DNA from: Polynucleobacter sp. | GTDB taxonomy: Bacteria > Pseudomonadota > Gammaproteobacteria > Burkholderiales > Burkholderiaceae_D | Assembly: GCA_021737945.1 (NCBI GenBank) | Contig: JAIPCX010000005.1 | Span: 62,001-126,000 of the forward strand | Direction: 5' to 3' | Length of the DNA: 64,000 nt | Shown: piece by piece, positions 1 through 64,000 of the stretch | Layout of the letters: every line of letters begins with the position of its first letter | Position numbering within the stretch: the stretch's first letter is position 1 | Made by a program: the position numbers and the translations under genes | The notes under the pieces: model-generated | What the model was told of the DNA's origin: nothing | What the model saw: only the letters and a program-made list of their open reading frames with translations | Database searches by the model: none

Positions 1-414
1 GAGCGACGTGGGAGCCACAGCCAATCCTGCGCAATTATGCAGAATCATTTTGCTATCCAGACTCGAGGCTGAAAAATGAATCGCAAGTACATCACTCCCA
101 TGAAACCCTGAACCCGTCGTCACGCTACTATCTTCTGCAGTCCCGCTAATGATGGCATTGTCCAGGCCACGTAACGCAATTGCAGAATCGTCTGCCAGAT
201 CGAGTGGATCGTTATGACCGGCTTGCTGTATAGCGCGTGCCATGTGATCGAGCAGGAAATAGGCATCTTGCTCGATGATAAAAATTTGTTCCTGCCTAAA
301 ATGCGTTATCACCGCTGCTCGTACAACTCGGGCAAGTGGCAGCAAAATGACTAAGCCCAGACCGATAGCAATCAACATATCCAGCATTGCTATGCCCTGC
401 CCATGCTTTCTCAT
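1..414 (-). CDS. pilW: PilW-like minor pilin (partial, C-terminus off window)
   Basis: This is a minor pseudopilin of the type IV pilus assembly machinery, exported and cleaved by the prepilin peptidase. Read on the minus strand from ATG at 414, the protein begins MRKHGQGIAMLDMLIAIGLG, a short basic leader followed by the hydrophobic N-terminal helix of prepilins. The usual Glu5 position is Asp here, so the class III leader is not textbook. The frame stays open to base 1, giving about 138 residues; the gene continues outside the window. Its ATG overlaps the stop of the upstream PilV-like gene (ATGA), so the two are almost certainly translationally coupled. PilW is inferred from position after a PilV-like gene and from the N-terminus. 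Confidence in a pilin is good, in the exact name moderate. Confidence 0.7.
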   Translation of the reverse strand, partial: MRKHGQGIAMLDMLIAIGLGLVILLPLARVVRAAVITHFRQEQIFIIEQDAYFLLDHMARAIQQAGHNDPLDLADDSAIALRGLDNAIISGTAEDSSVTTGSGFHGSDVLAIHFSASSLDSKMILHNCAGLAVAPTSL

Positions 415-989
415 GGAATGGAGCCTACGTTGAGCACAATCGAAGGATAAAAATTGACCGCACCGCGACGATCTGGCCATCCCAGTTTGAGTACCCAAGG
501 TGATGAGTCATCCTCCACTGAAGGACACGGCCATTCAAATACTGTCGAGTCCCTCGCTCTACCATCGCGACACAGCACAACACGCGCACCGGGCAGATCC
601 GATACCAAGCGCCGTCGCCAATGCCATAAGTAAAAATCAGCTGCATCGCTTGTGGTGCAAGCTGCCTTATAACAATCCAACGGAGCAGCTAAATTGTGAA
701 CACGCTGCAAAAGATTCGTCGATGAGCCAGACAGCGACTGCGCTCCACCCGCCCTTAGCCAAGTGGCCATCTCTACGCCAAGACGCCTGCCCACATGCTC
801 CTTTACTACAACACGAATGGCGACCTGCGCATGACTGCTGATAAATGCCATAGCCAACGTACTCGTGGTGACCACGACCAAGGAGACCATGACTTCCACG
901 AGAGCGAAACCTATCGCGTAGTGTTGACCGATCACAGGCAAGGGGGAAAAAATCAAATCAGGAATGTGATCTGATAGAAATCGCGGCAC
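411..989 (-). CDS. pilV: PilV-like type IV pilus minor pilin
   Basis: A 192-residue minor pilin. After an unusually long leader (about 27 residues) comes the prepilin motif GFALVEVMVSLVVV, with the conserved Glu five residues after the processing Gly-Phe junction and a hydrophobic helix that both anchors the pilin in the membrane and packs the fibre. The C-terminal domain has two cysteine pairs that could form disulfides. It overlaps the next gene by 4 bp. In many Burkholderiales pilV, pilW, pilX and pilY1 follow nrdR and glyA, and this order agrees. The start at 989 is the only ATG in frame. A different minor pilin (FimT or PilE class) cannot be excluded. Confidence 0.7.
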   Translation of the reverse strand: MPRFLSDHIPDLIFSPLPVIGQHYAIGFALVEVMVSLVVVTTSTLAMAFISSHAQVAIRVVVKEHVGRRLGVEMATWLRAGGAQSLSGSSTNLLQRVHNLAAPLDCYKAACTTSDAADFYLWHWRRRLVSDLPGARVVLCRDGRARDSTVFEWPCPSVEDDSSPWVLKLGWPDRRGAVNFYPSIVLNVGSIP

Positions 990-1106
990 AAGCTAAGTTA
1001 GTTTATTTCTAAAAAACTCAGCCGCTATATGCATTTTTTGACTATTGGTTCGGTCACCAATAATTTTTGGGGGGAATATTTTGTAGCGGTTGAAGAGTTA
1101 AAGCAA

Positions 1107-1598
1107 TTACTTAGGAAGTGAATCTTTGCGTTTATTGGCCGCGGCGCGTTCCAGATCAACCTCATCAATCACATCTCTGAATTCGGCCACATCTTCAAAA
1201 CTACGATAGACCGAAGCAAACCGAATATAGGCAATTTTGTCCAAGCGCTTTAATTCGCGCATCACCAGCTCACCAATTTGGCCCGACAAAATTTCTCGCT
1301 CACCCGAAGAAAGTAATTTTTCTTCGATGCGATGAATCGCCGTATCCACGGCATCGGCCGACACAGGACGTTTTCTAAGCGCAAGCATCAAACTTGCACG
1401 GAGTTTGGCTGGCTCAAATTCCGTGCGACTACCGTTCTTTTTGACGATAACAGGCATCGCCAACTCAATCCGCTCAAACGTCGTAAAACGTTTGTCGCAA
1501 TCATTGCAACGACGACGGCGACGGATACTGTCCCCTTCATCCGACGCCCGGGTATCTAGCACTTGTAAATCTTCATTCTGGCAATAGGGACAACGCAC
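1107..1598 (-). CDS. nrdR: Transcriptional repressor NrdR
   Basis: NrdR senses ATP/dATP and represses ribonucleotide reductase genes by binding NrdR boxes. The protein (163 aa) has an N-terminal zinc ribbon (CPYC at residues 3-6 and CNDC near 31-34) and an ATP-cone domain from about residue 46 to 136, with the usual basic run RRRRR between them. I chose the GTG start at 1598, not the TTG at 1619. AAGGAG lies 9 bases upstream of the GTG, and the resulting N-terminus (start codon followed directly by RCPYC) matches the family, while the TTG start would swallow the ribosome binding site. It follows glyA by 21 bases and is probably in the same transcript. Confidence 0.95.
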
Positions 1599-1619
1599 GG
1601 GGACAGTCTCCTTAAACAA

Positions 1620-2870
1620 TCAAGCGTGATACACAGGGAATGCGTCAGTCAATTTCTTAACCTCTGCTCTCACACGCGCAAGATTGGCGTCATCATGCGG
1701 GTTATCCAGCACATCGGCAATCAGCTGTCCGACCTTAGTCGCTTCGGCCACACCAAAACCACGCGTCGTCATCGCTGGACTACCCAAGCGAATACCGGAC
1801 GTTACGAACGGTTTTTCCGGATCATTAGGAATCCCATTTTTATTGCAGGTGATGTGCGCTAAACCAAGTACGGCTTCCGCTTCTTTGCCGGTCAATTTTT
1901 TAGCTCGCAGATCAACCAGCATTACATGCGACTCGGTACGTCCTGAAACTATTCGTAATCCGCGTTGTATCAGCGATTTGGCCAGCGCATCGGCATTTTT
2001 TATTACTTGCTCTTGGTACGACTTGAACTCAGGCGTAAGCGCCTCTTGAAAAGCCACCGCTTTAGCGGCAATCACATGCATTAACGGACCACCCTGCAAA
2101 CCAGGGAAAATAGCGCTATTAATTTTTTTGGCGATGTCTTCGTCGTTCATCAAAATAATGCCGCCACGCGGACCACGCAAGCTTTTGTGGGTCGTCGATG
2201 TCACAATGTGCGCATGCTTAATCGGATTGGGGTACACGCCCCCGGCAATCAGCCCCGAGTAATGCGCCATATCTACCAACAGGTAAGCACCAATATCTTT
2301 AGCTACTTTGGCAAAAAATTCCCAGTCGATGCGAAGTGAATACGCTGAAGCACCGGCGATAATTAACTTAGGCTTTTTTTCGTGCGCTAGTTTTTCCATT
2401 TGCGCATAGTCAATTTCTTCTTTGTCATTCAGACCGTACGAAATCACATTGAACCATTTGCCCGACAAATTTAGCGCCATACCGTGCGTTAAATGGCCGC
2501 CTTCGGCTAAGGACATGCCCATGATGGTATCGCCTGGATTTAGCAAGGCCAGAAAAACGGCTTGGTTCGCTTGCGAGCCAGAATTCGCCTGCACATTGGC
2601 AAAATTAGCGCCGTAAAGTTTTTTCAGTCGCTCTATCGCCAAGGATTCAGCAATATCGACAAATTCGCAACCGCCGTAATAGCGTTTACCCGGATATCCC
2701 TCAGCGTATTTGTTGGTTAGCTGTGATCCCTGCGCTTCCATGACAGCAGGTGATGCGTAGTTTTCAGAGGCAATCAGCTCGATGTGATCTTGCTGACGCT
2801 GGTTTTCTTTCTGGATGGCTGACCATAGTTCTGGGTCAGTGTGAGCGATCGTATGATCTCTAGAAAACAT
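1620..2870 (-). CDS. glyA: Serine hydroxymethyltransferase
   Basis: GlyA interconverts serine and glycine with tetrahydrofolate as one-carbon acceptor, in the cytoplasm, using pyridoxal phosphate. The 416-residue length is that of the bacterial family. Recognisable pieces are IELIASENY near the N-terminus (substrate site), the glycine-rich [16 protein letters not shown] segment, and the PLP lysine in the motif [14 protein letters not shown] at about residue 227. It lies upstream of nrdR on the same strand; that pairing is common in Burkholderiales. No riboswitch could be recognised in its upstream region. Confidence 0.98.
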
Positions 2871-3195
2871 TATGCAACTCCAATCATGAGGAATGTTGTA
2901 GGGCTAAATCGAATGAGGTAACAGCGGAAGGAACAGTTGCAGCCTTAATCACGGTCCTTCAGGCCTACCAGCCCTACGAGTGAAATACGGCTGAAGAGCT
3001 CGGGCGCATTTGGGTGAAAGCCCGCAATCTGAATCGCTCACGATATGCGTGGCTGCTGTCACACCCGACAAAATGTGACGAAATTCTAGAGGACACCCGG
3101 TTTTTGGGCAAGAACAGCCCGCCGTAGCGTGTGGTGTTTGGGCTAAAATGGGGCGGATTCTGTTCATTCAAAAAATTTTCTTACAAAGGGAACTG
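2871..3195. other. Divergent intergenic region between glyA and ydfG
   Basis: About 325 bases separate two divergent start codons. Short open frames on the minus strand here have no ribosome binding site or recognisable protein and are rejected. I see GC-rich short inverted stretches (for example around 3095-3125) but no riboswitch consensus. The region must hold the promoters of both glyA and ydfG. Confidence 0.5.
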
Positions 3196-3945
3196 ATGAT
3201 CGTTTTAATCACTGGCGCAAGCTCTGGGTTTGGCGCCGAAATGGCCCGTAAATTTGCCTCCCACGGTCACCGTGTCATCGCGGCAGCCCGACGCACCGAT
3301 CGTCTCTCTGCGCTAGCGGCCGAACTGGGTAAAAACGTACTGCCCATCGAGCTTGACGTCACCAGTAAACCCTCCATAGACCATGCTTTAGCAGCCCTGC
3401 CCGCCGACTGGCAAGCGATTGACGTGTTGATTAACAATGCCGGCCTTGCTTTAGGGTTAGAGGCCGCGCATGAAGCCCATCTCGATGACTGGGACAACAT
3501 GATAGACACCAATTGCCGCGGCTTGGTAACAATGACTCGTGCCGTATTGCCACGCATGGTGGCGCGCGGATCGGGCATCGTCATCAATATTGGATCGGTG
3601 GCCGGTGCCTATCCCTATCCCGGCGGCAACGTTTACGGCGCTACCAAAGCTTTTGTTGATCAATTTACCTTAAACCTACGGGCCGATTTAGTGGGTACTG
3701 GTGTGCGCGCCACTAATATCGCCCCGGGGCTGGCTGGTGGAACTGAATTTTCTAATGTGCGCTTCAAAGGTAATGACGAAGCCGCTGCTAAGGTCTACCA
3801 AGGTACCGTGCCGCTCAACGCCGGTGATGTCGCCGAAGCCGCCTATTGGGTCAGCACGTTACCGCCACATGTGAATATCAACGGCATAGAAATGATGGCT
3901 ACCTGCCAAGGATTTGCGCCCTTCACTATTAAGCGCAATAGCTAA
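3196..3945 (+). CDS. ydfG: NADP-dependent 3-hydroxy acid/serine dehydrogenase, YdfG-type SDR
   Basis: A short-chain dehydrogenase that oxidises 3-hydroxy acids such as L-allo-threonine and serine in the E. coli YdfG family; in related bacteria it also reduces malonic semialdehyde. The 249-residue protein has TGASSGFG (cofactor loop, residues 6-13), NNAG, and the catalytic Ser-Tyr-Lys with YGATK. The C-terminal stretches EPGL-like APGLAGGTEFSNVRFKG and LPPHVNIN follow E. coli YdfG closely. I chose the ATG at 3196 because AAAGGGA precedes it at good spacing and the product then starts MIVLITGA as in the family. Its stop overlaps the ybgC start (TAATG), so it may be co-transcribed with the tol genes. 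Confidence 0.9.
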   Translation: MIVLITGASSGFGAEMARKFASHGHRVIAAARRTDRLSALAAELGKNVLPIELDVTSKPSIDHALAALPADWQAIDVLINNAGLALGLEAAHEAHLDDWDNMIDTNCRGLVTMTRAVLPRMVARGSGIVINIGSVAGAYPYPGGNVYGATKAFVDQFTLNLRADLVGTGVRATNIAPGLAGGTEFSNVRFKGNDEAAAKVYQGTVPLNAGDVAEAAYWVSTLPPHVNINGIEMMATCQGFAPFTIKRNS

Positions 3946-4424
3946 TGGTTCTAGAGTTCCGCTGGCCGCTAAGAGTGTATTACGAAGATACCGATACCGG
4001 CGGTGTGGTGTACTACGCCAATTATTTAAAATTTTTTGAGCGCGCACGTTCGGAATGGCTGCGTAGCGCTGGCATTGCCCAACAGCTGCTCACGGAACAA
4101 GAACACGTCATGTTTGTAGTAAAAAATGCGACCATCGATTACCATTTGCCAGCGAAACTAGATGATCAATTGGAGATCAGTGTTCAAGTAGAAAAATTAG
4201 GTAAAGCTTCGGTGAATTTTTACCAAGAAGCCTGGCGACAAAATAAGGATACACGCGAGCTTCTGTGTCATGGCCATATCCGAGTGGGATGCGTTCATAC
4301 GGTCTCCTTACGTCCGACACCGATACCTTCAGCCATACTAGAAAAAATCGATCACATTAGCGCGCCTCTGACCCATAAAACGGCGCTCATAAAAACTAAA
4401 CCAACCTCCTTCACACCACTATGA
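3945..4424 (+). CDS. ybgC: Acyl-CoA thioester hydrolase YbgC
   Basis: A hot-dog fold thioesterase that hydrolyses short-chain acyl-CoA or acyl-ACP and is the usual first gene of tol-pal operons. The 159-residue protein has the family signature YYEDTDTGGVVYYANYLKFFERAR at its N-terminus, with the active-site Asp in EDTD. It overlaps the SDR gene upstream by one base and tolQ downstream by four (ATGA), so translation is coupled through the operon. The last 30 residues are Thr/Pro-rich and longer than in E. coli. Confidence 0.93.
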   Translation: MVLEFRWPLRVYYEDTDTGGVVYYANYLKFFERARSEWLRSAGIAQQLLTEQEHVMFVVKNATIDYHLPAKLDDQLEISVQVEKLGKASVNFYQEAWRQNKDTRELLCHGHIRVGCVHTVSLRPTPIPSAILEKIDHISAPLTHKTALIKTKPTSFTPL

Positions 4425-5119
4425 CTGTTACACAAGACCTTTCATTTTTCGGGATGATCAGCAACGCATCGCTGCTGGTGCAGTTAGTGATGGCGCTGCT
4501 ATTGCTCGTATCCGCGATGAGCTGGACCTACATCTTTCGTAAGATGTTCACGATTCGCAATGCGATTGCACGCACCACTGAATTTGAAACCGTCTTTTGG
4601 TCGGGCGCCAATTTAAACAATTTATATGAAGACGTCACCTCGGGGCGTCGTCAGCGCAATGGTCAATCAGGCGCACTGGAAAGAATTTTCGAAGCTGGCA
4701 TGGAGGAATACCGCAAAGCCCGCCAAACCTTCACTGGTAAAGATATTGATGTGAGTGCTTTATTAGATGGCGCACGCCGCGCTATGCGTGCAGCCTATCA
4801 GCGTGAAATGGATGCGCTCGAATCCCATCTGGCTTTTCTAGCCTCAGTCGGATCAGTGTCGCCTTACATAGGTTTGTTTGGCACAGTCTGGGGCATCATG
4901 AATTCATTTCGCGGTCTGGCGAATGTGCAGCAGGCAACATTAGCATCGGTTGCCCCCGGTATTGCAGAAGCGCTGGTCGCCACCGCCATTGGTCTATTTG
5001 CTGCAATCCCCGCGGTGGTAGCTTTTAATCGCTATTCACACGACATCGATAGATTAGCTATTCGTTTCGAAAGTTTCATCGAAGAGTTTTCTAACATTCT
5101 CAATCGACAGGCTCGCTAA
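4421..5119 (+). CDS. tolQ: Tol-Pal proton channel subunit TolQ
   Basis: Inner membrane protein that forms, with TolR, the proton-driven motor of the Tol-Pal system, which keeps the outer membrane attached during division. The 232-residue sequence has three transmembrane helices: near residues 14-36, and a paired set near 135-160 and 168-195, with a long cytoplasmic loop between the first two. The block IGLFGTVWGIMNSF and the segment AEALVATAIGLFAAIPAV are the MotA/TolQ/ExbB signature. It overlaps ybgC (ATGA) and tolR (TAATG). Confidence 0.96.
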   Translation: MTVTQDLSFFGMISNASLLVQLVMALLLLVSAMSWTYIFRKMFTIRNAIARTTEFETVFWSGANLNNLYEDVTSGRRQRNGQSGALERIFEAGMEEYRKARQTFTGKDIDVSALLDGARRAMRAAYQREMDALESHLAFLASVGSVSPYIGLFGTVWGIMNSFRGLANVQQATLASVAPGIAEALVATAIGLFAAIPAVVAFNRYSHDIDRLAIRFESFIEEFSNILNRQAR

Positions 5120-5541
5120 TGGCACACAGCTCAAGCCTGCGCGGTGGGCGTACTCGAAAATTCAAGGCAGAAATCAACGTCGTTCCTTATATCGACGTGA
5201 TGTTGGTGCTGCTGGTTATTTTTATGGTGGTCGCGCCTTTATCAACGCCCAGCATGATTAACCTGCCCAAAGCAGGCAAATCAAATCAGCCACCCACCGA
5301 ATACTTAGAAATTGAACTAAAACCTGACGGTTCAGCCACTGTCGGTATTCATGGTAAAAAAACACAAACAACCAGCAAACGTGAAGAGCTTGGCATGCGC
5401 TTAAAAGAGCTGCATGAAAAATATCCTGAGCTACCGCTAATGATATCGGCTGACAAAGATATTAAATACGACGAAGTAGTACAAACTATTTCGCAGGCCA
5501 ACAAAACCGGCATAGGTCGAGTCGGTCTCTCTACCCGCTGA
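5119..5541 (+). CDS. tolR: Tol-Pal proton channel subunit TolR
   Basis: TolR pairs with TolQ and couples proton flow to TolA movement. The 140-residue protein has an N-terminal basic cytoplasmic tail, one transmembrane helix with the essential proton-carrying aspartate (PYIDVMLVLLVIFMV, Asp at residue 26), and a periplasmic ExbD-fold domain with the conserved SADKDIKYDEVV segment near the C-terminus. It starts one base into the tolQ stop and is followed after 7 bases by tolA. Confidence 0.96.
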   Translation: MAHSSSLRGGRTRKFKAEINVVPYIDVMLVLLVIFMVVAPLSTPSMINLPKAGKSNQPPTEYLEIELKPDGSATVGIHGKKTQTTSKREELGMRLKELHEKYPELPLMISADKDIKYDEVVQTISQANKTGIGRVGLSTR

Positions 5542-5548
5542 GAAAGTT

Positions 5549-6496
5549 TTGAACAGCGCCACCAGCCATTACCTTATTCCGGCCGAACCAGGCCGTGGAA
5601 GAGCGCTGGCACTCGCGTCACTGGTGCATTTTTTGCTGCTGGTTTTTTTGTGGTTTGGTGTTTCCTGGCAAAGTGATACACCGACAGAAGTCGAAGCTGA
5701 AATCTGGAGTCCGGTAGCGCGAGAAGCCGCTCCACCGCCACCGCCTCCAACAGCCCAACCTATTCAAGAACCACCCAAGCCGGTAGCTGCCATTACGCCG
5801 CCAACTCCTCCTGCACCCGTTGTTCAGCCCGAACCCGCACAGCAAAAACTTGCTGAGCCTGACATCGCACTTGAGAAAGAAAAAAAACGCAAACAAGAAA
5901 AAGAAGATGCTGAGCGCTTGAAAAAAGAAAAGCTCGCTGAGAAAAAAGCGCTTGAAGAAGAGCTAAAAAATGAAAAGAAAAAACACGCTGAACTAGAAAA
6001 AACAAAACGCGCCGAAGATAAAAAACAAAAAGAAGAAGCAGCCGCAGAAGAAAAGAAAAAACTGGCTGAAGAACAGCAGCGCAAACAAGAAGAAGCCGCT
6101 GCCTCAGAACAACGTGCGCGCAAACGACGTGAAGAAATACAACGACTAAATCAAATGGCCGGAGATGGTGGGGCTGGTGATGCTGAAAAATCACAAGGGC
6201 CGCGCGGCGACAACAGCTACGCTCGCAAGGTGGCAGGATTAATAAAATCGCATACAATCCTCCCGCAGAACGATATTGCAGGCAATCCAGCGGTCGAGTT
6301 CCTTATTGAACTGCAACCTGATGGTGGGCTTCGTAATGAGCCCAAAATGACTAAATCATCAGGGATAGCAGCGTTTGATCAGGCGGTAAAACGTGCGATT
6401 GAAAAATCGGCACCTTTCCCACCCGATCCATCGACTGGCAAAGTACCTGTAAACATCAACATCACTCATCGACTGAAGGACAGTGATACGCGATGA
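5549..6496 (+). CDS. tolA: Cell envelope integrity protein TolA
   Basis: TolA spans the periplasm from the TolQR motor to TolB/Pal at the outer membrane. The 315-residue protein shows one N-terminal transmembrane helix (about 22-40), a proline-rich stretch (about 58-100), a long Lys/Glu/Ala-rich coiled-coil (about 105-205), and a C-terminal TonB_C-like domain (about 225-315, with YARKVAGLIK and FPPDP). No ATG exists in the right place. The TTG at 5549, preceded by GAGAAAG, is the best start, so the first residues carry some doubt. The stop overlaps tolB (ATGA). Confidence 0.93.
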   Translation: MNSATSHYLIPAEPGRGRALALASLVHFLLLVFLWFGVSWQSDTPTEVEAEIWSPVAREAAPPPPPPTAQPIQEPPKPVAAITPPTPPAPVVQPEPAQQKLAEPDIALEKEKKRKQEKEDAERLKKEKLAEKKALEEELKNEKKKHAELEKTKRAEDKKQKEEAAAEEKKKLAEEQQRKQEEAAASEQRARKRREEIQRLNQMAGDGGAGDAEKSQGPRGDNSYARKVAGLIKSHTILPQNDIAGNPAVEFLIELQPDGGLRNEPKMTKSSGIAAFDQAVKRAIEKSAPFPPDPSTGKVPVNINITHRLKDSDTR

Positions 6497-7764
6497 AAAG
6501 ATATTTCTTGAAGCTTATTGCCATCGCCAGTCTTTTGGCGGTCGTGCCCTATTCGCAGGCACAGCTCAAGGTCGACATTTCAGGAGTCGGCGCTAATCAG
6601 ATACCGATCAGTATCGCCAGCTTTGCCGATGAGCCGCTTACGGGTCACTCTATCAGCGGGATCATTCGCGCCGATTTGCAGCGCAGCGGTCTTTTCAAAA
6701 TAATTGAGGCTTCTGAGATTCTCAGTGAAACAGCACCGATTAATCTAGCTAGTTGGAAAGCCAAAGGAGCCGACGCTCTCGTCACTGGTAGCGTTGTCAA
6801 ACACTCTGACGACCGCATTGAATTGCGCTACAAGCTCGCTGATACCGTTCGTACCGTCGATCTTGCTGTACATAGCGTCAGCACCCAACCGCAGTTTGCG
6901 CGTCTGGCTGCACACAAAATCGCTGACGATATTTTTGAGAAGCTCACCGGTATTCGCGGAGCCTTTGCAACTCGCATTGCCTATGTCAGCCGCTCCGCTG
7001 GTGAATACAGACTTGAAGTGGCGGATTCCGATGGTGAAAGCGCATTCGTTGCCCTACGCTCGAGCGAGCCCATCATCTCGCCCACCTGGTCACCCGACGG
7101 TACTAAATTAGCTTACGTCTCGTTTGAACTTAAAAAGCCTGTGGTCTACGTCCAAGATCTGGCCAATCGCCGCCGTATCGTTGCAGCCAATTTCAAAGGA
7201 AGTAATTCCGCACCAGCATGGTCGCCGGATGGGAAAAAACTTGCCATCGCTTTATCGCACGAAGGTTCAACCCAAATTTATCTGATCAATGCCGATGGGT
7301 CGGATGTAAAAAAACTCACGCGGTCGAACGGTATCGATACCGAGCCCTGCTTCTCTCCTGACGGACAAAGCATCTACTTCACCAGCGATCGCAGCGGCGG
7401 CCCGCAAATTTACAAAATGAACCTTGACGGCGCCGATCTAAAACGACTGACCTATGGTGGCACCTACAATATCAGCCCATCTGTCTCGCCAGACGGTAAA
7501 ATGTTGGCTTTTATTTCGCGCCGCGAGGGCAAGTTTCAATTGCACGTTCTTGATCTGATAACTTCTCAAGAACAACGGCTAACAGATACGTCGCATGATG
7601 AATCGCCCAGCTTCGCCCCAAATAGTCGTTACATCTTGTTTGCAACCGAGGCCTCAGGTCATGGGTCACTCACCGTCGTATCGATCGATGGAACGGCGAA
7701 ATACACTTTATCGGCTAAAGCCTCAAAAATTCGCGAGCCCTCTTGGGGCCCGTTTTCAAAATAA
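6493..7764 (+). CDS. tolB: Tol-Pal periplasmic protein TolB
   Basis: Periplasmic beta-propeller that binds Pal and is pulled by TolA. The 423-residue precursor has a signal peptide (cleavage expected after the Ser-Gln-Ala near residue 23), an N-terminal alpha/beta domain, and from about residue 195 a six-bladed WD40-like propeller with repeated WSPDGTKLAY-type blades (SPTWSPDG, APAWSPDG, CFSPDG, SVSPDG). It overlaps tolA by four bases and precedes pal by 34. Confidence 0.96.
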   Translation: MKRYFLKLIAIASLLAVVPYSQAQLKVDISGVGANQIPISIASFADEPLTGHSISGIIRADLQRSGLFKIIEASEILSETAPINLASWKAKGADALVTGSVVKHSDDRIELRYKLADTVRTVDLAVHSVSTQPQFARLAAHKIADDIFEKLTGIRGAFATRIAYVSRSAGEYRLEVADSDGESAFVALRSSEPIISPTWSPDGTKLAYVSFELKKPVVYVQDLANRRRIVAANFKGSNSAPAWSPDGKKLAIALSHEGSTQIYLINADGSDVKKLTRSNGIDTEPCFSPDGQSIYFTSDRSGGPQIYKMNLDGADLKRLTYGGTYNISPSVSPDGKMLAFISRREGKFQLHVLDLITSQEQRLTDTSHDESPSFAPNSRYILFATEASGHGSLTVVSIDGTAKYTLSAKASKIREPSWGPFSK

Positions 7765-7798
7765 CTAAATGCGTCACTTCACACGAGGGGAGAATTAC

Positions 7799-8356
7799 AT
7801 GCAATTTAGCAAACAAGCCGCTATCGTCGCTGCGCTTCTGCTGCTGCTGTCTGCCTGTTCAACCGTCAAACTCGACGGGTCAGCGCCAGTAGAAGACCGC
7901 ACAGGCAAACCTGTGCCACAAATAACAACCTTGCCTCCCTACCCCGGCGACCCAGGACTCGGCGCAGCTTCAAACGCAAACACCACAGCCTCTACGTCCA
8001 AAGATCCGCTAGATGATCCAGCCAGCGTCCTAGCCAAACGTAGCATCTATTTCGATCTCGATAGCTATGTCGTAAAAGATGAATACAAACCCGTTATCGA
8101 AGCGCATGCGAAATACCTGATTTCGCGCAAAGATCGCAAGATCATTATTCAAGGTAATACCGATGAGCGTGGCGGCAGCGAATACAACTTGGCGTTAGGA
8201 CAAAAACGTTCAGAAGCCGTTCGTCGCGCACTGCAATTACTCGGCGTTTCGGACAACCAAATGGAAGCCATCTCGTTAGGTAAAGAAAAACCTAAGGCGA
8301 CTGGTAGCGGAGAAGAAGCGTGGGCAGAAAACCGCCGCGCTGATATCGTATATTGA
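7799..8356 (+). CDS. pal: Peptidoglycan-associated lipoprotein Pal
   Basis: Outer-membrane lipoprotein that anchors the membrane to peptidoglycan and is the end point of the Tol motor. The start is the ATG at 7799, with GAGGGGAGA five bases upstream; the frame opens 30 bases earlier but without a ribosome binding site. The 185-residue protein has a lipobox LLSAC with the lipidated Cys at residue 20, a Pro/Ser/Thr-rich linker, and a C-terminal OmpA-like domain. In that domain GNTDERGGSEYN and the QKRSEAVRR helix bind diaminopimelate. Confidence 0.96.
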   Translation: MQFSKQAAIVAALLLLLSACSTVKLDGSAPVEDRTGKPVPQITTLPPYPGDPGLGAASNANTTASTSKDPLDDPASVLAKRSIYFDLDSYVVKDEYKPVIEAHAKYLISRKDRKIIIQGNTDERGGSEYNLALGQKRSEAVRRALQLLGVSDNQMEAISLGKEKPKATGSGEEAWAENRRADIVY

Positions 8357-8364
8357 TCCCAACT

Positions 8365-9156
8365 ATGAAACGTAACCATCAAGCGTTATGCGCCGCCGTT
8401 ATGGCGGCGCTTTTTATTGGTCTGCCTATGCAGGCCCACGCACTCTTTGAAGACACCGACGCACGGCGTGAAATTCTCAAGATGCGTAAGCAAATTGAAG
8501 AATTAACCGCTAAGCTAGATGCCAGTGTCACCACTAAATTAGCCCCACTGAACACGCGTGTTGATGACAAAGCCGATAAAAAAAGTATTGTCGACATGAT
8601 CGGTGAAATCGAAAAATTGCGCAGTGACGTTGCGGCATTACGTGGTCAAGTCGAAGTCTTATCGAACGAGATTAACAATAGCCAGCGTCGCCAAAAAGAT
8701 TTTTATAACGATCTGGATCAACGGCTTCGAAAAATTGAACCACAAAAGCTAACTGTGGATGGTAAAGATGTTGAAGTCGACAAAGCCGAACAAAAAGCCT
8801 TTGACACTGGACTAGCGGAATTCAGAAGCGGTAATTTCGCTGCGTCACAACAGTCATTCACTAGCTTCTTGCAGCGCTATCCTGATTCAGGCTACTTACC
8901 ACAGGCCTATTTTTGGTTAGGCAGCACATACTTTGCAAAACAAGAATGCGACAAAGCTATGCCAGCGTATCAAACTGTCGCCACCCGTTTTCCAACTAGC
9001 CAGAAGGCACCAGAGGCCTTGTTAAATATTGCGAGTTGTCAGCTTGATCTCAAAGACAAGACTGCTGCACGCGATACACTCGATCAATTGATTAAGAAGT
9101 ATCCCTCGTCGAGCGCAGCCAGCATGGGTAAAGAACGATTGAGTGAATTAAAATGA
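8365..9156 (+). CDS. cpoB: Cell division coordinator CpoB (YbgF)
   Basis: Periplasmic protein that couples outer-membrane constriction by Tol to peptidoglycan synthesis at the septum. The 263-residue precursor has a signal peptide ending near MQAHA, an N-terminal trimerising coiled coil (about 35-125), and C-terminal TPR repeats (about 140-260; ALAEFRSGNFAASQQSF, YLPQAYFWLG). I took the ATG at 8365; the frame also opens at a TTG that overlaps the pal stop. It is the last protein gene before tRNA-Lys. Confidence 0.94.
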   Translation: MKRNHQALCAAVMAALFIGLPMQAHALFEDTDARREILKMRKQIEELTAKLDASVTTKLAPLNTRVDDKADKKSIVDMIGEIEKLRSDVAALRGQVEVLSNEINNSQRRQKDFYNDLDQRLRKIEPQKLTVDGKDVEVDKAEQKAFDTGLAEFRSGNFAASQQSFTSFLQRYPDSGYLPQAYFWLGSTYFAKQECDKAMPAYQTVATRFPTSQKAPEALLNIASCQLDLKDKTAARDTLDQLIKKYPSSSAASMGKERLSELK

Positions 9157-9206
9157 AATAACTTGTGTTGAAATCAGAGTTAACTGTCAGGCACGGGTTG
9201 TTGCAT

Positions 9207-9236
9207 TTGACAAAACTTTCAGCAATTGCGTATAAT
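9207..9236 (+). promoter_or_regulatory. Sigma70-like promoter of tRNA-Lys
   Basis: TTGACA at 9207-9212 and TATAAT at 9231-9236 are both perfect consensus boxes with an 18-base spacer. The mature tRNA 5' end lies 12 bases after the -10 box, as expected for a strong stable-RNA promoter. Confidence 0.85.
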
Positions 9237-9247
9237 TTCGTTCTTTC

Positions 9248-9323
9248 GGGTCGTTAGCTCAGCTGGTAGAGCAGCGGACTTTTAATCCGTTGGTCGCAAG
9301 TTCGAATCTTGCACGACCTACCA
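9248..9323 (+). tRNA. tRNA-Lys (anticodon TTT)
   Basis: A 76-base cloverleaf with encoded CCA. The D arm is TAGCTCAGCTGGTAGAGCA, the anticodon stem-loop is CGGACTTTTAATCCG with anticodon TTT, and the T arm contains GTTCGAATC. The acceptor stem is GGGTCGT/ACGACCT, so position 1-72 is a G-U wobble and not the G-C of most bacterial tRNA-Lys. The same T at position 72 occurs in the partial copy at 10604-10648. Confidence 0.97.
9279..9323 (+). repeat. Left copy of tRNA-Lys 3'-end direct repeat (attL-like)
   Basis: The 45 bases from the anticodon loop to the CCA end recur at 10604-10648 with only two mismatches (positions 9288 and 9297). This is the arrangement left when an element integrates into a tRNA 3' end and restores it. 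No integrase is present between the copies. Confidence 0.75.
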
Positions 9324-9339
9324 AGAAAATCAATCACTT

Positions 9340-9367
9340 AGCCCCACTCACAAGGTGGGGCTTTTTG
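9340..9367 (+). terminator. Intrinsic terminator after tRNA-Lys
   Basis: An 8-bp stem AGCCCCAC/GTGGGGCT with a 7-base loop is followed by a T run. The same hairpin recurs at 10661-10685. Confidence 0.85.
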
Positions 9368-9667
9368 TTTGTGTGCACTCCACTAAAAAATTATCGACTG
9401 TCTTTTGTTTGCTCACTGATTTGCATAATTTGTTCTAGCTTGAAGTTAGGCGTCTTGTCTATGCAAGACTCGTAGAACTCTTTCGTTGTCCCCTTTTCTA
9501 ACACCCCACTCCCCGCAATGCAGCGGAAAATTCGTTAATAGATTCAAACACATCGTTTTTGAATTTTTCTCTTTTTACTCATTACAAATCGCCTGTAAAT
9601 TCTTCGCTGGGATAAAGCTATCAAGTTGCAATCGTATCGATTTTTTATAAATCTGCGTTGTCGCTTA
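9368..9667. other. Gene-free left part of the tRNA-bounded island
   Basis: About 300 AT-rich bases between the tRNA terminator and the 3' end of the toxin-like gene. I see no supported open frame and no integrase remnant. It may hold the 3' untranslated region of the minus-strand toxin operon. Confidence 0.4.
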
Positions 9668-10069
9668 TCAGCTTAATGCAGCAAATGCAGCCGCAGCAAT
9701 CCTGACCATACTTGGGTGCAGAGTTCCTAGCTTTGGATTCTGACCATGTGGGGCGTGAGGTGGAATAGAAAAATAGGCCTCATTAAACGGAAGCTCTAGC
9801 GTATTTCTCAAGTCGAATTTGGTGTCATAGCTTAAACCCGCGCTAACGTATGCAGCTGGGTGTTCGCTCTTGGCTATCTGAAATTCTCCGCTGTAGAGGC
9901 GGTCTGTCTTTTTGCTGGTCCCATAGGCAACACTCACGAAGATCATTCCATCGTCATCCTCTTTGACCAAAATAATGAGACCGGGGCGAGGCTTAGGCTT
10001 GGGGTGAATGTTGTCAGGAAAGTGGCACCAGACTATTTCGCCAGCCGTTGGTTCTGGCCACCAATGCAT
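9668..10069 (-). CDS. MazF/PemK-like toxin-antitoxin protein
   Basis: A 133-residue protein beginning MHWWPEPTAGEIVWCHFPD, followed by a block of prolines and lysines, PRPGLIILV, and SVAYGTSKK. The GEIVWCxFP and KPRPGLIILV pieces resemble the PemK/MazF/Kid fold (a small beta barrel, typically a ribonuclease or gyrase-targeting toxin) and a family of short uncharacterised relatives. It starts 4 bases inside the stop of the upstream small gene (ATGA), the usual coupled antitoxin-toxin layout. I infer a toxin role; no direct catalytic residue assignment is safe. It lies inside the direct repeat of the tRNA-Lys 3' end, which fits a mobile stability cassette. Confidence 0.6.
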   Translation of the reverse strand: MHWWPEPTAGEIVWCHFPDNIHPKPKPRPGLIILVKEDDDGMIFVSVAYGTSKKTDRLYSGEFQIAKSEHPAAYVSAGLSYDTKFDLRNTLELPFNEAYFSIPPHAPHGQNPKLGTLHPSMVRIAAAAFAALS

Positions 10070-10350
10070 CAGGCGCTTTTCAGTTCAAAAAGACTGCTGC
10101 GGACGGTGCCTCCCTTGGCCTTTGGTGCTGACTTTTTGACCTGATTGAGCTGAGTTTTTGTCAAAGCTCCAGTATCTGCTTCATACTGGGGCAAGAACTT
10201 TGTGGCTAACTCATGGAGAGCCAGATGAATAACCTGTGTTTCATCAACACCCAACACAGCAGCCAAGCGCTTTGCCGTTGTACGAGTTATGCCGGTTGCG
10301 CTGTCTTGTGGACGATAACGAAATGCAATTTGGGGTGTGGTAGGTTTCAT
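10069..10350 (-). CDS. Putative antitoxin of the tRNA-Lys island
   Basis: A 93-residue basic protein from ATG 10350. It has a predicted helical segment ITRTTAKRLAAVLGVDETQVIHLALHEL-like (about residues 18-45) that looks like a ribbon-helix-helix or HTH dimer, and a Lys-rich tail (KKSAPKAKGG). The stop overlaps the next gene (ATGA). A longer frame upstream exists, but the ATG at 10350 places a palindromic operator-like region directly upstream. The antitoxin role rests on order, size and partner, not on a recognised family. Confidence 0.6.
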   Translation of the reverse strand: MKPTTPQIAFRYRPQDSATGITRTTAKRLAAVLGVDETQVIHLALHELATKFLPQYEADTGALTKTQLNQVKKSAPKAKGGTVRSSLFELKSA

Positions 10351-10359
10351 GATTGCACC

Positions 10360-10384
10360 TTTACGTAAAGATATCTTTAAGATA
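10360..10384 (-). promoter_or_regulatory. Operator-like palindromes upstream of the antitoxin gene
   Basis: TTTACGTAAA (10360-10369), AAAGATATCTTT (10367-10378) and ATCTT-T-AAGAT (10373-10383) are three overlapping perfect inverted repeats beginning 10 bases before the antitoxin ATG. This is the expected place for autoregulation by a toxin-antitoxin complex. Confidence 0.5.
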
Positions 10385-10603
10385 GCAGGCGTGATAAAGG
10401 CCGTCAACCGAAAGTGCACATTGATACAAAAAAGCACAAAATTCCCAACTCACCAGAGCACTAGTTCCCGTCCATATTCTGGACAGCCCTAGACCGTCCA
10501 GACAAAATTCACACATGGGTGTCCTGTTACACAGTTCGTTGCACAGTGCAATTTTATAAAATTTAGTCACTGATTTTATTGATTCTTTATACGACAACCA
10601 CAT

Positions 10604-10648
10604 CTTTTAATCTGTTGGTCGAAAGTTCGAATCTTGCACGACCTACCA
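10604..10648 (+). repeat. Right copy of tRNA-Lys 3'-end direct repeat (attR-like)
   Basis: 43 of 45 bases match 9279-9323, ending in CCA. The 5' half of a tRNA is absent: the bases before 10604 do not resemble D arm or acceptor sequence. This copy is therefore not a functional tRNA. The distance between copies is 1325 bases. Confidence 0.8.
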
Positions 10649-10660
10649 ATATCAAACAAA

Positions 10661-10685
10661 AGCCCCACTCACAAGGTGGGGCTTT
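10661..10685 (+). terminator. Duplicate of the tRNA-Lys terminator
   Basis: The stem-loop AGCCCCAC-TCACAAG-GTGGGGCT is identical to that at 9340-9362, but the following T run is shorter. Between the CCA and the hairpin the two copies differ (about 16 versus 12 bases). Confidence 0.7.
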
Positions 10686-10753
10686 ATGTTTTCGCATACA
10701 TCGCGTTGTCAAAAAATGTTCGGATTGTGATAGAAAAATTCATCACTCCTATT

Positions 10754-11065
10754 TCACTTCTCCGAAATGCAGTAATTACCCACTGACTCAAACCCAGACG
10801 GGCAACTCATAGCAGCTCGGCGAATCGCAAGTTTGGCCTCTGCTGTCGCAACACAGTAATTGCCTTGTTCAACATATCTGTCGGGACAATGTTGAAATTT
10901 CACAAAAGCGAATTTTGCATTCGCTCCAGGAAAGCACTGACTTCCCTTAGCTGAGTAGTCTGAAGGGCAGTCCCCCTCTTTTGGAATGTCACTAGGCGCA
11001 GGTAAGCCAGCAACTACCAACGTAGTTACCAGCAAAAGACCAACAAAGACAACGGCTCGTTTCAT
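10754..11065 (-). CDS. Small secreted cysteine-rich repeat protein
   Basis: I do not recognise a named family. The 103-residue protein has a signal peptide (MKRAVVFVGLLLVTTLVVAG) and then three copies of a roughly 25-residue unit: CPSDYSAKGSQCF, CPDRYVEQGNYCV and CPSGFESVGNYCI. Each has a CP, an aromatic residue, a Gly, an aromatic or polar residue and a second Cys 10-11 residues after the first, suggesting one disulfide per repeat. It should be periplasmic or outside the cell. It lies just outside the tRNA-bounded island and is transcribed alone. Confidence 0.65.
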   Translation of the reverse strand: MKRAVVFVGLLLVTTLVVAGLPAPSDIPKEGDCPSDYSAKGSQCFPGANAKFAFVKFQHCPDRYVEQGNYCVATAEAKLAIRRAAMSCPSGFESVGNYCISEK

Positions 11066-11181
11066 CGGAATATCCTTAAGATCAAATCCCTTATTTTATT
11101 TCATAGGCAATAATTCTGCGCTCGATTACGACACCGCTGTAATGTCATGTACTGGCAATAACCACAAGCTACTATGAACCT

Positions 11182-11886
11182 ATGCTCAAAAAATTTACGC
11201 TAATTTTTATTTTCAGTGCCATCTCTAGTACGGTTTGGGCCGCTCGTCCATTTGTGACCGACGATGCACGACTCACTACAGCGGGTAGCTGCCAAATTGA
11301 AAGTTGGACTCGGGTATACCGCAACAGCACCGAAGTTTGGGCGCTACCGGCCTGCAATCCCACCGGAAATTTCGAGGTGACGCTGGGACAAGGACGCGCT
11401 TTCTATGATGCCGCTGGAAGCGAACCGGCGGATGACTATATTTTTCAGGCCAAAACACTGATTCGTCCATTAGAAACAAATGGCTATGGGTTTGGTATTG
11501 CTGCTGGAACTGTTCATCACCCTGCAGTTAGCCCGGGTCCGAATTTATTCGGTAATAGTTATATTTATTTACCCTATTCAGCTTCATTCGCTGACGATCA
11601 GTTAGTCGTGCACATCAACGGAGGATGGTTGAAGGAGCGAACTACAGAAAAAAATCTGGCAACCTGGGGCGTGGGCACTGAATGGAATGTTAACGAGCGC
11701 GTGACCTGGTTAGTCGAAGCCTTCGGGGAAAGTAATCCCAACACGTATTGGCAAGCCGGGGGTAGATTCTCCCTGATTCCACAGTTACTGCAGGTCGACA
11801 CGACGTTAGGGCGCGCGGCTAGTGGCGGTGGAGATCATCGCTGGATATCTTTTGGTCTGAGGTTCACGCCATCCAAGTTGTTCTGA
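11182..11886 (+). CDS. Outer-membrane-type hypothetical protein
   Basis: A 234-residue exported protein with signal peptide ending near SSTVWA. The mature part starts ARPFVTDDARLTTAGSCQIE and has alternating beta strands ending in an aromatic-rich C-terminus (WISFGLRFTPSKLF), typical of outer-membrane beta-barrel proteins. The RPFxTDDA opening is shared by a group of proteobacterial putative porin or phenol-pathway-type channel proteins; I infer only an outer-membrane barrel. It stands alone, with no partner gene nearby that would reveal a substrate. Confidence 0.6.
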   Translation: MLKKFTLIFIFSAISSTVWAARPFVTDDARLTTAGSCQIESWTRVYRNSTEVWALPACNPTGNFEVTLGQGRAFYDAAGSEPADDYIFQAKTLIRPLETNGYGFGIAAGTVHHPAVSPGPNLFGNSYIYLPYSASFADDQLVVHINGGWLKERTTEKNLATWGVGTEWNVNERVTWLVEAFGESNPNTYWQAGGRFSLIPQLLQVDTTLGRAASGGGDHRWISFGLRFTPSKLF

Positions 11887-12044
11887 AAAACGTAAAATAG
11901 GTCGTACTAGGAAAACCATGAGCATCAAACGCTTTGCACGCCCGATAGCACGATGAGCGCTGACGCTACGATAAAATCAAGCAACCATGTGCATGAATTT
12001 TATTGTTTCGACATCGGTAGAGCAAAAAAACAGGAGAGCATTTG

Positions 12045-12431
12045 ATGATTGGGAAAACCATCTGCGCAATGGTACTGATGAGTTCAGCTGGCGCTGTTTC
12101 CGCTGCGTGGGTCAAGCTATCTCAAAATGAAATTGGCGATAATTTTTATTACGACACCGCAACCGTCAGTAAAACGGATACTCGCACGGTCTGGATTTTG
12201 ATTAATTACGGCAAACCAGATAAAAGCCGCGCTCAAGAAATTCAGTCAGTCAAATATCTGATGCAGGCTAACTGCGGTGACAAAAGCACTCGCGAGCTTA
12301 TGTCTTATAGCTATGGCCGCTCCAACGGTGAAGGCAAACCCGTCGTCTCTAGTGACACAGGAGGTAAGTGGCAAAGCCTGCAGCGCAATTCACCTGAAGA
12401 AGACTTTTACAATCTTCTGTGCAAAAAATAA
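12045..12431 (+). CDS. Surface-adhesin E-like secreted protein (copy 1)
   Basis: A 128-residue exported protein. AGGAG lies 8 bases before the ATG at 12045. The signal peptide ends near AVSAA; the mature part has AWVKLSQNEIGDNFYYDTATV, VWILINYGKP, a central Cys and a C-terminal Cys (LLCKK). This pattern (WV..., YYD..., V.IL.NY, ANC..., LLC) is shared with three other proteins in this window (33896-34276, 43371-43763, 52426-52875). It resembles the small adhesin-E domain family described in Haemophilus. Function in this organism is unknown; a periplasmic or surface location is inferred. Confidence 0.6.
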   Translation: MIGKTICAMVLMSSAGAVSAAWVKLSQNEIGDNFYYDTATVSKTDTRTVWILINYGKPDKSRAQEIQSVKYLMQANCGDKSTRELMSYSYGRSNGEGKPVVSSDTGGKWQSLQRNSPEEDFYNLLCKK

Positions 12432-12688
12432 CTCCGTCGCAGAGCTCAAAGTTCATAGCCCGTCAGACCTTGGTGCAACACATCGAACTAAGTACATCAG
12501 CTCAAGTGAATTTGCATGCGCCATGGCTACTGTTTGCAGCAAACTATGGTACGGTCTGTAGATAAGACTTGGCTCAGCTAAAGAACAGCAGTAAAACTTA
12601 GCAAAGCTAGTTTGTTTTTAAAATAGTAACTAGCGCTCTTCTCGTAATGACATCATGATTTGTAAACGTACTCACTGAAGGGCAGCGG

Positions 12689-13105
12689 ATGTTTTCACTG
12701 AAAAATTCGAGCAACCTCCTTCATAGCTCGGAAAAATTCGATACCTTGATAGGCGAAAGCTCAGAAATACATGGGCGATTAGTACTCACGGGTAGTACAC
12801 GTATCGACGGCAAAGTTTTTGGGAATATCGAAGCCCCGCCTGAAAAAAAAGTACAAATCTTTATCGGGCAAACAGGGGAAATTAACGGCGACATCAGCGC
12901 CTATCAAGTCACGGTTGAAGGCAAAGTTGAAGGTAATGTGATGGCAACTGAGAGAGCTGTCTTCCGTAAAACCGCTGTCATACATGGTGACATCACTTAC
13001 GGTGATCTGCTGGTTGCTCACGGCGCAAAGCTGATGGGATTGATCATGCCCTTAAAAACCAGCGCACGCAGCGTATTAGAGCCCTCTAGTTTTATCGCTC
13101 GATAA
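12689..13105 (+). CDS. Bactofilin
   Basis: Bactofilins are small beta-helical proteins that polymerise without nucleotides into cytoskeletal filaments used for cell shape, stalks, or polymer synthesis. The 138-residue protein has the DUF583 domain with regular GxIxGxIxA-type strands (EIHGRLVLTGSTRIDGKVFGNIEAP, GEINGDISAYQVTVEGKVEGNVMA, IHGDITYGDLLVAHGAKL; quoted only in part). It is preceded by a weak ribosome site and stands alone. Its 3' end overlaps the convergent cupin gene by 30 bases. Confidence 0.88.
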   Translation: MFSLKNSSNLLHSSEKFDTLIGESSEIHGRLVLTGSTRIDGKVFGNIEAPPEKKVQIFIGQTGEINGDISAYQVTVEGKVEGNVMATERAVFRKTAVIHGDITYGDLLVAHGAKLMGLIMPLKTSARSVLEPSSFIAR

Positions 13106-13612
13106 AATCAAAACGTAGTTAAGACCGATTCGTTTTTTCAATTGCGCGAGATACGCCCGCCCTTCCTCAGTCTCTTCAGCCGGTGACCACGGTGCTGGCT
13201 CTTTTGATCGCTCAAGATTAAAAGGTCCTGCCTTCACTTCCAGCAGTATGGAATGTGGTTCGGTCGCAATAATCGTGTGCCAAGTTCCTACCTGAATTTC
13301 AACGCCAACGCCAGAGTCATTACGTGCTTCATATTTTTCAGAGTGAAAAGGAATAACTTCCTCAATCTCTCCTTGTTCGTTAAAGGTGACGAGTAAAAAT
13401 CGACCTTTGATAGCAAACAGCGTCTCAACCTTAGGATCTTGCTGGTGCCGATGTGGACGAACATAGCTATCCATATCAATCGCATTGAACAAACGCTGAC
13501 AAGGATCATCGGGTGTGATGTGTATAGTCCGACTTTGGCGTAGCCGCGGTGATTCATTCGCGGCTTGCGTGAGTGAATTTAAGTAACTGTCAGAAAAGCG
13601 AGTGGTCGTCAT
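13076..13612 (-). CDS. wbuC: WbuC family cupin-fold metalloprotein
   Basis: A 178-residue cupin. The N-terminal SPRLRQSRTIH and DDPCQRLFNAIDMDSYVRPHRH, then ETLFAIKGRF and a later GTWHTIIA, are the features of the WbuC cupin family, found in O-antigen gene clusters and elsewhere; the biochemical role is unsettled. RPHRH supplies two metal-binding His. Its coding end overlaps that of the bactofilin on the other strand. A terminator-like hairpin on the same strand lies 40 bases before the start codon, which may mark a separate upstream RNA or an attenuator. Confidence 0.8.
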   Translation of the reverse strand: MTTTRFSDSYLNSLTQAANESPRLRQSRTIHITPDDPCQRLFNAIDMDSYVRPHRHQQDPKVETLFAIKGRFLLVTFNEQGEIEEVIPFHSEKYEARNDSGVGVEIQVGTWHTIIATEPHSILLEVKAGPFNLERSKEPAPWSPAEETEEGRAYLAQLKKRIGLNYVLILSSDKTRGL

Positions 13613-13651
13613 GGCAAACCTGTGCTGATGTTTTATAGCACTAGTCTAAAC

Positions 13652-13690
13652 CAAAAAAATAGCCCCGGATTCTCTGGAATCCAGGGCTAT
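13652..13690 (-). terminator. Strong intrinsic terminator on the minus strand
   Basis: ATAGCCC and GGATTC pair with GAATCC and GGGCTAT around a TCTG loop (13659-13690), and seven T residues follow on the minus strand (13652-13658). No protein gene on the minus strand ends at it. Confidence 0.8.
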
Positions 13691-13850
13691 ACGATGTGAA
13701 CCTTCATCTCAATACTTTACCATTGCCTAGACAAGAGGGCTAAGTACCAATCAGGTATATCGCACCTTGAAGATACTCGCCCATTTACAGGCAGCTTTGC
13801 GAAGTCTCAATGATCTCTTAAAATAAGGGGTGAGTGACTTCACTATCAAA
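13652..13850 (-). ncRNA. Candidate structured RNA or leader upstream of wbuC
   Basis: On the minus strand this 330-base gene-free region ends in a strong terminator. Upstream of it I can fold a closing stem between 13839-13847 and 13693-13700 (8 pairs with one bulge) and an internal hairpin in which GGGC/GCCC and AGTA/TACT enclose AGGT/ACCT. The roughly 200-base size and end-to-end pairing resemble a small stable RNA, but I could not match it to 6S RNA, tmRNA, or any riboswitch consensus I know. It is inference from structure and the orphan terminator. Confidence 0.3.
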
Positions 13851-13943
13851 TTACCGTGTTGATTGCCACATCAACGTTTCGCTCTTAACAAAAACATACT
13901 CAAATAAACAAAATTTTTAAGCTAAGGCAATCAACGATTTAAG

Positions 13944-14183
13944 ATGGATTCCACTCTTATTGAACATCACCATGAATGGCATGCCGGCGATCTCGGTTGT
14001 GGCGAGCTGGTTTTAGGTGTTCGCAAACGCTTACGAGCCCATCCAGGCCAAGTGCTCAAGTTGACTGCCTTTGATAAAGCGGCAGCGATTGATCTGCAAG
14101 CTTTTTGCAATATGACCCGTGATGAACTGCTTGCTATTGATGCAAACAGCAAAACTTTTTGGCTGCGTGGCCGAGAAAAGTAA
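13944..14183 (+). CDS. TusA-like sulfur carrier protein
   Basis: A 79-residue SirA/TusA-fold protein. The conserved cysteine that would carry a persulfide is Cys19 in AGDLGCGEL, followed by the helix and the RKRLRAHPGQVLKL strand typical of the fold; the usual Cys-Pro is Cys-Gly here. An acidic-loop/FCNMTRDELLAID end completes the domain. It is the first gene of a cluster with a DsrE-like protein and a TusA-MetE fusion, 88 bases before the former. I infer sulfur delivery to the downstream partners. It is not the canonical tRNA-thiolation TusA, which has a CP motif. Confidence 0.75.
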   Translation: MDSTLIEHHHEWHAGDLGCGELVLGVRKRLRAHPGQVLKLTAFDKAAAIDLQAFCNMTRDELLAIDANSKTFWLRGREK

Positions 14184-14271
14184 AATACCAAGATTCTTTT
14201 GCTGTCCTCATAGCAGCAAAGATAATTATGTTCTATTAGTCGTCTGAAATTTTTAACCATAAGGAATTACC

Positions 14272-14634
14272 ATGGCTGGCAAATTTTGTATCAACCTTAC
14301 CTGCAGCACCGACAATACTGATCGTGCCACCGTAGCATTTGTGGTCGCGAATGCGGCTGTCGCATCGGATAAAGACACATTGGTATTTCTATCCATCGAG
14401 GCGGTATGTCTTTCACAAAAAGGGGTCGCTGACACGATCCATGAAGAAGGCTTTGCGCCTTTGAAAGACTTGATGGCAAGCTTCGTTGAAGCCGGTGGCA
14501 AAATTTTTGTTTGCTCACCTTGCTTTAAAAAGCGTAAGTTAGATGAAAACAATCTAGTCGATGGTGCGCTGATAGTCGGTGGCGCTAAGCTGGTTGAATT
14601 CATGGCAGAAGCCTGTCCTAGCGTCAGTTTTTAA
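14272..14634 (+). CDS. DsrE/TusD-like sulfur relay protein
   Basis: A 120-residue DsrE-fold protein. It has INLTCSTDNTDRATVAF, a hydrophobic LVFLSIEAV strand, GGKIFVCSPCFKKRKL with a CSPC pair (the position of the active Cys in DsrE proteins), and LVDGALIVGGAKLVEFMAE. DsrE-fold proteins accept persulfide sulfur from TusA-type carriers. AAGGAA precedes the ATG. It lies between the TusA-like gene and the TusA-MetE fusion, 16 bases before the latter, so the three are probably one operon. The substrate is unknown. Confidence 0.8.
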   Translation: MAGKFCINLTCSTDNTDRATVAFVVANAAVASDKDTLVFLSIEAVCLSQKGVADTIHEEGFAPLKDLMASFVEAGGKIFVCSPCFKKRKLDENNLVDGALIVGGAKLVEFMAEACPSVSF

Positions 14635-14650
14635 TCCTCTGCCCTCGTCT

Positions 14651-16183
14651 ATGCACGCATCCGAATCTCATATCCACTCACCCGACATTAGTTTTGATGG
14701 CGGGGATCTGGATTGCGGCAATGGCCTACTACTGCTTATTCGTAAGCATATTGATCCACTTCCTCGTGGTGGTTTACTTGAAATCAAATCCTCTGAAATT
14801 TCGGTTGAAGAAGACCTGCCTGCATGGGCGCGACTGACTGGCAATGAATTAATCTCATGGACGAAAAAAAATCGTCAATGGAGCTTCTTGATCGCCAAAG
14901 GAAAATTCGCTGAACGATCAGCAACGGTAGCCAACCCTGTACCTGCCACGCACGACAATGGCGTAGTTAAGGTCACCATTCCGGCCAAACTTCCTCTACC
15001 CATCGCAGCTCCGACCATCGCACCGTTGTCGGTCATGGGTATTGGCAGCTGGCCGCGACCACGCTGGATGCTGCAAGCCAAACATGAACACATGGAAGGC
15101 CGACTCGATGAGATCTCGTTTCAAGCCACCGCAGATGATGCCGTTAGGCTAGCGGTCTCTGCGCAATTACGTGCTGGAGTGGATGTGGTGACCGACGGTG
15201 AACAACGGCGCGATAGCTATGCCAGTTTTGTTGGTGGCTTGCTCGACAACTGCCAACTGATTCCACTTACTGACTTACTACCTTTAGTCGATGATCCTGA
15301 AGAATTTGCGCGTGAACTAAGAGCACTGGACGTACCCGCCGAAGAAGTCAGACACCCTGCCGTATTTGGCCCACTAGGACGAAGTCGTTCACTCGCCGTA
15401 CATGAATTTGAATTCGCTCGCACTCTCAGCGACAAACCCATCAAGATCGCACTGCCTGGTCCGTATTTACTGACACGCACCATGTGGCTGGAATGTATTT
15501 CTGATCGCGCCTACAGCCATCGTGAAGAGCTGGCCACCGATATTGTTCGTGTTTTACGTGAAGAGATTGCTTACTTGCTGGCAGCGGGCACGTCGTTAAT
15601 ACAATTGGATGAGCCCGTATTATCCGAAGTCGTGTTTTCAGGGTCCGTCTCTAAGCGCAGTTTCATGTGTGGAGCATTATCTGAAAAAAATGATGTGCCA
15701 ACTGAATTAGGTTTTGCACGAGAATTAATCAACGCTGTTACCGCAGGCTTCCCTAGAGAGCGTATAGCGCTACATATGTGTCGTGGTAATTGGACGCCCG
15801 ACGAATCCGCTGCTTTATCGGGGGATTACACACCCCTGGTCGACACACTCTCTAAACTCAATGTTGGCAGCTTACTGTTGGAGTTGTGCACACCTCGCGC
15901 TGGTGAGATGGAGATATTACGCTCCATTCCAGACGAGATACGTATTGGTGTCGGCATCTGCAATCAAAAACACGCTCACATAGAAAGTTTGGATCATGTT
16001 TTAGAAAAAGGTGAACGCGCTATACAGCTCTTTGGTAAAGAACGCGTGCTGTTCACACCCGACTGCGGCTTTGCCACCTTTGCCGACAACCCATTAGCTT
16101 CCGAAAATATCGCTGAACAAAAATTAAAAATCATCACCACGGCTAGCGGCATTTTGCGCCAACGTCATAGAATTACGATTTAA
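14651..16183 (+). CDS. TusA-like domain fused to a core MetE methyltransferase
   Basis: A 510-residue two-domain protein. Residues about 16-75 are a second TusA-like sulfur carrier domain with its cysteine at 22 (GDLDCGNGLL). After a linker, residues about 125-510 are a MetE C-terminal (catalytic) barrel. All four zinc ligands known from MetE can be placed: His375 and Cys377 (LHMCRG), Glu411 (LLLELC), and Cys472 (PDCGF). The N-terminal half of full-length MetE, which binds folate polyglutamate, is absent, so this is a core-MetE type enzyme whose methyl donor and thiol acceptor are not obvious. I chose the ATG at 14651; the frame opens earlier but inside the DsrE gene. The fusion suggests that the acceptor sulfur is carrier-bound. 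Function is inferred. Confidence 0.8.
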   Translation: MHASESHIHSPDISFDGGDLDCGNGLLLLIRKHIDPLPRGGLLEIKSSEISVEEDLPAWARLTGNELISWTKKNRQWSFLIAKGKFAERSATVANPVPATHDNGVVKVTIPAKLPLPIAAPTIAPLSVMGIGSWPRPRWMLQAKHEHMEGRLDEISFQATADDAVRLAVSAQLRAGVDVVTDGEQRRDSYASFVGGLLDNCQLIPLTDLLPLVDDPEEFARELRALDVPAEEVRHPAVFGPLGRSRSLAVHEFEFARTLSDKPIKIALPGPYLLTRTMWLECISDRAYSHREELATDIVRVLREEIAYLLAAGTSLIQLDEPVLSEVVFSGSVSKRSFMCGALSEKNDVPTELGFARELINAVTAGFPRERIALHMCRGNWTPDESAALSGDYTPLVDTLSKLNVGSLLLELCTPRAGEMEILRSIPDEIRIGVGICNQKHAHIESLDHVLEKGERAIQLFGKERVLFTPDCGFATFADNPLASENIAEQKLKIITTASGILRQRHRITI

Positions 16184-16216
16184 GATTTGTTGTATCAGCT
16201 TGCGTATACTCAATTG

Positions 16217-16261
16217 ATAACCACCTTATTAATAACCACCTTATTAGTAACTACCTTACAC
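16217..16261 (+). repeat. 15-base tandem repeat before the MFS gene
   Basis: ATAACCACCTTATTA occurs twice without interruption (16217-16231, 16232-16246), followed by a diverged third unit GTAACTACCTTACAC. It lies between the MetE-like gene and the MFS gene and could reflect slippage or a regulatory array. Confidence 0.7.
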
Positions 16262-16276
16262 GCGCGCTAAAAAGCT

Positions 16277-17494
16277 ATGTTTCAACAACTGCGACAACCT
16301 GGCGTAATGCCATTGACACTGGCGGCGGCAGGTATATTGCTGATTGTTATGGGGATACGCCAATCCACAGGCTTATATCTAAGTCCGATTAATACCTCCA
16401 CCGGTTTAGGTATTGTCAGCCTAAGTCTCGCTCTGGCCATTGGACAGTTTGTGTGGGGAGCCTTCCAACCTATCGCTGGCGCGATGGCCGATCATTGGGG
16501 TCCGCGCCCTGTTTTGTTGGGTGGTGTGCTGCTGTTTGCTATTGCAACCGCTGCCACACCATTTATGACGGATGGCTTAGGATTTGCGATCACACTCGGT
16601 ATTCTGTCAGCTGCTGGCGCGGGTTCAGCCAGCTTTTCTGTACTAATGGGAGTGGTCGCTCAACGATTGCCCGCAGAAGCACGTGGAAGCGCATCGGGAG
16701 TTATTAACGCCGGTAGCTCACTCGGTCAATTTGTGATTGCACCCGTTACTCAAAAATTGATTCAGTCGTTTGGCTGGATGTCGGCCATGTGGACTATGTC
16801 CCTACTCGCGCTTGCTGCACTGCCCTTAGTCGGAAAACTAACCGATCACACCACCGCTGCACACAAACCGGCAGACTCAGCAGGTGGCTTACGACAAGCG
16901 CTGCGTGATTCTTTAAAATCACCGAGCTATGGATTACTACATGCAGGTTTTTTTACCTGTGGATTTCACATTGCATTTTTAGTGACACACCTGCCTGGTG
17001 AAGTTGACCTGTGTGGACTTCCGGCCTCTGTCGCCAGCTGGTCACTCGCCATCATTGGCCTGGCAAACATCGCGGGGAGTTTGTATATCGGTAGCTGTAT
17101 CAACCGATTTCGCAGCAAATATATTCTTTGTGTGATGTATGGTTCCAGAGCACTGCTGGTGATCTGGTATTTACTCATGCCAAAAGAAGCATGGGTCTTT
17201 TATGTATTTGCCGCGGGTCTTGGATTTACGTGGTTAGCCACCGTTCCACCCACAGCCGCTTTAGTCGGAAAACTTTTCGGGGCACGCTACCTGGCTACGC
17301 TGTTTGGTCTGACGCTGTTGTCACATCAGATCGGTGGCTTTTTAGGTGCATGGTTAGGCGGTCTGGCGATTGCTAACTATGGTGACCTAACAATGATGTG
17401 GTACGCAGACATTGCCTTAGCTGTGTTCGCTGCGATGGTGAATTTACCGATAAAAGAAGCGCCGATCACATCCGTTGTCAAAGCGACAAACTAA
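16277..17494 (+). CDS. MFS transporter linked to the TusA/DsrE/MetE cluster
   Basis: A 405-residue major facilitator protein with about twelve hydrophobic helices. It shows the loop 2-3 motif GAMADHWGPRPVLLGG and the opening typical of the monocarboxylate/oxalate-formate antiporter-like group (TGLYLSPINTSTG). It follows the MetE-like gene by 93 bases on the same strand, so it may import or export the substrate of that cluster (a small organic acid or sulfur compound). The substrate is inference only. Confidence 0.8.
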   Translation: MFQQLRQPGVMPLTLAAAGILLIVMGIRQSTGLYLSPINTSTGLGIVSLSLALAIGQFVWGAFQPIAGAMADHWGPRPVLLGGVLLFAIATAATPFMTDGLGFAITLGILSAAGAGSASFSVLMGVVAQRLPAEARGSASGVINAGSSLGQFVIAPVTQKLIQSFGWMSAMWTMSLLALAALPLVGKLTDHTTAAHKPADSAGGLRQALRDSLKSPSYGLLHAGFFTCGFHIAFLVTHLPGEVDLCGLPASVASWSLAIIGLANIAGSLYIGSCINRFRSKYILCVMYGSRALLVIWYLLMPKEAWVFYVFAAGLGFTWLATVPPTAALVGKLFGARYLATLFGLTLLSHQIGGFLGAWLGGLAIANYGDLTMMWYADIALAVFAAMVNLPIKEAPITSVVKATN

Positions 17495-17526
17495 TCAAAG
17501 AGCAACGATGGTTTAACTAAGGCTAT

Positions 17527-17859
17527 TTAACGACCTAACTTAGCTTCATTAATGAATTCCACACCAGGATTACTCGGCTTAATTGAATTTTTTGCTTTGG
17601 TAATCAAGTGCTCATGCATGAGTAAAGAGAAACCGATCTTTTTTGCATACAGCCGGATATAGCTATCTAGCACCGGTGCATTGCCCCAAAAGGCATAGTA
17701 ATTTTCCTGATCAATAGCCGTGATTGCATGCTTGGGTATGCCCGTTTTGCGAACAACTTCCTCAGCCGACCAAACTAACTCCTCGCGCCTTTGTCTCAGG
17801 AGCGTTCCAATACCAACCTCCCTCTCAGCATCGGCTTGAATTAATGTTTGATTCGACAT
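17527..17859 (-). CDS. RodZ-type HTH domain protein (copy 1)
   Basis: A 110-residue protein with a cro/C1-type helix-turn-helix of the RodZ N-terminal kind: GIGTLLRQRREELVWSAEEV (start), KTGIPKHAITAIDQENYYAF, then PVLDSYIRLYAKKIG. RodZ itself would continue with a transmembrane helix and periplasmic domain; this one stops after the HTH and a short tail. The frame also opens at a GTG at 17919 that overlaps the stop of the upstream paralogue (GTGA); I prefer ATG 17859 because the extra 20 residues are hydrophobic and unlike the family. Either start leaves the pair co-transcribed. Confidence 0.6.
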   Translation of the reverse strand: MSNQTLIQADAEREVGIGTLLRQRREELVWSAEEVVRKTGIPKHAITAIDQENYYAFWGNAPVLDSYIRLYAKKIGFSLLMHEHLITKAKNSIKPSNPGVEFINEAKLGR

Positions 17860-17915
17860 GCTTGAACTAAGAGCTAGTAATGGCCAGAGAGATAAAAACG
17901 GTCTAACACCTAGAA

Positions 17916-18239
17916 TCACCTAGGCGACTTCGACTTAGTTTTTTTATCTTGCGGCGAAACCAAAAGAAATAATGGAATGACGACTTCGGTCGAGGGCATT
18001 AGCTCGGTTAATTTTGATTTACTTAGTTTGCTAAGCAAGTCCGAGTCCACGGGTATGTTTAGCTTGCGCGCGTACAGCTTGGTCATGCGCTCGATCTCTT
18101 TACTACCACCGATGAATTCTTCTAATCGCTCATTTTCGAGGGCACTGACATATTTTGTCGGCATACCTGTCATGCGTGAGACATCCTGGAGAGTCATCCC
18201 CAATTCTTCACGTTTGTTTTTAAGAACGACTCCGAGCAT
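17916..18239 (-). CDS. RodZ-type HTH domain protein (copy 2)
   Basis: A 107-residue paralogue of the downstream gene. It has LGVVLKNKREELGMTLQDVS and MTGMPTKYVSALENERLEEF (HTH), then EIERMTKLYARKLNIP, and a Lys/Ser-rich tail (KKTKSKSPR). No membrane helix is present, so it is a soluble truncated relative of RodZ or a small transcription factor. The stop overlaps the GTG that opens the frame of the next gene. Neither copy has a recognisable target nearby other than its own 360-base upstream region. Confidence 0.65.
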   Translation of the reverse strand: MLGVVLKNKREELGMTLQDVSRMTGMPTKYVSALENERLEEFIGGSKEIERMTKLYARKLNIPVDSDLLSKLSKSKLTELMPSTEVVIPLFLLVSPQDKKTKSKSPR

Positions 18240-18599
18240 GACCGACCTTGATAGACACTTCGAACTAACGCATGTAGACAGAAATCCTACAGCTCATAAC
18301 AATTAGCACTGTACTCGTACTAAATGACATGACTAATAATCCTACTTTTTTTGCTGTTGACTAGCTGTACCATGGGGCAAATCATCAATAACACTATAAA
18401 AAGCAGCAAATAATATTAATTAAATAATAATTTTGTTGATCACAATCTCTCGGGGTAGTTACTGTTAAACCGAACTAGGACCCTTAGGCCAGACTTGGGA
18501 AAATAGGGGTAGTATGGGTTCCGCATTTAGGGCTCCACCTGCCAGAGTCGGTACAGCGGCCAGAGGCAGCGATGTCGCGGCCTGCCAGAATTAATTTTC
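18240..18599. other. Divergent gene-free region
   Basis: It lies between the HTH pair and the amidotransferase-like gene. The left half is AT-rich (ATTAATTAAATAATAATTTTG near 18415-18435, partly quoted), a likely promoter zone. The right 120 bases are GC-richer and contain three copies of CTGCCAGA or GGCCAGA and short inverted repeats around 18555-18590. Nothing matches a known riboswitch. Confidence 0.4.
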
Positions 18600-19256
18600 G
18601 TGAAAAAAAATATTGCCATCTTCGTGCATCACCCCATGTGTTCCATTGAGTCCGTCAATGGCATCATGAAAGCGCTTGCACCGACTTATAACATCAAGGT
18701 ATTCACCAAGCATAAATTGCCGGAGGAATTTTTTGACGATGTCGAATTAGTTGTGTTTCCTGGTGGCGTAGGCGATGCCAGTTCATTTGGATCACTATTG
18801 AAAGCCAACCTAGATGACGTTAAAAAATTTCTAAGCCTAGGAGGAAAATATCTTGGTATCTGTATGGGCGCTTATTGGGCCGACAAATATTACTTCGACA
18901 TATTGAACGATACACGAGTCATACAACACATCAAACGCGCACGCGCCGAAATCAGATCATCTTACGCCACCACCACTAACATCAATTGGCGAGGCGATGA
19001 TCATAGAATGTATTTCTATGACGGCCCCACGTATATTGGCGGCGAATTTGAGCAGGTTGCCAGCTACTCCAATGGCGACCCCATGGCGATCGTTCAAGGA
19101 CCCATAGGGTTGATTGGATGTCACCTCGAAAGTGAGCAAAGCTGGTATCAAAAAAAATACATGCAGCCTTACTGGCACAACCATACTCATCACATTTTAC
19201 TATTGCAGTTCGTCGTTGACTATCTTCTGGACGAACGTCAGATGGCGCTTTTTTGA
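18600..19256 (+). CDS. Class I glutamine amidotransferase-like (BPL_N domain) protein
   Basis: A 218-residue protein of the flavodoxin-like glutaminase fold. The nucleophile elbow is GICMGAY (Cys at about residue 97), and the expected His-x-Glu pair is GCHLESE near the C-terminus. FPGG near residue 55 supplies the oxyanion region. This set matches the N-terminal domain found in fungal biotin-protein ligases and in stand-alone bacterial proteins of unknown role. The start is a GTG at 18600 with no clear ribosome site; there is no earlier start in frame. No synthetase partner is adjacent, so substrate is unknown. Confidence 0.7.
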   Translation: MKKNIAIFVHHPMCSIESVNGIMKALAPTYNIKVFTKHKLPEEFFDDVELVVFPGGVGDASSFGSLLKANLDDVKKFLSLGGKYLGICMGAYWADKYYFDILNDTRVIQHIKRARAEIRSSYATTTNINWRGDDHRMYFYDGPTYIGGEFEQVASYSNGDPMAIVQGPIGLIGCHLESEQSWYQKKYMQPYWHNHTHHILLLQFVVDYLLDERQMALF

Positions 19257-19274
19257 CTCGTTGTTTGAGTTTAT

Positions 19275-19469
19275 CTATCCACTGAAATAAATTCGTTGCG
19301 CACTCTGGATAAGTATAACTACCGCAACCAGCAAACTGACTAGTACTAAACCAAAAATCCGTCCTGATTTATCGCTCCTTTTTAGCTCAGAGTATGTGGC
19401 ATCTAGCGGCATGGGTAACTTGAATTTTCTTTTGGCGTTCATCAAATAATTGATTAGAACGACTCTCAT
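19275..19469 (-). CDS. Small single-span membrane protein
   Basis: A 64-residue frame with a basic N-terminal half and one clear transmembrane helix near residues 38-56 (IFGLVLVSLLVAVVILI). Two ATG starts (19469 and 19442) are possible and neither has a good ribosome site. The strong hydrophobic segment and its end-to-end fit between neighbouring genes favour a real gene, but the family is unknown. Confidence 0.4.
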   Translation of the reverse strand: MRVVLINYLMNAKRKFKLPMPLDATYSELKRSDKSGRIFGLVLVSLLVAVVILIQSAQRIYFSG

Positions 19470-19508
19470 AGTTTTCTACTTAAAAATAACAGGAATAAAC
19501 ATTTTTAA

Positions 19509-20528
19509 TCAAGCAGGGATCACATTTTTTGCTAAAAACACATACAGCGGTATACCAATCAAAATATTCAGCGGAAACGTCACCCCCAGCGACAGTCCAA
19601 AATAAATCGAGGGATTAGCCTCGGGTATGGCGTATCGCAGAACTGCCGGAACAACGATATACGACGCGCTCGCTGACAACACCATCAATAAGACAGCATC
19701 GCCTAATGGAAGATTCAATAGCCGCGACAATCCCAGCGCTATCAATGCATGAACTAAAGGTCCTAGTGCAGCATAGATCAACAACGCAGGAGACTTTCCT
19801 TTCAGGCTAGGCAGATTTTTTGCCACCATCAGTCCCATATCAAGTAAGAAAAAGGCCAGCATTCCTTTGAAGAGATCGACAGAGAACGGACTCATCATCG
19901 CCCTCCCCGACTCTCCGCTGGCGAAACCAATAAACAGAGACGCCAACAACATGAGATGCGCTCCGTTAGTAAAAGATTCATGAAGTATCTTTCCGATAGA
20001 CGCGAAATGACTCGATCCGTCACCGGCTGAAAGTACTGCACCACTTGAACCCGACACCGTCACGAGTGTCGGGGACATGGCCGTCTGACGCAGCATGTTA
20101 GTCAGCAAGATAGCCACAATAATTGCAGGCGACTCCATTAAAACCATCGCGACGGCCATGTGACCACCCACACTCACGTGCTGGGATTCGAGCGTTTTAA
20201 TAGCCGTCAAAAATGTCACTGCACTGACCGAACCATACGAGGCAGCGACGGCCGCCGCATCAAATTTCGACATTCTCGATTTAAGAAAGGTGTAGCCCAA
20301 GCTTGGCACAACCACCGCCATCAGAAGAGCCGCCATCAGGCTAGTCAACACAGAGGGGCTCAAACCAGACGCTGCTAATGCAAAGCCACCTTTCAAACCC
20401 AAGGCCATTAGCAAATACAATGATAAAAATTTGGCAATAGGCTGGGGAACTTCCAAGTCTGAACGCAATAAACCAGCAGCGATGCCAAAGACAAAAAACA
20501 GAATTGCTGGGTCGAGAAGATTTTGCAT
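19509..20528 (-). CDS. sbtA: SbtA-type sodium-dependent bicarbonate permease
   Basis: A 339-residue inner-membrane protein with about ten hydrophobic helices. It opens MQNLLDPAILFFVFGIAAG, then has FLSLYLLMALGLKGG and ASYGSVSAVTFL, all characteristic of the SbtA bicarbonate transporter family (two repeats of five helices). I chose ATG 20528, preceded by AAGGAA. It is divergent from a CbbR/CmpR-like LysR regulator 87 bases away, the usual layout for this transporter. No SbtB (PII-like) gene is adjacent. In a phototroph that is not autotrophic it would feed anaplerotic carboxylation; no carbon-fixation gene is in this window. Confidence 0.88.
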   Translation of the reverse strand: MQNLLDPAILFFVFGIAAGLLRSDLEVPQPIAKFLSLYLLMALGLKGGFALAASGLSPSVLTSLMAALLMAVVVPSLGYTFLKSRMSKFDAAAVAASYGSVSAVTFLTAIKTLESQHVSVGGHMAVAMVLMESPAIIVAILLTNMLRQTAMSPTLVTVSGSSGAVLSAGDGSSHFASIGKILHESFTNGAHLMLLASLFIGFASGESGRAMMSPFSVDLFKGMLAFFLLDMGLMVAKNLPSLKGKSPALLIYAALGPLVHALIALGLSRLLNLPLGDAVLLMVLSASASYIVVPAVLRYAIPEANPSIYFGLSLGVTFPLNILIGIPLYVFLAKNVIPA

Positions 20529-20601
20529 GGTCATTTTCCTTTTGGTGGCCATGATAAAAAGTCTCATACATATTGTAAAATCGATTTTTAAAACTTCTCA
20601 T

Positions 20602-20617
20602 ATAGTATTAATACTAT
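20602..20617. promoter_or_regulatory. 16-base palindromic LysR operator over the regulator start codon
   Basis: ATAGTATTAATACTAT is a perfect palindrome and contains the LysR-type T-N11-A core. Its last two bases are the first two of the ATG of the LysR gene. It is well placed for autorepression and for activation of the divergent permease. Confidence 0.7.
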
Positions 20618-21506
20618 GAATGTATCTTTCCGTCAGATCAGACTTTTCCTGGCCCTCGCCGAAACGGGCAGTGTTACTGCCGCAGCTAAGGCAACCCACA
20701 TCACCCAGCCCACGGCCTCAATGCGCTTGAAAGAACTGTCGGACACGATAGGCTTGCCATTGTTTGAGGTGGTATCGAAAAAAGTGCATTTGACCGATGC
20801 AGGTCATGAACTCGCCAGAACCGCCAGAGAGATACAAAACTCCTGGGAAATCTATGAGCAACAGCTGAATGCGCTAAAAGGACTCGCTCGTGGAAAATTA
20901 CGTATTGCGGTAGTTAGCACAGCAAAGTATTTCATTCCAAGGCTGCTGGGTACTTTTTGTACTAAGTATCCTGATATCGAAGTATCACTCGAAATACAAA
21001 ACAGAGATGGCGTGTTAAGACGGATGCGGGAAAATCTAGATGATTTGTACATCATGTCCATGCCACCAACTGATCTGGAAATCGAGGATCGCGTATTTAT
21101 GGACAACCCTCTGGTTGTTATTGCTTCCACTCAGCACTCATTAGCAAAGAAAAATAAGTTAACGCTGACCGATCTTACCGAACAAAAATTCATTTTGAGG
21201 GAACGTGGATCGGGCACGCGAATGGCTGTCGATAAATTCTTTAAAGCCAAAAAATTTAAACCCGATTTGCGAATGGAATTAGGTAGTAATGAAGCTATCC
21301 GCGAAGCAGTCGCTGGGGATTTAGGAATTGCTGTTGTATCTAAACATGCAATTGCGGAATCAAGCACCCGAAAAGATATAAAAATTCTGACAGTCGCTGA
21401 TTTCCCAATTCAATCAGCCTGGCATATTGTTTCGCGCAAGGGAAAAATTCTGCCCCCCTTAGCACGTCATTTCCATAATCATCTGATACATTCGGTAACT
21501 GCATGA
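20616..21506 (+). CDS. LysR-family regulator, CbbR/CmpR-like
   Basis: A 296-residue LysR protein: winged HTH at residues 5-64 (FRQIRLFLALAETGSVTAAA, ITQPTASMRLKELSDTIG), linker helix, and two-lobed effector domain. The wording of the HTH and of the effector domain (RDGVLRRMRENLDDLYIM, RERGSGTRMAVDKFF) follows the CbbR/CmpR/RbcR group that controls carbon fixation and bicarbonate uptake. Its start codon sits in a palindromic operator. Divergent transcription from the bicarbonate permease argues that the permease is its main target. Confidence 0.88.
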   Translation: MNVSFRQIRLFLALAETGSVTAAAKATHITQPTASMRLKELSDTIGLPLFEVVSKKVHLTDAGHELARTAREIQNSWEIYEQQLNALKGLARGKLRIAVVSTAKYFIPRLLGTFCTKYPDIEVSLEIQNRDGVLRRMRENLDDLYIMSMPPTDLEIEDRVFMDNPLVVIASTQHSLAKKNKLTLTDLTEQKFILRERGSGTRMAVDKFFKAKKFKPDLRMELGSNEAIREAVAGDLGIAVVSKHAIAESSTRKDIKILTVADFPIQSAWHIVSRKGKILPPLARHFHNHLIHSVTA

Positions 21507-21581
21507 CACGATTAAGCTAGCTATCGAATTAATCGTATTAAAAAAATTTATACGCATACATTTATTTGACTAGGAGACACC

Positions 21582-21896
21582 ATGTTGCTCGATGTACGAA
21601 CCTATACCTGCAAGCCAGGCACCATAAAAACACATCTGGCGCTATACGAAAAACTTGGCAAGACACCCCAGGTGCGTAACCTTGGCGTACCAGTGCTTTT
21701 CGCCTTCGTTGAAACTGGCAACCCGAATGAATACATGCATATCTGGCAGTATAAAAATGCTGGCGACCGAGAAGAACGTCGTGCCAAGCTATGGCAAGAT
21801 CCAGAATGGCGAGACTATGTCGCGAAAAGTGGTGAGCTGGGCGCTCTAGAAAGCCAACAGAATAAATTAATGAAGCCTGTCGATTTTTTCCCTTGA
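21582..21896 (+). CDS. NIPSNAP family protein
   Basis: A 104-residue small alpha/beta barrel (ferredoxin-like) protein with the NIPSNAP pattern: LDVRTYTCKPGTIKTHLALY at the start, GNPNEYMHIWQYKNAGDREERR in the middle, and a conserved QDPEW near residue 68. These proteins dimerise and often accompany catabolic genes; the activity is not settled. AGGAG lies upstream. It follows the LysR gene by 75 bases and is convergent with bciA. Confidence 0.85.
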   Translation: MLLDVRTYTCKPGTIKTHLALYEKLGKTPQVRNLGVPVLFAFVETGNPNEYMHIWQYKNAGDREERRAKLWQDPEWRDYVAKSGELGALESQQNKLMKPVDFFP

Positions 21897-21939
21897 GATG
21901 AATACGCTGATTAAGAAAAAATCAGCCTGGGGCGGCACT

Positions 21940-22977
21940 TCAAAAAACAGCGTGATCGCCCCGCTCAGGGGCTTCCCCGCCTTGAACCAGATCCGCATAA
22001 AAATCAAATAAGGTTTGCGTGCCAGTCGATGGAGTTGCAGAAGCATCGTAACTCCCTGACTGCTCATCCCACACCAGCATAGATTCAGTCGCGTAGTAGC
22101 GGCCAATGCGTGCCAATTCTGCTTTATCAGCCAGCGATGGAATTACTCGTCCTAGAAAACTTAAGACAGCAATAATCACATCCATCATTACTACAGGTAT
22201 CTGCTTAAATCGAACTTCTTGCCCTAATAACTCAAATAGTTTTTCACCCTGCTCGCGTGGCGTTATTGCAGCACCTGGGCCGCCTATGGGCAAAATACGA
22301 TTGTGACGAGTTTGATCGTGAATGCAGCCTGTAATGTAATCGCCTAGGTCATTGTCACTAATAGGCTTGCAAGCCGTGAGCGTCCCATCGCCAAATAATA
22401 GAAAAGGTTTCCCTTTTTTTACTCGCTCTAATTGCCCCGACAGTGATTTAAAAAAAGCCGTAGGCCGAACAATGGAGTAGGTCATGCCAGACTGAACCAA
22501 CGCTTTTTCAAACGCTAGCTTGGCATGTTGAAATGCAAGCAAAGGCTTTTGCACACAGATCGCTGACAACAAAATAAAGTGATTCACACCCGCTTGCTTA
22601 GCAGCTTCCAGTACGTGCATATGCGCTTGATGATCGATCGCCCACGCATCTTTGGGATTACCTGTACGCGAGGCCAAGCAAGACACCAGTACATCAAAGC
22701 GCTCACCTTTAAAACCCTGATCTTTTAGTGATATCGGATTACTCACATCACCATAGCGAATGGATGCACCGTCGAATAACGTAGTTGTCTGCTCTGGCAG
22801 TAAAGCTCCACCGGCACCAGCACACTGACGCACAAAGCAAATAACTTCAAACCCCTGATTGAGCAACGCACGAACAGTCGCACGGCCTATCGTTCCCGTT
22901 GCGCCTATAACGAAGACACGTTTGCGTGAACCCGCGATCGTGTTTGCAACCGATATATCAGCGCGAGGAAGTGTCAT
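21940..22977 (-). CDS. bciA: Divinyl chlorophyllide a 8-vinyl-reductase BciA
   Basis: BciA reduces the C8 vinyl group of divinyl (bacterio)chlorophyllide precursors with NADPH. The 345-residue protein has the Rossmann GATGTIGRATVRAL near the N-terminus and long identities with plant DVR and bacterial BciA: VVSCLASR-type LVSCLASRTGNPKDAW, LLSAICVQKPLLAFQ, YSIVRPTAFFKSL, CKPISDNDL, and PIGGPG...TPREQGE. I chose ATG 22977; the frame also opens at a TTG nine bases earlier. It marks the left end of the photosynthesis genes here, separated from bchH by two unrelated-looking genes. Confidence 0.95.
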   Translation of the reverse strand: MTLPRADISVANTIAGSRKRVFVIGATGTIGRATVRALLNQGFEVICFVRQCAGAGGALLPEQTTTLFDGASIRYGDVSNPISLKDQGFKGERFDVLVSCLASRTGNPKDAWAIDHQAHMHVLEAAKQAGVNHFILLSAICVQKPLLAFQHAKLAFEKALVQSGMTYSIVRPTAFFKSLSGQLERVKKGKPFLLFGDGTLTACKPISDNDLGDYITGCIHDQTRHNRILPIGGPGAAITPREQGEKLFELLGQEVRFKQIPVVMMDVIIAVLSFLGRVIPSLADKAELARIGRYYATESMLVWDEQSGSYDASATPSTGTQTLFDFYADLVQGGEAPERGDHAVF

Positions 22978-23045
22978 GATGTGCAATAAAAAATGAACTA
23001 CTATTAGCGACGAAAATCAATCCGAGTTTGCTATTTTTATACAGG

Positions 23046-23969
23046 ATGAATACACCATTTAAAGCCATGATTTACCTACTGATTGCTGTCATTGTAGCGT
23101 GTGGCTACTGGGTATGGACACCCGACAAAGACACTGCACTACTTAGGGACAAGTATGCGCAAGCACCGAGCGCTTTTATAAAAATTGCGGGCACTAATGT
23201 TCACTATCGCGATAGTGGTTCAAAAACTGCGCCAGCGCTGGTTTTTTTGCATGGCTTTGGGTCTAGCCTGCATACGTGGGACGAATGGTCCAAAACCTTA
23301 GAGCACAATTATCGAGTGATACGACTCGACTTACCTGGCTTTGGACTAAGTGGCGAGAACGACGACAATGATTTTTCAGATATGCATGACATAGCCGTCA
23401 TCATGGGATTACTTGATGAGTTAGGCATAAACAAAGCGAGCTTTATTGGCAATTCTCTGGGGGGTAAACTCGCTTGGCGTATTGCATCGACCTACCCAGA
23501 ACGGGTTGAAAAACTGATACTGATTTCGCCGGATGGATTTGCCAGCGAGGGATTTGACTACGACAAACAACCCGAACCCTCATTCATGCTGAGCGCAATG
23601 ACCTTGGCACTTCCCAAGCCTCTACTAAAAATGAGTCTGGCGCCGGCCTACGCCGATCCGCATTCACTAACGCCTGCCATGGTTGATCGTTACCATGACT
23701 TGATGTGTGCGCCTGGTGTTAGAAAAAGTGTCGTAGCTAGATTTAATCAAACACTGCTGAAAGATCCTGTGCCGCTACTGCAAAAAATTCAGGCGGACAC
23801 CTTATTGATGTGGGGAGAGCGTGATGCAATGATTCCTGTTGCGAATGCATCGGACTATATCAAGGCCATACCGAGCAGCCACTTGATTGTGTTACCCAAT
23901 GTTGGCCATCTACCGCAAGAAGAGCAACCCCTATTAGGTTTAGTAGCTTTGCAAAAATTTTTACACTAG
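23046..23969 (+). CDS. Membrane-anchored alpha/beta hydrolase
   Basis: A 307-residue alpha/beta hydrolase with an N-terminal membrane anchor (about residues 8-25, IYLLIAVIVACGYWVW) and then the lid-containing fold. The oxyanion region is FLHGFGSS, the nucleophile elbow is GNSLGG (Ser), the acid is in WGERD, and the catalytic His is in VGHLPQEEQP. The substrate is unknown. Its position between bciA and bchH on the opposite strand could hint at a pigment role, but BchO-type accessory proteins are different enough that I do not assign it. The start at 23046 is chosen over a TTG 18 bases earlier. Confidence 0.8.
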   Translation: MNTPFKAMIYLLIAVIVACGYWVWTPDKDTALLRDKYAQAPSAFIKIAGTNVHYRDSGSKTAPALVFLHGFGSSLHTWDEWSKTLEHNYRVIRLDLPGFGLSGENDDNDFSDMHDIAVIMGLLDELGINKASFIGNSLGGKLAWRIASTYPERVEKLILISPDGFASEGFDYDKQPEPSFMLSAMTLALPKPLLKMSLAPAYADPHSLTPAMVDRYHDLMCAPGVRKSVVARFNQTLLKDPVPLLQKIQADTLLMWGERDAMIPVANASDYIKAIPSSHLIVLPNVGHLPQEEQPLLGLVALQKFLH

Positions 23970-24022
23970 GAACTCGCGTTGATACATTGAGTACATTCAG
24001 TAAATTCAGTGTGTCTAGACCT

Positions 24023-25270
24023 TCACTGAGCGTCGACGGGTGTGGCGCTCGACGATACAAATTTCATGGGCCATGAAACCCACAACCATATCAACATAAT
24101 TCCAGCGCAGGCTAAAAATAATCCAGGTAGGCCTATCGAACGACTGATCACGCCACCTAATGCCCCACCCGCAAAGATGCCCAATGACTGCAGTGTGTTG
24201 TAAACACCGAGGACGGCGCCTCGCGATTCGGGTGCGGCCATGCGGGATGCCAAGCTTGGCTGACTGGCCTCAAGAATATTGAAGCCACTAAAAAATAAAA
24301 ATATGAGGCTACCAAGAGCCCACACATCGGGCGTGGTTTGCGATAAATAGTACATACCTATCAACACAACAACAACACATACGATCGACGATAAAAACAA
24401 AGGTTTTAATTTGCCGCGTCGCTCTAATCGAAAAAGCGTGAGCCCCATAAATACAAAGGACAAGAGCACAGCCGGCAGATAAACCCATCCATGATCTTTG
24501 TTGCTAACACCTGCTTGCGTTAGCAGGCTGGGAATACCCACCCACATAGCTAACTGCACGGCATACAGTACGAATACACCAAAATCCAGACGCAATAAAT
24601 CGGATTGAGTTAGGGTCGTGCGAAGCTGCGCAAATATTTGGCGCGATGAGGTCTTTTCTATCGCCACTTCCTGCGGCGTCCAATATGCGATGATGAGTAT
24701 GCCTAACAGCGCCATAACTGCACTGATAGCGAAGATTCCATTCAGACCAAAGCTTGCTGCCAGTAGCGGACCAATAATAAGAGACAAGGCGAACATCAAG
24801 CCTATGCTCCCTCCTATTAGAGCCATACCTTTAGTTCTGACGTGATCACGTGTTTGATCAGCCAATAAGGCTGTAACAGCTGCCGATATTGCGCCACCAC
24901 CTTGTATCGCGCGTCCCAGTGCTAGTTCGGTCACGCTGGTTGCGCACGCAGCGACAATACTTCCCACGCCAAGCAACAACAAACCAAACACAATCACACG
25001 CTTGCGGCCAAATTTATCTGCGGCCAAACCAAAAGGTATTTGTAGCACTGCCTGCACTAATCCATACATACCCATAGCCAAACCCACACTCGATGGGTCA
25101 TCACCGCCCGGATACTGACGTGCTTCCATAATAAAAACCGGTAGCACCATGAATAGGCCGAGCATGCGCATCGAATAAATCGTTGCCAGAGAAAAGCATG
25201 AACGCTTTTCATCCGAGCTTAGTGTTGAATTTGTCGGTGAATTTGCTGCTGAATTTTCCGGGTTAGACAT
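24023..25270 (-). CDS. MFS drug/metabolite transporter
   Basis: A 415-residue major facilitator protein with twelve helices. Motif A is GLAADKFGRKRVIVFG (residues about 78-92) and motif C-like GGSIGLMFALSLIIGPLL follows, placing it with the drug:proton antiporter 12-TM group related to YajR. Substrate cannot be told. I used the ATG at 25270; the frame extends ten residues upstream. It is convergent with the alpha/beta hydrolase. Confidence 0.85.
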   Translation of the reverse strand: MSNPENSAANSPTNSTLSSDEKRSCFSLATIYSMRMLGLFMVLPVFIMEARQYPGGDDPSSVGLAMGMYGLVQAVLQIPFGLAADKFGRKRVIVFGLLLLGVGSIVAACATSVTELALGRAIQGGGAISAAVTALLADQTRDHVRTKGMALIGGSIGLMFALSLIIGPLLAASFGLNGIFAISAVMALLGILIIAYWTPQEVAIEKTSSRQIFAQLRTTLTQSDLLRLDFGVFVLYAVQLAMWVGIPSLLTQAGVSNKDHGWVYLPAVLLSFVFMGLTLFRLERRGKLKPLFLSSIVCVVVVLIGMYYLSQTTPDVWALGSLIFLFFSGFNILEASQPSLASRMAAPESRGAVLGVYNTLQSLGIFAGGALGGVISRSIGLPGLFLACAGIMLIWLWVSWPMKFVSSSATPVDAQ

Positions 25271-25477
25271 GATGTGAGCTGTGCGGGATATCGTGATCAT
25301 CTGCTAGTGAAAAGCGGAGGCAAATGAACGTGTATTTTCGAGTGAAAGAATCAGACGCAGAGAGTGATTCCCATTCTAAGGGCAAGCACCTGCGCGCAAA
25401 GGGCAGAGATTACCATGGCGGGAGCAAAAACTAATCGAACTGAAAAGTCCGATTAGCGTGGGTGCTATACCCAAAGG

Positions 25478-26374
25478 TCAGGCTGAAAACAAGGTTTGCG
25501 CTAATTCAACGGCGGTCGCCGCATCGCTTGCAGCACCATCGGCGCCGACTTCTTTGTACAAATCGGGAGACACGGCTAGTAAGGGCCCGCCAATCAAGAT
25601 CTTCGCACTGCGATTGGCTGACGATAACCGAATGTGTCGAATGGTATCCGTCAAGGATTCGACATGAGCTTCAATCCCCACCGACAAACCGATCACATCA
25701 AACCAATCTTTTTCAACGGCGGCTAGAAGCACAGATTCCGACGAGCCTAGCTCCATCCAAACTTGCCATCCTTCGCGTCGGAAAAATTCAGAAACCATCA
25801 ACACACCAAAGGTGTGCTGAGAGCCAGGAACGGGCGCAAATAATGCGCGCATACCGTCCATCGCTACTTTACGCTGTTGCTGAAATTCAGAACCTAAGCG
25901 CAAGGTCATTTGCTGCATCCTGACTAAACCTATCGTCACCTGGGTAAAGTCACATATGTCGTCTTCCCAGAGATACCCTAAATGCCGAGCAGCAGGTGCC
26001 AGCAAATGCAAAAATATGGCGTCAGAGGCCAATCCTTCAGCAATCAATGACTGCACAAACGTATCAGGTGCATACGCATCCGATTCGATACACAGCTGCG
26101 CAAAGCGAGCGATTTCTTCTTGCGTGGGCAAGTTAGTTCTTACTCTATCCGTAGAAAAAAACGGCGAGGCAGATTCATTCACCTTTAACAAATTAGGAAT
26201 GATTTGCGATTCGAGAATTTCCATCAAAGACGCTTGGCAAGAATCTTTGCTGTTTTTATTTTCGGAATAGCGAGAAGACCTCGTCGTGTCATTGGATGCC
26301 TCATCCGCTGACATAAACCAGAGCTTTTTCTTTGGAATTACTGAACGAACTGCTGCAAGTAGATTCAAGTACAT
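25478..26374 (-). CDS. aerR: AerR/PpaA-type cobalamin-binding photosynthesis regulator (copy 1)
   Basis: A 298-residue B12-binding regulator. In purple bacteria this family binds cobalamin in a light-dependent way and antagonises the repressor CrtJ/PpsR. Residues about 80-165 form the helical bundle (LAPAARHLGYLWEDDICDF, TQVTIGLVRMQ); residues about 176-298 form the Rossmann-like B12 domain with PVPGSQHTFG (His187) where classical enzymes have DxHxxG. GAGGGGAGA precedes the ATG at 26374. It lies 311 bases downstream of bchH on the same strand. A paralogue sits on the other side of bchH, and the two align residue for residue from about position 50. Confidence 0.9.
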   Translation of the reverse strand: MYLNLLAAVRSVIPKKKLWFMSADEASNDTTRSSRYSENKNSKDSCQASLMEILESQIIPNLLKVNESASPFFSTDRVRTNLPTQEEIARFAQLCIESDAYAPDTFVQSLIAEGLASDAIFLHLLAPAARHLGYLWEDDICDFTQVTIGLVRMQQMTLRLGSEFQQQRKVAMDGMRALFAPVPGSQHTFGVLMVSEFFRREGWQVWMELGSSESVLLAAVEKDWFDVIGLSVGIEAHVESLTDTIRHIRLSSANRSAKILIGGPLLAVSPDLYKEVGADGAASDAATAVELAQTLFSA

Positions 26375-26685
26375 GAGTCGTCTCCCCTCGAACCTCGGAC
26401 TGCCTATCGCAAGTCACCATTATTTAAATGGCATTTTTAATAATTTTTTGCGATTGCTTAGTTACAACCTAATAAAAATAGCAGAAGTTATTAGGGAAGT
26501 AAAAAGAACTTTGAGCGGCTTGATATTCACTTCAGAGGGGCGCGGTTTTTACATGACTCAAGAGTATTATTTGTCGCGTAAAGTGGGAACGAGAGGGGTA
26601 AGTCGAGTCACCGAGTGCTTCAGCATGGGTGACTCGACTTAAAAAAAACAACTACAAAAAAATACGTTGGCGAAAACAAAACAAC
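26375..26685. other. Region between bchH and aerR copy 1
   Basis: About 310 bases without a supported gene. It holds a long hairpin (26600-26640) near the bchH end and an AT-rich part (26420-26480) that could be the aerR promoter. Confidence 0.4.
26600..26640. repeat. 13-bp inverted repeat downstream of bchH
   Basis: AAGTCGAGTCACC (26600-26612) pairs with GGTGACTCGACTT (26628-26640) around a 15-base loop. Eight A residues follow on the plus strand, so on the bchH strand the T run precedes the hairpin. It is therefore not a canonical intrinsic terminator for bchH; a 3'-protecting structure is possible. Confidence 0.7.
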
Positions 26686-29600
26686 TTACTCTTCGTAGAC
26701 ACCTTCCAAACGATCTTCCAAATCTTCCTCTGCACGCTTGAGTTGCGCGAGCGTCGCTTCGTCAGGCTTCCAGAAGTCGCGATTCGATGCTTCCAGCAAG
26801 CGACTAGCAACGCGTGCAGCAGCGGATGGGTTGAGTTTAGCCATACGCTCACGCATTTCTGGGTCGAGCATGAAGGTTTCGGTTAACTTTTGATAGACCC
26901 ACGGTTGTACCTGCCCCGTCGTGGCCGACCAGCCCATGGTGTTGGTCACATGCAGTTCTATTTGACGTACACCTTCGTAACCGTTTTTCAATAAGCCTTC
27001 ATACCATTTTGGATTCAGCATGCGCGTGCGTGTTTCAAGCGCGACTTGTTCAGTCAAAGTACGAACAGTTCCACTGCCCTTAGTTTGATCACTGATGTAA
27101 ACCGGTGCTACCGGAGCATCCGGTCCTTTGGCGCGCTTAACAGCACGACTAATACCACCGAGGGTATCGAAATAGGTATCGATCGTGGTCACACCCAATT
27201 CGACCGAATCGAGATTTTGATACGCTAGATCGACACCAGACAACACGCTCTTGAGCAACGCTGTTTGTTGCACAGGTCGGCCATTCACACCATACGCAAA
27301 ACCCTTGCGCTTCGTGTAGGTCTCGGCCAGTTCATCTTCATCATCCCAGCGGCTGTTGTCGATCAACTGACTGACATTCGAGCCATACGCGCCTTCCGCA
27401 TTACCAAATACGCGTAGCGCTGCTGTTTCAAGATCACAGCCGTGTTCGGCTTGATGAGCCAGCGCATGCTTACGTATGAAATTCATCTCAAGCGGTTCAT
27501 CAGCGGAAGCGGCCAGAAATGCAGCTTCAGCAAGTAACTTAATTTGCAGAGGTAGCAAGTCGCGGAAAATTCCTGACAAGGTAATCATCACATCGATTCG
27601 TGGACGCCCCACTTCGTCGAGTGAGAGTAATTCTGCGCCAGCCATACGACCATAACTATCGAAACGTGGTTTCGCACCCATCAGCGCTAAGGCTTGCGCG
27701 ATAGGAGCACCTTCATTTTTCAAATTATCGGTACCCCACAACACCATGGCAATTGTCTCTGGACATTGATTACCATCGTTCATATGGCGCTTCAGCAAGG
27801 TTTCAGCCATGCGCTTACCATCTTTAACTGCGAATGCACTCGGCAAACGGAAAGGATCAAACCCATGCAGATTACGACCGGTTGGCAAAATTTCTGGCGT
27901 ACGAATCAAATCACCACCTGGAGCAGGACGTACATAGCGACCATCTAAAGCATGAAGAATTCCGTTGATCTCATTGTCTTCACACATCAACTTATCGATA
28001 GCAGCGAGTGAGGTCATCAGTTCAGCATGCTCAGGCGGTATGACAGCCGATGTGCTCTCGGTCAGCATCGCTTGAATCATCGTGCGAAGTTCGGGTGATG
28101 GCTGAACTCCATGCGATGCATCAGCAACCGATAACAGCATCTCGGTACGCTCTGACACAGACATCGGACGACCAATGACATGCAAGCCTTCAGGGATTAG
28201 TGTGTATTCAAATTCCAATACATCGTTGTACAGCTTCTGCATTTTTTCTTCTGCATCGTCACCCCAAGCTGGCTCCATGGCAGCCAACTCAAGCTCGGCT
28301 GCCTGCGTCTGCACTAAGACAGTTAACTCTGGGCGCTCAGATTCTGATTCAGGATCGAGTCCACGCAGACGTTCAAGCGACGCTTTTAAATCGACTAAGC
28401 CGCTGTACAAACCTGCTTGCGCAATCGGCGGCGTGAGATAACTAATCAGCGTGGCCGCAGCACGGCGCTTAGCAATCATGCCTTCCGAAGGATTGTTTGA
28501 TGCATACAAATAGAAGTTAGGCAGATCGCCGATCAAGCGATCAGGCCAGCAATCACCCGACATTCCTGTCTGTTTACCCGGCATGAATTCAAGCGCGCCA
28601 TGGGTACCAAAATGAAGAACTGCCGCCGCGCCAAAATCTTCGCGTAAGTAACGATAGAACGCAGAAAATGCATGCGTAGGAGCAAAGCCCTTCTCGTATA
28701 ACAAACGCATTGGATCACCCTCGTGACCGAAGGCTGGCTGAATACCCACCAAGACATTACCGAATTGAGCACCCAACACAAAAATTGAACGACCATCACT
28801 TTGCTGCTGGCCTGGGGCTGGGCCCCAATGCGCTTCAATTTCTTTTAACCAGCGCTCACGGCGCACATGATCATCCGCTGAAATGGTGGTGTGCACATTC
28901 GCCATCGCACCGTACTGCTCTGCGTTACCTTTGATAACGCGTTCACGCAAATCATCCACGCTCGCCGGCATATCTATCGTGTAGCCTGCTTCCTTCATCG
29001 ATGCGAGCAGATTGAACATCGATTCAAATACCGATAGGAAAGCAGCCGTTCCCGTAGCACCTGCGTTCGGTGGGAAATTAAAAATAACCGCCGCAATTTT
29101 TTTCTGCGCGCGCTCAGCACGACGCAAATCAATTAATTTACCAACGCGTGAGGCCAACATATCAGCGCGCTCAATACAGACCTGCATGTCATGCTCATTT
29201 TCAGACGCTGGAAACACGCAGCGTCGACTACAGCCAGTGCAGTGATCACCCGCACCTGTACTGCGACCACCAAATACGATAGGGCCGGTTGATCCATCCA
29301 ACTCGGGAATCGCCACCATCATCGTGGCTTCGACGGGCATCAAGCCGCGATCATTTGCACCCCAACGCTCAAGCGTTTGAAACTCAACCGGCATCACCGA
29401 CAAATAATTCACATCGAGCTTAGCGAGTATTTCTTCTGCTGCTTTTGAATCGTTATAAGCGGGGCCGCCCACCATAGAAAAACCTGTCAGCGAGATGATG
29501 GCATCCACTGTCGCATGACCGTCTTTCATAAAGAATTTTTCAACAGCAGGTCGAGCATCAAGACCGGTAGCAAATGCCGGCACCACGCGCATACCACGTG

Positions 29601-30471
29601 CTTCGAGAGCAGTAATCACACCGTTGTAGTGCGCAGCGTTACCAGCCACTAAATACGAACGCATCAATAACAGACCGACCGTGCCGCGCTTACCTGTTTT
29701 AGCAACCGCGGGAAGATCCGTCACTAACTCAGACATGCCTTTGGTTTGAGCACTAGCCTTCATGTTCTGATGGTAGATACCCACTTCCGGATACTCCACC
29801 GGCGGCTGCACCTTGTAGATGCCACGCAAACTACGACGAGGACCATCCGCATAGTTATCCAGCAGCATACCTATCATGCTAGTGATGTTTTCCTCTGAAC
29901 CCGCAAGCCAATACTGAAGAACTAAAAAGTAGATACGAAGATCTTGTGCCATGCCAGGAATAAAGCGCAGAATTTTTGGCAATTGGCGCACGATTTTCAT
30001 TTGCTTGGCTCCAGCCATACCCGGCTTTTTACTTTCGCCGGGTTTGGTGTTACCGCGCAGTCGCTTAAGTAAGGCCATCGGGCCACTGACTTTGCCATCC
30101 ATGGTGAATTTGCCCATGCGTGTTAATCGCATGACTTCACCTGCGGACATCGTGCAAATCATTGCATCGCATTGATCACGGCGGGCCGTTAACGCAGGTA
30201 GCACAGGCAGAAAATGCTCTTCCAAGAAAAGCATGGACGCAATCACGATATCGCCTTGGTCAATATCGTCAATACATCGCTGAAGGGCACTCGGACTATT
30301 ACCCCATTCGGATGCCGCATGAACCGTTAGCTTCAAGCCCGGGAAGGTACGCGACAAAGCACTTTGAGCGCGAATCGTCGCACTCGCCAGGTGACTATCC
30401 ATAGTCACAATGACGACGCGGGCGCTAGGAAGCTCGGTACGCGTTTTTCCAGCAAAACTTTGCTTGAACAT
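26686..30471 (-). CDS. bchH: Magnesium chelatase subunit H (BchH)
   Basis: BchH is the large porphyrin-binding catalytic subunit of the magnesium chelatase that inserts Mg2+ into protoporphyrin IX, the first committed step of bacteriochlorophyll synthesis; it works with BchI and BchD (not in this window). The 1261 residues agree with the family. Recognisable parts are the N-terminal CobN-like domain, CTGCSRRCVFPASENEH (a Cys cluster known in BchH), HFGTHGALEFMPGKQTGMSGDCWPDRL, and the C-terminal NTMGWSATTGQV. It is the only bch structural gene of the chelatase here, separate from a larger cluster. Its promoter region is shared with the divergent second aerR. Confidence 0.97.
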   Translation of the reverse strand: MFKQSFAGKTRTELPSARVVIVTMDSHLASATIRAQSALSRTFPGLKLTVHAASEWGNSPSALQRCIDDIDQGDIVIASMLFLEEHFLPVLPALTARRDQCDAMICTMSAGEVMRLTRMGKFTMDGKVSGPMALLKRLRGNTKPGESKKPGMAGAKQMKIVRQLPKILRFIPGMAQDLRIYFLVLQYWLAGSEENITSMIGMLLDNYADGPRRSLRGIYKVQPPVEYPEVGIYHQNMKASAQTKGMSELVTDLPAVAKTGKRGTVGLLLMRSYLVAGNAAHYNGVITALEARGMRVVPAFATGLDARPAVEKFFMKDGHATVDAIISLTGFSMVGGPAYNDSKAAEEILAKLDVNYLSVMPVEFQTLERWGANDRGLMPVEATMMVAIPELDGSTGPIVFGGRSTGAGDHCTGCSRRCVFPASENEHDMQVCIERADMLASRVGKLIDLRRAERAQKKIAAVIFNFPPNAGATGTAAFLSVFESMFNLLASMKEAGYTIDMPASVDDLRERVIKGNAEQYGAMANVHTTISADDHVRRERWLKEIEAHWGPAPGQQQSDGRSIFVLGAQFGNVLVGIQPAFGHEGDPMRLLYEKGFAPTHAFSAFYRYLREDFGAAAVLHFGTHGALEFMPGKQTGMSGDCWPDRLIGDLPNFYLYASNNPSEGMIAKRRAAATLISYLTPPIAQAGLYSGLVDLKASLERLRGLDPESESERPELTVLVQTQAAELELAAMEPAWGDDAEEKMQKLYNDVLEFEYTLIPEGLHVIGRPMSVSERTEMLLSVADASHGVQPSPELRTMIQAMLTESTSAVIPPEHAELMTSLAAIDKLMCEDNEINGILHALDGRYVRPAPGGDLIRTPEILPTGRNLHGFDPFRLPSAFAVKDGKRMAETLLKRHMNDGNQCPETIAMVLWGTDNLKNEGAPIAQALALMGAKPRFDSYGRMAGAELLSLDEVGRPRIDVMITLSGIFRDLLPLQIKLLAEAAFLAASADEPLEMNFIRKHALAHQAEHGCDLETAALRVFGNAEGAYGSNVSQLIDNSRWDDEDELAETYTKRKGFAYGVNGRPVQQTALLKSVLSGVDLAYQNLDSVELGVTTIDTYFDTLGGISRAVKRAKGPDAPVAPVYISDQTKGSGTVRTLTEQVALETRTRMLNPKWYEGLLKNGYEGVRQIELHVTNTMGWSATTGQVQPWVYQKLTETFMLDPEMRERMAKLNPSAAARVASRLLEASNRDFWKPDEATLAQLKRAEEDLEDRLEGVYEE

Positions 30472-30869
30472 TAATCAGGCCTCTATTTTTGGTGAAGACA
30501 GATTGATAGAGCAGTCACATATTTAGATGTTTTTATGACCACAAAAACTATTAGCAATGTCGCTACACCCTCGCAAATCCCAAATGAAATTCGCTCTAAG
30601 ACCCTAAGCTAATGGGTATTTTTATAAGTGTCAAGTTATCTTGACGTCAGACAAATCGTACACTAAGATTATTTTAGTTAGCACCCTGATTTAGTATTTT
30701 TTTATTAATTAAATCGGTGGTGTATGACGACCGCTTTTTGGCATGTTGGCAGTCGAAACTAGGCCAGTGCGGCCTTATCAGTAGCATCAGAGGAAGTGAA
30801 ACACGAAATCCAACGGAGATTTCGTTGAATAGAACAAAACCGGTCGAAACGAACCGGAGGAGGCAAGGC
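30472..30869. promoter_or_regulatory. Divergent control region between bchH and aerR copy 2
   Basis: A 400-base gene-free region. It contains TGTC-N10-GACG at 30629-30646 (see separate entry), the inverted repeat CTAA-GATTATT-TTAG near 30663-30677, and a strong Shine-Dalgarno GGAGGAGG at 30856-30863 serving the frame that starts at 30870. Promoter boxes cannot be assigned with certainty. Confidence 0.5.
30629..30646. promoter_or_regulatory. PpsR/CrtJ-like operator with one mismatch
   Basis: TGTC-AAGTTATCTT-GACG fits the TGT-N12-ACA operator of the PpsR/CrtJ photosynthesis repressor except for the last base. It overlaps a perfect inverted repeat GTCAAG-TTAT-CTTGAC (30630-30645). Its position, about 160 bases upstream of bchH, and the AerR antirepressor genes on both sides make it a reasonable candidate. 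A second copy was not found in this region. Confidence 0.5.
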
Positions 30870-30959
30870 ATGAATTGGGATCTGGGGATTTTAAAGAAAT
30901 CTAAATTTCTTATTGAACAATTAAGTTCATGGCCCACTAAGGGGAACTCAAAATTATAA
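30870..30959 (+). other. Stranded N-terminal segment of aerR copy 2, closed by in-frame TAA
   Basis: ATG at 30870, preceded by GGAGGAGGCAAGGC, reads 29 codons (MNWDLGILKKSKFLIEQLSS...) to TAA at 30957-30959. The reading frame then continues open, in the same frame, into the aerR-like gene. Counting from this ATG, the LLEILQSEIIP of copy 2 falls at position 50-60, exactly where LMEILESQIIP lies in copy 1. This shows that the ATG is the original start and that one stop codon now interrupts the gene. Confidence 0.7.
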
Positions 30960-31100
30960 AATTCGCAACAAATATCTTCACTGACGAGCGATGACCCTCT
31001 TCATGGCAAAGACACCCTGCTGGAAATCCTTCAATCGGAAATCATTCCAAGCTTGGTCGCATACAAAGGTAAAGAGTCGTGCTTTTCAGCTGGAGACGAA

Positions 31101-31772
31101 ATGAGCGAATACGCACCCAGCGCTGAGCAGGTCTATGACTTTTCGATGCTCTGCCTTAATTCCGATTTAAGCAAAGCTGAAGCATTTGTTCAGGATCTTC
31201 TTAATAACGGTAAAAGTACCGAGAGCGTATACCTCAATCTATTTGCACCAGCGGCCAGACAATTAGGGACCTTATGGGAAGAGGATGTCTGTAACTTCAT
31301 TCAAGTCACGATTGGCTTGGTGCAGCTACAAACCATCACTCGTAAGCTCGGCCATTCATTTAATGAAAAGCGCACCTTTGGCGCTCGCGGTGAAAAAGCC
31401 TTGTTCGCTCCCTCACCCGGATCTCAACATACCTTCGGTGCATTGATGGTGTCCGAATTTTTCCGCAAAGAGGGATGGCAAGTCTGGTTAGAACTCGGAC
31501 CCGCCGAATCTGATTTATTGACCACCATTGCAGACGAATGGTTTGACGTTATCGGCCTATCGATAGGCAGTGATGCGGAACTGGACGACCTGTCTGGTTT
31601 GATCGGTCGCATTCGCGAAGCATCCAACAACCCCTCGGTGTTCGTAATGATCGGTGGAGCGGCCATTTATGGGCGCACTGATCTCAGCAATCGCTTTGGT
31701 GCTGATGCCTTTGCTGCTGATGCAGCCAGTGCGCTAGAACTCGCTAGAGAACTGCTGGCAACGACTGCCTAG
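31101..31772 (+). CDS. AerR/PpaA-type cobalamin-binding regulator (copy 2, N-terminally shortened)
   Basis: The body of a second AerR-like regulator. From ATG 31101, preceded by CTGGAG at good spacing, it gives 223 residues: a helical bundle (LFAPAARQLGTLWEEDVCNF, TQVTIGLVQ-like IQVTIGLVQLQ) and the B12 domain with SPGSQHTFG. The open frame reaches back to a TTG at 31053 and further to the TAA at 30957, without any ATG. Both functional domains are complete, so a short regulator may still be made, comparable to the short AerR isoform described in Rhodobacter capsulatus (from memory). Divergent from bchH. Alternatives: pseudogene, or a sequencing or assembly error at 30957. Confidence 0.75.
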   Translation: MSEYAPSAEQVYDFSMLCLNSDLSKAEAFVQDLLNNGKSTESVYLNLFAPAARQLGTLWEEDVCNFIQVTIGLVQLQTITRKLGHSFNEKRTFGARGEKALFAPSPGSQHTFGALMVSEFFRKEGWQVWLELGPAESDLLTTIADEWFDVIGLSIGSDAELDDLSGLIGRIREASNNPSVFVMIGGAAIYGRTDLSNRFGADAFAADAASALELARELLATTA

Positions 31773-31823
31773 GTAAACCAACCGATCTGCATAGCTTGAC
31801 ACCTGGAGTTGCCACGCTTTGTT

Positions 31824-32240
31824 TTAATTCCACGGATCGATAACCACTATCCCGCACCCAGCGAAATCAGCCGTGTTTCGGGTCGCCACTGCAGCACCAT
31901 TCGCACCAGCGATAGCGGCAATCTGACAATCGAATTGACTGATAGGTCGTCCAGCCGCTCGGCGGTTTGCAGAGATTGTCGCGTAAACACTGGCAGCGGC
32001 TCTATCAAAAGCTAAGATTCGATCTCGGAAATCTTCTTCAAGAATCCCTGCTATCGTTTTAGTAAGTGCCGTGCGCCGTTTTCCCGGCGGGAGTATCGCA
32101 ACACCGTATCGAAGTTCTGCTTCTCCCACTGAAGTGAAATACACAGACGCGCCGTCCTGTGCCGACAGCCATGCCTCTACCTGCGCAGCAGGAACTGCAC
32201 GTAAAAGTTCAGAGACAACATTAGTGTCGAGTACTATCAA
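31824..32240 (-). CDS. PIN-domain toxin (FitB/VapC-like)
   Basis: A 138-residue PIN-domain ribonuclease of the VapC/FitB group. The acidic metal-binding residues are visible: Asp5 in VLDTNVVSE, Glu42 in EAELRYG, Asp104 in SQFDCQIAA, and Asp125 in RNTADF. VIDPWN is the usual C-terminal ending of FitB-type proteins. Its start overlaps the antitoxin stop by four bases. It lies between the broken aerR copy and a Fic gene and looks like a mobile stability module; the base composition here is more GC-rich than in the flanking genes. Confidence 0.88.
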   Translation of the reverse strand: MIVLDTNVVSELLRAVPAAQVEAWLSAQDGASVYFTSVGEAELRYGVAILPPGKRRTALTKTIAGILEEDFRDRILAFDRAAASVYATISANRRAAGRPISQFDCQIAAIAGANGAAVATRNTADFAGCGIVVIDPWN

Positions 32241-32491
32241 GAGCCTTCCCCGCCAAGAGGTGGTGGCTCGCGCATCGCCTCACGGCTGGGCAGTTCAACA
32301 TCGATGCGATCAGCGGGTGCCACTCGAGCGCGGATCGCGGCAGCAAGGTTGAGAGGTGGAGCAATCTCCCCCGTGCCCCTTCGCAAAATATCCCGCGCCT
32401 CTTCCTCCATCGAGTGCCCATTTTCGGCGGCTCGCACCCTCAGGCGCTGCTTGATATCGTCGTCAAGGTTACGAATTGTTATGCTAGCCAT
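32237..32491 (-). CDS. Antitoxin FitA/VapB-like (ribbon-helix-helix)
   Basis: An 84-residue antitoxin: MASITIRNLDDDIKQRLRVR is the Arc/MetJ-type ribbon-helix-helix DNA-binding start, followed by HSMEEEARDILRR and an extended, Pro-rich C-terminus that would bind the toxin. The stop overlaps the toxin start (ATGA). An 11-bp inverted repeat lies 37 bases upstream of the start and is its probable operator. Confidence 0.88.
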   Translation of the reverse strand: MASITIRNLDDDIKQRLRVRAAENGHSMEEEARDILRRGTGEIAPPLNLAAAIRARVAPADRIDVELPSREAMREPPPLGGEGS

Positions 32492-32527
32492 GGCGAGACC
32501 TCTTTAGTACGAGAATACCTAGAGTGT

Positions 32528-32556
32528 AATCATTGATTGCAATGAAATCAATGATT
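32528..32556. promoter_or_regulatory. 11-bp inverted repeat upstream of fitA-like gene
   Basis: AATCATTGATT (32528-32538) and AATCAATGATT (32546-32556) are perfect inverted arms separated by seven bases. This is the size and position of a ribbon-helix-helix operator for the toxin-antitoxin promoter, in the divergent region shared with the Fic gene. Confidence 0.65.
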
Positions 32557-32613
32557 CTTACTGAGTAGCTTTTTCTGTTATCGAGTTTATCCTTAGAAAA
32601 ATGCCGTTATTCA

Positions 32614-32674
32614 CCGCATTTTTTGCGGAGAATGTATTGCGAATGCGGAGAATCCGGCCCATAATCTCCGCATG
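32614..32674. promoter_or_regulatory. Array of TGCGGAGA boxes at the fic promoter
   Basis: TGCGGAGAAT occurs at 32624-32633 and again at 32644-32653, exactly 20 bases apart (two helical turns). Inverted half-sites lie at 32614-32618 (CCGCA, facing TGCGG across TTTTT) and 32665-32672 (TCTCCGCA), the last running into the ATG of the Fic gene. The layout suggests autoregulation. Confidence 0.65.
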
Positions 32675-33793
32675 AAAAGCGGTGATTACAACTACATCTG
32701 GCAATCCCATGATTGCCCCAACTGGCAATTTGATCTTGCTGCGCTCGCAGAATCTATTGCGTCGGTCAGCCGCGCTCAGGGAATCTTGATAGGACGTTTG
32801 GCCGATGCCGGTATACCCATGCGTGACCAAGCTAGTCTGTCCGCACTCACCGAAGATGTCATCAAGACTAGCGAGATAGAAGGTGAAATACTCAACCATG
32901 CCTCGGTTCGATCATCTATCGCGCGTCGCTTGGGAGTGGATATCGGAACTCTCGTTCCGGTAGATCGTGATGTTGAAGGCGTTGTCGACATGGTGCTTGA
33001 TGCCACCGCCCGTTGTCACGACACTGTTTCTATTGAGCGTTTGTTCGGATGGCATGCTGCGCTATTTCCAACGGGGTACTCTGGACTTAACAAGATCAGC
33101 ATCGGGGCTTGGCGTGATGATGCTAGCGGCCCTATGCAAGTCGTCTCTGGCCCTATAGGTCGTCGGCGAATACATTTCGAAGCTCCACCCGCGCATCGCT
33201 TGAAGCAAGATATTGATCGATTCCTTCTATGGCTTAACAGCAGCACTAACGAGCCTGCGCTCATCAAAGCAGGGCTTGGGCATTTATGGTTTGTCACCCT
33301 ACATCCATTCGATGATGGCAATGGTCGTATAGCGCGAGCGATCGGCGATTTACTACTTGCGCGCGCTGAAGGTGGTGCTCCGCGTTTTTATAGCGTATCT
33401 GCACAAATACAAAAAGAACGAAAAGCGTATTACGAAATTTTGGAGCGAACTCAGAAAGGTCATTTAGATGTGACCGAATGGCTAGCCTGGTTTCTCAATG
33501 CACTGCAACGCGCTGTAGACGAAGCCGAACATGCGCTTGATGGCATACTTTACAAAACACGTTTCTGGCAGCGTATGGCAACCCTGTCGCTGAATGAAAG
33601 ACAAATAAAGGTACTTAATAAATTACTTGATGGCTTTGATGGCAAGCTCACCAGCAGCAAATGGGCTGTGATTGCCAAGTGCTCGCCTGACACAGCCCTG
33701 CGCGACATCAACGATCTGCTAACGCGTGGTGTATTACATAAAACGAATGCTGGAGGTCGTAGCACTCAATATGAATTGAACCAGCTAACGTAA
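32672..33793 (+). CDS. Fic family AMPylase-like protein with N-terminal inhibitory helix
   Basis: A 373-residue Fic protein. Its catalytic motif HPFDDGNGRIAR (residues 211-222) is complete, with the His and both phosphate-binding positions. The inhibitory motif [ST]xxxE[GN] is TSEIEG at residues 66-71, N-terminal to the Fic core, so it is a class II, self-inhibited enzyme. The N-terminus (YIWQSHDCPNWQFDLAAL) is the DUF4172-type domain, and the C-terminal 80 residues are a winged-helix domain (LSLNERQIKVLNKLLDG, CSPDTALRDINDLL) that may bind the repeats at its own promoter. It transfers AMP to target proteins, which are unknown here. Confidence 0.9.
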   Translation: MKSGDYNYIWQSHDCPNWQFDLAALAESIASVSRAQGILIGRLADAGIPMRDQASLSALTEDVIKTSEIEGEILNHASVRSSIARRLGVDIGTLVPVDRDVEGVVDMVLDATARCHDTVSIERLFGWHAALFPTGYSGLNKISIGAWRDDASGPMQVVSGPIGRRRIHFEAPPAHRLKQDIDRFLLWLNSSTNEPALIKAGLGHLWFVTLHPFDDGNGRIARAIGDLLLARAEGGAPRFYSVSAQIQKERKAYYEILERTQKGHLDVTEWLAWFLNALQRAVDEAEHALDGILYKTRFWQRMATLSLNERQIKVLNKLLDGFDGKLTSSKWAVIAKCSPDTALRDINDLLTRGVLHKTNAGGRSTQYELNQLT

Positions 33794-33895
33794 TTAGTTT
33801 AAAGTTAGTGGCAGATTATTTAATCGCTTGAATACGGCTTCTGTTTTTCCTGCGATGGTATTTTTTAAACTCGAAATATACTTACACGACTCGTC

Positions 33896-34276
33896 TTAGT
33901 TCTTTCCACCACACAGCAAGTTCAGCAAATCAAGATACTGCGTATCGCGCGGAACGTAGCCCCAGTTTTCTGGTCGGACTCGGCTACCCACCATATTCCC
34001 CTCGCCCATTTCACCATCGTAGATACTCATTTTTATCATTCGCAGTTGCTTGAACTTGCAGTTTGCTTCGTAGAGCGTTTTTTCAGAAACCCATCGATCC
34101 GCTTTATTTTTATTCTTGTAGTTAATCAGAATCATGACGCGGGTGTAGCGTTTGTTCGTTAGGGTCTCTGGGTCGTAATAGTATTTGCTATCCGTTCCCT
34201 TCGAAAACTCGATCCATTCAGCGGTTGCCAGCGGACTGATGAATACGGCGCACAAAGCAATCAGTAATCTCATCAT
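33896..34276 (-). CDS. Surface-adhesin E-like secreted protein (copy 2)
   Basis: A 126-residue exported protein: signal peptide ending near SPLATA, then EWIEFSKGTDSKYYYDPETL, VMILINYKNKN, a central Cys in YEANCKF, and a C-terminal Cys in LLNLLCGG. It matches the copies at 12045, 43371 and 52426 in motif order. It is 13 bases downstream of arsJ on the same strand but has no obvious link to arsenic. Confidence 0.62.
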   Translation of the reverse strand: MMRLLIALCAVFISPLATAEWIEFSKGTDSKYYYDPETLTNKRYTRVMILINYKNKNKADRWVSEKTLYEANCKFKQLRMIKMSIYDGEMGEGNMVGSRVRPENWGYVPRDTQYLDLLNLLCGGKN

Positions 34277-34289
34277 TATTTTTCAGCCG

Positions 34290-35555
34290 TTATACAGTCT
34301 CATTGCTCGCCACAGTTGGAACTCCAGTGATCTGGTCTGCCTCTCTTTTAAGCGGTAACGCGAGTGTAATCGCCCAACAGCTCGCAAGCATCAGCGCCGA
34401 TCCCATCAATGAAAATGGCAATCCACCCCATTGATATAACGCTCCCGACAACAAGGTACCAAAAAATCGACCCAAGGCATTGGCGGCATAGTAAAAGCCT
34501 ACATCCTCTGCCGCCTTCTCTGAACCCGCATACGCAAGTATTAAGTAAGAATGTACCGAAGAATTCACAGCAAAAGCGAATCCAAATACAGCCAGACCTA
34601 CAACGACTATCCACTGCAGAGGTTGAATCTGTAGCGTGACCACGGCAGCCAACACCGCAGGCACGAGCATCAACAAAAATGACCATAAGCGTGCCGCTGG
34701 CACTTCTGAAGTCAGACCATCCTCACTACGCCGTATAAATTTTGGTGCCAAGGCCTGCACCAGACCATAAGCAATCGTCCACAAAGCCATGAAGGTGCCG
34801 ACCATGGTGAAATTCCAACCCTGGCTATACAGAAAAACAGGAACTCCCACCACAAACCACACATCCCGCGCACCAAATAAAAATACACGCGCACCGGCGA
34901 GTAAATTAATTGCACGACTTTTACCAAATAATTCTTTAAATGATTTAGAGGCTTTGGCTTTACCCATCATCACTGGCAGCGACCAAACCACCGCTATCAA
35001 AACAACGAACAGCACAGACGCCATCAACCAGAGTGAACCGCTGAATCCACATTGATCGAGCAGTAAACCACCGATAAAAAATCCCACACCCTTCATGGCA
35101 TTTTTACTACCGGTAAACCAGGCCACCCAACGAAATAGTTGTCCCGCACCCTCACCTGCGGTCAACTTGATCGCTGATTTGCTAGCTGTTTTAGTCAAAT
35201 CTTTCGCGACCCCACACACCCCCTGAGCTAATACTACCCATGCCACTGACATGGCCGCGGTCCACTCTGGCGACACCGCAGAGAGCAGTAAGAACCCGAT
35301 GATCTGCGTCGTCAAGCCAACCATTAGCATGCGCGCTATACCAAAGCGCGTCGCCAACCAACCGCCAATTAAATTCGCAGCGACACCCGCAGCTTCGTAC
35401 AATAAAAAAAGAAACGACAAGGTAAACGGTGAATACCCTAATCGAAAAAAATGCATCAGCACTAGCATACGCAAAGCACCATCACTCAGCGTAAAGCTCC
35501 AATACGATGAAGTAACAATCAGGTAGTTACGAATACCGCTTACCGACTGATTCAT
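34290..35555 (-). CDS. arsJ: Organoarsenical efflux MFS transporter ArsJ
   Basis: ArsJ expels 1-arseno-3-phosphoglycerate, the unstable product made when GAPDH uses arsenate. The 421-residue MFS protein opens SGIRNYLIVTSSYWSFTLSDGALRM (partly quoted), which is characteristic, and has KDLTKTASKSAIK. Its start at 35555 is 5 bases after the stop of the associated GAPDH, and GGGGAT precedes the ATG. The pair gives arsenate resistance without reduction. Confidence 0.93.
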   Translation of the reverse strand: MNQSVSGIRNYLIVTSSYWSFTLSDGALRMLVLMHFFRLGYSPFTLSFLFLLYEAAGVAANLIGGWLATRFGIARMLMVGLTTQIIGFLLLSAVSPEWTAAMSVAWVVLAQGVCGVAKDLTKTASKSAIKLTAGEGAGQLFRWVAWFTGSKNAMKGVGFFIGGLLLDQCGFSGSLWLMASVLFVVLIAVVWSLPVMMGKAKASKSFKELFGKSRAINLLAGARVFLFGARDVWFVVGVPVFLYSQGWNFTMVGTFMALWTIAYGLVQALAPKFIRRSEDGLTSEVPAARLWSFLLMLVPAVLAAVVTLQIQPLQWIVVVGLAVFGFAFAVNSSVHSYLILAYAGSEKAAEDVGFYYAANALGRFFGTLLSGALYQWGGLPFSLMGSALMLASCWAITLALPLKREADQITGVPTVASNETV

Positions 35556-35560
35556 GAGTT

Positions 35561-36604
35561 TTAAATCCCCACACTTTGCATATGACACGCTAAATCAACC
35601 ATGCGACAGGCATAACCCATTTCATTGTCGTACCAGGCATAGATTTTAAGGAGTGTCTTATCTGTCACCATCGTCGATAACGCATCAACAATAGCGCTGC
35701 GTGTGTCACGCGCGTAATCGGCACTCACCAGCGGTTTAATTTCATAGCCCAAAATGCCAGCGAGCGAACCCTTTGCTGCTTGAGCAAAGAGTGTATTCAC
35801 TTCATCGACCGTAGTTTCACGCTGTAGCTCAAAGACACAATCAGTCAACGAAGCATTCAATACCGGTGCGCGAACCGCATGACCGTTCAACTTACCTTTC
35901 AGCTCAGGATAAATCAACGCAATCGCGGTAGCGCTGCCGGTGGTGGTGGGTTGCAGACTCAACATCGCGCTGCGAGCACGACGCAAATCTTTATGCGGCG
36001 CATCGGTGATCACATTGGTATTGGTCGGATCATGAATCGTTGTGATTTGCCCATGACGTATGCCAATGGCCTCATGCACCACTTTCACGATCGGTGCAAG
36101 ACAGTTAGTCGTACACGATGCCGCAGTTACGATAGGATGCTTTTTAGGATCGTAGTGATCGTGATTCACTCCTACCACCACGTTCAGCGCCGAATCAACT
36201 TTGACAGGCGCCGCTACAATCACGCGTTTTGCACCTCGATCAAGATGACCTTGTAAGGTCTCTACGCTTAAAAATTTACCGGTGCACTCCAACACAATAT
36301 CTACACCCAGCTCGCCCCAAGGTATATCGGCAGCTTTGGCATGACTAGAAAAGGACACCGTTTGTGAACCGATTCGAATAGTTTGTGCATCAGCGGCCTC
36401 GATACCAGCGCGCCAACGCCCTTGTACTGAATCAAACTCCAACAAATGAGCCGTGGCTTCTGCACCGCCCTTGATTTCATTGATATGAACAATCTCCAGA
36501 CGATTACCTGCACGCGGATCATCGGGCTGACGATCGGCGGCGCCCATAGCAGCCCGTAATGCGAGTCGGCCAATACGGCCCATGCCATTAATTCCTACTT
36601 TCAT
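35561..36604 (-). CDS. ArsJ-associated glyceraldehyde-3-phosphate dehydrogenase
   Basis: A 347-residue GAPDH. It has the Rossmann [15 protein letters not shown], the catalytic cysteine in [33 protein letters not shown] and the C-terminal [11 protein letters not shown]. In ars islands this version condenses arsenate with glyceraldehyde 3-phosphate to give 1-arseno-3-phosphoglycerate for ArsJ. I chose ATG 36604 with AAGGGAG upstream. It is divergent from arsR. Confidence 0.93.
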
Positions 36605-36684
36605 TGATGACTCCCTTAACGTTGAACAACCAGCAGATGTCACAGAGCGCAGCAAGGCACTGATTTTATCACCACGTTTGTATA

Positions 36685-36706
36685 ATTATTGAAATGATGA
36701 AATAAT
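36685..36706. promoter_or_regulatory. ArsR-type operator-like inverted repeat
   Basis: ATTATT (36685-36690) and AATAAT (36701-36706) flank GAAATGATGA, in the 160-base divergent region between the arsJ-GAPDH pair and arsR. AT-rich imperfect dyads of this size are typical ArsR sites. Confidence 0.5.
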
Positions 36707-36766
36707 CGACGTACCCCTTAGCACCTAATAATTACTCTCACAATAGAATCATTAAATGACAAGCAC

Positions 36767-37111
36767 ATGAAAAAAATGACGTCCACGCTCGCCGTGAAAT
36801 CGCTCGCTGCATTAGCGCAGGAATCGCGTTTGGCTATATTTCGCAGCCTAGTTCAATCAGGCCCCGAAGGATTACCCGCCGGGCAATTGGCAGAATCATT
36901 AGGGATCTCTCCTTCATCGCTGACGTTTCACATGAAAGAATTGACTCACGCTGGCTTAGCTGCATCAAGACAAGAAGGTCGTTATGTCATTTACTCCGCA
37001 CAAATCACTAGTATGAATGCCCTACTCGCCTACCTTACAGATAACTGTTGTGGCGGCAATCCCTGCACACCCGTCACCGCCATTCGGATGCCTGCGAAAG
37101 CCAAGCTGTAA
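36767..37111 (+). CDS. arsR: ArsR-family arsenic-responsive repressor
   Basis: A 114-residue winged-helix repressor. The HTH is GQLAESLGISPSSLTFHMKE, followed by the wing GLAASRQEGRYVIYS. The cysteines NCCGGNPC near the C-terminus are the likely As(III) site, as in the group of ArsR proteins whose metalloid site lies at the end of the chain. It precedes acr3 by 20 bases and is divergent from arsJ, so it may control both sides. Confidence 0.92.
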   Translation: MKKMTSTLAVKSLAALAQESRLAIFRSLVQSGPEGLPAGQLAESLGISPSSLTFHMKELTHAGLAASRQEGRYVIYSAQITSMNALLAYLTDNCCGGNPCTPVTAIRMPAKAKL

Positions 37112-37131
37112 CTTAAATAAGGCACACGCGA

Positions 37132-38235
37132 ATGAATGACGATCCGCAACAGACCGCCTCGCACGAAACAAGCGATGAAACAGTAAACGATGCCCATGCT
37201 GTTGTGGCCAGCCCTATCAGCTTCTTCGAGCGCTATTTAAGTGTCTGGGTATTTTTATGCATAGCGGCGGGAATCAGCTTCGGGCAATTTTTCCCAAGTA
37301 GTTTTCATTTCATCGCCTCACTCGAAATAGCTAACGTAAATTTAGTTGTGGGCTTGCTAGTTTGGATCATGATCATTCCTATGCTCATGAAAATCGACTT
37401 TGCTGCGCTGCCTCTGGTGAGACAGCATGTGCGCGGCATAGCGGTTACCTTGTTTGTGAATTGGTTGGTCAAACCTTTTTCTATGGCTCTGCTTGGGTGG
37501 ATATTTGTGCGCCATCTATTTGCACCGCTGCTGCCTGCCGATCAAATCGATAGCTACATCGCTGGATTAATTTTGCTGGCCGCCGCGCCCTGCACGGCCA
37601 TGGTATTTGTATGGAGCCGACTAACCAATGGCGATGGCTTATTTACGCTCTCTCAGGTGGCACTTAATGACATCATTATGGTGTTTGCCTTCGCGCCCAT
37701 CGTCGCCCTCTTACTCGGCATATCGTCGATCGTCGTCCCGTGGGAAACACTGACCACATCGGTGGTCTTGTATATCGTCATACCTGTTTTACTGGCACAG
37801 GCATGGCGCTATTGGCTCCTTAAGCAAGGGGGCGAAGTATTTAACGCTGTAATGGAAAAAATTGGTTCATGGTCAATCACTGCACTACTCTTGACTCTGG
37901 TTCTGTTATTTGGATTTCAAGGCAAGGCCATCATTGATCAACCCTTAATTATTGGGCTACTTGCCGTGCCCATATTGATTCAGGTTTTTTTCAATGCCTC
38001 ATTGGCGTACTGGCTGAATAAAAAACTCGGCGAATCTCATTCCGTGGCCTGCCCTTCTGCTCTGATCGGTGCGTCCAATTTTTTTGAGCTAGCCGTCGCT
38101 GCGGCCATTAGCCTATTTGGATTTCAGTCCGGCGCTGCACTCGCCACTGTCGTCGGCGTATTGATAGAAGTGCCGGTCATGCTCATCGTTGTACGCGTTG
38201 TTAACCAGTCGAAGGACTGGTACGAAAACACCTGA
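37132..38235 (+). CDS. acr3: ACR3-family arsenite efflux permease
   Basis: Inner-membrane arsenite exporter of the BASS superfamily, with about ten helices in 367 residues. The conserved cysteine lies in AAPCTAMVFVWS and the glutamate in GASNFFELAVAAA. The N-terminal 30 residues are acidic and cytoplasmic. It is the arsB-equivalent of this island. No arsenate reductase gene (arsC) is nearby, so arsenate is presumably handled by the GAPDH-ArsJ route. Confidence 0.93.
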   Translation: MNDDPQQTASHETSDETVNDAHAVVASPISFFERYLSVWVFLCIAAGISFGQFFPSSFHFIASLEIANVNLVVGLLVWIMIIPMLMKIDFAALPLVRQHVRGIAVTLFVNWLVKPFSMALLGWIFVRHLFAPLLPADQIDSYIAGLILLAAAPCTAMVFVWSRLTNGDGLFTLSQVALNDIIMVFAFAPIVALLLGISSIVVPWETLTTSVVLYIVIPVLLAQAWRYWLLKQGGEVFNAVMEKIGSWSITALLLTLVLLFGFQGKAIIDQPLIIGLLAVPILIQVFFNASLAYWLNKKLGESHSVACPSALIGASNFFELAVAAAISLFGFQSGAALATVVGVLIEVPVMLIVVRVVNQSKDWYENT

Positions 38236-38273
38236 ATCTCTTCTGACGATTATCATTTTTTCAATTGGCATGA

Positions 38274-38291
38274 GCGGCCGCTGACGGCCGC
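38274..38291. repeat. GC-rich hairpin after acr3
   Basis: GCGGCCG-CTGA-CGGCCGC is a 7-bp perfect hairpin beginning 38 bases after the acr3 stop. No T run follows on either strand, so termination is uncertain. Confidence 0.5.
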
Positions 38292-38362
38292 CGCATCACC
38301 CCACCACCCCAGTAAATCACTGAAATACAGCTCCTCCTGCTGTAGGGTAGACCACCTGTCAT

Positions 38363-38470
38363 GTTGTCGGTAGACAACAAATTATCGACTTCTTTTGATT
38401 TTGAGTGTATACCGTCATACCGTATAAATGATTTATATCGTTTTTTAGGTACAGTAGTGAAATACACTAC
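38363..38470 (+). promoter_or_regulatory. Two inverted repeats upstream of the histone-like gene
   Basis: GTTGTC-GGTA-GACAAC (38363-38378) and GTAGTG-AAATA-CACTAC (38454-38470) are perfect dyads. Between them ATACCGT is repeated directly near 38409-38422. The second dyad ends 25 bases before the start codon. They are candidate operators, perhaps for the ribbon-helix-helix domain of the gene itself. Confidence 0.5.
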
Positions 38471-38495
38471 GGACAACTATTAGGAGACCTCTAAA

Positions 38496-38840
38496 ATGAA
38501 CTCTAAAACCAAACCAGCAGCAAAACGCTCTGCTGCTACCAAAGCCAAGCCAGCGGCGAGAAAAACGCCCGCCAAGGCCGCGAAAAAAGTCACTGCTACA
38601 AAAGCAGACAAGCTGACTAAACCCCAACTCGTACGCGACAGTTTTACCATTCCGGAGTCGGAATATGCCGTACTGGCCAAAGTCAAAAAAGGCTGCCTGA
38701 AAGAAGGTTTCGAGATTAAGAAAAGCGAGCTGATCCGAATTGGCATCGCTCTGCTCGCAGACTTGAGTAGCTCCAAAGTCAAATCAGCCAAGAAAAAGCT
38801 TCAGACGGTGAAAACCGGTCGACCAAGGAAGCATAAGTAA
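38496..38840 (+). CDS. Histone H1-like tail with ribbon-helix-helix-like domain
   Basis: A 114-residue very basic protein. Residues 1-45 are a Lys/Ala/Pro-rich tail (AAKRSAATKAKPAARKTP) like histone H1 or AlgP; residues about 48-90 (LVRDSFTIPESEYAVLAKVK, KKSELIRIGIALL) look like a ribbon-helix-helix dimerisation and DNA-binding unit; the end is again basic (KTGRPRKHK, an AT-hook-like GRP). Proteins of this plan are common in Burkholderiales and are thought to bind DNA; a nucleoid-associated or regulatory role is inference. AGGAG lies upstream. Confidence 0.7.
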   Translation: MNSKTKPAAKRSAATKAKPAARKTPAKAAKKVTATKADKLTKPQLVRDSFTIPESEYAVLAKVKKGCLKEGFEIKKSELIRIGIALLADLSSSKVKSAKKKLQTVKTGRPRKHK

Positions 38841-38858
38841 GCCCTCAAGGCTTTTTTT
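38839..38858 (+). terminator. Short intrinsic terminator after the histone-like gene
   Basis: AAGCC-CTCAA-GGCTT followed by a run of T. The stem is only five pairs and overlaps the stop codon. Confidence 0.6.
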
Positions 38859-38863
38859 AACCG

Positions 38864-38912
38864 CCCTTCTACTTGGCGTCTACTAGCCCAGAAGGGTTTC
38901 TTTCTTGTTTTT
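38864..38912 (+). promoter_or_regulatory. Hairpin in the speD leader
   Basis: CCCTTCT (38864-38870) pairs with AGAAGGG (38890-38896), with GGC/GCC pairing inside the loop, followed by a T-rich stretch. It could be a second terminator or a leader structure of speD. Confidence 0.4.
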
Positions 38913-38930
38913 AGGGGAAAGGAATTACCG

Positions 38931-39329
38931 ATGCAAGGACTTCACCTCACCGCAGATATTGCGGGTTGCCATACCAACCTGAAGTTAATGACGGATGCAA
39001 AATCATTACGTCGCAAATGTCTGGAACTCGTAGACAAAAGTGGTCTGACCGCCGTCAGCGAAGTATTTCATGCCTTCCCAGGTCTCCATGAAGGCGAATG
39101 CGGTGGTGTTACAGGCACCGTCCTGCTAGCCGAGTCGCATTTGGCCCTGCATACCTGGCCAGAGCTAGGCGCGATTACCTTTGACGTATATGTTTGTAAT
39201 TTCTCTATGGATAACAGCGGCAAAGCTGCCACGTTACTCGAGTCATTGATCAAACTTTTTCAACCCACGGATATCGTCAGAAACCAACTGACCCGGGGTG
39301 AAGTGGGTGCGGTCGTGACCACTGCATAG
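38931..39329 (+). CDS. speD: S-adenosylmethionine decarboxylase proenzyme
   Basis: SpeD decarboxylates S-adenosylmethionine to supply aminopropyl groups for spermidine. The 132-residue protein is the short bacterial class (1B). Self-cleavage occurs between Glu68 and Ser69 in LLAESH, Ser69 becoming the pyruvoyl group; His74 and Cys89 are the expected catalytic residues (spacing as in the Thermotoga enzyme). GGGGAAAGGA precedes the start. No spermidine synthase gene is adjacent. Confidence 0.93.
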   Translation: MQGLHLTADIAGCHTNLKLMTDAKSLRRKCLELVDKSGLTAVSEVFHAFPGLHEGECGGVTGTVLLAESHLALHTWPELGAITFDVYVCNFSMDNSGKAATLLESLIKLFQPTDIVRNQLTRGEVGAVVTTA

Positions 39330-39352
39330 ATAGTAAGAAAATTCAGATCGAT

Positions 39353-39380
39353 AAAAAAGGGCGCGGCAGCGCCCTTTTTT
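39353..39380 (+). terminator. Intrinsic terminator after speD
   Basis: GGGCGC-GGCA-GCGCCC with A residues before and six T residues after; it can act on both strands. Confidence 0.9.
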
Positions 39381-39613
39381 AATGAGTGAACATAATTTAG
39401 CTTAAATCAATAATTTATTAAGCGATATCTATGCGTGGCAATGTAAAGCTAAAGAACATTCGCGGGATAACTTCGCCTTCCAAGCGAGATCCCAGAATAG
39501 TCCAGCCTTACCGAGGTACATGCACTTATTACAGCACGCAGAGAAGACGCTTGCAGCTACATACTCATCTCATTACAAGCCTCAATTAATTAGCAGCGAA
39601 ACCTGACTGATCA

Positions 39614-39961
39614 CTATTTAGCAGCAGCCACCATGCATTTCGCCAGTACATCAAGGTAACTCATACCCGCGGTAGTCAGTTGTAGCTGCCGCCTGCTCGC
39701 ATCATCGTTGTAGGCTAATTGCACCAATCCCTTAGCGCGCAAGGAAGTCAAACGGCCGTGGAGAGTCGTTGGTGATCCTAATTCAGACGTCGTTATCACT
39801 TCAGTGACTGAAAGTCGATCCCGCGGTTCAGAAGCCAGCGCGACCATTTCAAGCAAGCGCTCTTCTAGTGGATCCAACGAAGGCAGACCTGCATGATCAC
39901 GCAGCGAAAGTCGCAATGACATGAACTGCATATACGCATCCGCTTTGATTGATCGCGTCAT
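39614..39961 (-). CDS. MarR-like winged-helix regulator
   Basis: A 115-residue protein with a MarR-type winged helix: LDPLEERLLEMVALASEP, VTEVITTSELGSPTTLHGRLTSL (partly quoted; recognition helix), GLVQLAYNDDASRRQLQLTTAG (wing). It is shorter than classical MarR and lacks much of the dimerisation helices. It is upstream, on the same strand, of nothing obvious, and the next gene on the minus strand toward higher coordinates is an SDR. The regulated gene is unknown. Confidence 0.7.
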   Translation of the reverse strand: MTRSIKADAYMQFMSLRLSLRDHAGLPSLDPLEERLLEMVALASEPRDRLSVTEVITTSELGSPTTLHGRLTSLRAKGLVQLAYNDDASRRQLQLTTAGMSYLDVLAKCMVAAAK

Positions 39962-40131
39962 TACTGATCCAATAAGTCATGAATTAGAATTTTGGATACT
40001 AGTGCATCAAATTTCATAACCAAAGCCCTAGCGTTATGAAAGGACTGATTTTGATGATTTATGACATAAATGTAATCAAACCAAGGCGACGCTCATCACG
40101 CCTGCGCAAAGTAAATAATCTTTTGATTATA

Positions 40132-40878
40132 TTAATAAGTCGCGCGCCCACCGGACAAATCAAACACCGCACCGGTCGTAAACGAATTTTCTTCCGTGCA
40201 GAGCCAACAAATCATGGCGGATGCTTCATTCAATTCAAGCATACGTCCGCGTGGGATTTTTCCTAGAATGTAAGCAATGTGTTTTGGATCCTGCTCCATC
40301 GCTAACTTTGTTTTGGCAATCGCAGGTGTGACGCAATTGACCGCAATATTTTTATCCGCGAGTTCTTTACCCAAACTCTTAGTCAATGAAATCACCGCTG
40401 CTTTAGCCGCTGAATAGGCTGAGGCATTCGGATTACCCTCTTTTCCGGCAATCGACGCGACATTTACAACACGGCCATAGCCCGCAGCAATCATCAACGG
40501 AATCACCGCGCGAGTGACTAAAAAAGTGCCGTTTACACCGATGTTCATCACATCGATAAAACTGTTAATTGGGTATTCCCACATAGGAGCATTCGGTCCG
40601 ACGATAGCGGCGTTATTCACCAAAATATCAATCCTCCCAAAATGCGCTTGGGTTGCAGCCGTCGCTTTAAGAACTGAATCGTTATCTGCAATATCTACCG
40701 AAGTTCCCCAGGCAGCTGTGCCTAATTCTTTCAACGCGATATCGAGCTGTGCAGCATCTCTATCCCAGATAGCGACTTGAGCGCCGGAATCAATCATGCG
40801 CTTGGCGGTACTAAAACCTATACCTTGCGCACCACCAGTAATCACCGCTATTTTTTTTTGTAGATCTAATTGATTCAT
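40132..40878 (-). CDS. SDR-family oxidoreductase (FabG-like)
   Basis: A 248-residue classical short-chain dehydrogenase. It has TGGAQGIGFSTAKR (cofactor), NNAAIVGPN, the catalytic Ser in NVASIAGKEGNPNAS, YSAAK with Tyr and Lys, and a C-terminal TGAVFDLSGGRATY. The NNAAIVGPNAPMWEY wording is like sugar or hydroxy-acid dehydrogenases in catabolic loci. Together with the MFS importer upstream on the same strand, it probably forms a small catabolic operon. The substrate is unknown. Confidence 0.85.
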   Translation of the reverse strand: MNQLDLQKKIAVITGGAQGIGFSTAKRMIDSGAQVAIWDRDAAQLDIALKELGTAAWGTSVDIADNDSVLKATAATQAHFGRIDILVNNAAIVGPNAPMWEYPINSFIDVMNIGVNGTFLVTRAVIPLMIAAGYGRVVNVASIAGKEGNPNASAYSAAKAAVISLTKSLGKELADKNIAVNCVTPAIAKTKLAMEQDPKHIAYILGKIPRGRMLELNEASAMICWLCTEENSFTTGAVFDLSGGRATY

Positions 40879-40904
40879 TTTTATTCAACTCCTTGTTGAA
40901 AATG

Positions 40905-40930
40905 AAGAGGCCCTCAATGAGGGCCTCTAT
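40905..40930 (-). terminator. Hairpin between the MFS importer and the SDR gene
   Basis: AGAGGCCCTCA/TGAGGGCCTCT form an 11-bp stem with a 3-base loop; a T-rich stretch follows on the minus strand. It sits 70 bases after the MFS stop, so part of the transcription may stop here before the SDR. Confidence 0.65.
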
Positions 40931-40969
40931 CAAAATTAGCTAAGCTCCATGTTAAGTATGCAGCGCCAA

Positions 40970-42334
40970 TTACGCAGGCTGATCAGTCGTTTCTTCACGC
41001 GAAATCACTAGGGTGATGATCACACCTATCGCTGCAATCGCTGCCAGGGCCCAAAATGCTGCTTCAGTGGCGCCACCAGAAAGGTTTCTAACGCGGCCAA
41101 TTAAATCGGGTCCGAAATGGCCACCCAAGTTACCTACCGAATTAATAAACGCGATACCTGCTGCTGCGGCAGTGCCAGTTAAAAATGCGGTTGGTAACGA
41201 CCAGAAAACGGCTACAAACGCTAACACGCCGGACGAAACCACTGTCAAGGCAATGATCGAAGGTATCGGTGCTTTGCCCACAAACGCCAAACCAATCAGG
41301 CCTACTATGCAAAGTATGAGCGAGCCTGCAACGTGATAGCGACGCTCACCTGTTTTATCGGAGTGAGCACCCCAAACAACCATAAAGACTGCAGCGATAC
41401 CCCAAGGAATAATGCTAATCAAACCCACTTTGAAAAAATCTTTTTTATCGACGCCTAGTTCCTGAATGATAGTGGGCATCCAAAAATTAATAGCATAGAA
41501 GCACACCACGCCGCTGAAATAAACAAAGGCAAGTGCCCAGACACGAATGTCGCGGAAAGCATCCATCCAGTGATGACTACTGTCATCAGTTGTTTTAAGT
41601 TTTTCGTCCGCCTCGACTTGAGCAATCACATAGTTTTGCTCTTCTGTAGTCAACCATTTCGCCTCGCGTGGACCATTGGGCAAGAAATAGAACACCATAA
41701 ATCCGACGACTACCGAAGGTAAACCCTCAAGTAAGAACAACCATTTCCATCCACTCACCCCACCCGCTCCATCCATGTACTGCATGATGGCTCCGGATAG
41801 TGGAGAACCCACGAGATTAGACACAGCGATAGCCGTCATGAACAAGGCCACCATCTTGGCACGGCGTGAACCTGGGAACCAATACGTTAGGTACAGAATA
41901 ATTCCAGGAAAAAATCCAGCTTCAGCTACACCAAGTAAAAAACGCAACACATAAAACGAAAACTCGGGATCGGTACAATTGAACGATGCAGATAAGCTAC
42001 CCCATACAAATTTATCCACAAAGAAAAAAGCGCTAGAAATAATCCCCCATGAAATCATGATGCGGGCAATCCATGCACGTGCGCCGACTCTCTCCAGGAT
42101 CACATTGCTGGGCACTTCGAAGATGAAATACCCGATAAAGAAAATCCCGGCACCAAAGCCGAAAACTGCATCAGAAAATTGAAGCTCAGGTGCCATCTGC
42201 AATTTGGCGAAGCCCACATTCACGCGATCAAGAAATGCAACCACGTAGCAGAGAAACAGAAAAGGAATAAGTTTTTGGGCGACCTTGGTAAAGGTCTCCG
42301 GGCCTACAGTAGTTTCGGTATTTGTCGTATTCAT
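40970..42334 (-). CDS. MFS transporter, anion:cation symporter family
   Basis: A 454-residue MFS protein of the ACS (phthalate, tartrate, glucarate) group. It has FLDRVNVGFAKLQM in helix 1, the YFIFEVPSNVILERVGARAW segment (partly quoted) and RFLLGVAEAGFFPGIILYLTYWFP, all family signatures. It likely imports an organic anion by proton symport for the SDR downstream. The start is ATG 42334; TAAGG just upstream is both ribosome site and end of a small upstream gene. Confidence 0.9.
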   Translation of the reverse strand: MNTTNTETTVGPETFTKVAQKLIPFLFLCYVVAFLDRVNVGFAKLQMAPELQFSDAVFGFGAGIFFIGYFIFEVPSNVILERVGARAWIARIMISWGIISSAFFFVDKFVWGSLSASFNCTDPEFSFYVLRFLLGVAEAGFFPGIILYLTYWFPGSRRAKMVALFMTAIAVSNLVGSPLSGAIMQYMDGAGGVSGWKWLFLLEGLPSVVVGFMVFYFLPNGPREAKWLTTEEQNYVIAQVEADEKLKTTDDSSHHWMDAFRDIRVWALAFVYFSGVVCFYAINFWMPTIIQELGVDKKDFFKVGLISIIPWGIAAVFMVVWGAHSDKTGERRYHVAGSLILCIVGLIGLAFVGKAPIPSIIALTVVSSGVLAFVAVFWSLPTAFLTGTAAAAGIAFINSVGNLGGHFGPDLIGRVRNLSGGATEAAFWALAAIAAIGVIITLVISREETTDQPA

Positions 42335-42343
42335 TTTTTTACC

Positions 42344-42523
42344 TTATAAAACAACATAAGCAATGGTCACGAACACCGAAGAGAGTGCGACTACACCAGC
42401 AAGGGGCCATGGTCCCTGCGTTGCACTACTACGAATCTTCGGTAATCTAGACGTCTCCTCCTGCAACAACGCTGGCGCCCAATGATAACCGGACTTTCTG
42501 CATAAACTCACGCCGCATAGCAC
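42344..42523 (-). CDS. Possible small membrane protein coupled to the MFS gene
   Basis: A 59-residue frame starting at GTG 42523 (alternative GTG 42511). It has two cysteines at the start (MLCGVSLC), a basic/aromatic middle (GYHWAPALLQEETSRLPK), and one transmembrane helix near residues 40-58 (PLAGVVALSSVFVTIAYVVL). The stop ends 9 bases before the MFS ATG and its TAAGG forms the MFS ribosome site. The tight fit and the hydrophobic end support a real gene; family unknown. Confidence 0.45.
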   Translation of the reverse strand: MLCGVSLCRKSGYHWAPALLQEETSRLPKIRSSATQGPWPLAGVVALSSVFVTIAYVVL

Positions 42524-42738
42524 TCAAAATAGGGATCCCTTGTGCATGGCCAATTTGATATCGTTAGCCCATTCGCTAGGCCAGACAACAGCATCGGCGC
42601 TAGATACACCTCAACTTCAGTAAAGGCAAAGATTTACTTTGTAATATCGAATCCACAAAAGCCACTTGGCGAAGGAATATCAGACCCGTTATGATGGAAC
42701 GATAAAAGCAGCCGTGTAAGACCAGAAAGAGAGTCGCT
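42524..42738. other. Divergent gene-free region before the HD gene
   Basis: About 215 bases. Short minus-strand frames near 42600-42800 lack ribosome sites and recognisable sequence. AGAAAGAGAG near 42723 is a plausible ribosome site for the HD-domain gene. Confidence 0.4.
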
Positions 42739-43308
42739 ATGCTAAAACGTGCCACATTCACCGACATGCGCAACAGCACCGAAGAGGATTGGAAAATCAT
42801 CCTTGAGGATTTCCGCAGTTATGCGGCGCAGCTTCCAGCTCGAGTCATCGCTCATTTAAAACTGCTCGATGGAGATACCGGTGGCTTTGCGGTAGATCGT
42901 CTAACTCACAGCTTACAAACAGCGACACTAGCGCATCGTGATGGCAAGGATGATGAGTATGTCGTCTGCGCGTTGTTACACGATATTGGCGACACGCTGG
43001 GCAGCTACAACCATCCCGACATCGCAGCAGCTATTTTGAAACCCTTTGTTAGTCACGAAAATTTCGAGATGGTAGAAAAACACGGCATGTTTCAAGCCTA
43101 TTATTTTTTCCACCATTTAGGCATGGATAGAAATTTACGCGATCAATTTAAAGGGCAAGCAGTGTACGATCGCACACTAGAATTTTGCGAGAAATATGAC
43201 GCGCCGGCTTTCGATCCCGGCTACGATCATTTACCGCTCTCATTTTTCGAGCCCATGGTGTACAAGGTGCTGTCCGAGCCTAAAACTACGATTTACAGCG
43301 CTTGTTAA
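42739..43308 (+). CDS. HD-domain phosphohydrolase
   Basis: A 189-residue HD-superfamily metal-dependent protein. His-Ser-Leu-Gln-Thr-Ala-Thr supplies the first His, and CALLHDIGDTLG the HD pair; a further His and Asp follow in HPDIAAAI. The length and C-terminal FDPGYDHLPLSFFEP match a group of small HD hydrolases found beside catabolic and phosphonate genes. The substrate is not known. It stands alone between divergent and convergent neighbours. Confidence 0.82.
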   Translation: MLKRATFTDMRNSTEEDWKIILEDFRSYAAQLPARVIAHLKLLDGDTGGFAVDRLTHSLQTATLAHRDGKDDEYVVCALLHDIGDTLGSYNHPDIAAAILKPFVSHENFEMVEKHGMFQAYYFFHHLGMDRNLRDQFKGQAVYDRTLEFCEKYDAPAFDPGYDHLPLSFFEPMVYKVLSEPKTTIYSAC

Positions 43309-43370
43309 TCGATACTGCGGATTAGTAGATGCCCAATCAAGGATAGTTACAATCACTGCTCATCGATACC

Positions 43371-43763
43371 CTATTCACACACGTGATTGAATAACTGCCC
43401 CTCCAGCGTTTCCGGTGTGGCGATCATCCAATCGCTCACAACACCTTCCTGACTTTTAACTGCACCCTCACCTAAGTGTTTTTCAAACCACTTAATGGCG
43501 AGTGTTCTGCGTTTGCGTGCGCGACATTGGTATTCCACGGCATAACCGACAGAGTTATAAGTAAATCCATCTGTGGTTATCGCCGGTGTCTTGAGATCAT
43601 GGATATCCCAAACAAAGGCGGTATCACCCATTTTTCGCATTTGAATACTTTCAAAGTAATGAATCGCTAGCTCGGTTTCGGCATAGCGAACCAAAACCCA
43701 TCCGCCTGCGCATACATTGCCTGCCAACATAGCAAGCAACGCAAAAATAAAATGACGATTCAT
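43371..43763 (-). CDS. Surface-adhesin E-like secreted protein (copy 3)
   Basis: A 130-residue exported protein with signal peptide ending near GNVCAG, then GWVLVRYAETELAIHYFES, AFVWDIHDLKTP, a central Cys in EYQCRARKRR and a C-terminal Cys in FNHVCE. The motif order is that of the other three copies in this window, though it is the most diverged. Transcribed alone. Confidence 0.55.
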   Translation of the reverse strand: MNRHFIFALLAMLAGNVCAGGWVLVRYAETELAIHYFESIQMRKMGDTAFVWDIHDLKTPAITTDGFTYNSVGYAVEYQCRARKRRTLAIKWFEKHLGEGAVKSQEGVVSDWMIATPETLEGQLFNHVCE

Positions 43764-43837
43764 AGTTTAGTCATCCAGATAATGATTGAACAAAGCACGA
43801 CATCTGCCACTAATTAAAACAGCGTAAGCATAAATAC

Positions 43838-43869
43838 AAAACCCCGCTCGATGTTCTGAGCGGGGTTTT
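43838..43869. terminator. Strong bidirectional terminator
   Basis: AAAACCCCGCTC and GAGCGGGGTTTT form a 12-bp stem around GATGTTCT. Confidence 0.85.
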
Positions 43870-43927
43870 GGGCGATGCTAACTACTTTGCCAGCTGCAAG
43901 TTAAGCAACTATTCAAAGCTCTGGCTC

Positions 43928-44107
43928 TTAGTGACTAATCATCCATGGACGCTTTGATGGAAACATCTTGTCACCGTTTTTAGCAGTAACGGTTGATGAT
44001 TTTTTACCCGGTGAACAGCAGCCACAACCTGCAGGGTGCCTTTGGCTCACATAGTTGCGTGAACTTTTAGGTTCGTGACGAGCACGTTCATTGGTATCGA
44101 TCTCAAT
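43928..44107 (-). other. Small cysteine-rich open frame without a normal start
   Basis: The frame reads 59 residues from an ATT codon at 44107, including HPAGCGCCSPGKKS, to a TAA at 43928. Upstream in this frame there is only a TAA. An ATG at 44121 with the codons for METR lies in another frame, and removing two bases of CGCGC near 44108-44112 would join them. It may be a gene with an ATT start, a frameshifted gene, or a chance frame. It follows the phosphodiesterase gene on the same strand. Confidence 0.3.
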
Positions 44108-44146
44108 GCGCGTGTCTCCATCTTAATAGGCCGAGCAAAAACTCCT

Positions 44147-44959
44147 TTATACCTCTACTGCAGAATCGTGCAAGTCTAAGCCATGCCGTTTGCTAGTGAG
44201 GACCCCGTCACAGATCTCGTGCACTAGATAACCCGGATTATCTCTACATAATTGATCAACATTACTCTCATTCAGATTTGCGGGATAAGCAAAAGCGGTA
44301 CTTGGGCAGACTTGGACGGGAATGGTACTGAAAACACCCACGATCTCTCGATGAATGTGACCACAAAGTATGCGCGTAATATTTTTATGTTTTTGCAGGA
44401 CCGCTGACAAATCCGACTGATTCACTAAATTCATTTGATTCATCATGGAATTACCGACATCAATCATCGGATGATGCATCGCCAGCAGCACGCTCTTACC
44501 ACGGTGGCGCTCCAAGGTGCGATCAAGCCAAATCAACTTGTCGGCACTTAAATAACCTGCATCGCGTCCTTCTTTGAGCGTGTCTAACACGACTAGAGCA
44601 TGCGTATCGGACAATGGTACCGAGTACTGCACGCCCCATGAATTATTCGCTTGGTTGATGAATGGATAATCTCTGAACAGGCCAAGGAAATTATCCCTCA
44701 CATCATGGTTACCTAACATCAGATACACAGGCTTTAAACCCATGAGTGGGTCCAGTATGCTTCTTAGCTCGAAGTATTCATAGATTTCACCGCGCTCAAC
44801 CAGATCGCCAGACAACAGCACCGCATCGATATCATCGGCTTTAATGAGTTGATACACCGCTGCTCGCAAGGCTTGGTTGCTATCAATGCCATTTCTCAAT
44901 ACTGAATGTTTTCTAACGACGTGCGTATCTGAAAGTTGCGCTAATTTGAACGATGCCAT
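44147..44959 (-). CDS. CpdA-like metallophosphoesterase
   Basis: A 270-residue calcineurin-like phosphoesterase. It has all metal-ligand motifs in order: LSDTHV, SGDLVERGE, MLGNHDVR, AMHHP, and CGHIHRE. Spacing and length are like the class III cyclic AMP phosphodiesterases (CpdA) and related ones. Cyclic AMP as substrate is inference. I used ATG 44959 (AGGATA upstream) and not the ATG nine codons earlier. Confidence 0.85.
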   Translation of the reverse strand: MASFKLAQLSDTHVVRKHSVLRNGIDSNQALRAAVYQLIKADDIDAVLLSGDLVERGEIYEYFELRSILDPLMGLKPVYLMLGNHDVRDNFLGLFRDYPFINQANNSWGVQYSVPLSDTHALVVLDTLKEGRDAGYLSADKLIWLDRTLERHRGKSVLLAMHHPMIDVGNSMMNQMNLVNQSDLSAVLQKHKNITRILCGHIHREIVGVFSTIPVQVCPSTAFAYPANLNESNVDQLCRDNPGYLVHEICDGVLTSKRHGLDLHDSAVEV

Positions 44960-45241
44960 GTGTCTGTATCCTAAAATCTGAAGCATTAAGGGCTGAATTG
45001 CTGATCTAGCCCTTACTCATTCACTTATACATTTCTAACTTACTCCGTTTCTATGACTACTCAATGAAAAATCAACAATAAAGCAGAATTTTTTCAGTTA
45101 TAGTATTTACAAGTTAAGGCACACTTTCATTGCTATGCCGTTATATGGCGGCAGAGAGCTGTATCAGCTAGGAAATGGGTATAAATAGTTTTCGCAACGC
45201 AACAAATTGATCGTCTCACTAGTCAACCCAAAGGAAGTCAC

Positions 45242-45622
45242 ATGCCGCGCCACGTCTTAGATGAATTTTGGATACACCCCGCTGTCCGTAGTGCCGTTGC
45301 TGCCAGCCACAGAGATATCGTCGAAGAGGTTCAAGCCAGTATTGCGGATAATCGCGTGGTGATCATAGGCATGGCGACCAATCCCATGGTCTCGGGTGCA
45401 CGCAAGCTACTGGATAAACTGAGTGTGAGTTTTCGCTATCTGGAATACGGCAACTATCTCTCGCAATGGCGCCGCCGCAATGCGCTAAAAATGTGGAGCG
45501 GCTGGCCCACCTTTCCCATCATCTTTGTCGATGGCATGCTGATCGGCGGTTTTCAGGATTTGAAAGCGCTGGCCGATTCTGGCGAACTAATGAAATTGTT
45601 AAACGCTGAACGCGTTTCATAA
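45242..45622 (+). CDS. Glutaredoxin-fold protein lacking cysteines
   Basis: A 126-residue protein with the monothiol glutaredoxin fold: IADNRVVIIGMATNPMVSG takes the place of the KGTPxxPxCGFS segment, then LLDKLSVSFRYLEY, WPTFPIIFVDG (cis-Pro loop) and GGFQDLKAL (glutathione-binding end). There is no cysteine anywhere in the protein, so it cannot do thiol redox or cluster ligation by the usual cysteine. AAGGAAG precedes the ATG. A structural or regulatory role is inferred. Confidence 0.8.
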   Translation: MPRHVLDEFWIHPAVRSAVAASHRDIVEEVQASIADNRVVIIGMATNPMVSGARKLLDKLSVSFRYLEYGNYLSQWRRRNALKMWSGWPTFPIIFVDGMLIGGFQDLKALADSGELMKLLNAERVS

Positions 45623-45675
45623 AACTTCCGGCTTAATCGCATGTGTTAAGCGATTCATGATTCGAGCACAACCTC

Positions 45676-46848
45676 ATGTTTGGAAAACATTACACGCTCT
45701 TCTGTCTCGTGCTTGCGTTGGTCTTTGGCGCGAATGCGCATGCAGCTTCCGCTAACTGCAAGGACAGGACTAATTTATCGCCTTGGCCTTTATGGCAGGG
45801 ATATCAAAAACGCTTTGTACAGGACGATGGACGTGTCCTAGACCAGACGGGTGAGCGTGATTTCACGACTTCTGAAAGCGAGGCCTACACCTTGTTTTTT
45901 GCGCTGGTAAACAATGATCGCCAGCGTTTCGATGTGGTATTGAACTGGATCGAGGCCAATCTCTCGCAAGGCGATTTTGCGAAACATTTGCCTGCCTGGC
46001 ACTGGGGCAGGCAAACAAACGGTAAGTGGGAAATCCTAGACCATAACTCAGCCTCTGATGCCGATACGTGGCTGGCCTATACGTTGTTACAGGCGGGTTC
46101 CTTATGGGGCGAAGCGCGATACACCACTTTGGGTCAAGCGCTATTGGAACAGATTAAAGCAAAAGAAGTCGTGCAGCTGCCTGATGGTGGCACGATGCTT
46201 CTGCCTGCACCACAAGGCTTTGCCGAAGTGAATGGCAAGTGGCGGTTTAATCCAAGCTATCTACCGATTCAATTATTACGCGCATTTGCACAGGCTGATC
46301 CGACTGGCCCGTGGCAAGTAATGACTACGACGACTCTACCAATGATGCGGACTACCGCAGCGCGCGGATTTGCACCTGACTGGGTCAGCTATCAGCGCGG
46401 GCAGGGATGGACAGCTTTGCCTGAGAATGAACCTGTCGGAAGCTACGATGCAATACGCACTTATTTATGGGTAGGCATGTTAGCTGATGCCGATGTCATC
46501 AAGCCAAAACTGATACGAAATTTATCAGGAATGCGCAGGCATTTACTTAAAAATAATGGCACCCTGATGGAGACAGTCAATCCATTAACTGGTACGACTA
46601 AGGGCATTGCACCGCGCGGCTTTTCTGCGGCACTGCTGCCATACCTGCATTCACTCAATGAACACAAATTGTTGGCACAGCAGACTCGTAGGTTAACCGA
46701 AAAAATGAATGGGCAACTCGTAGGCGAGAACCCGATCTACTACGACCAGATCCTTAGCATGTTTGGTCAGGGCTGGATTGATCAGCGCTTCAAGTTCAGC
46801 AAGACAGGACAGTTAATCACTGCATGGAGTCGACAATGCCACTTTTAA
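45676..46848 (+). CDS. bcsZ: Endo-1,4-beta-glucanase BcsZ (GH8)
   Basis: Periplasmic cellulase of glycoside hydrolase family 8 that trims cellulose during synthesis. The 390-residue precursor has a signal peptide (cleavage near NAHAAS), TSESEAYTLFFALVNND (the acid Glu lies here; the family usually has SEGQSY), HNSASDADTWLAYTLL and GSYDAIRTYLWVGM (the base Asp). It is convergent with bcsS and bcsA and overlaps the former by four bases. Confidence 0.9.
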   Translation: MFGKHYTLFCLVLALVFGANAHAASANCKDRTNLSPWPLWQGYQKRFVQDDGRVLDQTGERDFTTSESEAYTLFFALVNNDRQRFDVVLNWIEANLSQGDFAKHLPAWHWGRQTNGKWEILDHNSASDADTWLAYTLLQAGSLWGEARYTTLGQALLEQIKAKEVVQLPDGGTMLLPAPQGFAEVNGKWRFNPSYLPIQLLRAFAQADPTGPWQVMTTTTLPMMRTTAARGFAPDWVSYQRGQGWTALPENEPVGSYDAIRTYLWVGMLADADVIKPKLIRNLSGMRRHLLKNNGTLMETVNPLTGTTKGIAPRGFSAALLPYLHSLNEHKLLAQQTRRLTEKMNGQLVGENPIYYDQILSMFGQGWIDQRFKFSKTGQLITAWSRQCHF

Positions 46849-47579
46849 TAAGTGCTTGCGAAGGTTAATCCTATATAAGCTGAAGCAGAGTAGTTTTGCG
46901 CTTTGGCCTGACCCGCATTTATTTCCAGCGTCATGCCTGAAGCAAGCGTCCTACTCAAAAACAGACCCTGTTGGGTTATTCGGTAATTTTTGCCTTCCTG
47001 CCAAATGCCCTCTAGGCCAGTACGCCACCCTGCTACGGGCTTCCAACCCAGACGCGCTCGGGTATAAGAAGATCCCAAGCCGATGGCGTAATTAGCCAAT
47101 AAATCGGCATCGATGCTTGAGCTCAATTGACGGCTTGCTTGAATCTGCGGATTTAGCGTGATCACATTGCCGGCACGGTCTCCTGCTGGAACGAATGGCG
47201 TAATGTCGATATGACGATAGCCGAGGGTAGCAGATAGATCCAGTCGTGAACCCTCGTTATTCCACATATGGCCGATGCCCGCCTCTATGCCTGGTGCCTT
47301 CGCGCTGACCTCTCGAGTGTTACTGCAGAGGGTGCCATCGTAGCGATAAGTCAACCAACTCACTCCGGCCTTTTGGTACCAGCCTTGACCGAGTCTGGCA
47401 TCGCCAAACGGGACAATGGCCATGCTAAAGGCATACGTGCTTTTGTCTGAGGTCTGCACACCTGCAATGACCAAATTGTTGTTTGCTTGTGCTTTACATG
47501 GCAGGCTTACTAGCAGTGACAGTAGCGGTAGTAGCACCAGCGTCGCTAATGCAATGTGTTTATTAGGATTCGTCTTCAT
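46845..47579 (-). CDS. bcsS: Cellulose biosynthesis protein BcsS-like
   Basis: A 244-residue exported protein; signal peptide ends near PCKAQA. The rest is rich in beta strands with aromatic girdles (WYQKAGVSWLTYRYDG, LSATLGYRHIDI, YSASAYIGLTF as C-terminal strand), the pattern of the BcsS outer-membrane family found in bcs loci. It is 42 bases downstream of bcsA. It may form an outer-membrane channel or anchor in place of BcsC, but that is inference. Confidence 0.75.
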   Translation of the reverse strand: MKTNPNKHIALATLVLLPLLSLLVSLPCKAQANNNLVIAGVQTSDKSTYAFSMAIVPFGDARLGQGWYQKAGVSWLTYRYDGTLCSNTREVSAKAPGIEAGIGHMWNNEGSRLDLSATLGYRHIDITPFVPAGDRAGNVITLNPQIQASRQLSSSIDADLLANYAIGLGSSYTRARLGWKPVAGWRTGLEGIWQEGKNYRITQQGLFLSRTLASGMTLEINAGQAKAQNYSASAYIGLTFASTY

Positions 47580-47620
47580 GTGATCGATCGCCTGTTAATG
47601 TAGCTTTAAAAAATAAACTA

Positions 47621-49858
47621 TCAGTGCTGCTGAATTTTTTTCGCGCTGTAAAAGAGACCGCGAAGTTTACCCACTGCTAAAAAAGTCAGATGCTTAAAAC
47701 CATGCAGCATGGCTAACCTAAATAAAAAAACAAATGATCCAAGAATGCTGCGGTGATTATGATGTTGATTTTTATTTTTGATTAATTGCTCGCTAGAGCC
47801 AAAGGCGATAGCAATCGCGGTTCGTTCTTCAACGGTACTTTGTAAGTTATAGGAAATACCAATGGACGCACGCTGCTCATCATCCATAACAACTGAGTGT
47901 ATTTCGCAGGCTAGGCGCATACTGCGCTCTGGAAATTCCAGTATTACAGCCGTGTTTGTTTTAAGTAAGGCGTAGTGGATGGTTGGATAGTTAATCGCGA
48001 TCTTCACGCCCGATGCCGACGCATCAAACGTGCTGCCAGTGAGCGTGATATCAGGTTCGATATGCAAAATCACCGGCTCGTCATGCAACGATCGTGGTTC
48101 AGAACGACGCTGTCTTCTCTCAAAGGTAATGCCCAGCGCACACAACAATAAAAATAAATCAAATACTGCCCAAAAACCAACCATATACAAGGCACTATGA
48201 TTCGACGGATCAGTCAGCAAGCGGTAAATGCAGGCACCGATTGCGACGACATTAAAAAATAAAACAATATAAAAAGGCTTGGCAAATTCGGAAATGAAAT
48301 CTTCTTGCAACACCTCACCTTTTGGGGTTACCTGAAATATTGGCTTGCGAGGATTTATCAACACCTGAAAAATACCGCGGCTTACATAGAAAGATTGAAT
48401 CACTTCATAGATCTGCGAAACAAACGGCCAACGCACTCGGCCAAACAAGTATTGCGTAATGATCATGGAGCCTAACAAACTCGGTACACCAAAAATTAAT
48501 ACATCGGTGACAGAGGCATCCAGCAGCTGGATGAAAAAAATAAGATAAAGCGGTGGTACAAGTAGCAACAGCATGCGCGATACGGAGAATCCCCAGAATA
48601 AGGAGAAATTCGTAAATAGAATGCGTTGAGCTAAAGTCAGGCCCTTTAAAGCCCATGGATTTTTCAATAGAAAAATTTGCAGCATGCCCTGACTCCAGCG
48701 CACCCTTTGCGCCAGAAAGCCGGAAAAAGTTTCGGGCTGCAGACCCGACACTAGTGGCTTATTAAAGTAAGCCGTGGTGTAACCCAGTGCGAGCGCATTC
48801 AGCGTCGTTTCGGCGTCTTCGGTAATGGTCTCGCTGGCAATGCCACCAATTTCATCAATCACACTGCGACGCAAGACCGCGGCCGAGCCGCAGAAGAAGG
48901 TCGAGCCCCATGCATCCATACCCGGCTGCATGACGCCGTAAAACAGCTCGTTCTCACCTGGTGATGTTGCATAGGTAGAGAGATTGCGTTCGACTGGATC
49001 AGCATTGACAAAATTATGCGGGGTTTGCAGCAAAAATAATTTAGGGTCAGCCAGAAAGAAGCCAACAGTCTGCTCAAGGAAATCCTCTGCAGGTACATGA
49101 TCACAATCGAGAATAACTAGTAATTCACCACTGGTGTACTGCAAAGCATTGTTGAGATTGCCAGCCTTAGCATCTTCATTCAGCGCTCGAGTTAGGTAAG
49201 TTGCGCCAAACTGCTCAGCGAATAGCTTGAGTTTGTGGGATCGTTTCTGCGCGGCGGCATTATCCTGATTGGGATTGTTAAGCTTTTGCGGCGTACCACC
49301 ATCATCGAGCAGATAGACATGCAACTTGTCTCGCGGGTAGCGCATTTGTGTCGCTGCAATCAGCGTCGGCCCGACCAGATCGGGACTTTCATCAAAGGTA
49401 GGAATGTAAATATCAATATGCGGCAGCAGCGCCGGATCCGCAGGTAATGCGAAAGCTTGCCTAGCTTTAGGCTTGATACTAATGAAATAGCCCAATGTGG
49501 AATTAAGAAAATAGAAGCATTCAACTAAAAAAAGCAGGCAACCAGCAATGATAGAGATCACTCCAAAGTTGAAAGGTAATGTTTGGGTCCCACGCCAGAA
49601 TAAATAGCGGAATGCCAGCAGCGCAGCCAGTAGAAAAATTACTAGCCGCAGAATACTACTACCCTCACATTTTTTTATGTGACGGGAAAATTGATAGCAA
49701 ATAAAAAGCGCAAACAGCATGCATCCAGAGATAAGGATCTGCGTGTCGGTCGTTAGAGGAAGGGTGGCAAGGTAAGCGAAAGCTGCGATACCAGCAATCC
49801 AAAAAAATACATAAAGCGCGACGAGTTCATTTTTTGTGAAGGTAGAGTCTTTGCTCAT
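47621..49858 (-). CDS. bcsA: Cellulose synthase catalytic subunit BcsA
   Basis: Inner-membrane family 2 glycosyltransferase that polymerises UDP-glucose and extrudes the chain. In the 745-residue protein the catalytic residues are all present: LLDDGG (about 185), DCDH (about 252), TED (about 347), and QRVRW (about 386). Several transmembrane helices lie at both ends. The C-terminal PilZ domain has the c-di-GMP motif: RRxxRSEPR and DASASG. ATG 49858 is chosen; a GTG nine bases earlier is possible. No bcsB, bcsC or bcsD gene is in the window, although BcsB is normally required. Confidence 0.95.
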   Translation of the reverse strand: MSKDSTFTKNELVALYVFFWIAGIAAFAYLATLPLTTDTQILISGCMLFALFICYQFSRHIKKCEGSSILRLVIFLLAALLAFRYLFWRGTQTLPFNFGVISIIAGCLLFLVECFYFLNSTLGYFISIKPKARQAFALPADPALLPHIDIYIPTFDESPDLVGPTLIAATQMRYPRDKLHVYLLDDGGTPQKLNNPNQDNAAAQKRSHKLKLFAEQFGATYLTRALNEDAKAGNLNNALQYTSGELLVILDCDHVPAEDFLEQTVGFFLADPKLFLLQTPHNFVNADPVERNLSTYATSPGENELFYGVMQPGMDAWGSTFFCGSAAVLRRSVIDEIGGIASETITEDAETTLNALALGYTTAYFNKPLVSGLQPETFSGFLAQRVRWSQGMLQIFLLKNPWALKGLTLAQRILFTNFSLFWGFSVSRMLLLLVPPLYLIFFIQLLDASVTDVLIFGVPSLLGSMIITQYLFGRVRWPFVSQIYEVIQSFYVSRGIFQVLINPRKPIFQVTPKGEVLQEDFISEFAKPFYIVLFFNVVAIGACIYRLLTDPSNHSALYMVGFWAVFDLFLLLCALGITFERRQRRSEPRSLHDEPVILHIEPDITLTGSTFDASASGVKIAINYPTIHYALLKTNTAVILEFPERSMRLACEIHSVVMDDEQRASIGISYNLQSTVEERTAIAIAFGSSEQLIKNKNQHHNHRSILGSFVFLFRLAMLHGFKHLTFLAVGKLRGLFYSAKKIQQH

Positions 49859-49867
49859 TTCGGCCAC

Positions 49868-50700
49868 TTTATGTTTTGAGTTTCAAAGGGAAGATCTATG
49901 ATTATTTTTTGATGATTTTATTTATACAGATATAAGGTTAAATAGAATGTAGCAGAAATAGTAAGATGTTGGTACTTTATTAACATCTATTCCCCCAGTG
50001 GAATTTATTGCGCCTTAGCCACTCATAGTGAGAACGCTATTCCAAACAAATTTCTCCGTACTGACATACACGAGGAGGGACAAGCAGAAGAAGAAGATCG
50101 CACGACGTTACCGCTAACCACTTAAGATCGACGCTGTGACAACGGGAGCACTGCACAACTCACCGATCAAGGTGACTTGGATAAAGAAGCTTTAGCAGTT
50201 GCCTAGCAAGAACACACTTGCTGTTTATTTGAGTGGCGTTCAGCACGCCTGCAGCTGATGGCTACTTCCGGTGTTATAGGATCAACTGCCCTGCAATTGG
50301 CACAGTAAGCACCCATAATTACTTATGGTTTTTAAAACAAACAATCGATTAAATTGAATGAATTGAGTTTCAGCGCACAACGATTAATCAACTAAGCATG
50401 TCCGACTGCGTTGCCACCAGCTGATCCCAGATGGGTTGGAAATGTAACCAACCAATATATTCACTACCAACATGCTCACGGCTGTATACCGCACGCTCAT
50501 GCGGCACAAGTACAGGCTTGTGACCACCCGCTTCTATCACTAGCTGCTGCTTGCCTTAACAAAAGCGATGAAAAAACGGATGTTGCCGGGACAATTTAAC
50601 GTCCGTAACTGATATCTTTTGGCGTTTAATTCACAATTTTTGTCGATTATGCGTTTGTTTTAATTTTTTAAACATAATTGACCTAGTGCATTGCCACATA
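49868..50700. other. Long gene-poor stretch upstream of bcsA
   Basis: About 830 bases with no supported complete gene. The first 150 bases (49880-50000) are AT-rich and probably hold the bcsA promoter. The rest has short interrupted frames on both strands and looks like decayed coding sequence; one segment at 50388-50540 still reads like protein. Confidence 0.45.
50388..50540 (-). pseudogene. Possible gene fragment in decayed region
   Basis: A 50-residue frame from GTG 50540 (IEAGGHKPVLVPHERAVYS, then GWLHFQPIWDQLVAT) that ends at TGA 50388. The composition is protein-like, but an in-frame TAA stands just upstream and no family was recognised. It may be the C-terminus of a lost gene. Confidence 0.3.
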
Positions 50701-50710
50701 AAAAAAGCAT

Positions 50711-50740
50711 AAAAAAAGAGCTGCCGGAGCAGCTCTTTTT
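50711..50740 (-). terminator. Intrinsic terminator after the phasin gene
   Basis: AGAGCTGC-CGGA-GCAGCTCT stem with T run on the minus strand (and T run on plus), 18 bases after the phasin stop. Confidence 0.88.
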
Positions 50741-50757
50741 AGCGTGCACTGAGAGTA

Positions 50758-51327
50758 TCAGGCAGCGGATTTTTTCGACTTGGTAGTCTTCGTTGCGCTG
50801 CTTGCAAACTGATTGCCAGCTGTGTGCATCTGCTCTTGAAAATTATCAAACGTACTCTGGCTGACTTTTACGAACTGCTCATATGCTGAGTTGTAGCTTG
50901 CGAAACCTGCTTTCCAGGCGCTAACGAACGGCTCTGAACCAGCAGGCGCTGTCTTGGTCAACTCTTCAATCAGACCATTTACATGACGCGTCGTGTCAAA
51001 CACGCGCTCTTGTGTCGTTTTAGTGATTTCACCTTGAGTACGGCTAGCGATCGATGCCAAGTGACGGCCATACGATGCTGCTTTTTCTGCGCTAGGCTGG
51101 GCTTGCGCTTGCACTAGATGAAACGCTTCTTTCGCATCGGCTGCGCTGAGTATCTGTTGAACAACAGCAGATGTCTCTTCGAATGAGGCTTTGGCTGTTG
51201 CCATGTTGAGTTCGACAAGCTCAGAGACGCCTTGAAGCGCTTTTTCAGCCAGTTCTGTCATAGCGTGAAGATTAACTTCCATGGATGTCTTAGTTGCTTG
51301 GGAAAGCTGATTGACTGCAGGATTCAC
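50758..51327 (-). CDS. phaP: Phasin family protein (PHA granule-associated)
   Basis: A 189-residue alpha-helical, amphipathic protein that coats polyhydroxyalkanoate granules. It has ATKTSMEVNLHAMTELAEKA, VELNMATAKASFEE and SYGRHLASIASRTQGEI, the phasin_2 pattern, and a Lys/Ala/Ser-rich tail (KTTKSKKSAA) like the betaproteobacterial PhaP. AAGGAG precedes the ATG. No PHA synthase gene is in the window. Confidence 0.9.
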   Translation of the reverse strand: MNPAVNQLSQATKTSMEVNLHAMTELAEKALQGVSELVELNMATAKASFEETSAVVQQILSAADAKEAFHLVQAQAQPSAEKAASYGRHLASIASRTQGEITKTTQERVFDTTRHVNGLIEELTKTAPAGSEPFVSAWKAGFASYNSAYEQFVKVSQSTFDNFQEQMHTAGNQFASSATKTTKSKKSAA

Positions 51328-51612
51328 GGCAATTCTCCTTACTTACTTATTTAGTATTAGATAGTAGATAGTGCGACTAAGTTGCAAAACATGGTGCGTC
51401 GCAACAGTGGTCATTTTAGAGGCGCGTAACCACAAGTCAAGATATTTTTGTGCAGTCCAACATATTTCTTGATGGGACTCACAAGTCATTTTTTAGTCCC
51501 AAAGTATGAATTGCTGTCTTTTCCAACAGAACTCGACTATGGTCTGTATTACAAGCCCTGTTTTGTCGAAAAACACGTAACTATTAATTAACTCCTCAAA
51601 TGGAGGAGAACT

Positions 51613-51978
51613 ATGGGTAAAAGCACCCAACAATGGACTGAAACGGAACACGACTTTAATCGCCTAAAAGTACTGATTGAAGGTTTGGTACATTTCCGCT
51701 TCATGGATGAGTCTAAACTCGAACTGATCGAGCTGATTCTGCAGACTATTTATGCCGAAGGCTTAAATTTTCATGGCCTGGATGAGCCGTCCGAATATTC
51801 AATCTACGAAATGTATCTAAAAACAAAAGATAAATTCCAATTCATGCAAGACTTTAGAAATGCTGTAGAGCAGTGTATGAGCGACAGCCCAGACAACTTA
51901 TCGCTGAGTGAAATCGTCTTGGATGTAATCGCGCAAAGACACAATCAGCGCTATGGGAACTATGCTTCGCTGATGTAG
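51613..51978 (+). CDS. Conserved small acidic protein of unknown function
   Basis: I do not recognise a family. The 121-residue protein is mostly helical, acidic, without signal peptide or membrane segment: FNRLKVLIEGLVHFRFMDES, LELIELILQTIYAEGL, EMYLKTKDKFQFMQDF. TGGAGGAG before the ATG is a very strong ribosome site, so it is certainly expressed. It stands alone between the phasin and a lipoprotein gene, all probably separate transcripts. Confidence 0.7.
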   Translation: MGKSTQQWTETEHDFNRLKVLIEGLVHFRFMDESKLELIELILQTIYAEGLNFHGLDEPSEYSIYEMYLKTKDKFQFMQDFRNAVEQCMSDSPDNLSLSEIVLDVIAQRHNQRYGNYASLM

Positions 51979-52056
51979 GCGTCCTTACCCTCAGGCTTTT
52001 TTGTATACAGTGCAAACTAGACCATTACTAGCAAGCCTTAGTCCGCCAGACGAACT

Positions 52057-52323
52057 ATGATCATTCGAAAGACGCTCGCTCATAAACGAATGTTGTTTAG
52101 CTTATTCGGTATGGCTATAGTGGCGACCATGGCGGCTTGCTCAAGTTTAAAGGCAAGCTCGAATCCAAACAGCTTGTCTTACAACTACAGCACCTTTAAT
52201 TTTTCTGGCGCTGGATGGGAGCAAGTCAAAAGCTACTGCGCGGCGCGAAATAAGCAAGCCAAGCATGTCGCCACTGACTGTGGATTCTGGGTGTGCACCA
52301 GCCAGGTCGAATGTACCGACTAA
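52057..52323 (+). CDS. Small lipoprotein
   Basis: An 88-residue lipoprotein. After a basic start the lipobox is TMAACSS (Cys at residue 28). The mature part is aromatic and has four further cysteines (YCAARNK, DCGFWVCTSQVECTD), enough for two disulfides. Function unknown. It may start at the internal ATG codon 12. Confidence 0.6.
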   Translation: MIIRKTLAHKRMLFSLFGMAIVATMAACSSLKASSNPNSLSYNYSTFNFSGAGWEQVKSYCAARNKQAKHVATDCGFWVCTSQVECTD

Positions 52324-52425
52324 ACCCGTTTAGTCCACGTTAACAGCGACTAAAAGCGGTAGCGTATTGCACCACTTGCAAGAAAAAACTGCGTAAGCTT
52401 TCGTTATAAAATCCGAGGTGATGCC

Positions 52426-52875
52426 ATGGAATCGTCACGCCCCTTGCCGTTCGCTATGCACCGAAGAGTATTTGCATCGCAGTGTTTTGCGATAATTCTC
52501 TTTTGTCTGCTACCGGTAGCAAATACTCATGCAGAGTGGTTGTTGGTTGAACCCAACAGCAACGCGCCTGATCCGTTTGTGGTGTATGTCGATTCTGAAT
52601 CGATCGCTACCAAACGCGACCGTATGACGGTTAGGGTGTTGCTGAATATGCGACATCGAACCGATGATGGCGTCGCCTCAGTGATTGCAGTTGATGAATA
52701 TGATTGCCGAACTGAACGGATGCGAACACACACTATGACCAGCTACGCCGACATCGATGGCAAAGGTGCTGTAGTACGAGAATTTAAAACGATAGGCGAT
52801 TGGGTAAAAATAGGAGCGGGGAAAATTAACGAAGCTGTTCTAGACAGCGTTTGTCCAGAGTACACACCGAAATAA
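52426..52875 (+). CDS. Surface-adhesin E-like secreted protein (copy 4)
   Basis: A 149-residue exported protein; signal peptide ends near ANTHA. The mature part has EWLLVEPNSNAPDPFVVYVD, RVLLNMRHRTDDG, a central Cys in DEYDCRTERMR and a C-terminal Cys in LDSVCPEY, the same order as the three other copies. GAGGTGATGCC precedes the ATG at 52426. A second ATG at codon 11 would still keep the signal peptide. Confidence 0.6.
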   Translation: MESSRPLPFAMHRRVFASQCFAIILFCLLPVANTHAEWLLVEPNSNAPDPFVVYVDSESIATKRDRMTVRVLLNMRHRTDDGVASVIAVDEYDCRTERMRTHTMTSYADIDGKGAVVREFKTIGDWVKIGAGKINEAVLDSVCPEYTPK

Positions 52876-52915
52876 GTTTGACCAGGCCCTAGCGTATGCC
52901 CGTCTCGCCTTCAGC

Positions 52916-53143
52916 TCAGGCGAGATACATCATCAAGAAAATCGCGACAGACAACGCGAATACCGTAATCCCACCATAAAAACAGACCTGAATCAGTATG
53001 TTATGACGCGATTCGCGAAAACGCTCGAGTAATTCTTTCTCAGGATTTTCACTCTGATTCGATATCTGTGTTGACGTAGTCAGTGAATCATTACCTTCCT
53101 TAATCTCGTGATGCGCTGAGCAGTGCGTAGGCTCATGCTGCAT
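52916..53143 (-). CDS. Small membrane protein with cytoplasmic acidic half
   Basis: A 75-residue protein from ATG 53143 (CGAGAG upstream). The N-terminal half is polar (QHEPTHCSAHHEIKEG, His-rich at the start) and the C-terminal part is one transmembrane helix (VCFYGGITVFALSVAIFLMM). The longer frame to 53194 would overlap the methyltransferase stop. Family unknown. Confidence 0.5.
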   Translation of the reverse strand: MQHEPTHCSAHHEIKEGNDSLTTSTQISNQSENPEKELLERFRESRHNILIQVCFYGGITVFALSVAIFLMMYLA

Positions 53144-53180
53144 AGTTGATCTCTCGATCATATAAATTAATTTGTACTCG

Positions 53181-53987
53181 TTACTTGATGACACGGCTGC
53201 GGGACATCAGATAACTTTGATGGCATTGATTACTGATGCAGTAAGGTTCTATCAGCTCATCCATCACCTGGCGCAGCTTTTGAATTTTTTCAGGCTCTGC
53301 TGCTAAGTCTTGTAGCGCCTGACGCATAGGACCAAAGGAACGCTCAAACGCCAAACGGCGATGCGACTTGCTGAGTGCCGGTGTAAGCATTACGCCACGT
53401 TCAAAAAATGGTGCCTCAAAAAAATTTGCTAAGCGTTTGGTAATGACATGAGTATCGCCCCAAAGCTGCGGTGCAGAGTCAGAAGATATTGGCGAGGCAA
53501 CGTACGTATTAACTAAAGCAAATACGCGCCCCATCAGGTGTTCAGGTGGCCAACTAGCGAAAGCAAACAGGCCACCCAGCTTGAGTACACGATGAACCTC
53601 ACGCACAACCGCGTCAGCGTTTGGCGCGAACATATGACCGAACTGACTAATAACGACATCAAAGCTATTGTCGGGATAAGGAAGATTTTCAGCATCACCC
53701 TCTATCCATTGAATACCCGCTTGATCGGCGATCGCCGCATCTTGTGTGGCTTGCTCTAGTAATTCGGGCGTCAAATCAAGCGCACTGACCTCGGCGCCTA
53801 CTCGTGCGGCAGTAATGGCTGCAACACCCGTCCCCGTCCCGACGTCTAGCACGCGCTGGCCAGCACGTATGCCGGCAAAGGCAACCAGATTCGCTGCAAC
53901 GGGGGTCGTAAAAATCGCCGAGGGTGCAAAGGATGACCACATTTCGCGCTGCTGTTGCTTAAACTCGGAGAGTGAATCAGTAGACAT
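53181..53987 (-). CDS. Class I SAM-dependent methyltransferase
   Basis: A 268-residue methyltransferase: motif I VLDVGTGTGVAAI, acidic loop LDLTPELL, motif II-like EGDAENLPYPDNSFDVVISQ, and motif III LKLGGLFAFASW. It belongs to the UbiE/COQ5-like group (Methyltransf_11); the substrate is unknown. I used ATG 53987 because the 22 extra residues of the longer frame are hydrophobic and unlike the family. Single gene. Confidence 0.82.
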   Translation of the reverse strand: MSTDSLSEFKQQQREMWSSFAPSAIFTTPVAANLVAFAGIRAGQRVLDVGTGTGVAAITAARVGAEVSALDLTPELLEQATQDAAIADQAGIQWIEGDAENLPYPDNSFDVVISQFGHMFAPNADAVVREVHRVLKLGGLFAFASWPPEHLMGRVFALVNTYVASPISSDSAPQLWGDTHVITKRLANFFEAPFFERGVMLTPALSKSHRRLAFERSFGPMRQALQDLAAEPEKIQKLRQVMDELIEPYCISNQCHQSYLMSRSRVIK

Positions 53988-54233
53988 AGTGTATGAGATG
54001 AAAAAATAATGAAAAAACAAGCAGATTGTCGCGAGCATAAAGCCCTTCGCCAACCAAAATTTGTATTCTACTGAAGCCTGATATCATCCCATCCGATCAC
54101 TAGCTAAGTCCTAAAATATAGGATTAAGATGCGTGTTGATCATCTCAGGCCCGCAGCTAGCGCCATGGTAAGGTTAAGGCTGCAGTGCTCAACAGATTCC
54201 CGATAATTATTTCAATGATAATTGAGGTTGCTT

Positions 54234-54485
54234 ATGTCAAAAAAAGCGAAACGCGAACAGAAACCCACGCCAGTTGGTGAGGCAGTTGCCGCCGAAATGG
54301 AAACCCGAATGGCCTACCAAAACCTGATTCAATCCTTCACATCGGATCAGGATGTGCTGGAAGCCAAAATCAAAGAAATTGAGCAAGCCAAGGCCGAGCA
54401 TTCGCATGATCATTCATCGGACCACTCGTCGGATCATTCCGCTGATCACACTCCACCCCAAGGCTCAGATCACTCGTCAAATTGA
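54234..54485 (+). CDS. Small protein with histidine-rich tail
   Basis: An 83-residue protein: Lys-rich start (SKKAKREQKP), a helical middle (MAYQNLIQSFTSDQDVLEAK), and a C-terminal tail of His-Asp-Ser repeats (DHSSDHSSDHSADH) that could bind Ni, Zn or Cu. No signal peptide is present. GAGG lies upstream. Unrecognised; metal storage or chaperone is only a guess. Confidence 0.5.
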   Translation: MSKKAKREQKPTPVGEAVAAEMETRMAYQNLIQSFTSDQDVLEAKIKEIEQAKAEHSHDHSSDHSSDHSADHTPPQGSDHSSN

Positions 54486-54519
54486 GATCGTTTCCAATTT
54501 GATAGCAGAGACAAGAAGC

Positions 54520-55545
54520 TTACCGTTTCTGCCCTAGATCTTTGTAGACCGCATCCAGCAAGCCTTTGCCGATGCGGTCTTCCATTTTCTTATGCACGGG
54601 TAGTAGCACCTGACGCCACTGATCCATCTCTTGGTTAGTGGGCTTATAGATCGTTGTCATGCCTGTCTTGCGGATAGCGTCCATAGCCTCAGCGCTCTCG
54701 CGCTGAGAGTTTGAATTATTAAACCGCGTCGCATCCGCCAAAGCCACATCGAGCTTTTTGCGTATATCTGGTGGCAATCCTTCCCAGAATTTTTTATTTA
54801 CGATCACAGCAAAACCCATGTAACCGTGGTTAGTTAAGGTCAGGTGCTTTTGTACTTCGTAGACTTTTTGCGAGTAAAAATTCAGCGGAGGATTCTCGGC
54901 ACCATCCACCACACCCGATTGCAAGGCCTGAGTCATTTCAGAAAATGACATGACTTGGGGGTTGGCTCCCAAAGTGCGCATCTGCTCATCAATCACTTTT
55001 GAACCTTGAATACGTATCTTTAAACCGCGCATATCGGCCGGCACATGAATAGGCTTATTCGCCGACATCATTTTGAATCCATTGTCCCAATAAGCGAGCC
55101 CTTTAATACCTTTGCTTTCCAAACCGGCGAATAATTGTTTGCCTATCGGACCTTCAAGCACATGACCAACAGCAGCATGATCCGCAAACAAAAATGGCAA
55201 ATCAAATAGCTCAAATTCTTTAATGCCCAGAGAACCAAATTTTGACAAGGTCGGTGCAAGCATCTGTACCGCACCCATCTGCAAAGCTTCGAGCTCTTCT
55301 TTATCTTTGTAGAGCGTGCTGTTGGGATAAACATCGACCCGCACTGCACCCTCGGTGCTTGTCTCAACTAATTGCTTAAAACGCTCAACGGCACGACTTT
55401 TAGGTGTGCCTATCGCAGCCACATGACTAAATTTAATGACGATGGACGTCGTTGCCGATTGCGCTGGTGTGATTACAAAAAGACCCGTAAAAAAACCTAC
55501 CCAAGTAAATTGCATTAAAAAACAAGAGACGTGTTTTGATTTCAT
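54520..55545 (-). CDS. dctP: TRAP transporter substrate-binding protein DctP
   Basis: A 341-residue periplasmic binding protein of the TRAP system. Signal peptide ends near PAQSAT; IKFSHVAAIGTPKSRAVERF starts the mature part; the conserved Arg for carboxylate binding is in GLKIRIQGSKV and the ENPPLNF segment follows. It binds C4-dicarboxylates or other carboxylates. No dctQ or dctM gene is adjacent, so its membrane partner lies elsewhere. Confidence 0.9.
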   Translation of the reverse strand: MKSKHVSCFLMQFTWVGFFTGLFVITPAQSATTSIVIKFSHVAAIGTPKSRAVERFKQLVETSTEGAVRVDVYPNSTLYKDKEELEALQMGAVQMLAPTLSKFGSLGIKEFELFDLPFLFADHAAVGHVLEGPIGKQLFAGLESKGIKGLAYWDNGFKMMSANKPIHVPADMRGLKIRIQGSKVIDEQMRTLGANPQVMSFSEMTQALQSGVVDGAENPPLNFYSQKVYEVQKHLTLTNHGYMGFAVIVNKKFWEGLPPDIRKKLDVALADATRFNNSNSQRESAEAMDAIRKTGMTTIYKPTNQEMDQWRQVLLPVHKKMEDRIGKGLLDAVYKDLGQKR

Positions 55546-55593
55546 AATCAGTCTGCTACAAATCATTAAGGATAATCATAGCCACCGTCTGCA

Positions 55594-56481
55594 TTACATC
55601 GGGTGGCTACGGAGGAAACGTCGAATCTCAGACAGAGTTTTAGCTGGCGCTTCTTCAGGAATGAAATGCCCGCAATCGATCGCGCGGCCGCTCACATTCT
55701 CAGCCACTTCGCGCCAATCGTCTAAGCAATTAAACATTTTATGAATCACGCCACGCTTTCCCCACAGCGCCATGACAGGCATGCGTATTTTTTTGTGGAG
55801 GTCGCGACGATCGTGCACCAGATCAATCGTGCCGGCTGCACGATAATCTTCGCAGCTAGCATGAATGGCTTTAGGATCTTTAAACGCCTTCACATATTCA
55901 CGAATCGCTGCTTTGTTAAATGCAGATAAATCTACTTCCGAACGACCCACTCGACCCAAAATATTAAAGGGTACGATACCTTGCAACATTTTCTCGGGTA
56001 AGGGAGCTGGCTGCAGCATTTGAAACCAGTGATAGTAGGCCGTGGCAAAGGCAAGATTCGTACTTTCAAACATTTTCAGCGTAGGAGAAATATCCATTAC
56101 TGTTAGTGTCTGTACACGCTTGCCATGATCACGCGCCAAGCGATGCGCCACACGCCCACCGCGGTCATGCCCTACCAAATGAAATTTTTCATGGCCCAGC
56201 GCACTCATCAACTCGACCATATCGAGTGCCATGGCGCGTTTGGAGTAATTGCTATGGTCAGGCAATCCCTTAGGTTTGGACGAGCCGCCATAGCCACGCA
56301 AATCCGCACACACCACGCTGTATTTTTTAGCCAGTTCAGGTGCTAACTCATGCCAGCACGCCATGGTTTGCGGATAACCGTGCAAAAGTAAGACCGGTTC
56401 ACCACTCCCTGCGCTAACAGCGTTGATGGTAGCGCCACTGGTGCGAATACGATGTTTTTTAAAGCCGGAAAAAAATGCCAT
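55594..56481 (-). CDS. Haloacetate dehalogenase-like alpha/beta hydrolase
   Basis: A 295-residue alpha/beta hydrolase closest to fluoroacetate dehalogenases. The nucleophile Asp and two carboxylate-binding Arg are in GHDRGGRVAHR; LLLHGYPQ supplies the oxyanion region; the DISPT acid follows, AYYHWF gives the halide-binding His-Trp, and CGHFIPEEAP the catalytic His. A standard epoxide hydrolase would have a lid Tyr pair; the HDRGGR motif makes defluorinase or haloacid hydrolase more likely. It is upstream of dctP on the same strand, which could import the haloacid. Confidence 0.8.
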   Translation of the reverse strand: MAFFSGFKKHRIRTSGATINAVSAGSGEPVLLLHGYPQTMACWHELAPELAKKYSVVCADLRGYGGSSKPKGLPDHSNYSKRAMALDMVELMSALGHEKFHLVGHDRGGRVAHRLARDHGKRVQTLTVMDISPTLKMFESTNLAFATAYYHWFQMLQPAPLPEKMLQGIVPFNILGRVGRSEVDLSAFNKAAIREYVKAFKDPKAIHASCEDYRAAGTIDLVHDRRDLHKKIRMPVMALWGKRGVIHKMFNCLDDWREVAENVSGRAIDCGHFIPEEAPAKTLSEIRRFLRSHPM

Positions 56482-56557
56482 GGTAAGTGTCTCTTAATTG
56501 TTGTTGTGGGCGTTACAAGATAAGTTTTTTAATACAGCTGAATTAAGTTATAGATTA

Positions 56558-58936
56558 TCACGATCGTATGAGCGAGCTACGAACTCCGTTAGAACGACTC
56601 AGCCGCAAGACACCGTCATCAATTCGCGAATAACGAATCATTAATAAATCCAGTAGATAGTTCTGATACAGCCGCCACGGTTTTGTGTCCCCTTGTTTGG
56701 GTAATTGCTGAGCCGCACGCTGCACGTAGCCTGAGGTGAAGTCTAAAAAAGGGCGAGGCTTAACCGTCGAATCAGGCTGAGGAATCGCACTATCCAGCGT
56801 GTGTTTTTTCATATACTGAATTAATCGACAGAGATATTCAGCCGTCAGGTCTGCTTTCAGCGTCCACGACGCATTGGTATATCCGAAGGTATAAATAAGA
56901 TTCGGCACACCACTAAACATCATGCCTTTATATGCCATGGTTTCTGATACATCAATTGTTTTCCCATCAACCTGAATCGCAATACCACCCATCAAACTAA
57001 GCTCTAGTCCAGTCGCAGTCACTATGATGTCCGCATTCAGCTCCTGACCTGATTTAAGGCGCACACCGTTCGACACAAAACAATTGATATGATCGGTAAC
57101 AACCGATGCGCTTCCGCTACGCACGGCCTTGAATAAATCACCGTCTGGTATAACGCACAGTCGTTGATCCCACGGCCGGTAGCTGGGTGAAAAATGTCTA
57201 GCTAATTTTTCTGAGCCTAGCTGTCGCGCTGCCAATCCCACTAAGCGCGCTTTGATGGTCTCTGGCCAGCGCTTAGATAATTTAAAGAACAGCATATTGG
57301 TAGCGATATTTTTGAATCGCACTAATCGATAAGCCCACATAGCTGGCAACCATGATTTCATCCATCGCCCTATTTTGTCGTGAGATGGCAATGAAATCAC
57401 ATAGGTAGGTGAGCGCTGCAGCATAATGACATGCGCAGCAGTACGTGCGAGTTCAGGCACTAGCGTCACCGCCGTAGCACCACTGCCTATCACCACTATC
57501 TGTTTGTTTGTGACATCCAATTCAGCTGGCCAAAACTGGGGATGAACTACAGTGCCTTTAAATGCTGACTCATTATTGAACTCAGGGCGATACGCTCTAT
57601 CGTAACGATAGTAGCCGCAGCACATATGGAGAAATTTGCAGCGTATGATTTTGCGCTCGCGTTTTTCACCGACGTCGAGTGTCACTATCCAGCGCGCATC
57701 CGGCGTTGACCAGTTAGCTTCGATCACTCGATGCTGATAACGAATCAGATAATTTAAGCCACGCTCATTCGCTGTGTCATTCACATAATCCAGTATGGCC
57801 GAACCTTCTGCAATCGCTGCAGTATCGCTCCAAGGTCGAAATCGATAACCCATGGTGTGCATATCCGAATCAGAGCGTATGCCAGGATAACGAAATAAAT
57901 CCCATGTCCCGCCCATCACGCTACGACTCTCTAGTATCGCTAAGGATTGCTGCGGACACTGCTGCTGCAACATAGACGCCGCACCTATGCCTGACAAACC
58001 TGCACCAACAATCACCACATCGATATCTTCCGGCTGATGATCCGATAGCACACGAGCATCACGCAAAAAATCAGATGCTTGCTCTACAGATTGTTTTGCT
58101 TCGGGTAGCTGCCACAGTAATTGCCACACATGCGATACACCGGGCCAAACCTGCGTTCTGACATTCACACCCTGCGTAATCGCTTTTTCTGTCAAGCGCA
58201 AACTATCATCGCGTAAAACTTCATCAGCGCCCACGTGCACAATAAGAGGAGGTAAACCCGCGAGATCACCCATCAAGGGAGACGCTAGTGGATCTGCAGG
58301 ATCATGCCCCTGCAAATAAGCGATGACTAATTGCTGCAAGGCTGTGCCATGAAACATCGCATCACGATCGGTATTGGTTTGCAGCGAAGGACTTTGACCA
58401 GTCATATCAGTCGCCGGAGAAAACAGTGCTGCCGCATCAGGCAAACGACGACCCGCTGATTTTTCATGGAGCATTAAGGCCAAGGATAAATTACCTCCCG
58501 CACTATCACCCGCCACTACAAGCCGCTGATCACTCATGGTTTGCGACAGTTCGCGCCAAACGGCGACGGCATCCTCTATCGCTGCGGGAAAGGGATGCTC
58601 AGGAGCGAGACGATAATCAGGAACAAACACTCGCCAGCCTTTTAATGCCAACGCTACGGTAAGTGCTCGATGTGTGACAGGCGAGCAGCCAATAAAACCA
58701 CCACCATGCAGATACAGCAAAACACCGAGCGGCGTACTTTTATGTGTGGCCGTCACCCACTCGCCGGGCACACCCGCCACCGCAGCTGGCGTGAACTGCC
58801 CACCCGGAGGTACGGGTAGTGGCTGCCCAAATATCTTTCGTACGTAGTGAAGATTAGACATATCGCCCAAACGCGGCTTGATGCGTCGACGAATAATGAA
58901 ACTTGCTAATCGAGCCTGCCAGCTGGGCATAGTCAT
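56558..58936 (-). CDS. Esterase fused to a Baeyer-Villiger-type flavin monooxygenase
   Basis: A 792-residue two-enzyme protein. Residues 1-295 are a hormone-sensitive-lipase type esterase: HGGGF at 77-81, GDSAGG with Ser145, Asp238 and His269. Residues about 305-792 are a flavin monooxygenase: FAD motif GAGLSG at 311-316, BVMO fingerprint F-x-G-x3-H-x3-W (FKGTVVHPQFW, 459-469) and NADP motif GSGATA near 484-489. A BVMO turns a ketone into an ester, and an esterase splits it; the fusion suggests both steps in one protein. It is downstream of nothing obvious; substrate unknown. Confidence 0.88.
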   Translation of the reverse strand: MTMPSWQARLASFIIRRRIKPRLGDMSNLHYVRKIFGQPLPVPPGGQFTPAAVAGVPGEWVTATHKSTPLGVLLYLHGGGFIGCSPVTHRALTVALALKGWRVFVPDYRLAPEHPFPAAIEDAVAVWRELSQTMSDQRLVVAGDSAGGNLSLALMLHEKSAGRRLPDAAALFSPATDMTGQSPSLQTNTDRDAMFHGTALQQLVIAYLQGHDPADPLASPLMGDLAGLPPLIVHVGADEVLRDDSLRLTEKAITQGVNVRTQVWPGVSHVWQLLWQLPEAKQSVEQASDFLRDARVLSDHQPEDIDVVIVGAGLSGIGAASMLQQQCPQQSLAILESRSVMGGTWDLFRYPGIRSDSDMHTMGYRFRPWSDTAAIAEGSAILDYVNDTANERGLNYLIRYQHRVIEANWSTPDARWIVTLDVGEKRERKIIRCKFLHMCCGYYRYDRAYRPEFNNESAFKGTVVHPQFWPAELDVTNKQIVVIGSGATAVTLVPELARTAAHVIMLQRSPTYVISLPSHDKIGRWMKSWLPAMWAYRLVRFKNIATNMLFFKLSKRWPETIKARLVGLAARQLGSEKLARHFSPSYRPWDQRLCVIPDGDLFKAVRSGSASVVTDHINCFVSNGVRLKSGQELNADIIVTATGLELSLMGGIAIQVDGKTIDVSETMAYKGMMFSGVPNLIYTFGYTNASWTLKADLTAEYLCRLIQYMKKHTLDSAIPQPDSTVKPRPFLDFTSGYVQRAAQQLPKQGDTKPWRLYQNYLLDLLMIRYSRIDDGVLRLSRSNGVRSSLIRS

Positions 58937-59120
58937 GCCTTAAGAAGGTTATTTGTGAAATTCAGAACGACGCTGAGTTTGCTAAGACTGCCAATCTACA
59001 GGGACAACAACGCAGATCAGTTACAGTTAATTATCAGGACTATACTATGCCGTTGCTACTTTTTTAATTGCCGCTACAACGGCACGCTAGGCTACATAGT
59101 TTGAGTGGAGATTTTTTGTT

Positions 59121-59603
59121 ATGAACCCTATGACCAAGTTCCTTTCGCTGTCCTCTCTAATTATTTTGCCCTGCTTTTGTCATCAGGTCATCGCTCAAGA
59201 ATCACGCGTTGAAATGCAAGCCGGACGCTGTTCTGCGATTTTTTTTATGTTGAGTGAAACGCATAAAGACAATACAGTCTCTGCTGGTATTTTTCAGCAC
59301 TTTGGTAGCGTGTTCGAAAACCTGTATGTCACTGAAAAAAAAGAGCGTGTGGGCAATGCTACTCGTGATGATGGCATTGAACGTCGTAATTTAGTGTTAC
59401 AAGAATTTAAAGCAACCTACAACAGCCGACCAGCAACACTTAAAGAAGAAGTCGTTCTTTGTGGTGCGTGGGCTGAGGGATATAAGATCCAAGGAGACAA
59501 CTATACGTATGTCCCCATCATTCCTAAACTTATTCCTGCAGCTGTCAGGAATGAATACGAGGCCTTAGCGGAGACGGGCTGGAAGAAATGGATAGCAAAT
59601 TAA
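59121..59603 (+). CDS. Secreted hypothetical protein
   Basis: A 160-residue exported protein; signal peptide ends near QVIAQE. The mature domain has GRCSAIFFMLSETHKD, ENLYVTEKKERVGN, and CGAWAEGYKIQG, with two cysteines that may pair. I do not recognise a family. Transcribed alone. Confidence 0.55.
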   Translation: MNPMTKFLSLSSLIILPCFCHQVIAQESRVEMQAGRCSAIFFMLSETHKDNTVSAGIFQHFGSVFENLYVTEKKERVGNATRDDGIERRNLVLQEFKATYNSRPATLKEEVVLCGAWAEGYKIQGDNYTYVPIIPKLIPAAVRNEYEALAETGWKKWIAN

Positions 59604-59708
59604 TCTATTGACAGCGAAACGGGGCTGGGTGATGAATATCTGCGCTGTAATTCAGTTCATTTAGAATAGGAATTCCAACTTGTGTTTTTCACACTAAAAG
59701 GGGACATG

Positions 59709-60113
59709 ATGAAAACAATAAGATTAGTGGTCGGTGTACTTGCTGTGATGTTGAGCGGCCTCTCTTTTGCTGAAGGTGTCGATTTCATTCAACCCAAAGA
59801 TGGTGACACAGTGACCTCGACATTCACTGCTAAATTTTCAGTCGATGGGAAAACACTCGCGAAGTCCAACACCGAAACACTCGGTACCGGACATTTTCAT
59901 TTGCTGATCAATGCCACTGATGTCCCTGAAAATCACACCATACCGCGTAACGACCAATACAAACACTACGATAAAGGGCAGTCTGAAACCGTGGTGTTTC
60001 TACCGCCAGGTAAATTTAAGTTAACGCTTCAATTGGGCGATGGCGCTCATCGATCCTTTGGCGAAAAATATCGCAAAACAATTGAAATCACCGTGGTGCC
60101 TGACAAGGACTGA
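59709..60113 (+). CDS. DUF4399-type secreted protein
   Basis: A 134-residue periplasmic protein with signal peptide ending near GLSFAE. The mature part VDFIQPKDGDTV, GTGHFHLLINATDVPENHTIP and LQLGDGAHRSFG is the DUF4399 pattern, a small immunoglobulin-like domain with conserved His (GHFHLL) that may bind metal. ATG 59709 is chosen of two adjacent ATGs by spacing from AAAGGGG. Function unknown. It is 26 bases upstream of the nucleoside transporter. Confidence 0.8.
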   Translation: MKTIRLVVGVLAVMLSGLSFAEGVDFIQPKDGDTVTSTFTAKFSVDGKTLAKSNTETLGTGHFHLLINATDVPENHTIPRNDQYKHYDKGQSETVVFLPPGKFKLTLQLGDGAHRSFGEKYRKTIEITVVPDKD

Positions 60114-60139
60114 TAGATCACTATGAGAGCTGGCGAGCA

Positions 60140-61399
60140 ATGAATCTGATCGTCCAGTCTATCGTCGGCTATGTCGGATTACTAGGCATCGCCTGGCTGA
60201 TTTGCAAAGATAAATCTCACATACAGTGGCGCACCGTGATTTGTGGTGCGCTACTGCAGTGGGTGTTAGCGCTACTGATTCTTAAACTCCCCGCTGCGCA
60301 ATCGCTGTTTGCTTCATTCAATCAGCTCATGCTCTCGATTGAGCAAGCCACCCGAGAAGGAACGTCACTCGTATTCGGCTATCTAGGGGGTGCTGCACCT
60401 CCCTTTCCAGTGAATGCTGGTAGCTCAACGTTCATACTCGCGTTTCAAGCTTTACCCATCGTGTTGGTACTGAGTGCTCTTTCGGCGCTGCTGTTCTATT
60501 GGCGCGTACTACCTTGGCTGGTGTCTCACATGAGTTCGCTGCTAGAACGCGTCATGGGTTTAGGCGGTGCGGTTAGCTTATCGACCGCAGCGAATGTGTT
60601 TCTGGGTATGGTTGAAGCGCCGCTGGTGATCAAACCCTATCTTGAAAAAGTCTCGCGCGGCGAAATGTTTGTGATTCTCACCGCCGGTATGGCGGGCGTA
60701 GCAGGCAGCGTGATGGGGCTGTATGCCGCCATCCTCGGCCCTTTGGTACCGAATGCGCTGGGACACATATTAGCCGCGTCGTTCATCAGCGCGCCTGCAG
60801 CCATCATGTTCGCTAGTCTGATGATTCCGCATCAGGGCCACGGCACAGGCAGCGAGCAGATCGATATTGAATCCGACTACAGCGCCATGTCGGCTCTCTA
60901 CCGAGGCACTGCTGAGGGCCTACAGCTACTTTTGAATATCATTGCCTGCCTGATTGTCGCTGTCGCGCTGCTGGCCATCATTAATCAACTCTTAGCCTGG
61001 ATACCGCATGACGGGGCAGCTTGGTCATTACAACGCATACTAGGGCTGTTGTTGATGCCGATTGCATGGTTAGCGGGCATTCCATGGGCTGAGGCTAGCA
61101 CTGCCGGTGCGCTACTGGGCACCAAAACCATTTTGAATGAATTAGTTGCCTATATTGATCTGGCCAGACTGCCTGCTGAAAGTCTATCTCCACATAGCCG
61201 CCTGATCATGACCTACGCCTTGTGCGGCTTTGCCAATATCGGCAGCTTGGGCATCATGATCGGTGGATTGACCACCATGATCCCCAGCCGTAGGCAAGAT
61301 ATTCTCGAACTAGCACCCAAAACCCTACTCTCAGGAACACTGGCCACGCTCTCCTGCGGCGCTGTGGTGGGGTTTATCGACCTGCTCAATCATTCCTGA
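60140..61399 (+). CDS. nupC: Concentrative nucleoside transporter (NupC-like)
   Basis: A 419-residue inner-membrane nucleoside:cation symporter of the CNT family with about ten helices. GALLQWVLALLILKLP, LGYLGG-like FGYLGGAAPPFP, ALPIVLVLSALSALLFYWRVLP and FLGMVEAPLVIKPYLEKVSRGEMFVILTAGMA (partly quoted) are family motifs; the C-terminal CGFANIGSLGIMIGGLTTMIPSRR closes it. GAGAG precedes the ATG. It imports nucleosides, probably with protons or sodium. Confidence 0.93.
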   Translation: MNLIVQSIVGYVGLLGIAWLICKDKSHIQWRTVICGALLQWVLALLILKLPAAQSLFASFNQLMLSIEQATREGTSLVFGYLGGAAPPFPVNAGSSTFILAFQALPIVLVLSALSALLFYWRVLPWLVSHMSSLLERVMGLGGAVSLSTAANVFLGMVEAPLVIKPYLEKVSRGEMFVILTAGMAGVAGSVMGLYAAILGPLVPNALGHILAASFISAPAAIMFASLMIPHQGHGTGSEQIDIESDYSAMSALYRGTAEGLQLLLNIIACLIVAVALLAIINQLLAWIPHDGAAWSLQRILGLLLMPIAWLAGIPWAEASTAGALLGTKTILNELVAYIDLARLPAESLSPHSRLIMTYALCGFANIGSLGIMIGGLTTMIPSRRQDILELAPKTLLSGTLATLSCGAVVGFIDLLNHS

Positions 61400-61573
61400 A
61401 AATATTGTCCTCGTGTAAAGACTCTCACTTTCCCTAAGCGTGTTGGCCTGAATTGACTCAGGTCAATCTTTTTCCGCAAGGCAAATGATAAAAGTACGCC
61501 ATGTGTTGATCGGTGCTGCCATTTGAGCGACCGCATCACTCGTCCTTTTTACAATCTCGCATGAGAATTAAAT

Positions 61574-62152
61574 ATGAATACGATTGCCGACCCTATCCCA
61601 GCGGTAGAACTCCATCAACTAGATGTCCCAGCCAAGCTGCCCGTCTTTTGGTGCAGTCTAAATCACTTCCCAGAAGAATTACGTCTCGCCAGAGAAGCGA
61701 TTGATGATGTGCGCGCTGTCCATCCCGACAGCACACCGTCGAATGTGCAAGCGGTTTACATGAGCCCATGGAAAAGTCATCTCATCAGCCCAAAATTCAA
61801 TCCCATGATTGATACCGTGGGTGCTATTGCAAAACGTGTTTCGCGTGAATTTTTGCGCGCTGACCTGCCTGCACTCAACATGGATTTAAAAGCGACGGAT
61901 TGCTGGGGTGTGATCTATGAACATTCTGATCAAACACTGTTGCATCATCACTTCCCATCTGATCTGGTGGCCGTGGTTTACCTCGAAGCGAATGAAAACT
62001 GCGCACCTATCGTGTTTGCCAATTCCATCATGGTCAAACCGGTGCCTGGAACACTGGTGATTTTTCCGGGGATTTTGGAGCACCATGTTCCTGAAAATTT
62101 CGATAAGCGCGTGATCGTCGCTATTAATTACCAAAAATTTCCAAGCTTCTGA
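61574..62152 (+). CDS. Putative 2OG-Fe(II) oxygenase-like protein
   Basis: A 192-residue double-stranded beta helix protein. HHHFPSDLVAVVYLEA gives the iron-binding His region, and PGTLVIFPGILEHHVPEN with a downstream Arg (KRVIVAINYQ) the second His and the 2-oxoglutarate Arg, as in the 2OG-FeII_Oxy_5 family. A HxD pair is not obvious, so activity is uncertain. It is convergent with the XoxJ-cytochrome gene across a shared terminator. Confidence 0.75.
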   Translation: MNTIADPIPAVELHQLDVPAKLPVFWCSLNHFPEELRLAREAIDDVRAVHPDSTPSNVQAVYMSPWKSHLISPKFNPMIDTVGAIAKRVSREFLRADLPALNMDLKATDCWGVIYEHSDQTLLHHHFPSDLVAVVYLEANENCAPIVFANSIMVKPVPGTLVIFPGILEHHVPENFDKRVIVAINYQKFPSF

Positions 62153-62200
62153 TTCAAGCTTCTAAGTCAGCGTCTAAACGTATAAAGCTGGGCGAAATAA

Positions 62201-62236
62201 AAAACCCGCTACGTCTTGTGACATAGCGGGTTTTTC
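62201..62236. terminator. Bidirectional terminator
   Basis: AAAACCCGCTA and TAGCGGGTTTTT form an 11-bp stem around a 12-base loop, serving both the oxygenase-like gene and the convergent XoxJ-cytochrome gene. Confidence 0.85.
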
Positions 62237-62254
62237 TTGAAGCGATGAAGTCGA

Positions 62255-63436
62255 TTATTTTTGTATGGTACTGAGGAACTGGATGATACGTTGAATATCA
62301 TCTTCAGAAATAGTTCCACCCCAGGTTGGCATACCCAAATCTGGGCGACCCTTAGTAATCGTTGTGTGAGCAACTTCCTGCCATTTGTCTGCATAGCGGA
62401 TTTTCAGCTTACGCAAATCACGTTCTTGTTGCGGGCTAGCGCCATTTTGTCCATGGCAATGTGAGCAGCGGCTGTTGAAATTCGATTTAGCATTCTCGAT
62501 TTCGCTGTCTGCAACTTTGCGCATGTAAGGGCCAAGATCGGTGAAATCCGCTTTGGCATGTGAAAGTTTTGCTTGCTCAGGATTGACTACAACTTTCGCT
62601 TTTCCAGCCGGTGCAGCGCCGCCAGCGACTTGGTTAGATGTGTGTAACCAGGACGCTTTTGCATCGAGCATGACTGGAACAGCTTGTGGAAAGCCGTATT
62701 TATGCTGGAGCTTTTTAATCTCAGGCTGTAAGTCAGTCAGTGCCTGATTTATTTTTTCTTTCAATTCGGGCTTGTTCTTGGATACTGCCACGGCGATCTG
62801 GCCATTTAAGCCCTGACCTGCCACCGGCGTAATTTTCCAACGGTTATTCATCGTCGTCTGGTTCTCAAATCCAGCACTCGGACCCCACAAAATTGCGAGC
62901 TCTACTTCGCCTGCAGCCAGTGCAGCGAAAATATCTTCCTGAGTACGGTAATTGCGTGGCTCATAGCCAGTTTCTGACGACAGCAGTACATGCGGAGGTG
63001 ATCCGTGCAGCACGCCTACGCGCTTGCCCTTCAAATCTTCCAATGCATCCAATTTAAATGAAGCCGGCCCGACAATCGCGTAGCCAACATCAAGAAATGC
63101 ATGTGTTTTTTCAGCGCCTCTGACTTTATAGTCAGCGGTTGCTGGTAAAGCAAAGTAAGCATCGCAGCTGTCCATCGTATTACGGACAGCGCGACGCTGG
63201 TTGTGTGACAACCACCAAACATATTCAACGGAGGTACCCAAGCGCTTACCCACCATTTCAGCCAGTTCGATATAAAGACCTTTATCAGATCCTTCGGACT
63301 TACTGAACGGCATATTGTCAGGGTCTGAACAAACCTTTAAAGGGTCCGCACAGGCCAGCGACATCGACAACATACCGGCAACAATCAACGCAGTCTTCAA
63401 CGCAGATCTGCAAGGCGTGATAAACGACTTGGGCAT
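62255..63436 (-). CDS. XoxJ/MoxJ-like binding protein fused to cytochrome c
   Basis: A 393-residue periplasmic protein. After the signal peptide (ending near SLACA), residues about 30-262 are a bacterial solute-binding protein-3 fold of the kind linked to quinoprotein dehydrogenases (LKVCSDPDNMPFS, YIELAEMVGKRLG, YEPRNYRTQED): MoxJ/XoxJ, thought to help activate methanol dehydrogenase. An Ala/Pro-rich linker follows, then a class I cytochrome c domain (about 305-393) with heme motif CSHCH at 324-328 and the axial Met369 in LGMPTW. XoxJ and XoxG are usually separate; here they are one chain. It is 15 bases downstream of the PQQ dehydrogenase. Confidence 0.88.
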   Translation of the reverse strand: MPKSFITPCRSALKTALIVAGMLSMSLACADPLKVCSDPDNMPFSKSEGSDKGLYIELAEMVGKRLGTSVEYVWWLSHNQRRAVRNTMDSCDAYFALPATADYKVRGAEKTHAFLDVGYAIVGPASFKLDALEDLKGKRVGVLHGSPPHVLLSSETGYEPRNYRTQEDIFAALAAGEVELAILWGPSAGFENQTTMNNRWKITPVAGQGLNGQIAVAVSKNKPELKEKINQALTDLQPEIKKLQHKYGFPQAVPVMLDAKASWLHTSNQVAGGAAPAGKAKVVVNPEQAKLSHAKADFTDLGPYMRKVADSEIENAKSNFNSRCSHCHGQNGASPQQERDLRKLKIRYADKWQEVAHTTITKGRPDLGMPTWGGTISEDDIQRIIQFLSTIQK

Positions 63437-63451
63437 TACATCAACTCCTGA

Positions 63452-64000
63452 TTAGTTAAGTGCAAACACGAACAACGTGCCACCTTCTGGGCTGGCATTA
63501 ACCATCTTCTCACCGATCTCACCCAAGAAAGCTGGGATCGACTGTGTACGACCTGAAACCACAGCAACGTACTGCTTGCCGTCGATGGTGTAAGTCATAG
63601 GTGCAGCTGTGATACCGGAGCCAGTATTGAACTGCCACAGGATCTTGCCAGTTTTTCCATCAAACGCACGGAACATGCCTTGGATGTCACCAGCAAATAC
63701 CAGACCTGATGCTGTAGTCATCGTGCCACCATTAAATGGCAGGGAGTTTTTCTGGAACCAGACTTCTTTTTGCTTCACTGGATCCCAAGCTTTCAGACCA
63801 CCACCGTGACCGCCAGGGCCCATCTTGCCGAGATCAAAGTTCACTGACAAATAGAACTGACCACGCTTGTAGTCTTCCTGCAAGCCTTCCATGTCCATAC
63901 ACAGATTCATGGTTGGGATGTAAACCAGACCCGTTGCCTTGTTGTAGCTCATAGGCATCCAGTTTTTGCCACCTAACAAGTTAGGGCAGACATTGGACGC
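63452..64000 (-). CDS. PQQ-dependent alcohol dehydrogenase (partial, C-terminal end)
   Basis: The last 182 residues of a methanol/ethanol-type quinoprotein dehydrogenase, an eight-bladed propeller in the periplasm. It has CPNLLGGKNWMPMSYN, TGLVYIPTMNLCMD, GGTMTTASGLVFAGD (tryptophan-docking blade), and GSGITAAPMTY. The gene runs off the right edge, so the lanthanide-coordinating Asp that distinguishes XoxF from calcium enzymes cannot be seen. The downstream XoxJ-cytochrome gene argues for the XoxF or PedH group. The frame is open to base 64000; an internal ATG at 63979 is not the true start. Confidence 0.9.
   Translation of the reverse strand, partial: ASNVCPNLLGGKNWMPMSYNKATGLVYIPTMNLCMDMEGLQEDYKRGQFYLSVNFDLGKMGPGGHGGGLKAWDPVKQKEVWFQKNSLPFNGGTMTTASGLVFAGDIQGMFRAFDGKTGKILWQFNTGSGITAAPMTYTIDGKQYVAVVSGRTQSIPAFLGEIGEKMVNASPEGGTLFVFALN

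What the first reader, a model, noticed from the sequence alone, without database searches (positions are those of the whole stretch)
13944..17494. TusA / DsrE / TusA-MetE fusion / MFS: a possible carrier-sulfur methyl transfer system
Seen: a TusA-like protein (Cys19), a DsrE-like protein (CSPC), a TusA-like domain (Cys22) fused to a MetE catalytic barrel with all four zinc ligands (His375, Cys377, Glu411, Cys472), and an MFS permease, in one strand order with 16-93 base gaps. Known: full-length MetE needs its N-terminal half for folate; core-MetE proteins use other methyl donors; TusA and DsrE fold proteins pass persulfide sulfur. Inference: sulfur for the methyl acceptor (or the product) is held on the TusA domain. 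The pathway could make or use a methylated thiol such as methanethiol or methionine from a carrier-bound sulfane, with the permease moving a substrate.
Basis: partly seen in the sequence, partly recalled or inferred. Interest (0 to 1): 0.78.

Follow-up and report, generated by a model that had tools for sequence, protein, structure and literature searches.

The report
Selenium-linked TusA–methyltransferase gene cluster
A conserved set of bacterial genes, including a sulfur-carrier domain fused to a zinc methyltransferase, keeps turning up beside and together with the genes that make selenium-containing proteins, so it is probably an undescribed route by which bacteria obtain and hand over selenium.

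Summary
At 13944-17494 lie tusA, dsrE, one unbroken TusA::MetE fusion gene and an MFS gene. tusA-dsrE-tusA::metE is a conserved module; the MFS gene is not part of it. The fusion is a distinct, patchily distributed family (Burkholderiales, Alphaproteobacteria, Binatia, Rokubacteria, Planctomycetota, Verrucomicrobia). Its TusA cysteine and zinc residues are invariant, and the TusA domain is its most conserved part.

SelD is over cut-off in 11 of 11 fusion-bearing Alphaproteobacteria tested against 54 of 288 in a draw of the class. In 5 of 89 loci, from separate lineages, the module lies beside selD, selA, selB or yedE; one is a complete island (tusA-dsrE-p180-p520-tusA::metE-selD, then selB, selA). 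The slot between dsrE and the fusion repeatedly swaps between an ABC importer whose binding protein is of the ligand-unproven 'HtxB-like' class (21 of 21 read) and an undescribed pair, p180/p520.

Preferred mechanism (inferred): the zinc domain takes methyl off a methylated selenium compound onto homocysteine; TusA/DsrE carry the selenium to SelD. Against exclusivity: 13 of 13 same-genus genomes without the fusion have SelD; 5 of 55 fusion genomes lack it.

The parts
13944..14183 (+). tusA-like carrier (79 aa), Cys19-Gly20 in place of Cys-Pro
   Evidence: PF01206 E 2e-4, under the gathering score; Cys 70 of 70 and Gly 70 of 70 in the relatives with residues there (3 of 73 gapped)
14272..14634 (+). 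dsrE-like carrier (120 aa) with CSPC
   Evidence: PF02635 E 1e-14; both Cys 81 of 81
14651..16183 (+). tusA::metE fusion (510 aa), one reading frame
   Evidence: AlphaFold2 pLDDT 85.5, pTM 0.83, Foldseek to MetE and to 3rpd
14651..14914 (+). TusA domain, residues 1-88 (Cys22 codon 14714-14716)
   Evidence: PF01206; residues 12-69 86% mean pairwise identity over 71 loci
15014..16180 (+). MetE catalytic domain, residues 122-510 (Ser133, Glu184, Asp320; His375, Cys377, Glu411, Cys472)
   Evidence: PF01717 E 4e-24; zinc residues 98 of 98
16277..17494 (+). MFS permease; lineage-specific neighbour, role in the module unproven
   Evidence: PF07690; near the fusion only in the window, L032 and L033 among 89 loci

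Best explanation
The module is a selenium acquisition and delivery system. Shown: a conserved tusA-dsrE-tusA::metE unit, an exchangeable importer-like cassette, and genomic linkage to selD, selA, selB and yedE. Inferred: a small selenium compound (methylseleninate, or another methylated selenium species) is imported and reduced to a selenol; on the fusion, zinc-activated homocysteine takes the methyl group (giving methionine) while the selenium stays as a perselenide on the TusA cysteine; TusA and DsrE (CSPC) then pass the selenium to SelD, which makes selenophosphate for selenocysteine. It would be a corrinoid-free bacterial counterpart of the archaeal SdmABC methyl-selenide system. My estimate is about 0.65 that selenium is the main cargo, and about 0.3 that the chemistry is demethylation onto homocysteine. 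In the window's own lineage the MFS permease may stand in for the importer.
For: SelD (TIGR00476, over cut-off) in 50 of 55 fusion-bearing genomes tested. In Alphaproteobacteria 11 of 11 against 54 of 288 in an even draw of the class, the centre genome taken out (Fisher 2.5e-8); counting only the strong-scoring SelD class, 10 of 11 against 19 of 288 (1.5e-10). Burkholderiales 25 of 27 against 215 of 300 (p 0.02). Selenium genes in the flanks of 5 of 89 non-duplicate fusion loci: L142 selD 127 bases downstream on the same strand, then selB and selA on the other (verified); L164 selB; L079 selD; L167 selA, followed by trxB; L129 yedE (390 bits, cut-off 200). A second DsrE-like gene is in 16 of 84 fusion loci and close to selD in 3 of 20 selD loci. 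The importer's binding protein has the 'HtxB-like' pocket in 21 of 21 read, which suits a small oxyanion with a non-polar group. Precedent: YedF joins TusA-like and DsrE-like domains and goes with SelD (PMC5322559, passages); selenium-depleted M. maripaludis has more TusAD, YedE and SdmABC transcripts, and uses methylseleninate and dimethylselenide (PMC11097638, passages).
Against: SelD is also in 13 of 13 same-genus genomes without the fusion, so the module is an accessory there. Five of 55 fusion genomes show no SelD over cut-off, one of them (G033) with module and importer complete. In six Binatia-type loci the module lies beside metY-metX-metW (verified in one), which suits sulfur or methionine, and the one Binatia SelD scanned is an oxidoreductase-SelD fusion (over the SelD cut-off, under that of the 'not SelD' model). 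In the window's genome SelD is about 51 kb from the fusion. Direct linkage to selenium genes is seen in only 5 of 89 loci; genomes within a class are not independent, and the draws may hold fusion-bearing genomes (the order draw does) and small genomes. Homocysteine and zinc residues are kept as well in 35 of 38 TusA-less homologues, so they do not prove the substrate. I know of no biochemistry on the fusion.
Confidence: 0.5

Rival explanations
1. Sulfur version: TusA/DsrE deliver sulfane sulfur to the zinc site and a methylated sulfur product (methionine or methanethiol) results; SelD co-occurrence is incidental.
For: TusA and DsrE are classical sulfur carriers (recalled); DsrE3A and TusA carry thiosulfate in Metallosphaera (PMC4175335, search listing); metY-metX-metW beside the module in six Binatia-type loci; SoxC-like genes, named by eye, near the fusion in two genus loci, with a cluster relative in one Hyphomicrobiaceae locus.
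Against: Does not explain SelD in 11 of 11 Alphaproteobacteria, or selD, selA, selB and yedE as neighbours.
Confidence: 0.2
2. A folate-free methionine synthase (a fifth core family beside MesA-D) with an unknown methyl donor; the TusA domain is structural or redox-protective.
For: MetE fold and all zinc and homocysteine residues; met genes beside it in Binatia; no folate half.
Against: MetH is present in 14 of 15 and 37 of 40 fusion genomes, so it is rarely needed as such; an invariant Cys and a TusA domain more conserved than the catalytic one do not look structural; dsrE is unexplained.
Confidence: 0.15
3. Selenium, but the other way round: the zinc domain methylates selenide or perselenide held on TusA, to detoxify or volatilise surplus selenium.
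For: Same linkage evidence; YedE has also been proposed to be an exporter (PMC5322559, passage).
Against: Importer-type ABC cassette with a periplasmic-type binding protein; tight linkage to Sec biosynthesis genes in L142.
Confidence: 0.12
4. Reduced-phosphorus uptake linked to the module through the HtxB-like importer.
For: HtxB is the closest solved relative of the binding protein (280 bits).
Against: The three-gene importer is in 20 of 84 loci only and is replaced at the same place by an unrelated pair; nothing else in the module is known to handle phosphorus.
Confidence: 0.03

Closest known systems
YedE/YedF selenium-linked pair (Lin et al. 2015, PMC5322559; Zhang et al. 2008, PMC2432076; passages of both seen)
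   Same: TusA-like plus DsrE-like carriers, the DsrE with a CxxC motif; association with SelD; a transporter alongside; yedE itself in one locus (L129).
   Different: Here TusA and DsrE are separate genes, TusA has CG instead of CPXP, and a second TusA is fused to a MetE-type zinc domain that YedEF lacks; the NCBIfam scan of tusA and dsrE listed no YedF match up to E 0.1.
SdmABC methyl-selenide methyltransferases of Methanococcus (PMC11097638, passages seen)
   Same: A methyltransferase system linked to freeing selenium from dimethylselenide; its transcripts rise with those of TusAD and YedE under selenium depletion.
   Different: SdmABC has a corrinoid protein and a coenzyme M methyltransferase; here the catalytic domain is MetE-type, no corrinoid protein was recognised in the module, and the hosts are bacteria, nearly all with MetH.
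MesD and other core methionine synthases (Price et al. 2021, PMC7857596, abstract and passages seen)
   Same: MetE catalytic barrel without the folate half, zinc HCEC and homocysteine Ser/Glu/Asp kept.
   Different: 33% identity to the genome's MesD-like gene over 195 residues, 77 bits to the MesD structure 3rpd, separate clade, TusA domain present, no MesX match in 23 genomes (control did not ring).
HtxB and the 'HtxB-like' or 'hybrid' binding proteins (PMC5700983, PMC6629693; passages seen)
   Same: All 21 cassette binding proteins read carry Ser128/His158/Phe or Tyr176 with Trp52, Tyr97, Thr129, Ser130, Arg178, Asp206, positions placed by me from the alignment.
   Different: PMC6629693 suggests that HtxB-like proteins can bind phosphite; the context found here suggests a selenium (or sulfur) oxyanion.

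Membership tests
Canonical TusA sulfurtransferase | Cys-Pro (CPXP) motif around the carrier cysteine (as printed for SirA-like domains in PMC5322559) | tested here: not met
   CG in 95 of 95 fusion TusA domains (3 of 98 rows gapped) and 70 of 70 stand-alone ones (3 of 73 gapped); the genome's ordinary TusA has KCPLP
Canonical TusA sulfurtransferase | Match to the family model | tested here: inconclusive
   PF01206 E 2e-4 (tusA) and 2e-6 (fusion), under the gathering score; fusion over it and tusA under it; NF001423 far under cut-off
Core (folate-free) methionine synthase | Zinc ligands HCEC and homocysteine residues Ser/Glu/Asp | tested here: met
   98 of 98, and 97 of 97 for Asp320; but all seven kept in 35 of 38 TusA-less homologues too
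MesD family | At least 560 bits (about 72% identity) to MesD, and MesX (DUF1852) in the genome (PMC7857596) | tested here: not met
   77 bits to the MesD structure 3rpd; MesX 0 of 23 genomes (control silent)
MetE (5-methyl-THF dependent) | N-terminal folate-binding half | tested here: not met
   A TusA domain stands there; the only Meth_synt_1 hit is weak and inside the catalytic part
YedF (TIGR03527) | SirA-like CPXP domain fused to a DsrE-like domain with CGXC | tested here: not met
   Separate genes, CG motif, CSPC; no YedF match listed in the NCBIfam scan
SelD-dependent selenium utilisation genes | Co-occurrence with SelD beyond the background | tested here: met
   Alphaproteobacteria 11 of 11 against 54 of 288, not corrected for phylogeny; but 13 of 13 non-fusion genomes of the window's genus also have SelD
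SelD-dependent selenium utilisation genes | Physical clustering with selA, selB, selD or yedE | tested here: met
SelD-dependent selenium utilisation genes | Altered selenium incorporation on deletion | not testable with these tools
   needs bench work
HtxB-like binding protein (importer cassette) | N128 to Ser, F158 to His, M176 to Tyr/Phe against HtxB (PMC6629693) | tested here: met
   21 of 21 read

The most novel reading that the evidence does not exclude
TusA::MetE is a new enzyme, a corrinoid-free methyl-selenide:homocysteine methyltransferase that leaves selenium as a perselenide on its own carrier domain. With the HtxB-like ABC importer, or the p180/p520 pair in its place, it forms the first dedicated bacterial uptake-to-SelD route for methylated selenium.
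Probability: 0.27. Interest if true: 0.92.

Novelty: new variant of a known kind. Interest (0 to 1): 0.77.

Why it matters
How cells import selenium and hand it, rather than toxic free selenide, to SelD is open: a 2022 review says no high-affinity selenium transport system has been identified (PMC9312934, passage), and a 2024 paper says no dedicated selenium transporter is known in any organism (PMC11097638, passage). This module offers concrete candidates for carrier, enzyme and importer. It also gives the ligand-unproven HtxB-like binding proteins a genomic context, and makes methylated selenium, a common form in soil and water (recalled), a testable nutrient for bacteria.

Tried and rejected
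Rejected or led nowhere: (1) MFS permease as an essential part: near the fusion only in the window and two relatives among 89 loci. (2) Riboswitch control: no riboswitch at Rfam's gathering score in the window or in 17 relatives. (3) Sole methionine synthase: MetH in 14 of 15 and 37 of 40 fusion genomes. (4) MesX partner: none in 23 genomes, control silent. (5) Homocysteine and zinc residues as proof of substrate: kept in 35 of 38 TusA-less homologues. (6) Docking of TusA on the zinc site: no coordinates of the model are given, so not tested. (7) p180: no PDB match and no convincing Pfam match (best E 0.0065, in one of 11 members). p520: no Pfam match in one member, only a weak fold match (TM 0.18/0.28) to the archaeal S-layer DUF1608 domain on a poor model (pLDDT 62). 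(8) Viral contigs: no relative found; plasmids: three Paracoccus records hold at least 80% of the query. (9) Literature: the listings of ten searches of the held library showed no paper on a TusA-MetE fusion or linking this module to selenium; only open-licence PMC papers are held, and I read passages of seven papers only.
Full report
What is there. The window holds tusA (13944-14183), dsrE (14272-14634), a single open frame 14651-16183 coding a TusA domain fused to a MetE-type catalytic domain, and an MFS gene (16277-17494), all on the + strand with gaps of 88, 16 and 93 bases. Pfam finds DsrE, Meth_synt_2 and MFS_1 clearly and TusA weakly. A model of the fusion (60-row alignment, pLDDT 85.5, pTM 0.83) matches T. 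maritima MetE and the MesD structure 3rpd. The genome has one further core MetE, which by eye resembles 3rpd as printed, an ordinary TusA with KCPLP and a MetH.

It is a family. The fusion is in 8 of 21 genomes of the genus (one copy, G012, has an internal TAG). In an even draw of 300 genomes of the order, 9 have it over nearly its whole length and 3 more as damaged or cut copies. In a draw of 398 of the phylum only the window's genome has it at E 1e-35. Both scan patterns lie in the TusA domain, so this set selects for that domain. The whole-protein searches do not; in them, matches outside the fusion family are TusA-less and mostly 24 to 37% identical (40% over one 70-residue piece), the best-scoring one 33%. 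Named hosts include Duganella, Massilia, Burkholderia, Nitrospirillum, Azospirillum, Bosea, Reyranella, and MAGs of Binatia, Rokubacteria, Planctomycetota and Verrucomicrobia. In a tree with 38 TusA-less homologues the 17 fusions sampled form one group with full support, though the tree has long branches and weak deep forks.

Conservation. In 98 aligned fusions (ten of them duplicate records) the TusA cysteine is kept in 95 of 95 rows with a residue there (3 frames lack that part), the zinc ligands in 98 of 98, Ser133 and Glu184 in 98 of 98, Asp320 in 97 of 97. As a control, all seven zinc and homocysteine residues are kept in 35 of 38 TusA-less homologues (two lack one at a frame end, one has Ala for the Glu ligand), so they do not identify the substrate. 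Over 71 loci, mean pairwise identity is 86% for TusA residues 12-69, 71% for the MetE domain, 75% for DsrE and 56% for the stand-alone TusA; this set was picked largely by TusA patterns. The motif is Cys-Gly throughout, unlike ordinary TusA.

Gene order. Of 89 non-duplicate loci, 84 have dsrE and the fusion on one strand, and 76 of these have tusA directly upstream of dsrE. Between dsrE and the fusion lie nothing recognised (45), a three-gene PhnD/PhnE/PhnC-type ABC importer (20), a pair p180+p520 (17), p180 alone by this search (1) or a transglutaminase-like gene (1); in 5 loci no dsrE was found. With a wider upstream window, 25 of 84 fusions have importer genes, 19 the pair (or part of it) and none both. 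On a quick tree the labels need at least 18 changes; they are clustered (shuffles need 36), but well-supported branches alone force 7 to 10 changes for each label. Two unrelated cassettes exchanging repeatedly at one position suggests that they do the same job for the module.

The importer. The binding protein of the Duganella locus is closest to HtxB (280 bits; other PhnD/PtxB structures 60-76 bits). The 21 that could be read carry the pocket residues that PMC6629693 names for an 'HtxB-like' subfamily whose ligand is unproven (passages; the 'hybrid' class of PMC5700983, passages): Ser128, His158, Phe or Tyr176, with Trp52, Tyr97, Thr129, Ser130, Arg178 and Asp206. p180 is a small, by its composition membrane-bound protein with four invariant cysteines in 11 sequences. 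p520 is exported-looking, with a weak fold match to the archaeal S-layer domain DUF1608.

Selenium. Three kinds of evidence appeared while following the neighbours. First, gene neighbours. The Paracoccus ferrooxidans locus has a SufS-type desulfurase on the other strand, the module with p180/p520, then a true selA (565 bits, cut-off 268) and trxB. A planctomycete locus has yedE. A Bradyrhizobiaceae genome has tusA-dsrE-p180-p520-tusA::metE-selD on one strand (selD 127 bases after the fusion), followed on the other strand by a GcvH-like gene, a second dsrE, a lipoate-ligase-like gene, selB and selA. A betaproteobacterial MAG has the module, then on the other strand a second dsrE, a GcvH-like gene and selB. 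Genome G070 has selD about 2.3 kb away on the other strand. That is 5 of 89 loci in 1.39 Mb of sequence. A rough Poisson estimate for the four loci with selA, selB or selD gives 0.0003 to 0.003; the expected counts of 0.3 and 0.6 put into it are my own assumption.

Second, co-occurrence. SelD over the curated cut-off is in 50 of 55 fusion-bearing genomes: 15 from the genus and order searches and 40 of the 80 named loci, the 40 chosen for taxonomic spread before SelD was looked at. Among Alphaproteobacteria it is 11 of 11 against 54 of 288 in an even draw of the class with the centre genome taken out (Fisher 2.5e-8). Most of those 54 are weaker matches in long frames; counting only the strong class (my reading of E-values and frame lengths in the table) it is 10 of 11 against 19 of 288 (1.5e-10). 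In Burkholderiales, where SelD is common, it is 25 of 27 against 215 of 300, a draw that includes some fusion genomes (p 0.02). Class and order of the named loci were taken from their record titles. These tests do not correct for phylogeny or genome size. Third, in 11 of 20 selD neighbourhoods fetched from fusion-bearing genomes selA or selB lies within the stretch, in 7 formate dehydrogenase sequence (some cut at the end), and in 3 the second dsrE; in two, a transglutaminase-like gene adjoins selD, distantly related to the kind found in 7 of 89 fusion loci.

Results against. All 13 genus members without the fusion have SelD. Five of 55 fusion genomes have none over cut-off (G003, G033, G336, G339, G344); G003 is in 530 contigs. 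In six Binatia-type loci (one labelled Desulfurellaceae) the module lies divergent to metY-metX-metW (verified in one; the others by clustering) and lacks a tusA upstream; the SelD of one, scanned, is an oxidoreductase-SelD fusion, over the SelD cut-off and under that of the 'not SelD' model. The window itself gave no match to the selA, selB, selD and yedE queries; its genome's SelD is about 51 kb upstream on the same contig.

Mechanism. MetH is present in 14 of 15 and 37 of 40 fusion genomes, so a further methionine synthase is rarely needed; an invariant carrier cysteine beside a zinc methyltransferase suggests that the released or accepted chalcogen matters. In Methanococcus, selenium depletion raises transcripts of TusAD, YedE and SdmABC, a corrinoid methyltransferase system for methyl-selenides, and the cells use methylseleninate and dimethylselenide (PMC11097638, passages). 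By analogy I propose that TusA::MetE transfers the methyl group of a methylated selenium compound to homocysteine and keeps selenium on Cys22, to be passed through DsrE to SelD. The importer pocket (two or three oxygens, a non-polar group under a tryptophan) would suit methylseleninate; a title in that paper's reference list says methylseleninate is a substrate of mammalian thioredoxin reductase, and trxB follows selA in Paracoccus. Every chemical step here is inferred.

Comparison. The module resembles YedE/YedF (TusA-like and DsrE-like domains, SelD-linked; PMC5322559, PMC2432076, passages) but is not YedF: separate genes, CG not CPXP, no model match. It resembles SdmABC in proposed role, not in parts. 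It is not MesD or MetE by the tests listed. I rate it a new variant of a known kind: known carrier and selenium logic with a new enzyme architecture and a new importer linkage.

Noticed in passing
L142:10696-12360, L164:10205-11148, L191:8547-10052: A GcvH-like lipoyl protein and a second DsrE-like gene, with a lipoate-ligase-like gene in L142 and L191, sit beside selD or selB, recalling the lipoate-binding sulfur oxidation system (recalled); lipoyl-bound selenium is a possible further step.
   Followed up: partly
L131:5908-7978 and relatives (alignments A3, A5): Orphan pair p180 (four invariant Cys, hydrophobic) and p520 (exported-looking, mostly beta, C-terminal hydrophobic helix, weak S-layer DUF1608 fold match); found together in 17 of the 18 loci with p180 between dsrE and the fusion, never with the ABC importer.
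   Followed up: partly
L081:8609-9733; L038:1343-2749; L083: Damaged copies of the fusion: an in-frame internal loss of about 130 residues (G223), an internal TAG (G012) and scattered fragments (G057).
   Followed up: no
G000:C47:89256-89777 (L002, L048): The window's genome has a MesD-like core methionine synthase about 12 kb from its MetH, but no MesX was found (control silent); what feeds it is unknown.
   Followed up: no
L134, L136, L139, L143, L144, L146: In these Binatia-type loci the dsrE-fusion pair is divergent to metY-metX-metW, without a separate tusA upstream.
   Followed up: partly
L174:8547-9605: An ArsP_1-family permease gene next to selD in Nitrospirillum.
   Followed up: no
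window 13659-13690: Terminator-like hairpin (14 pairs, minus strand) between the cupin gene and the module.
   Followed up: no
window 17527-18239: Two adjacent RodZ-like helix-turn-helix genes on the minus strand just downstream of the MFS gene, about 30% alike as judged from cross-matches to their L032 counterparts.
   Followed up: no
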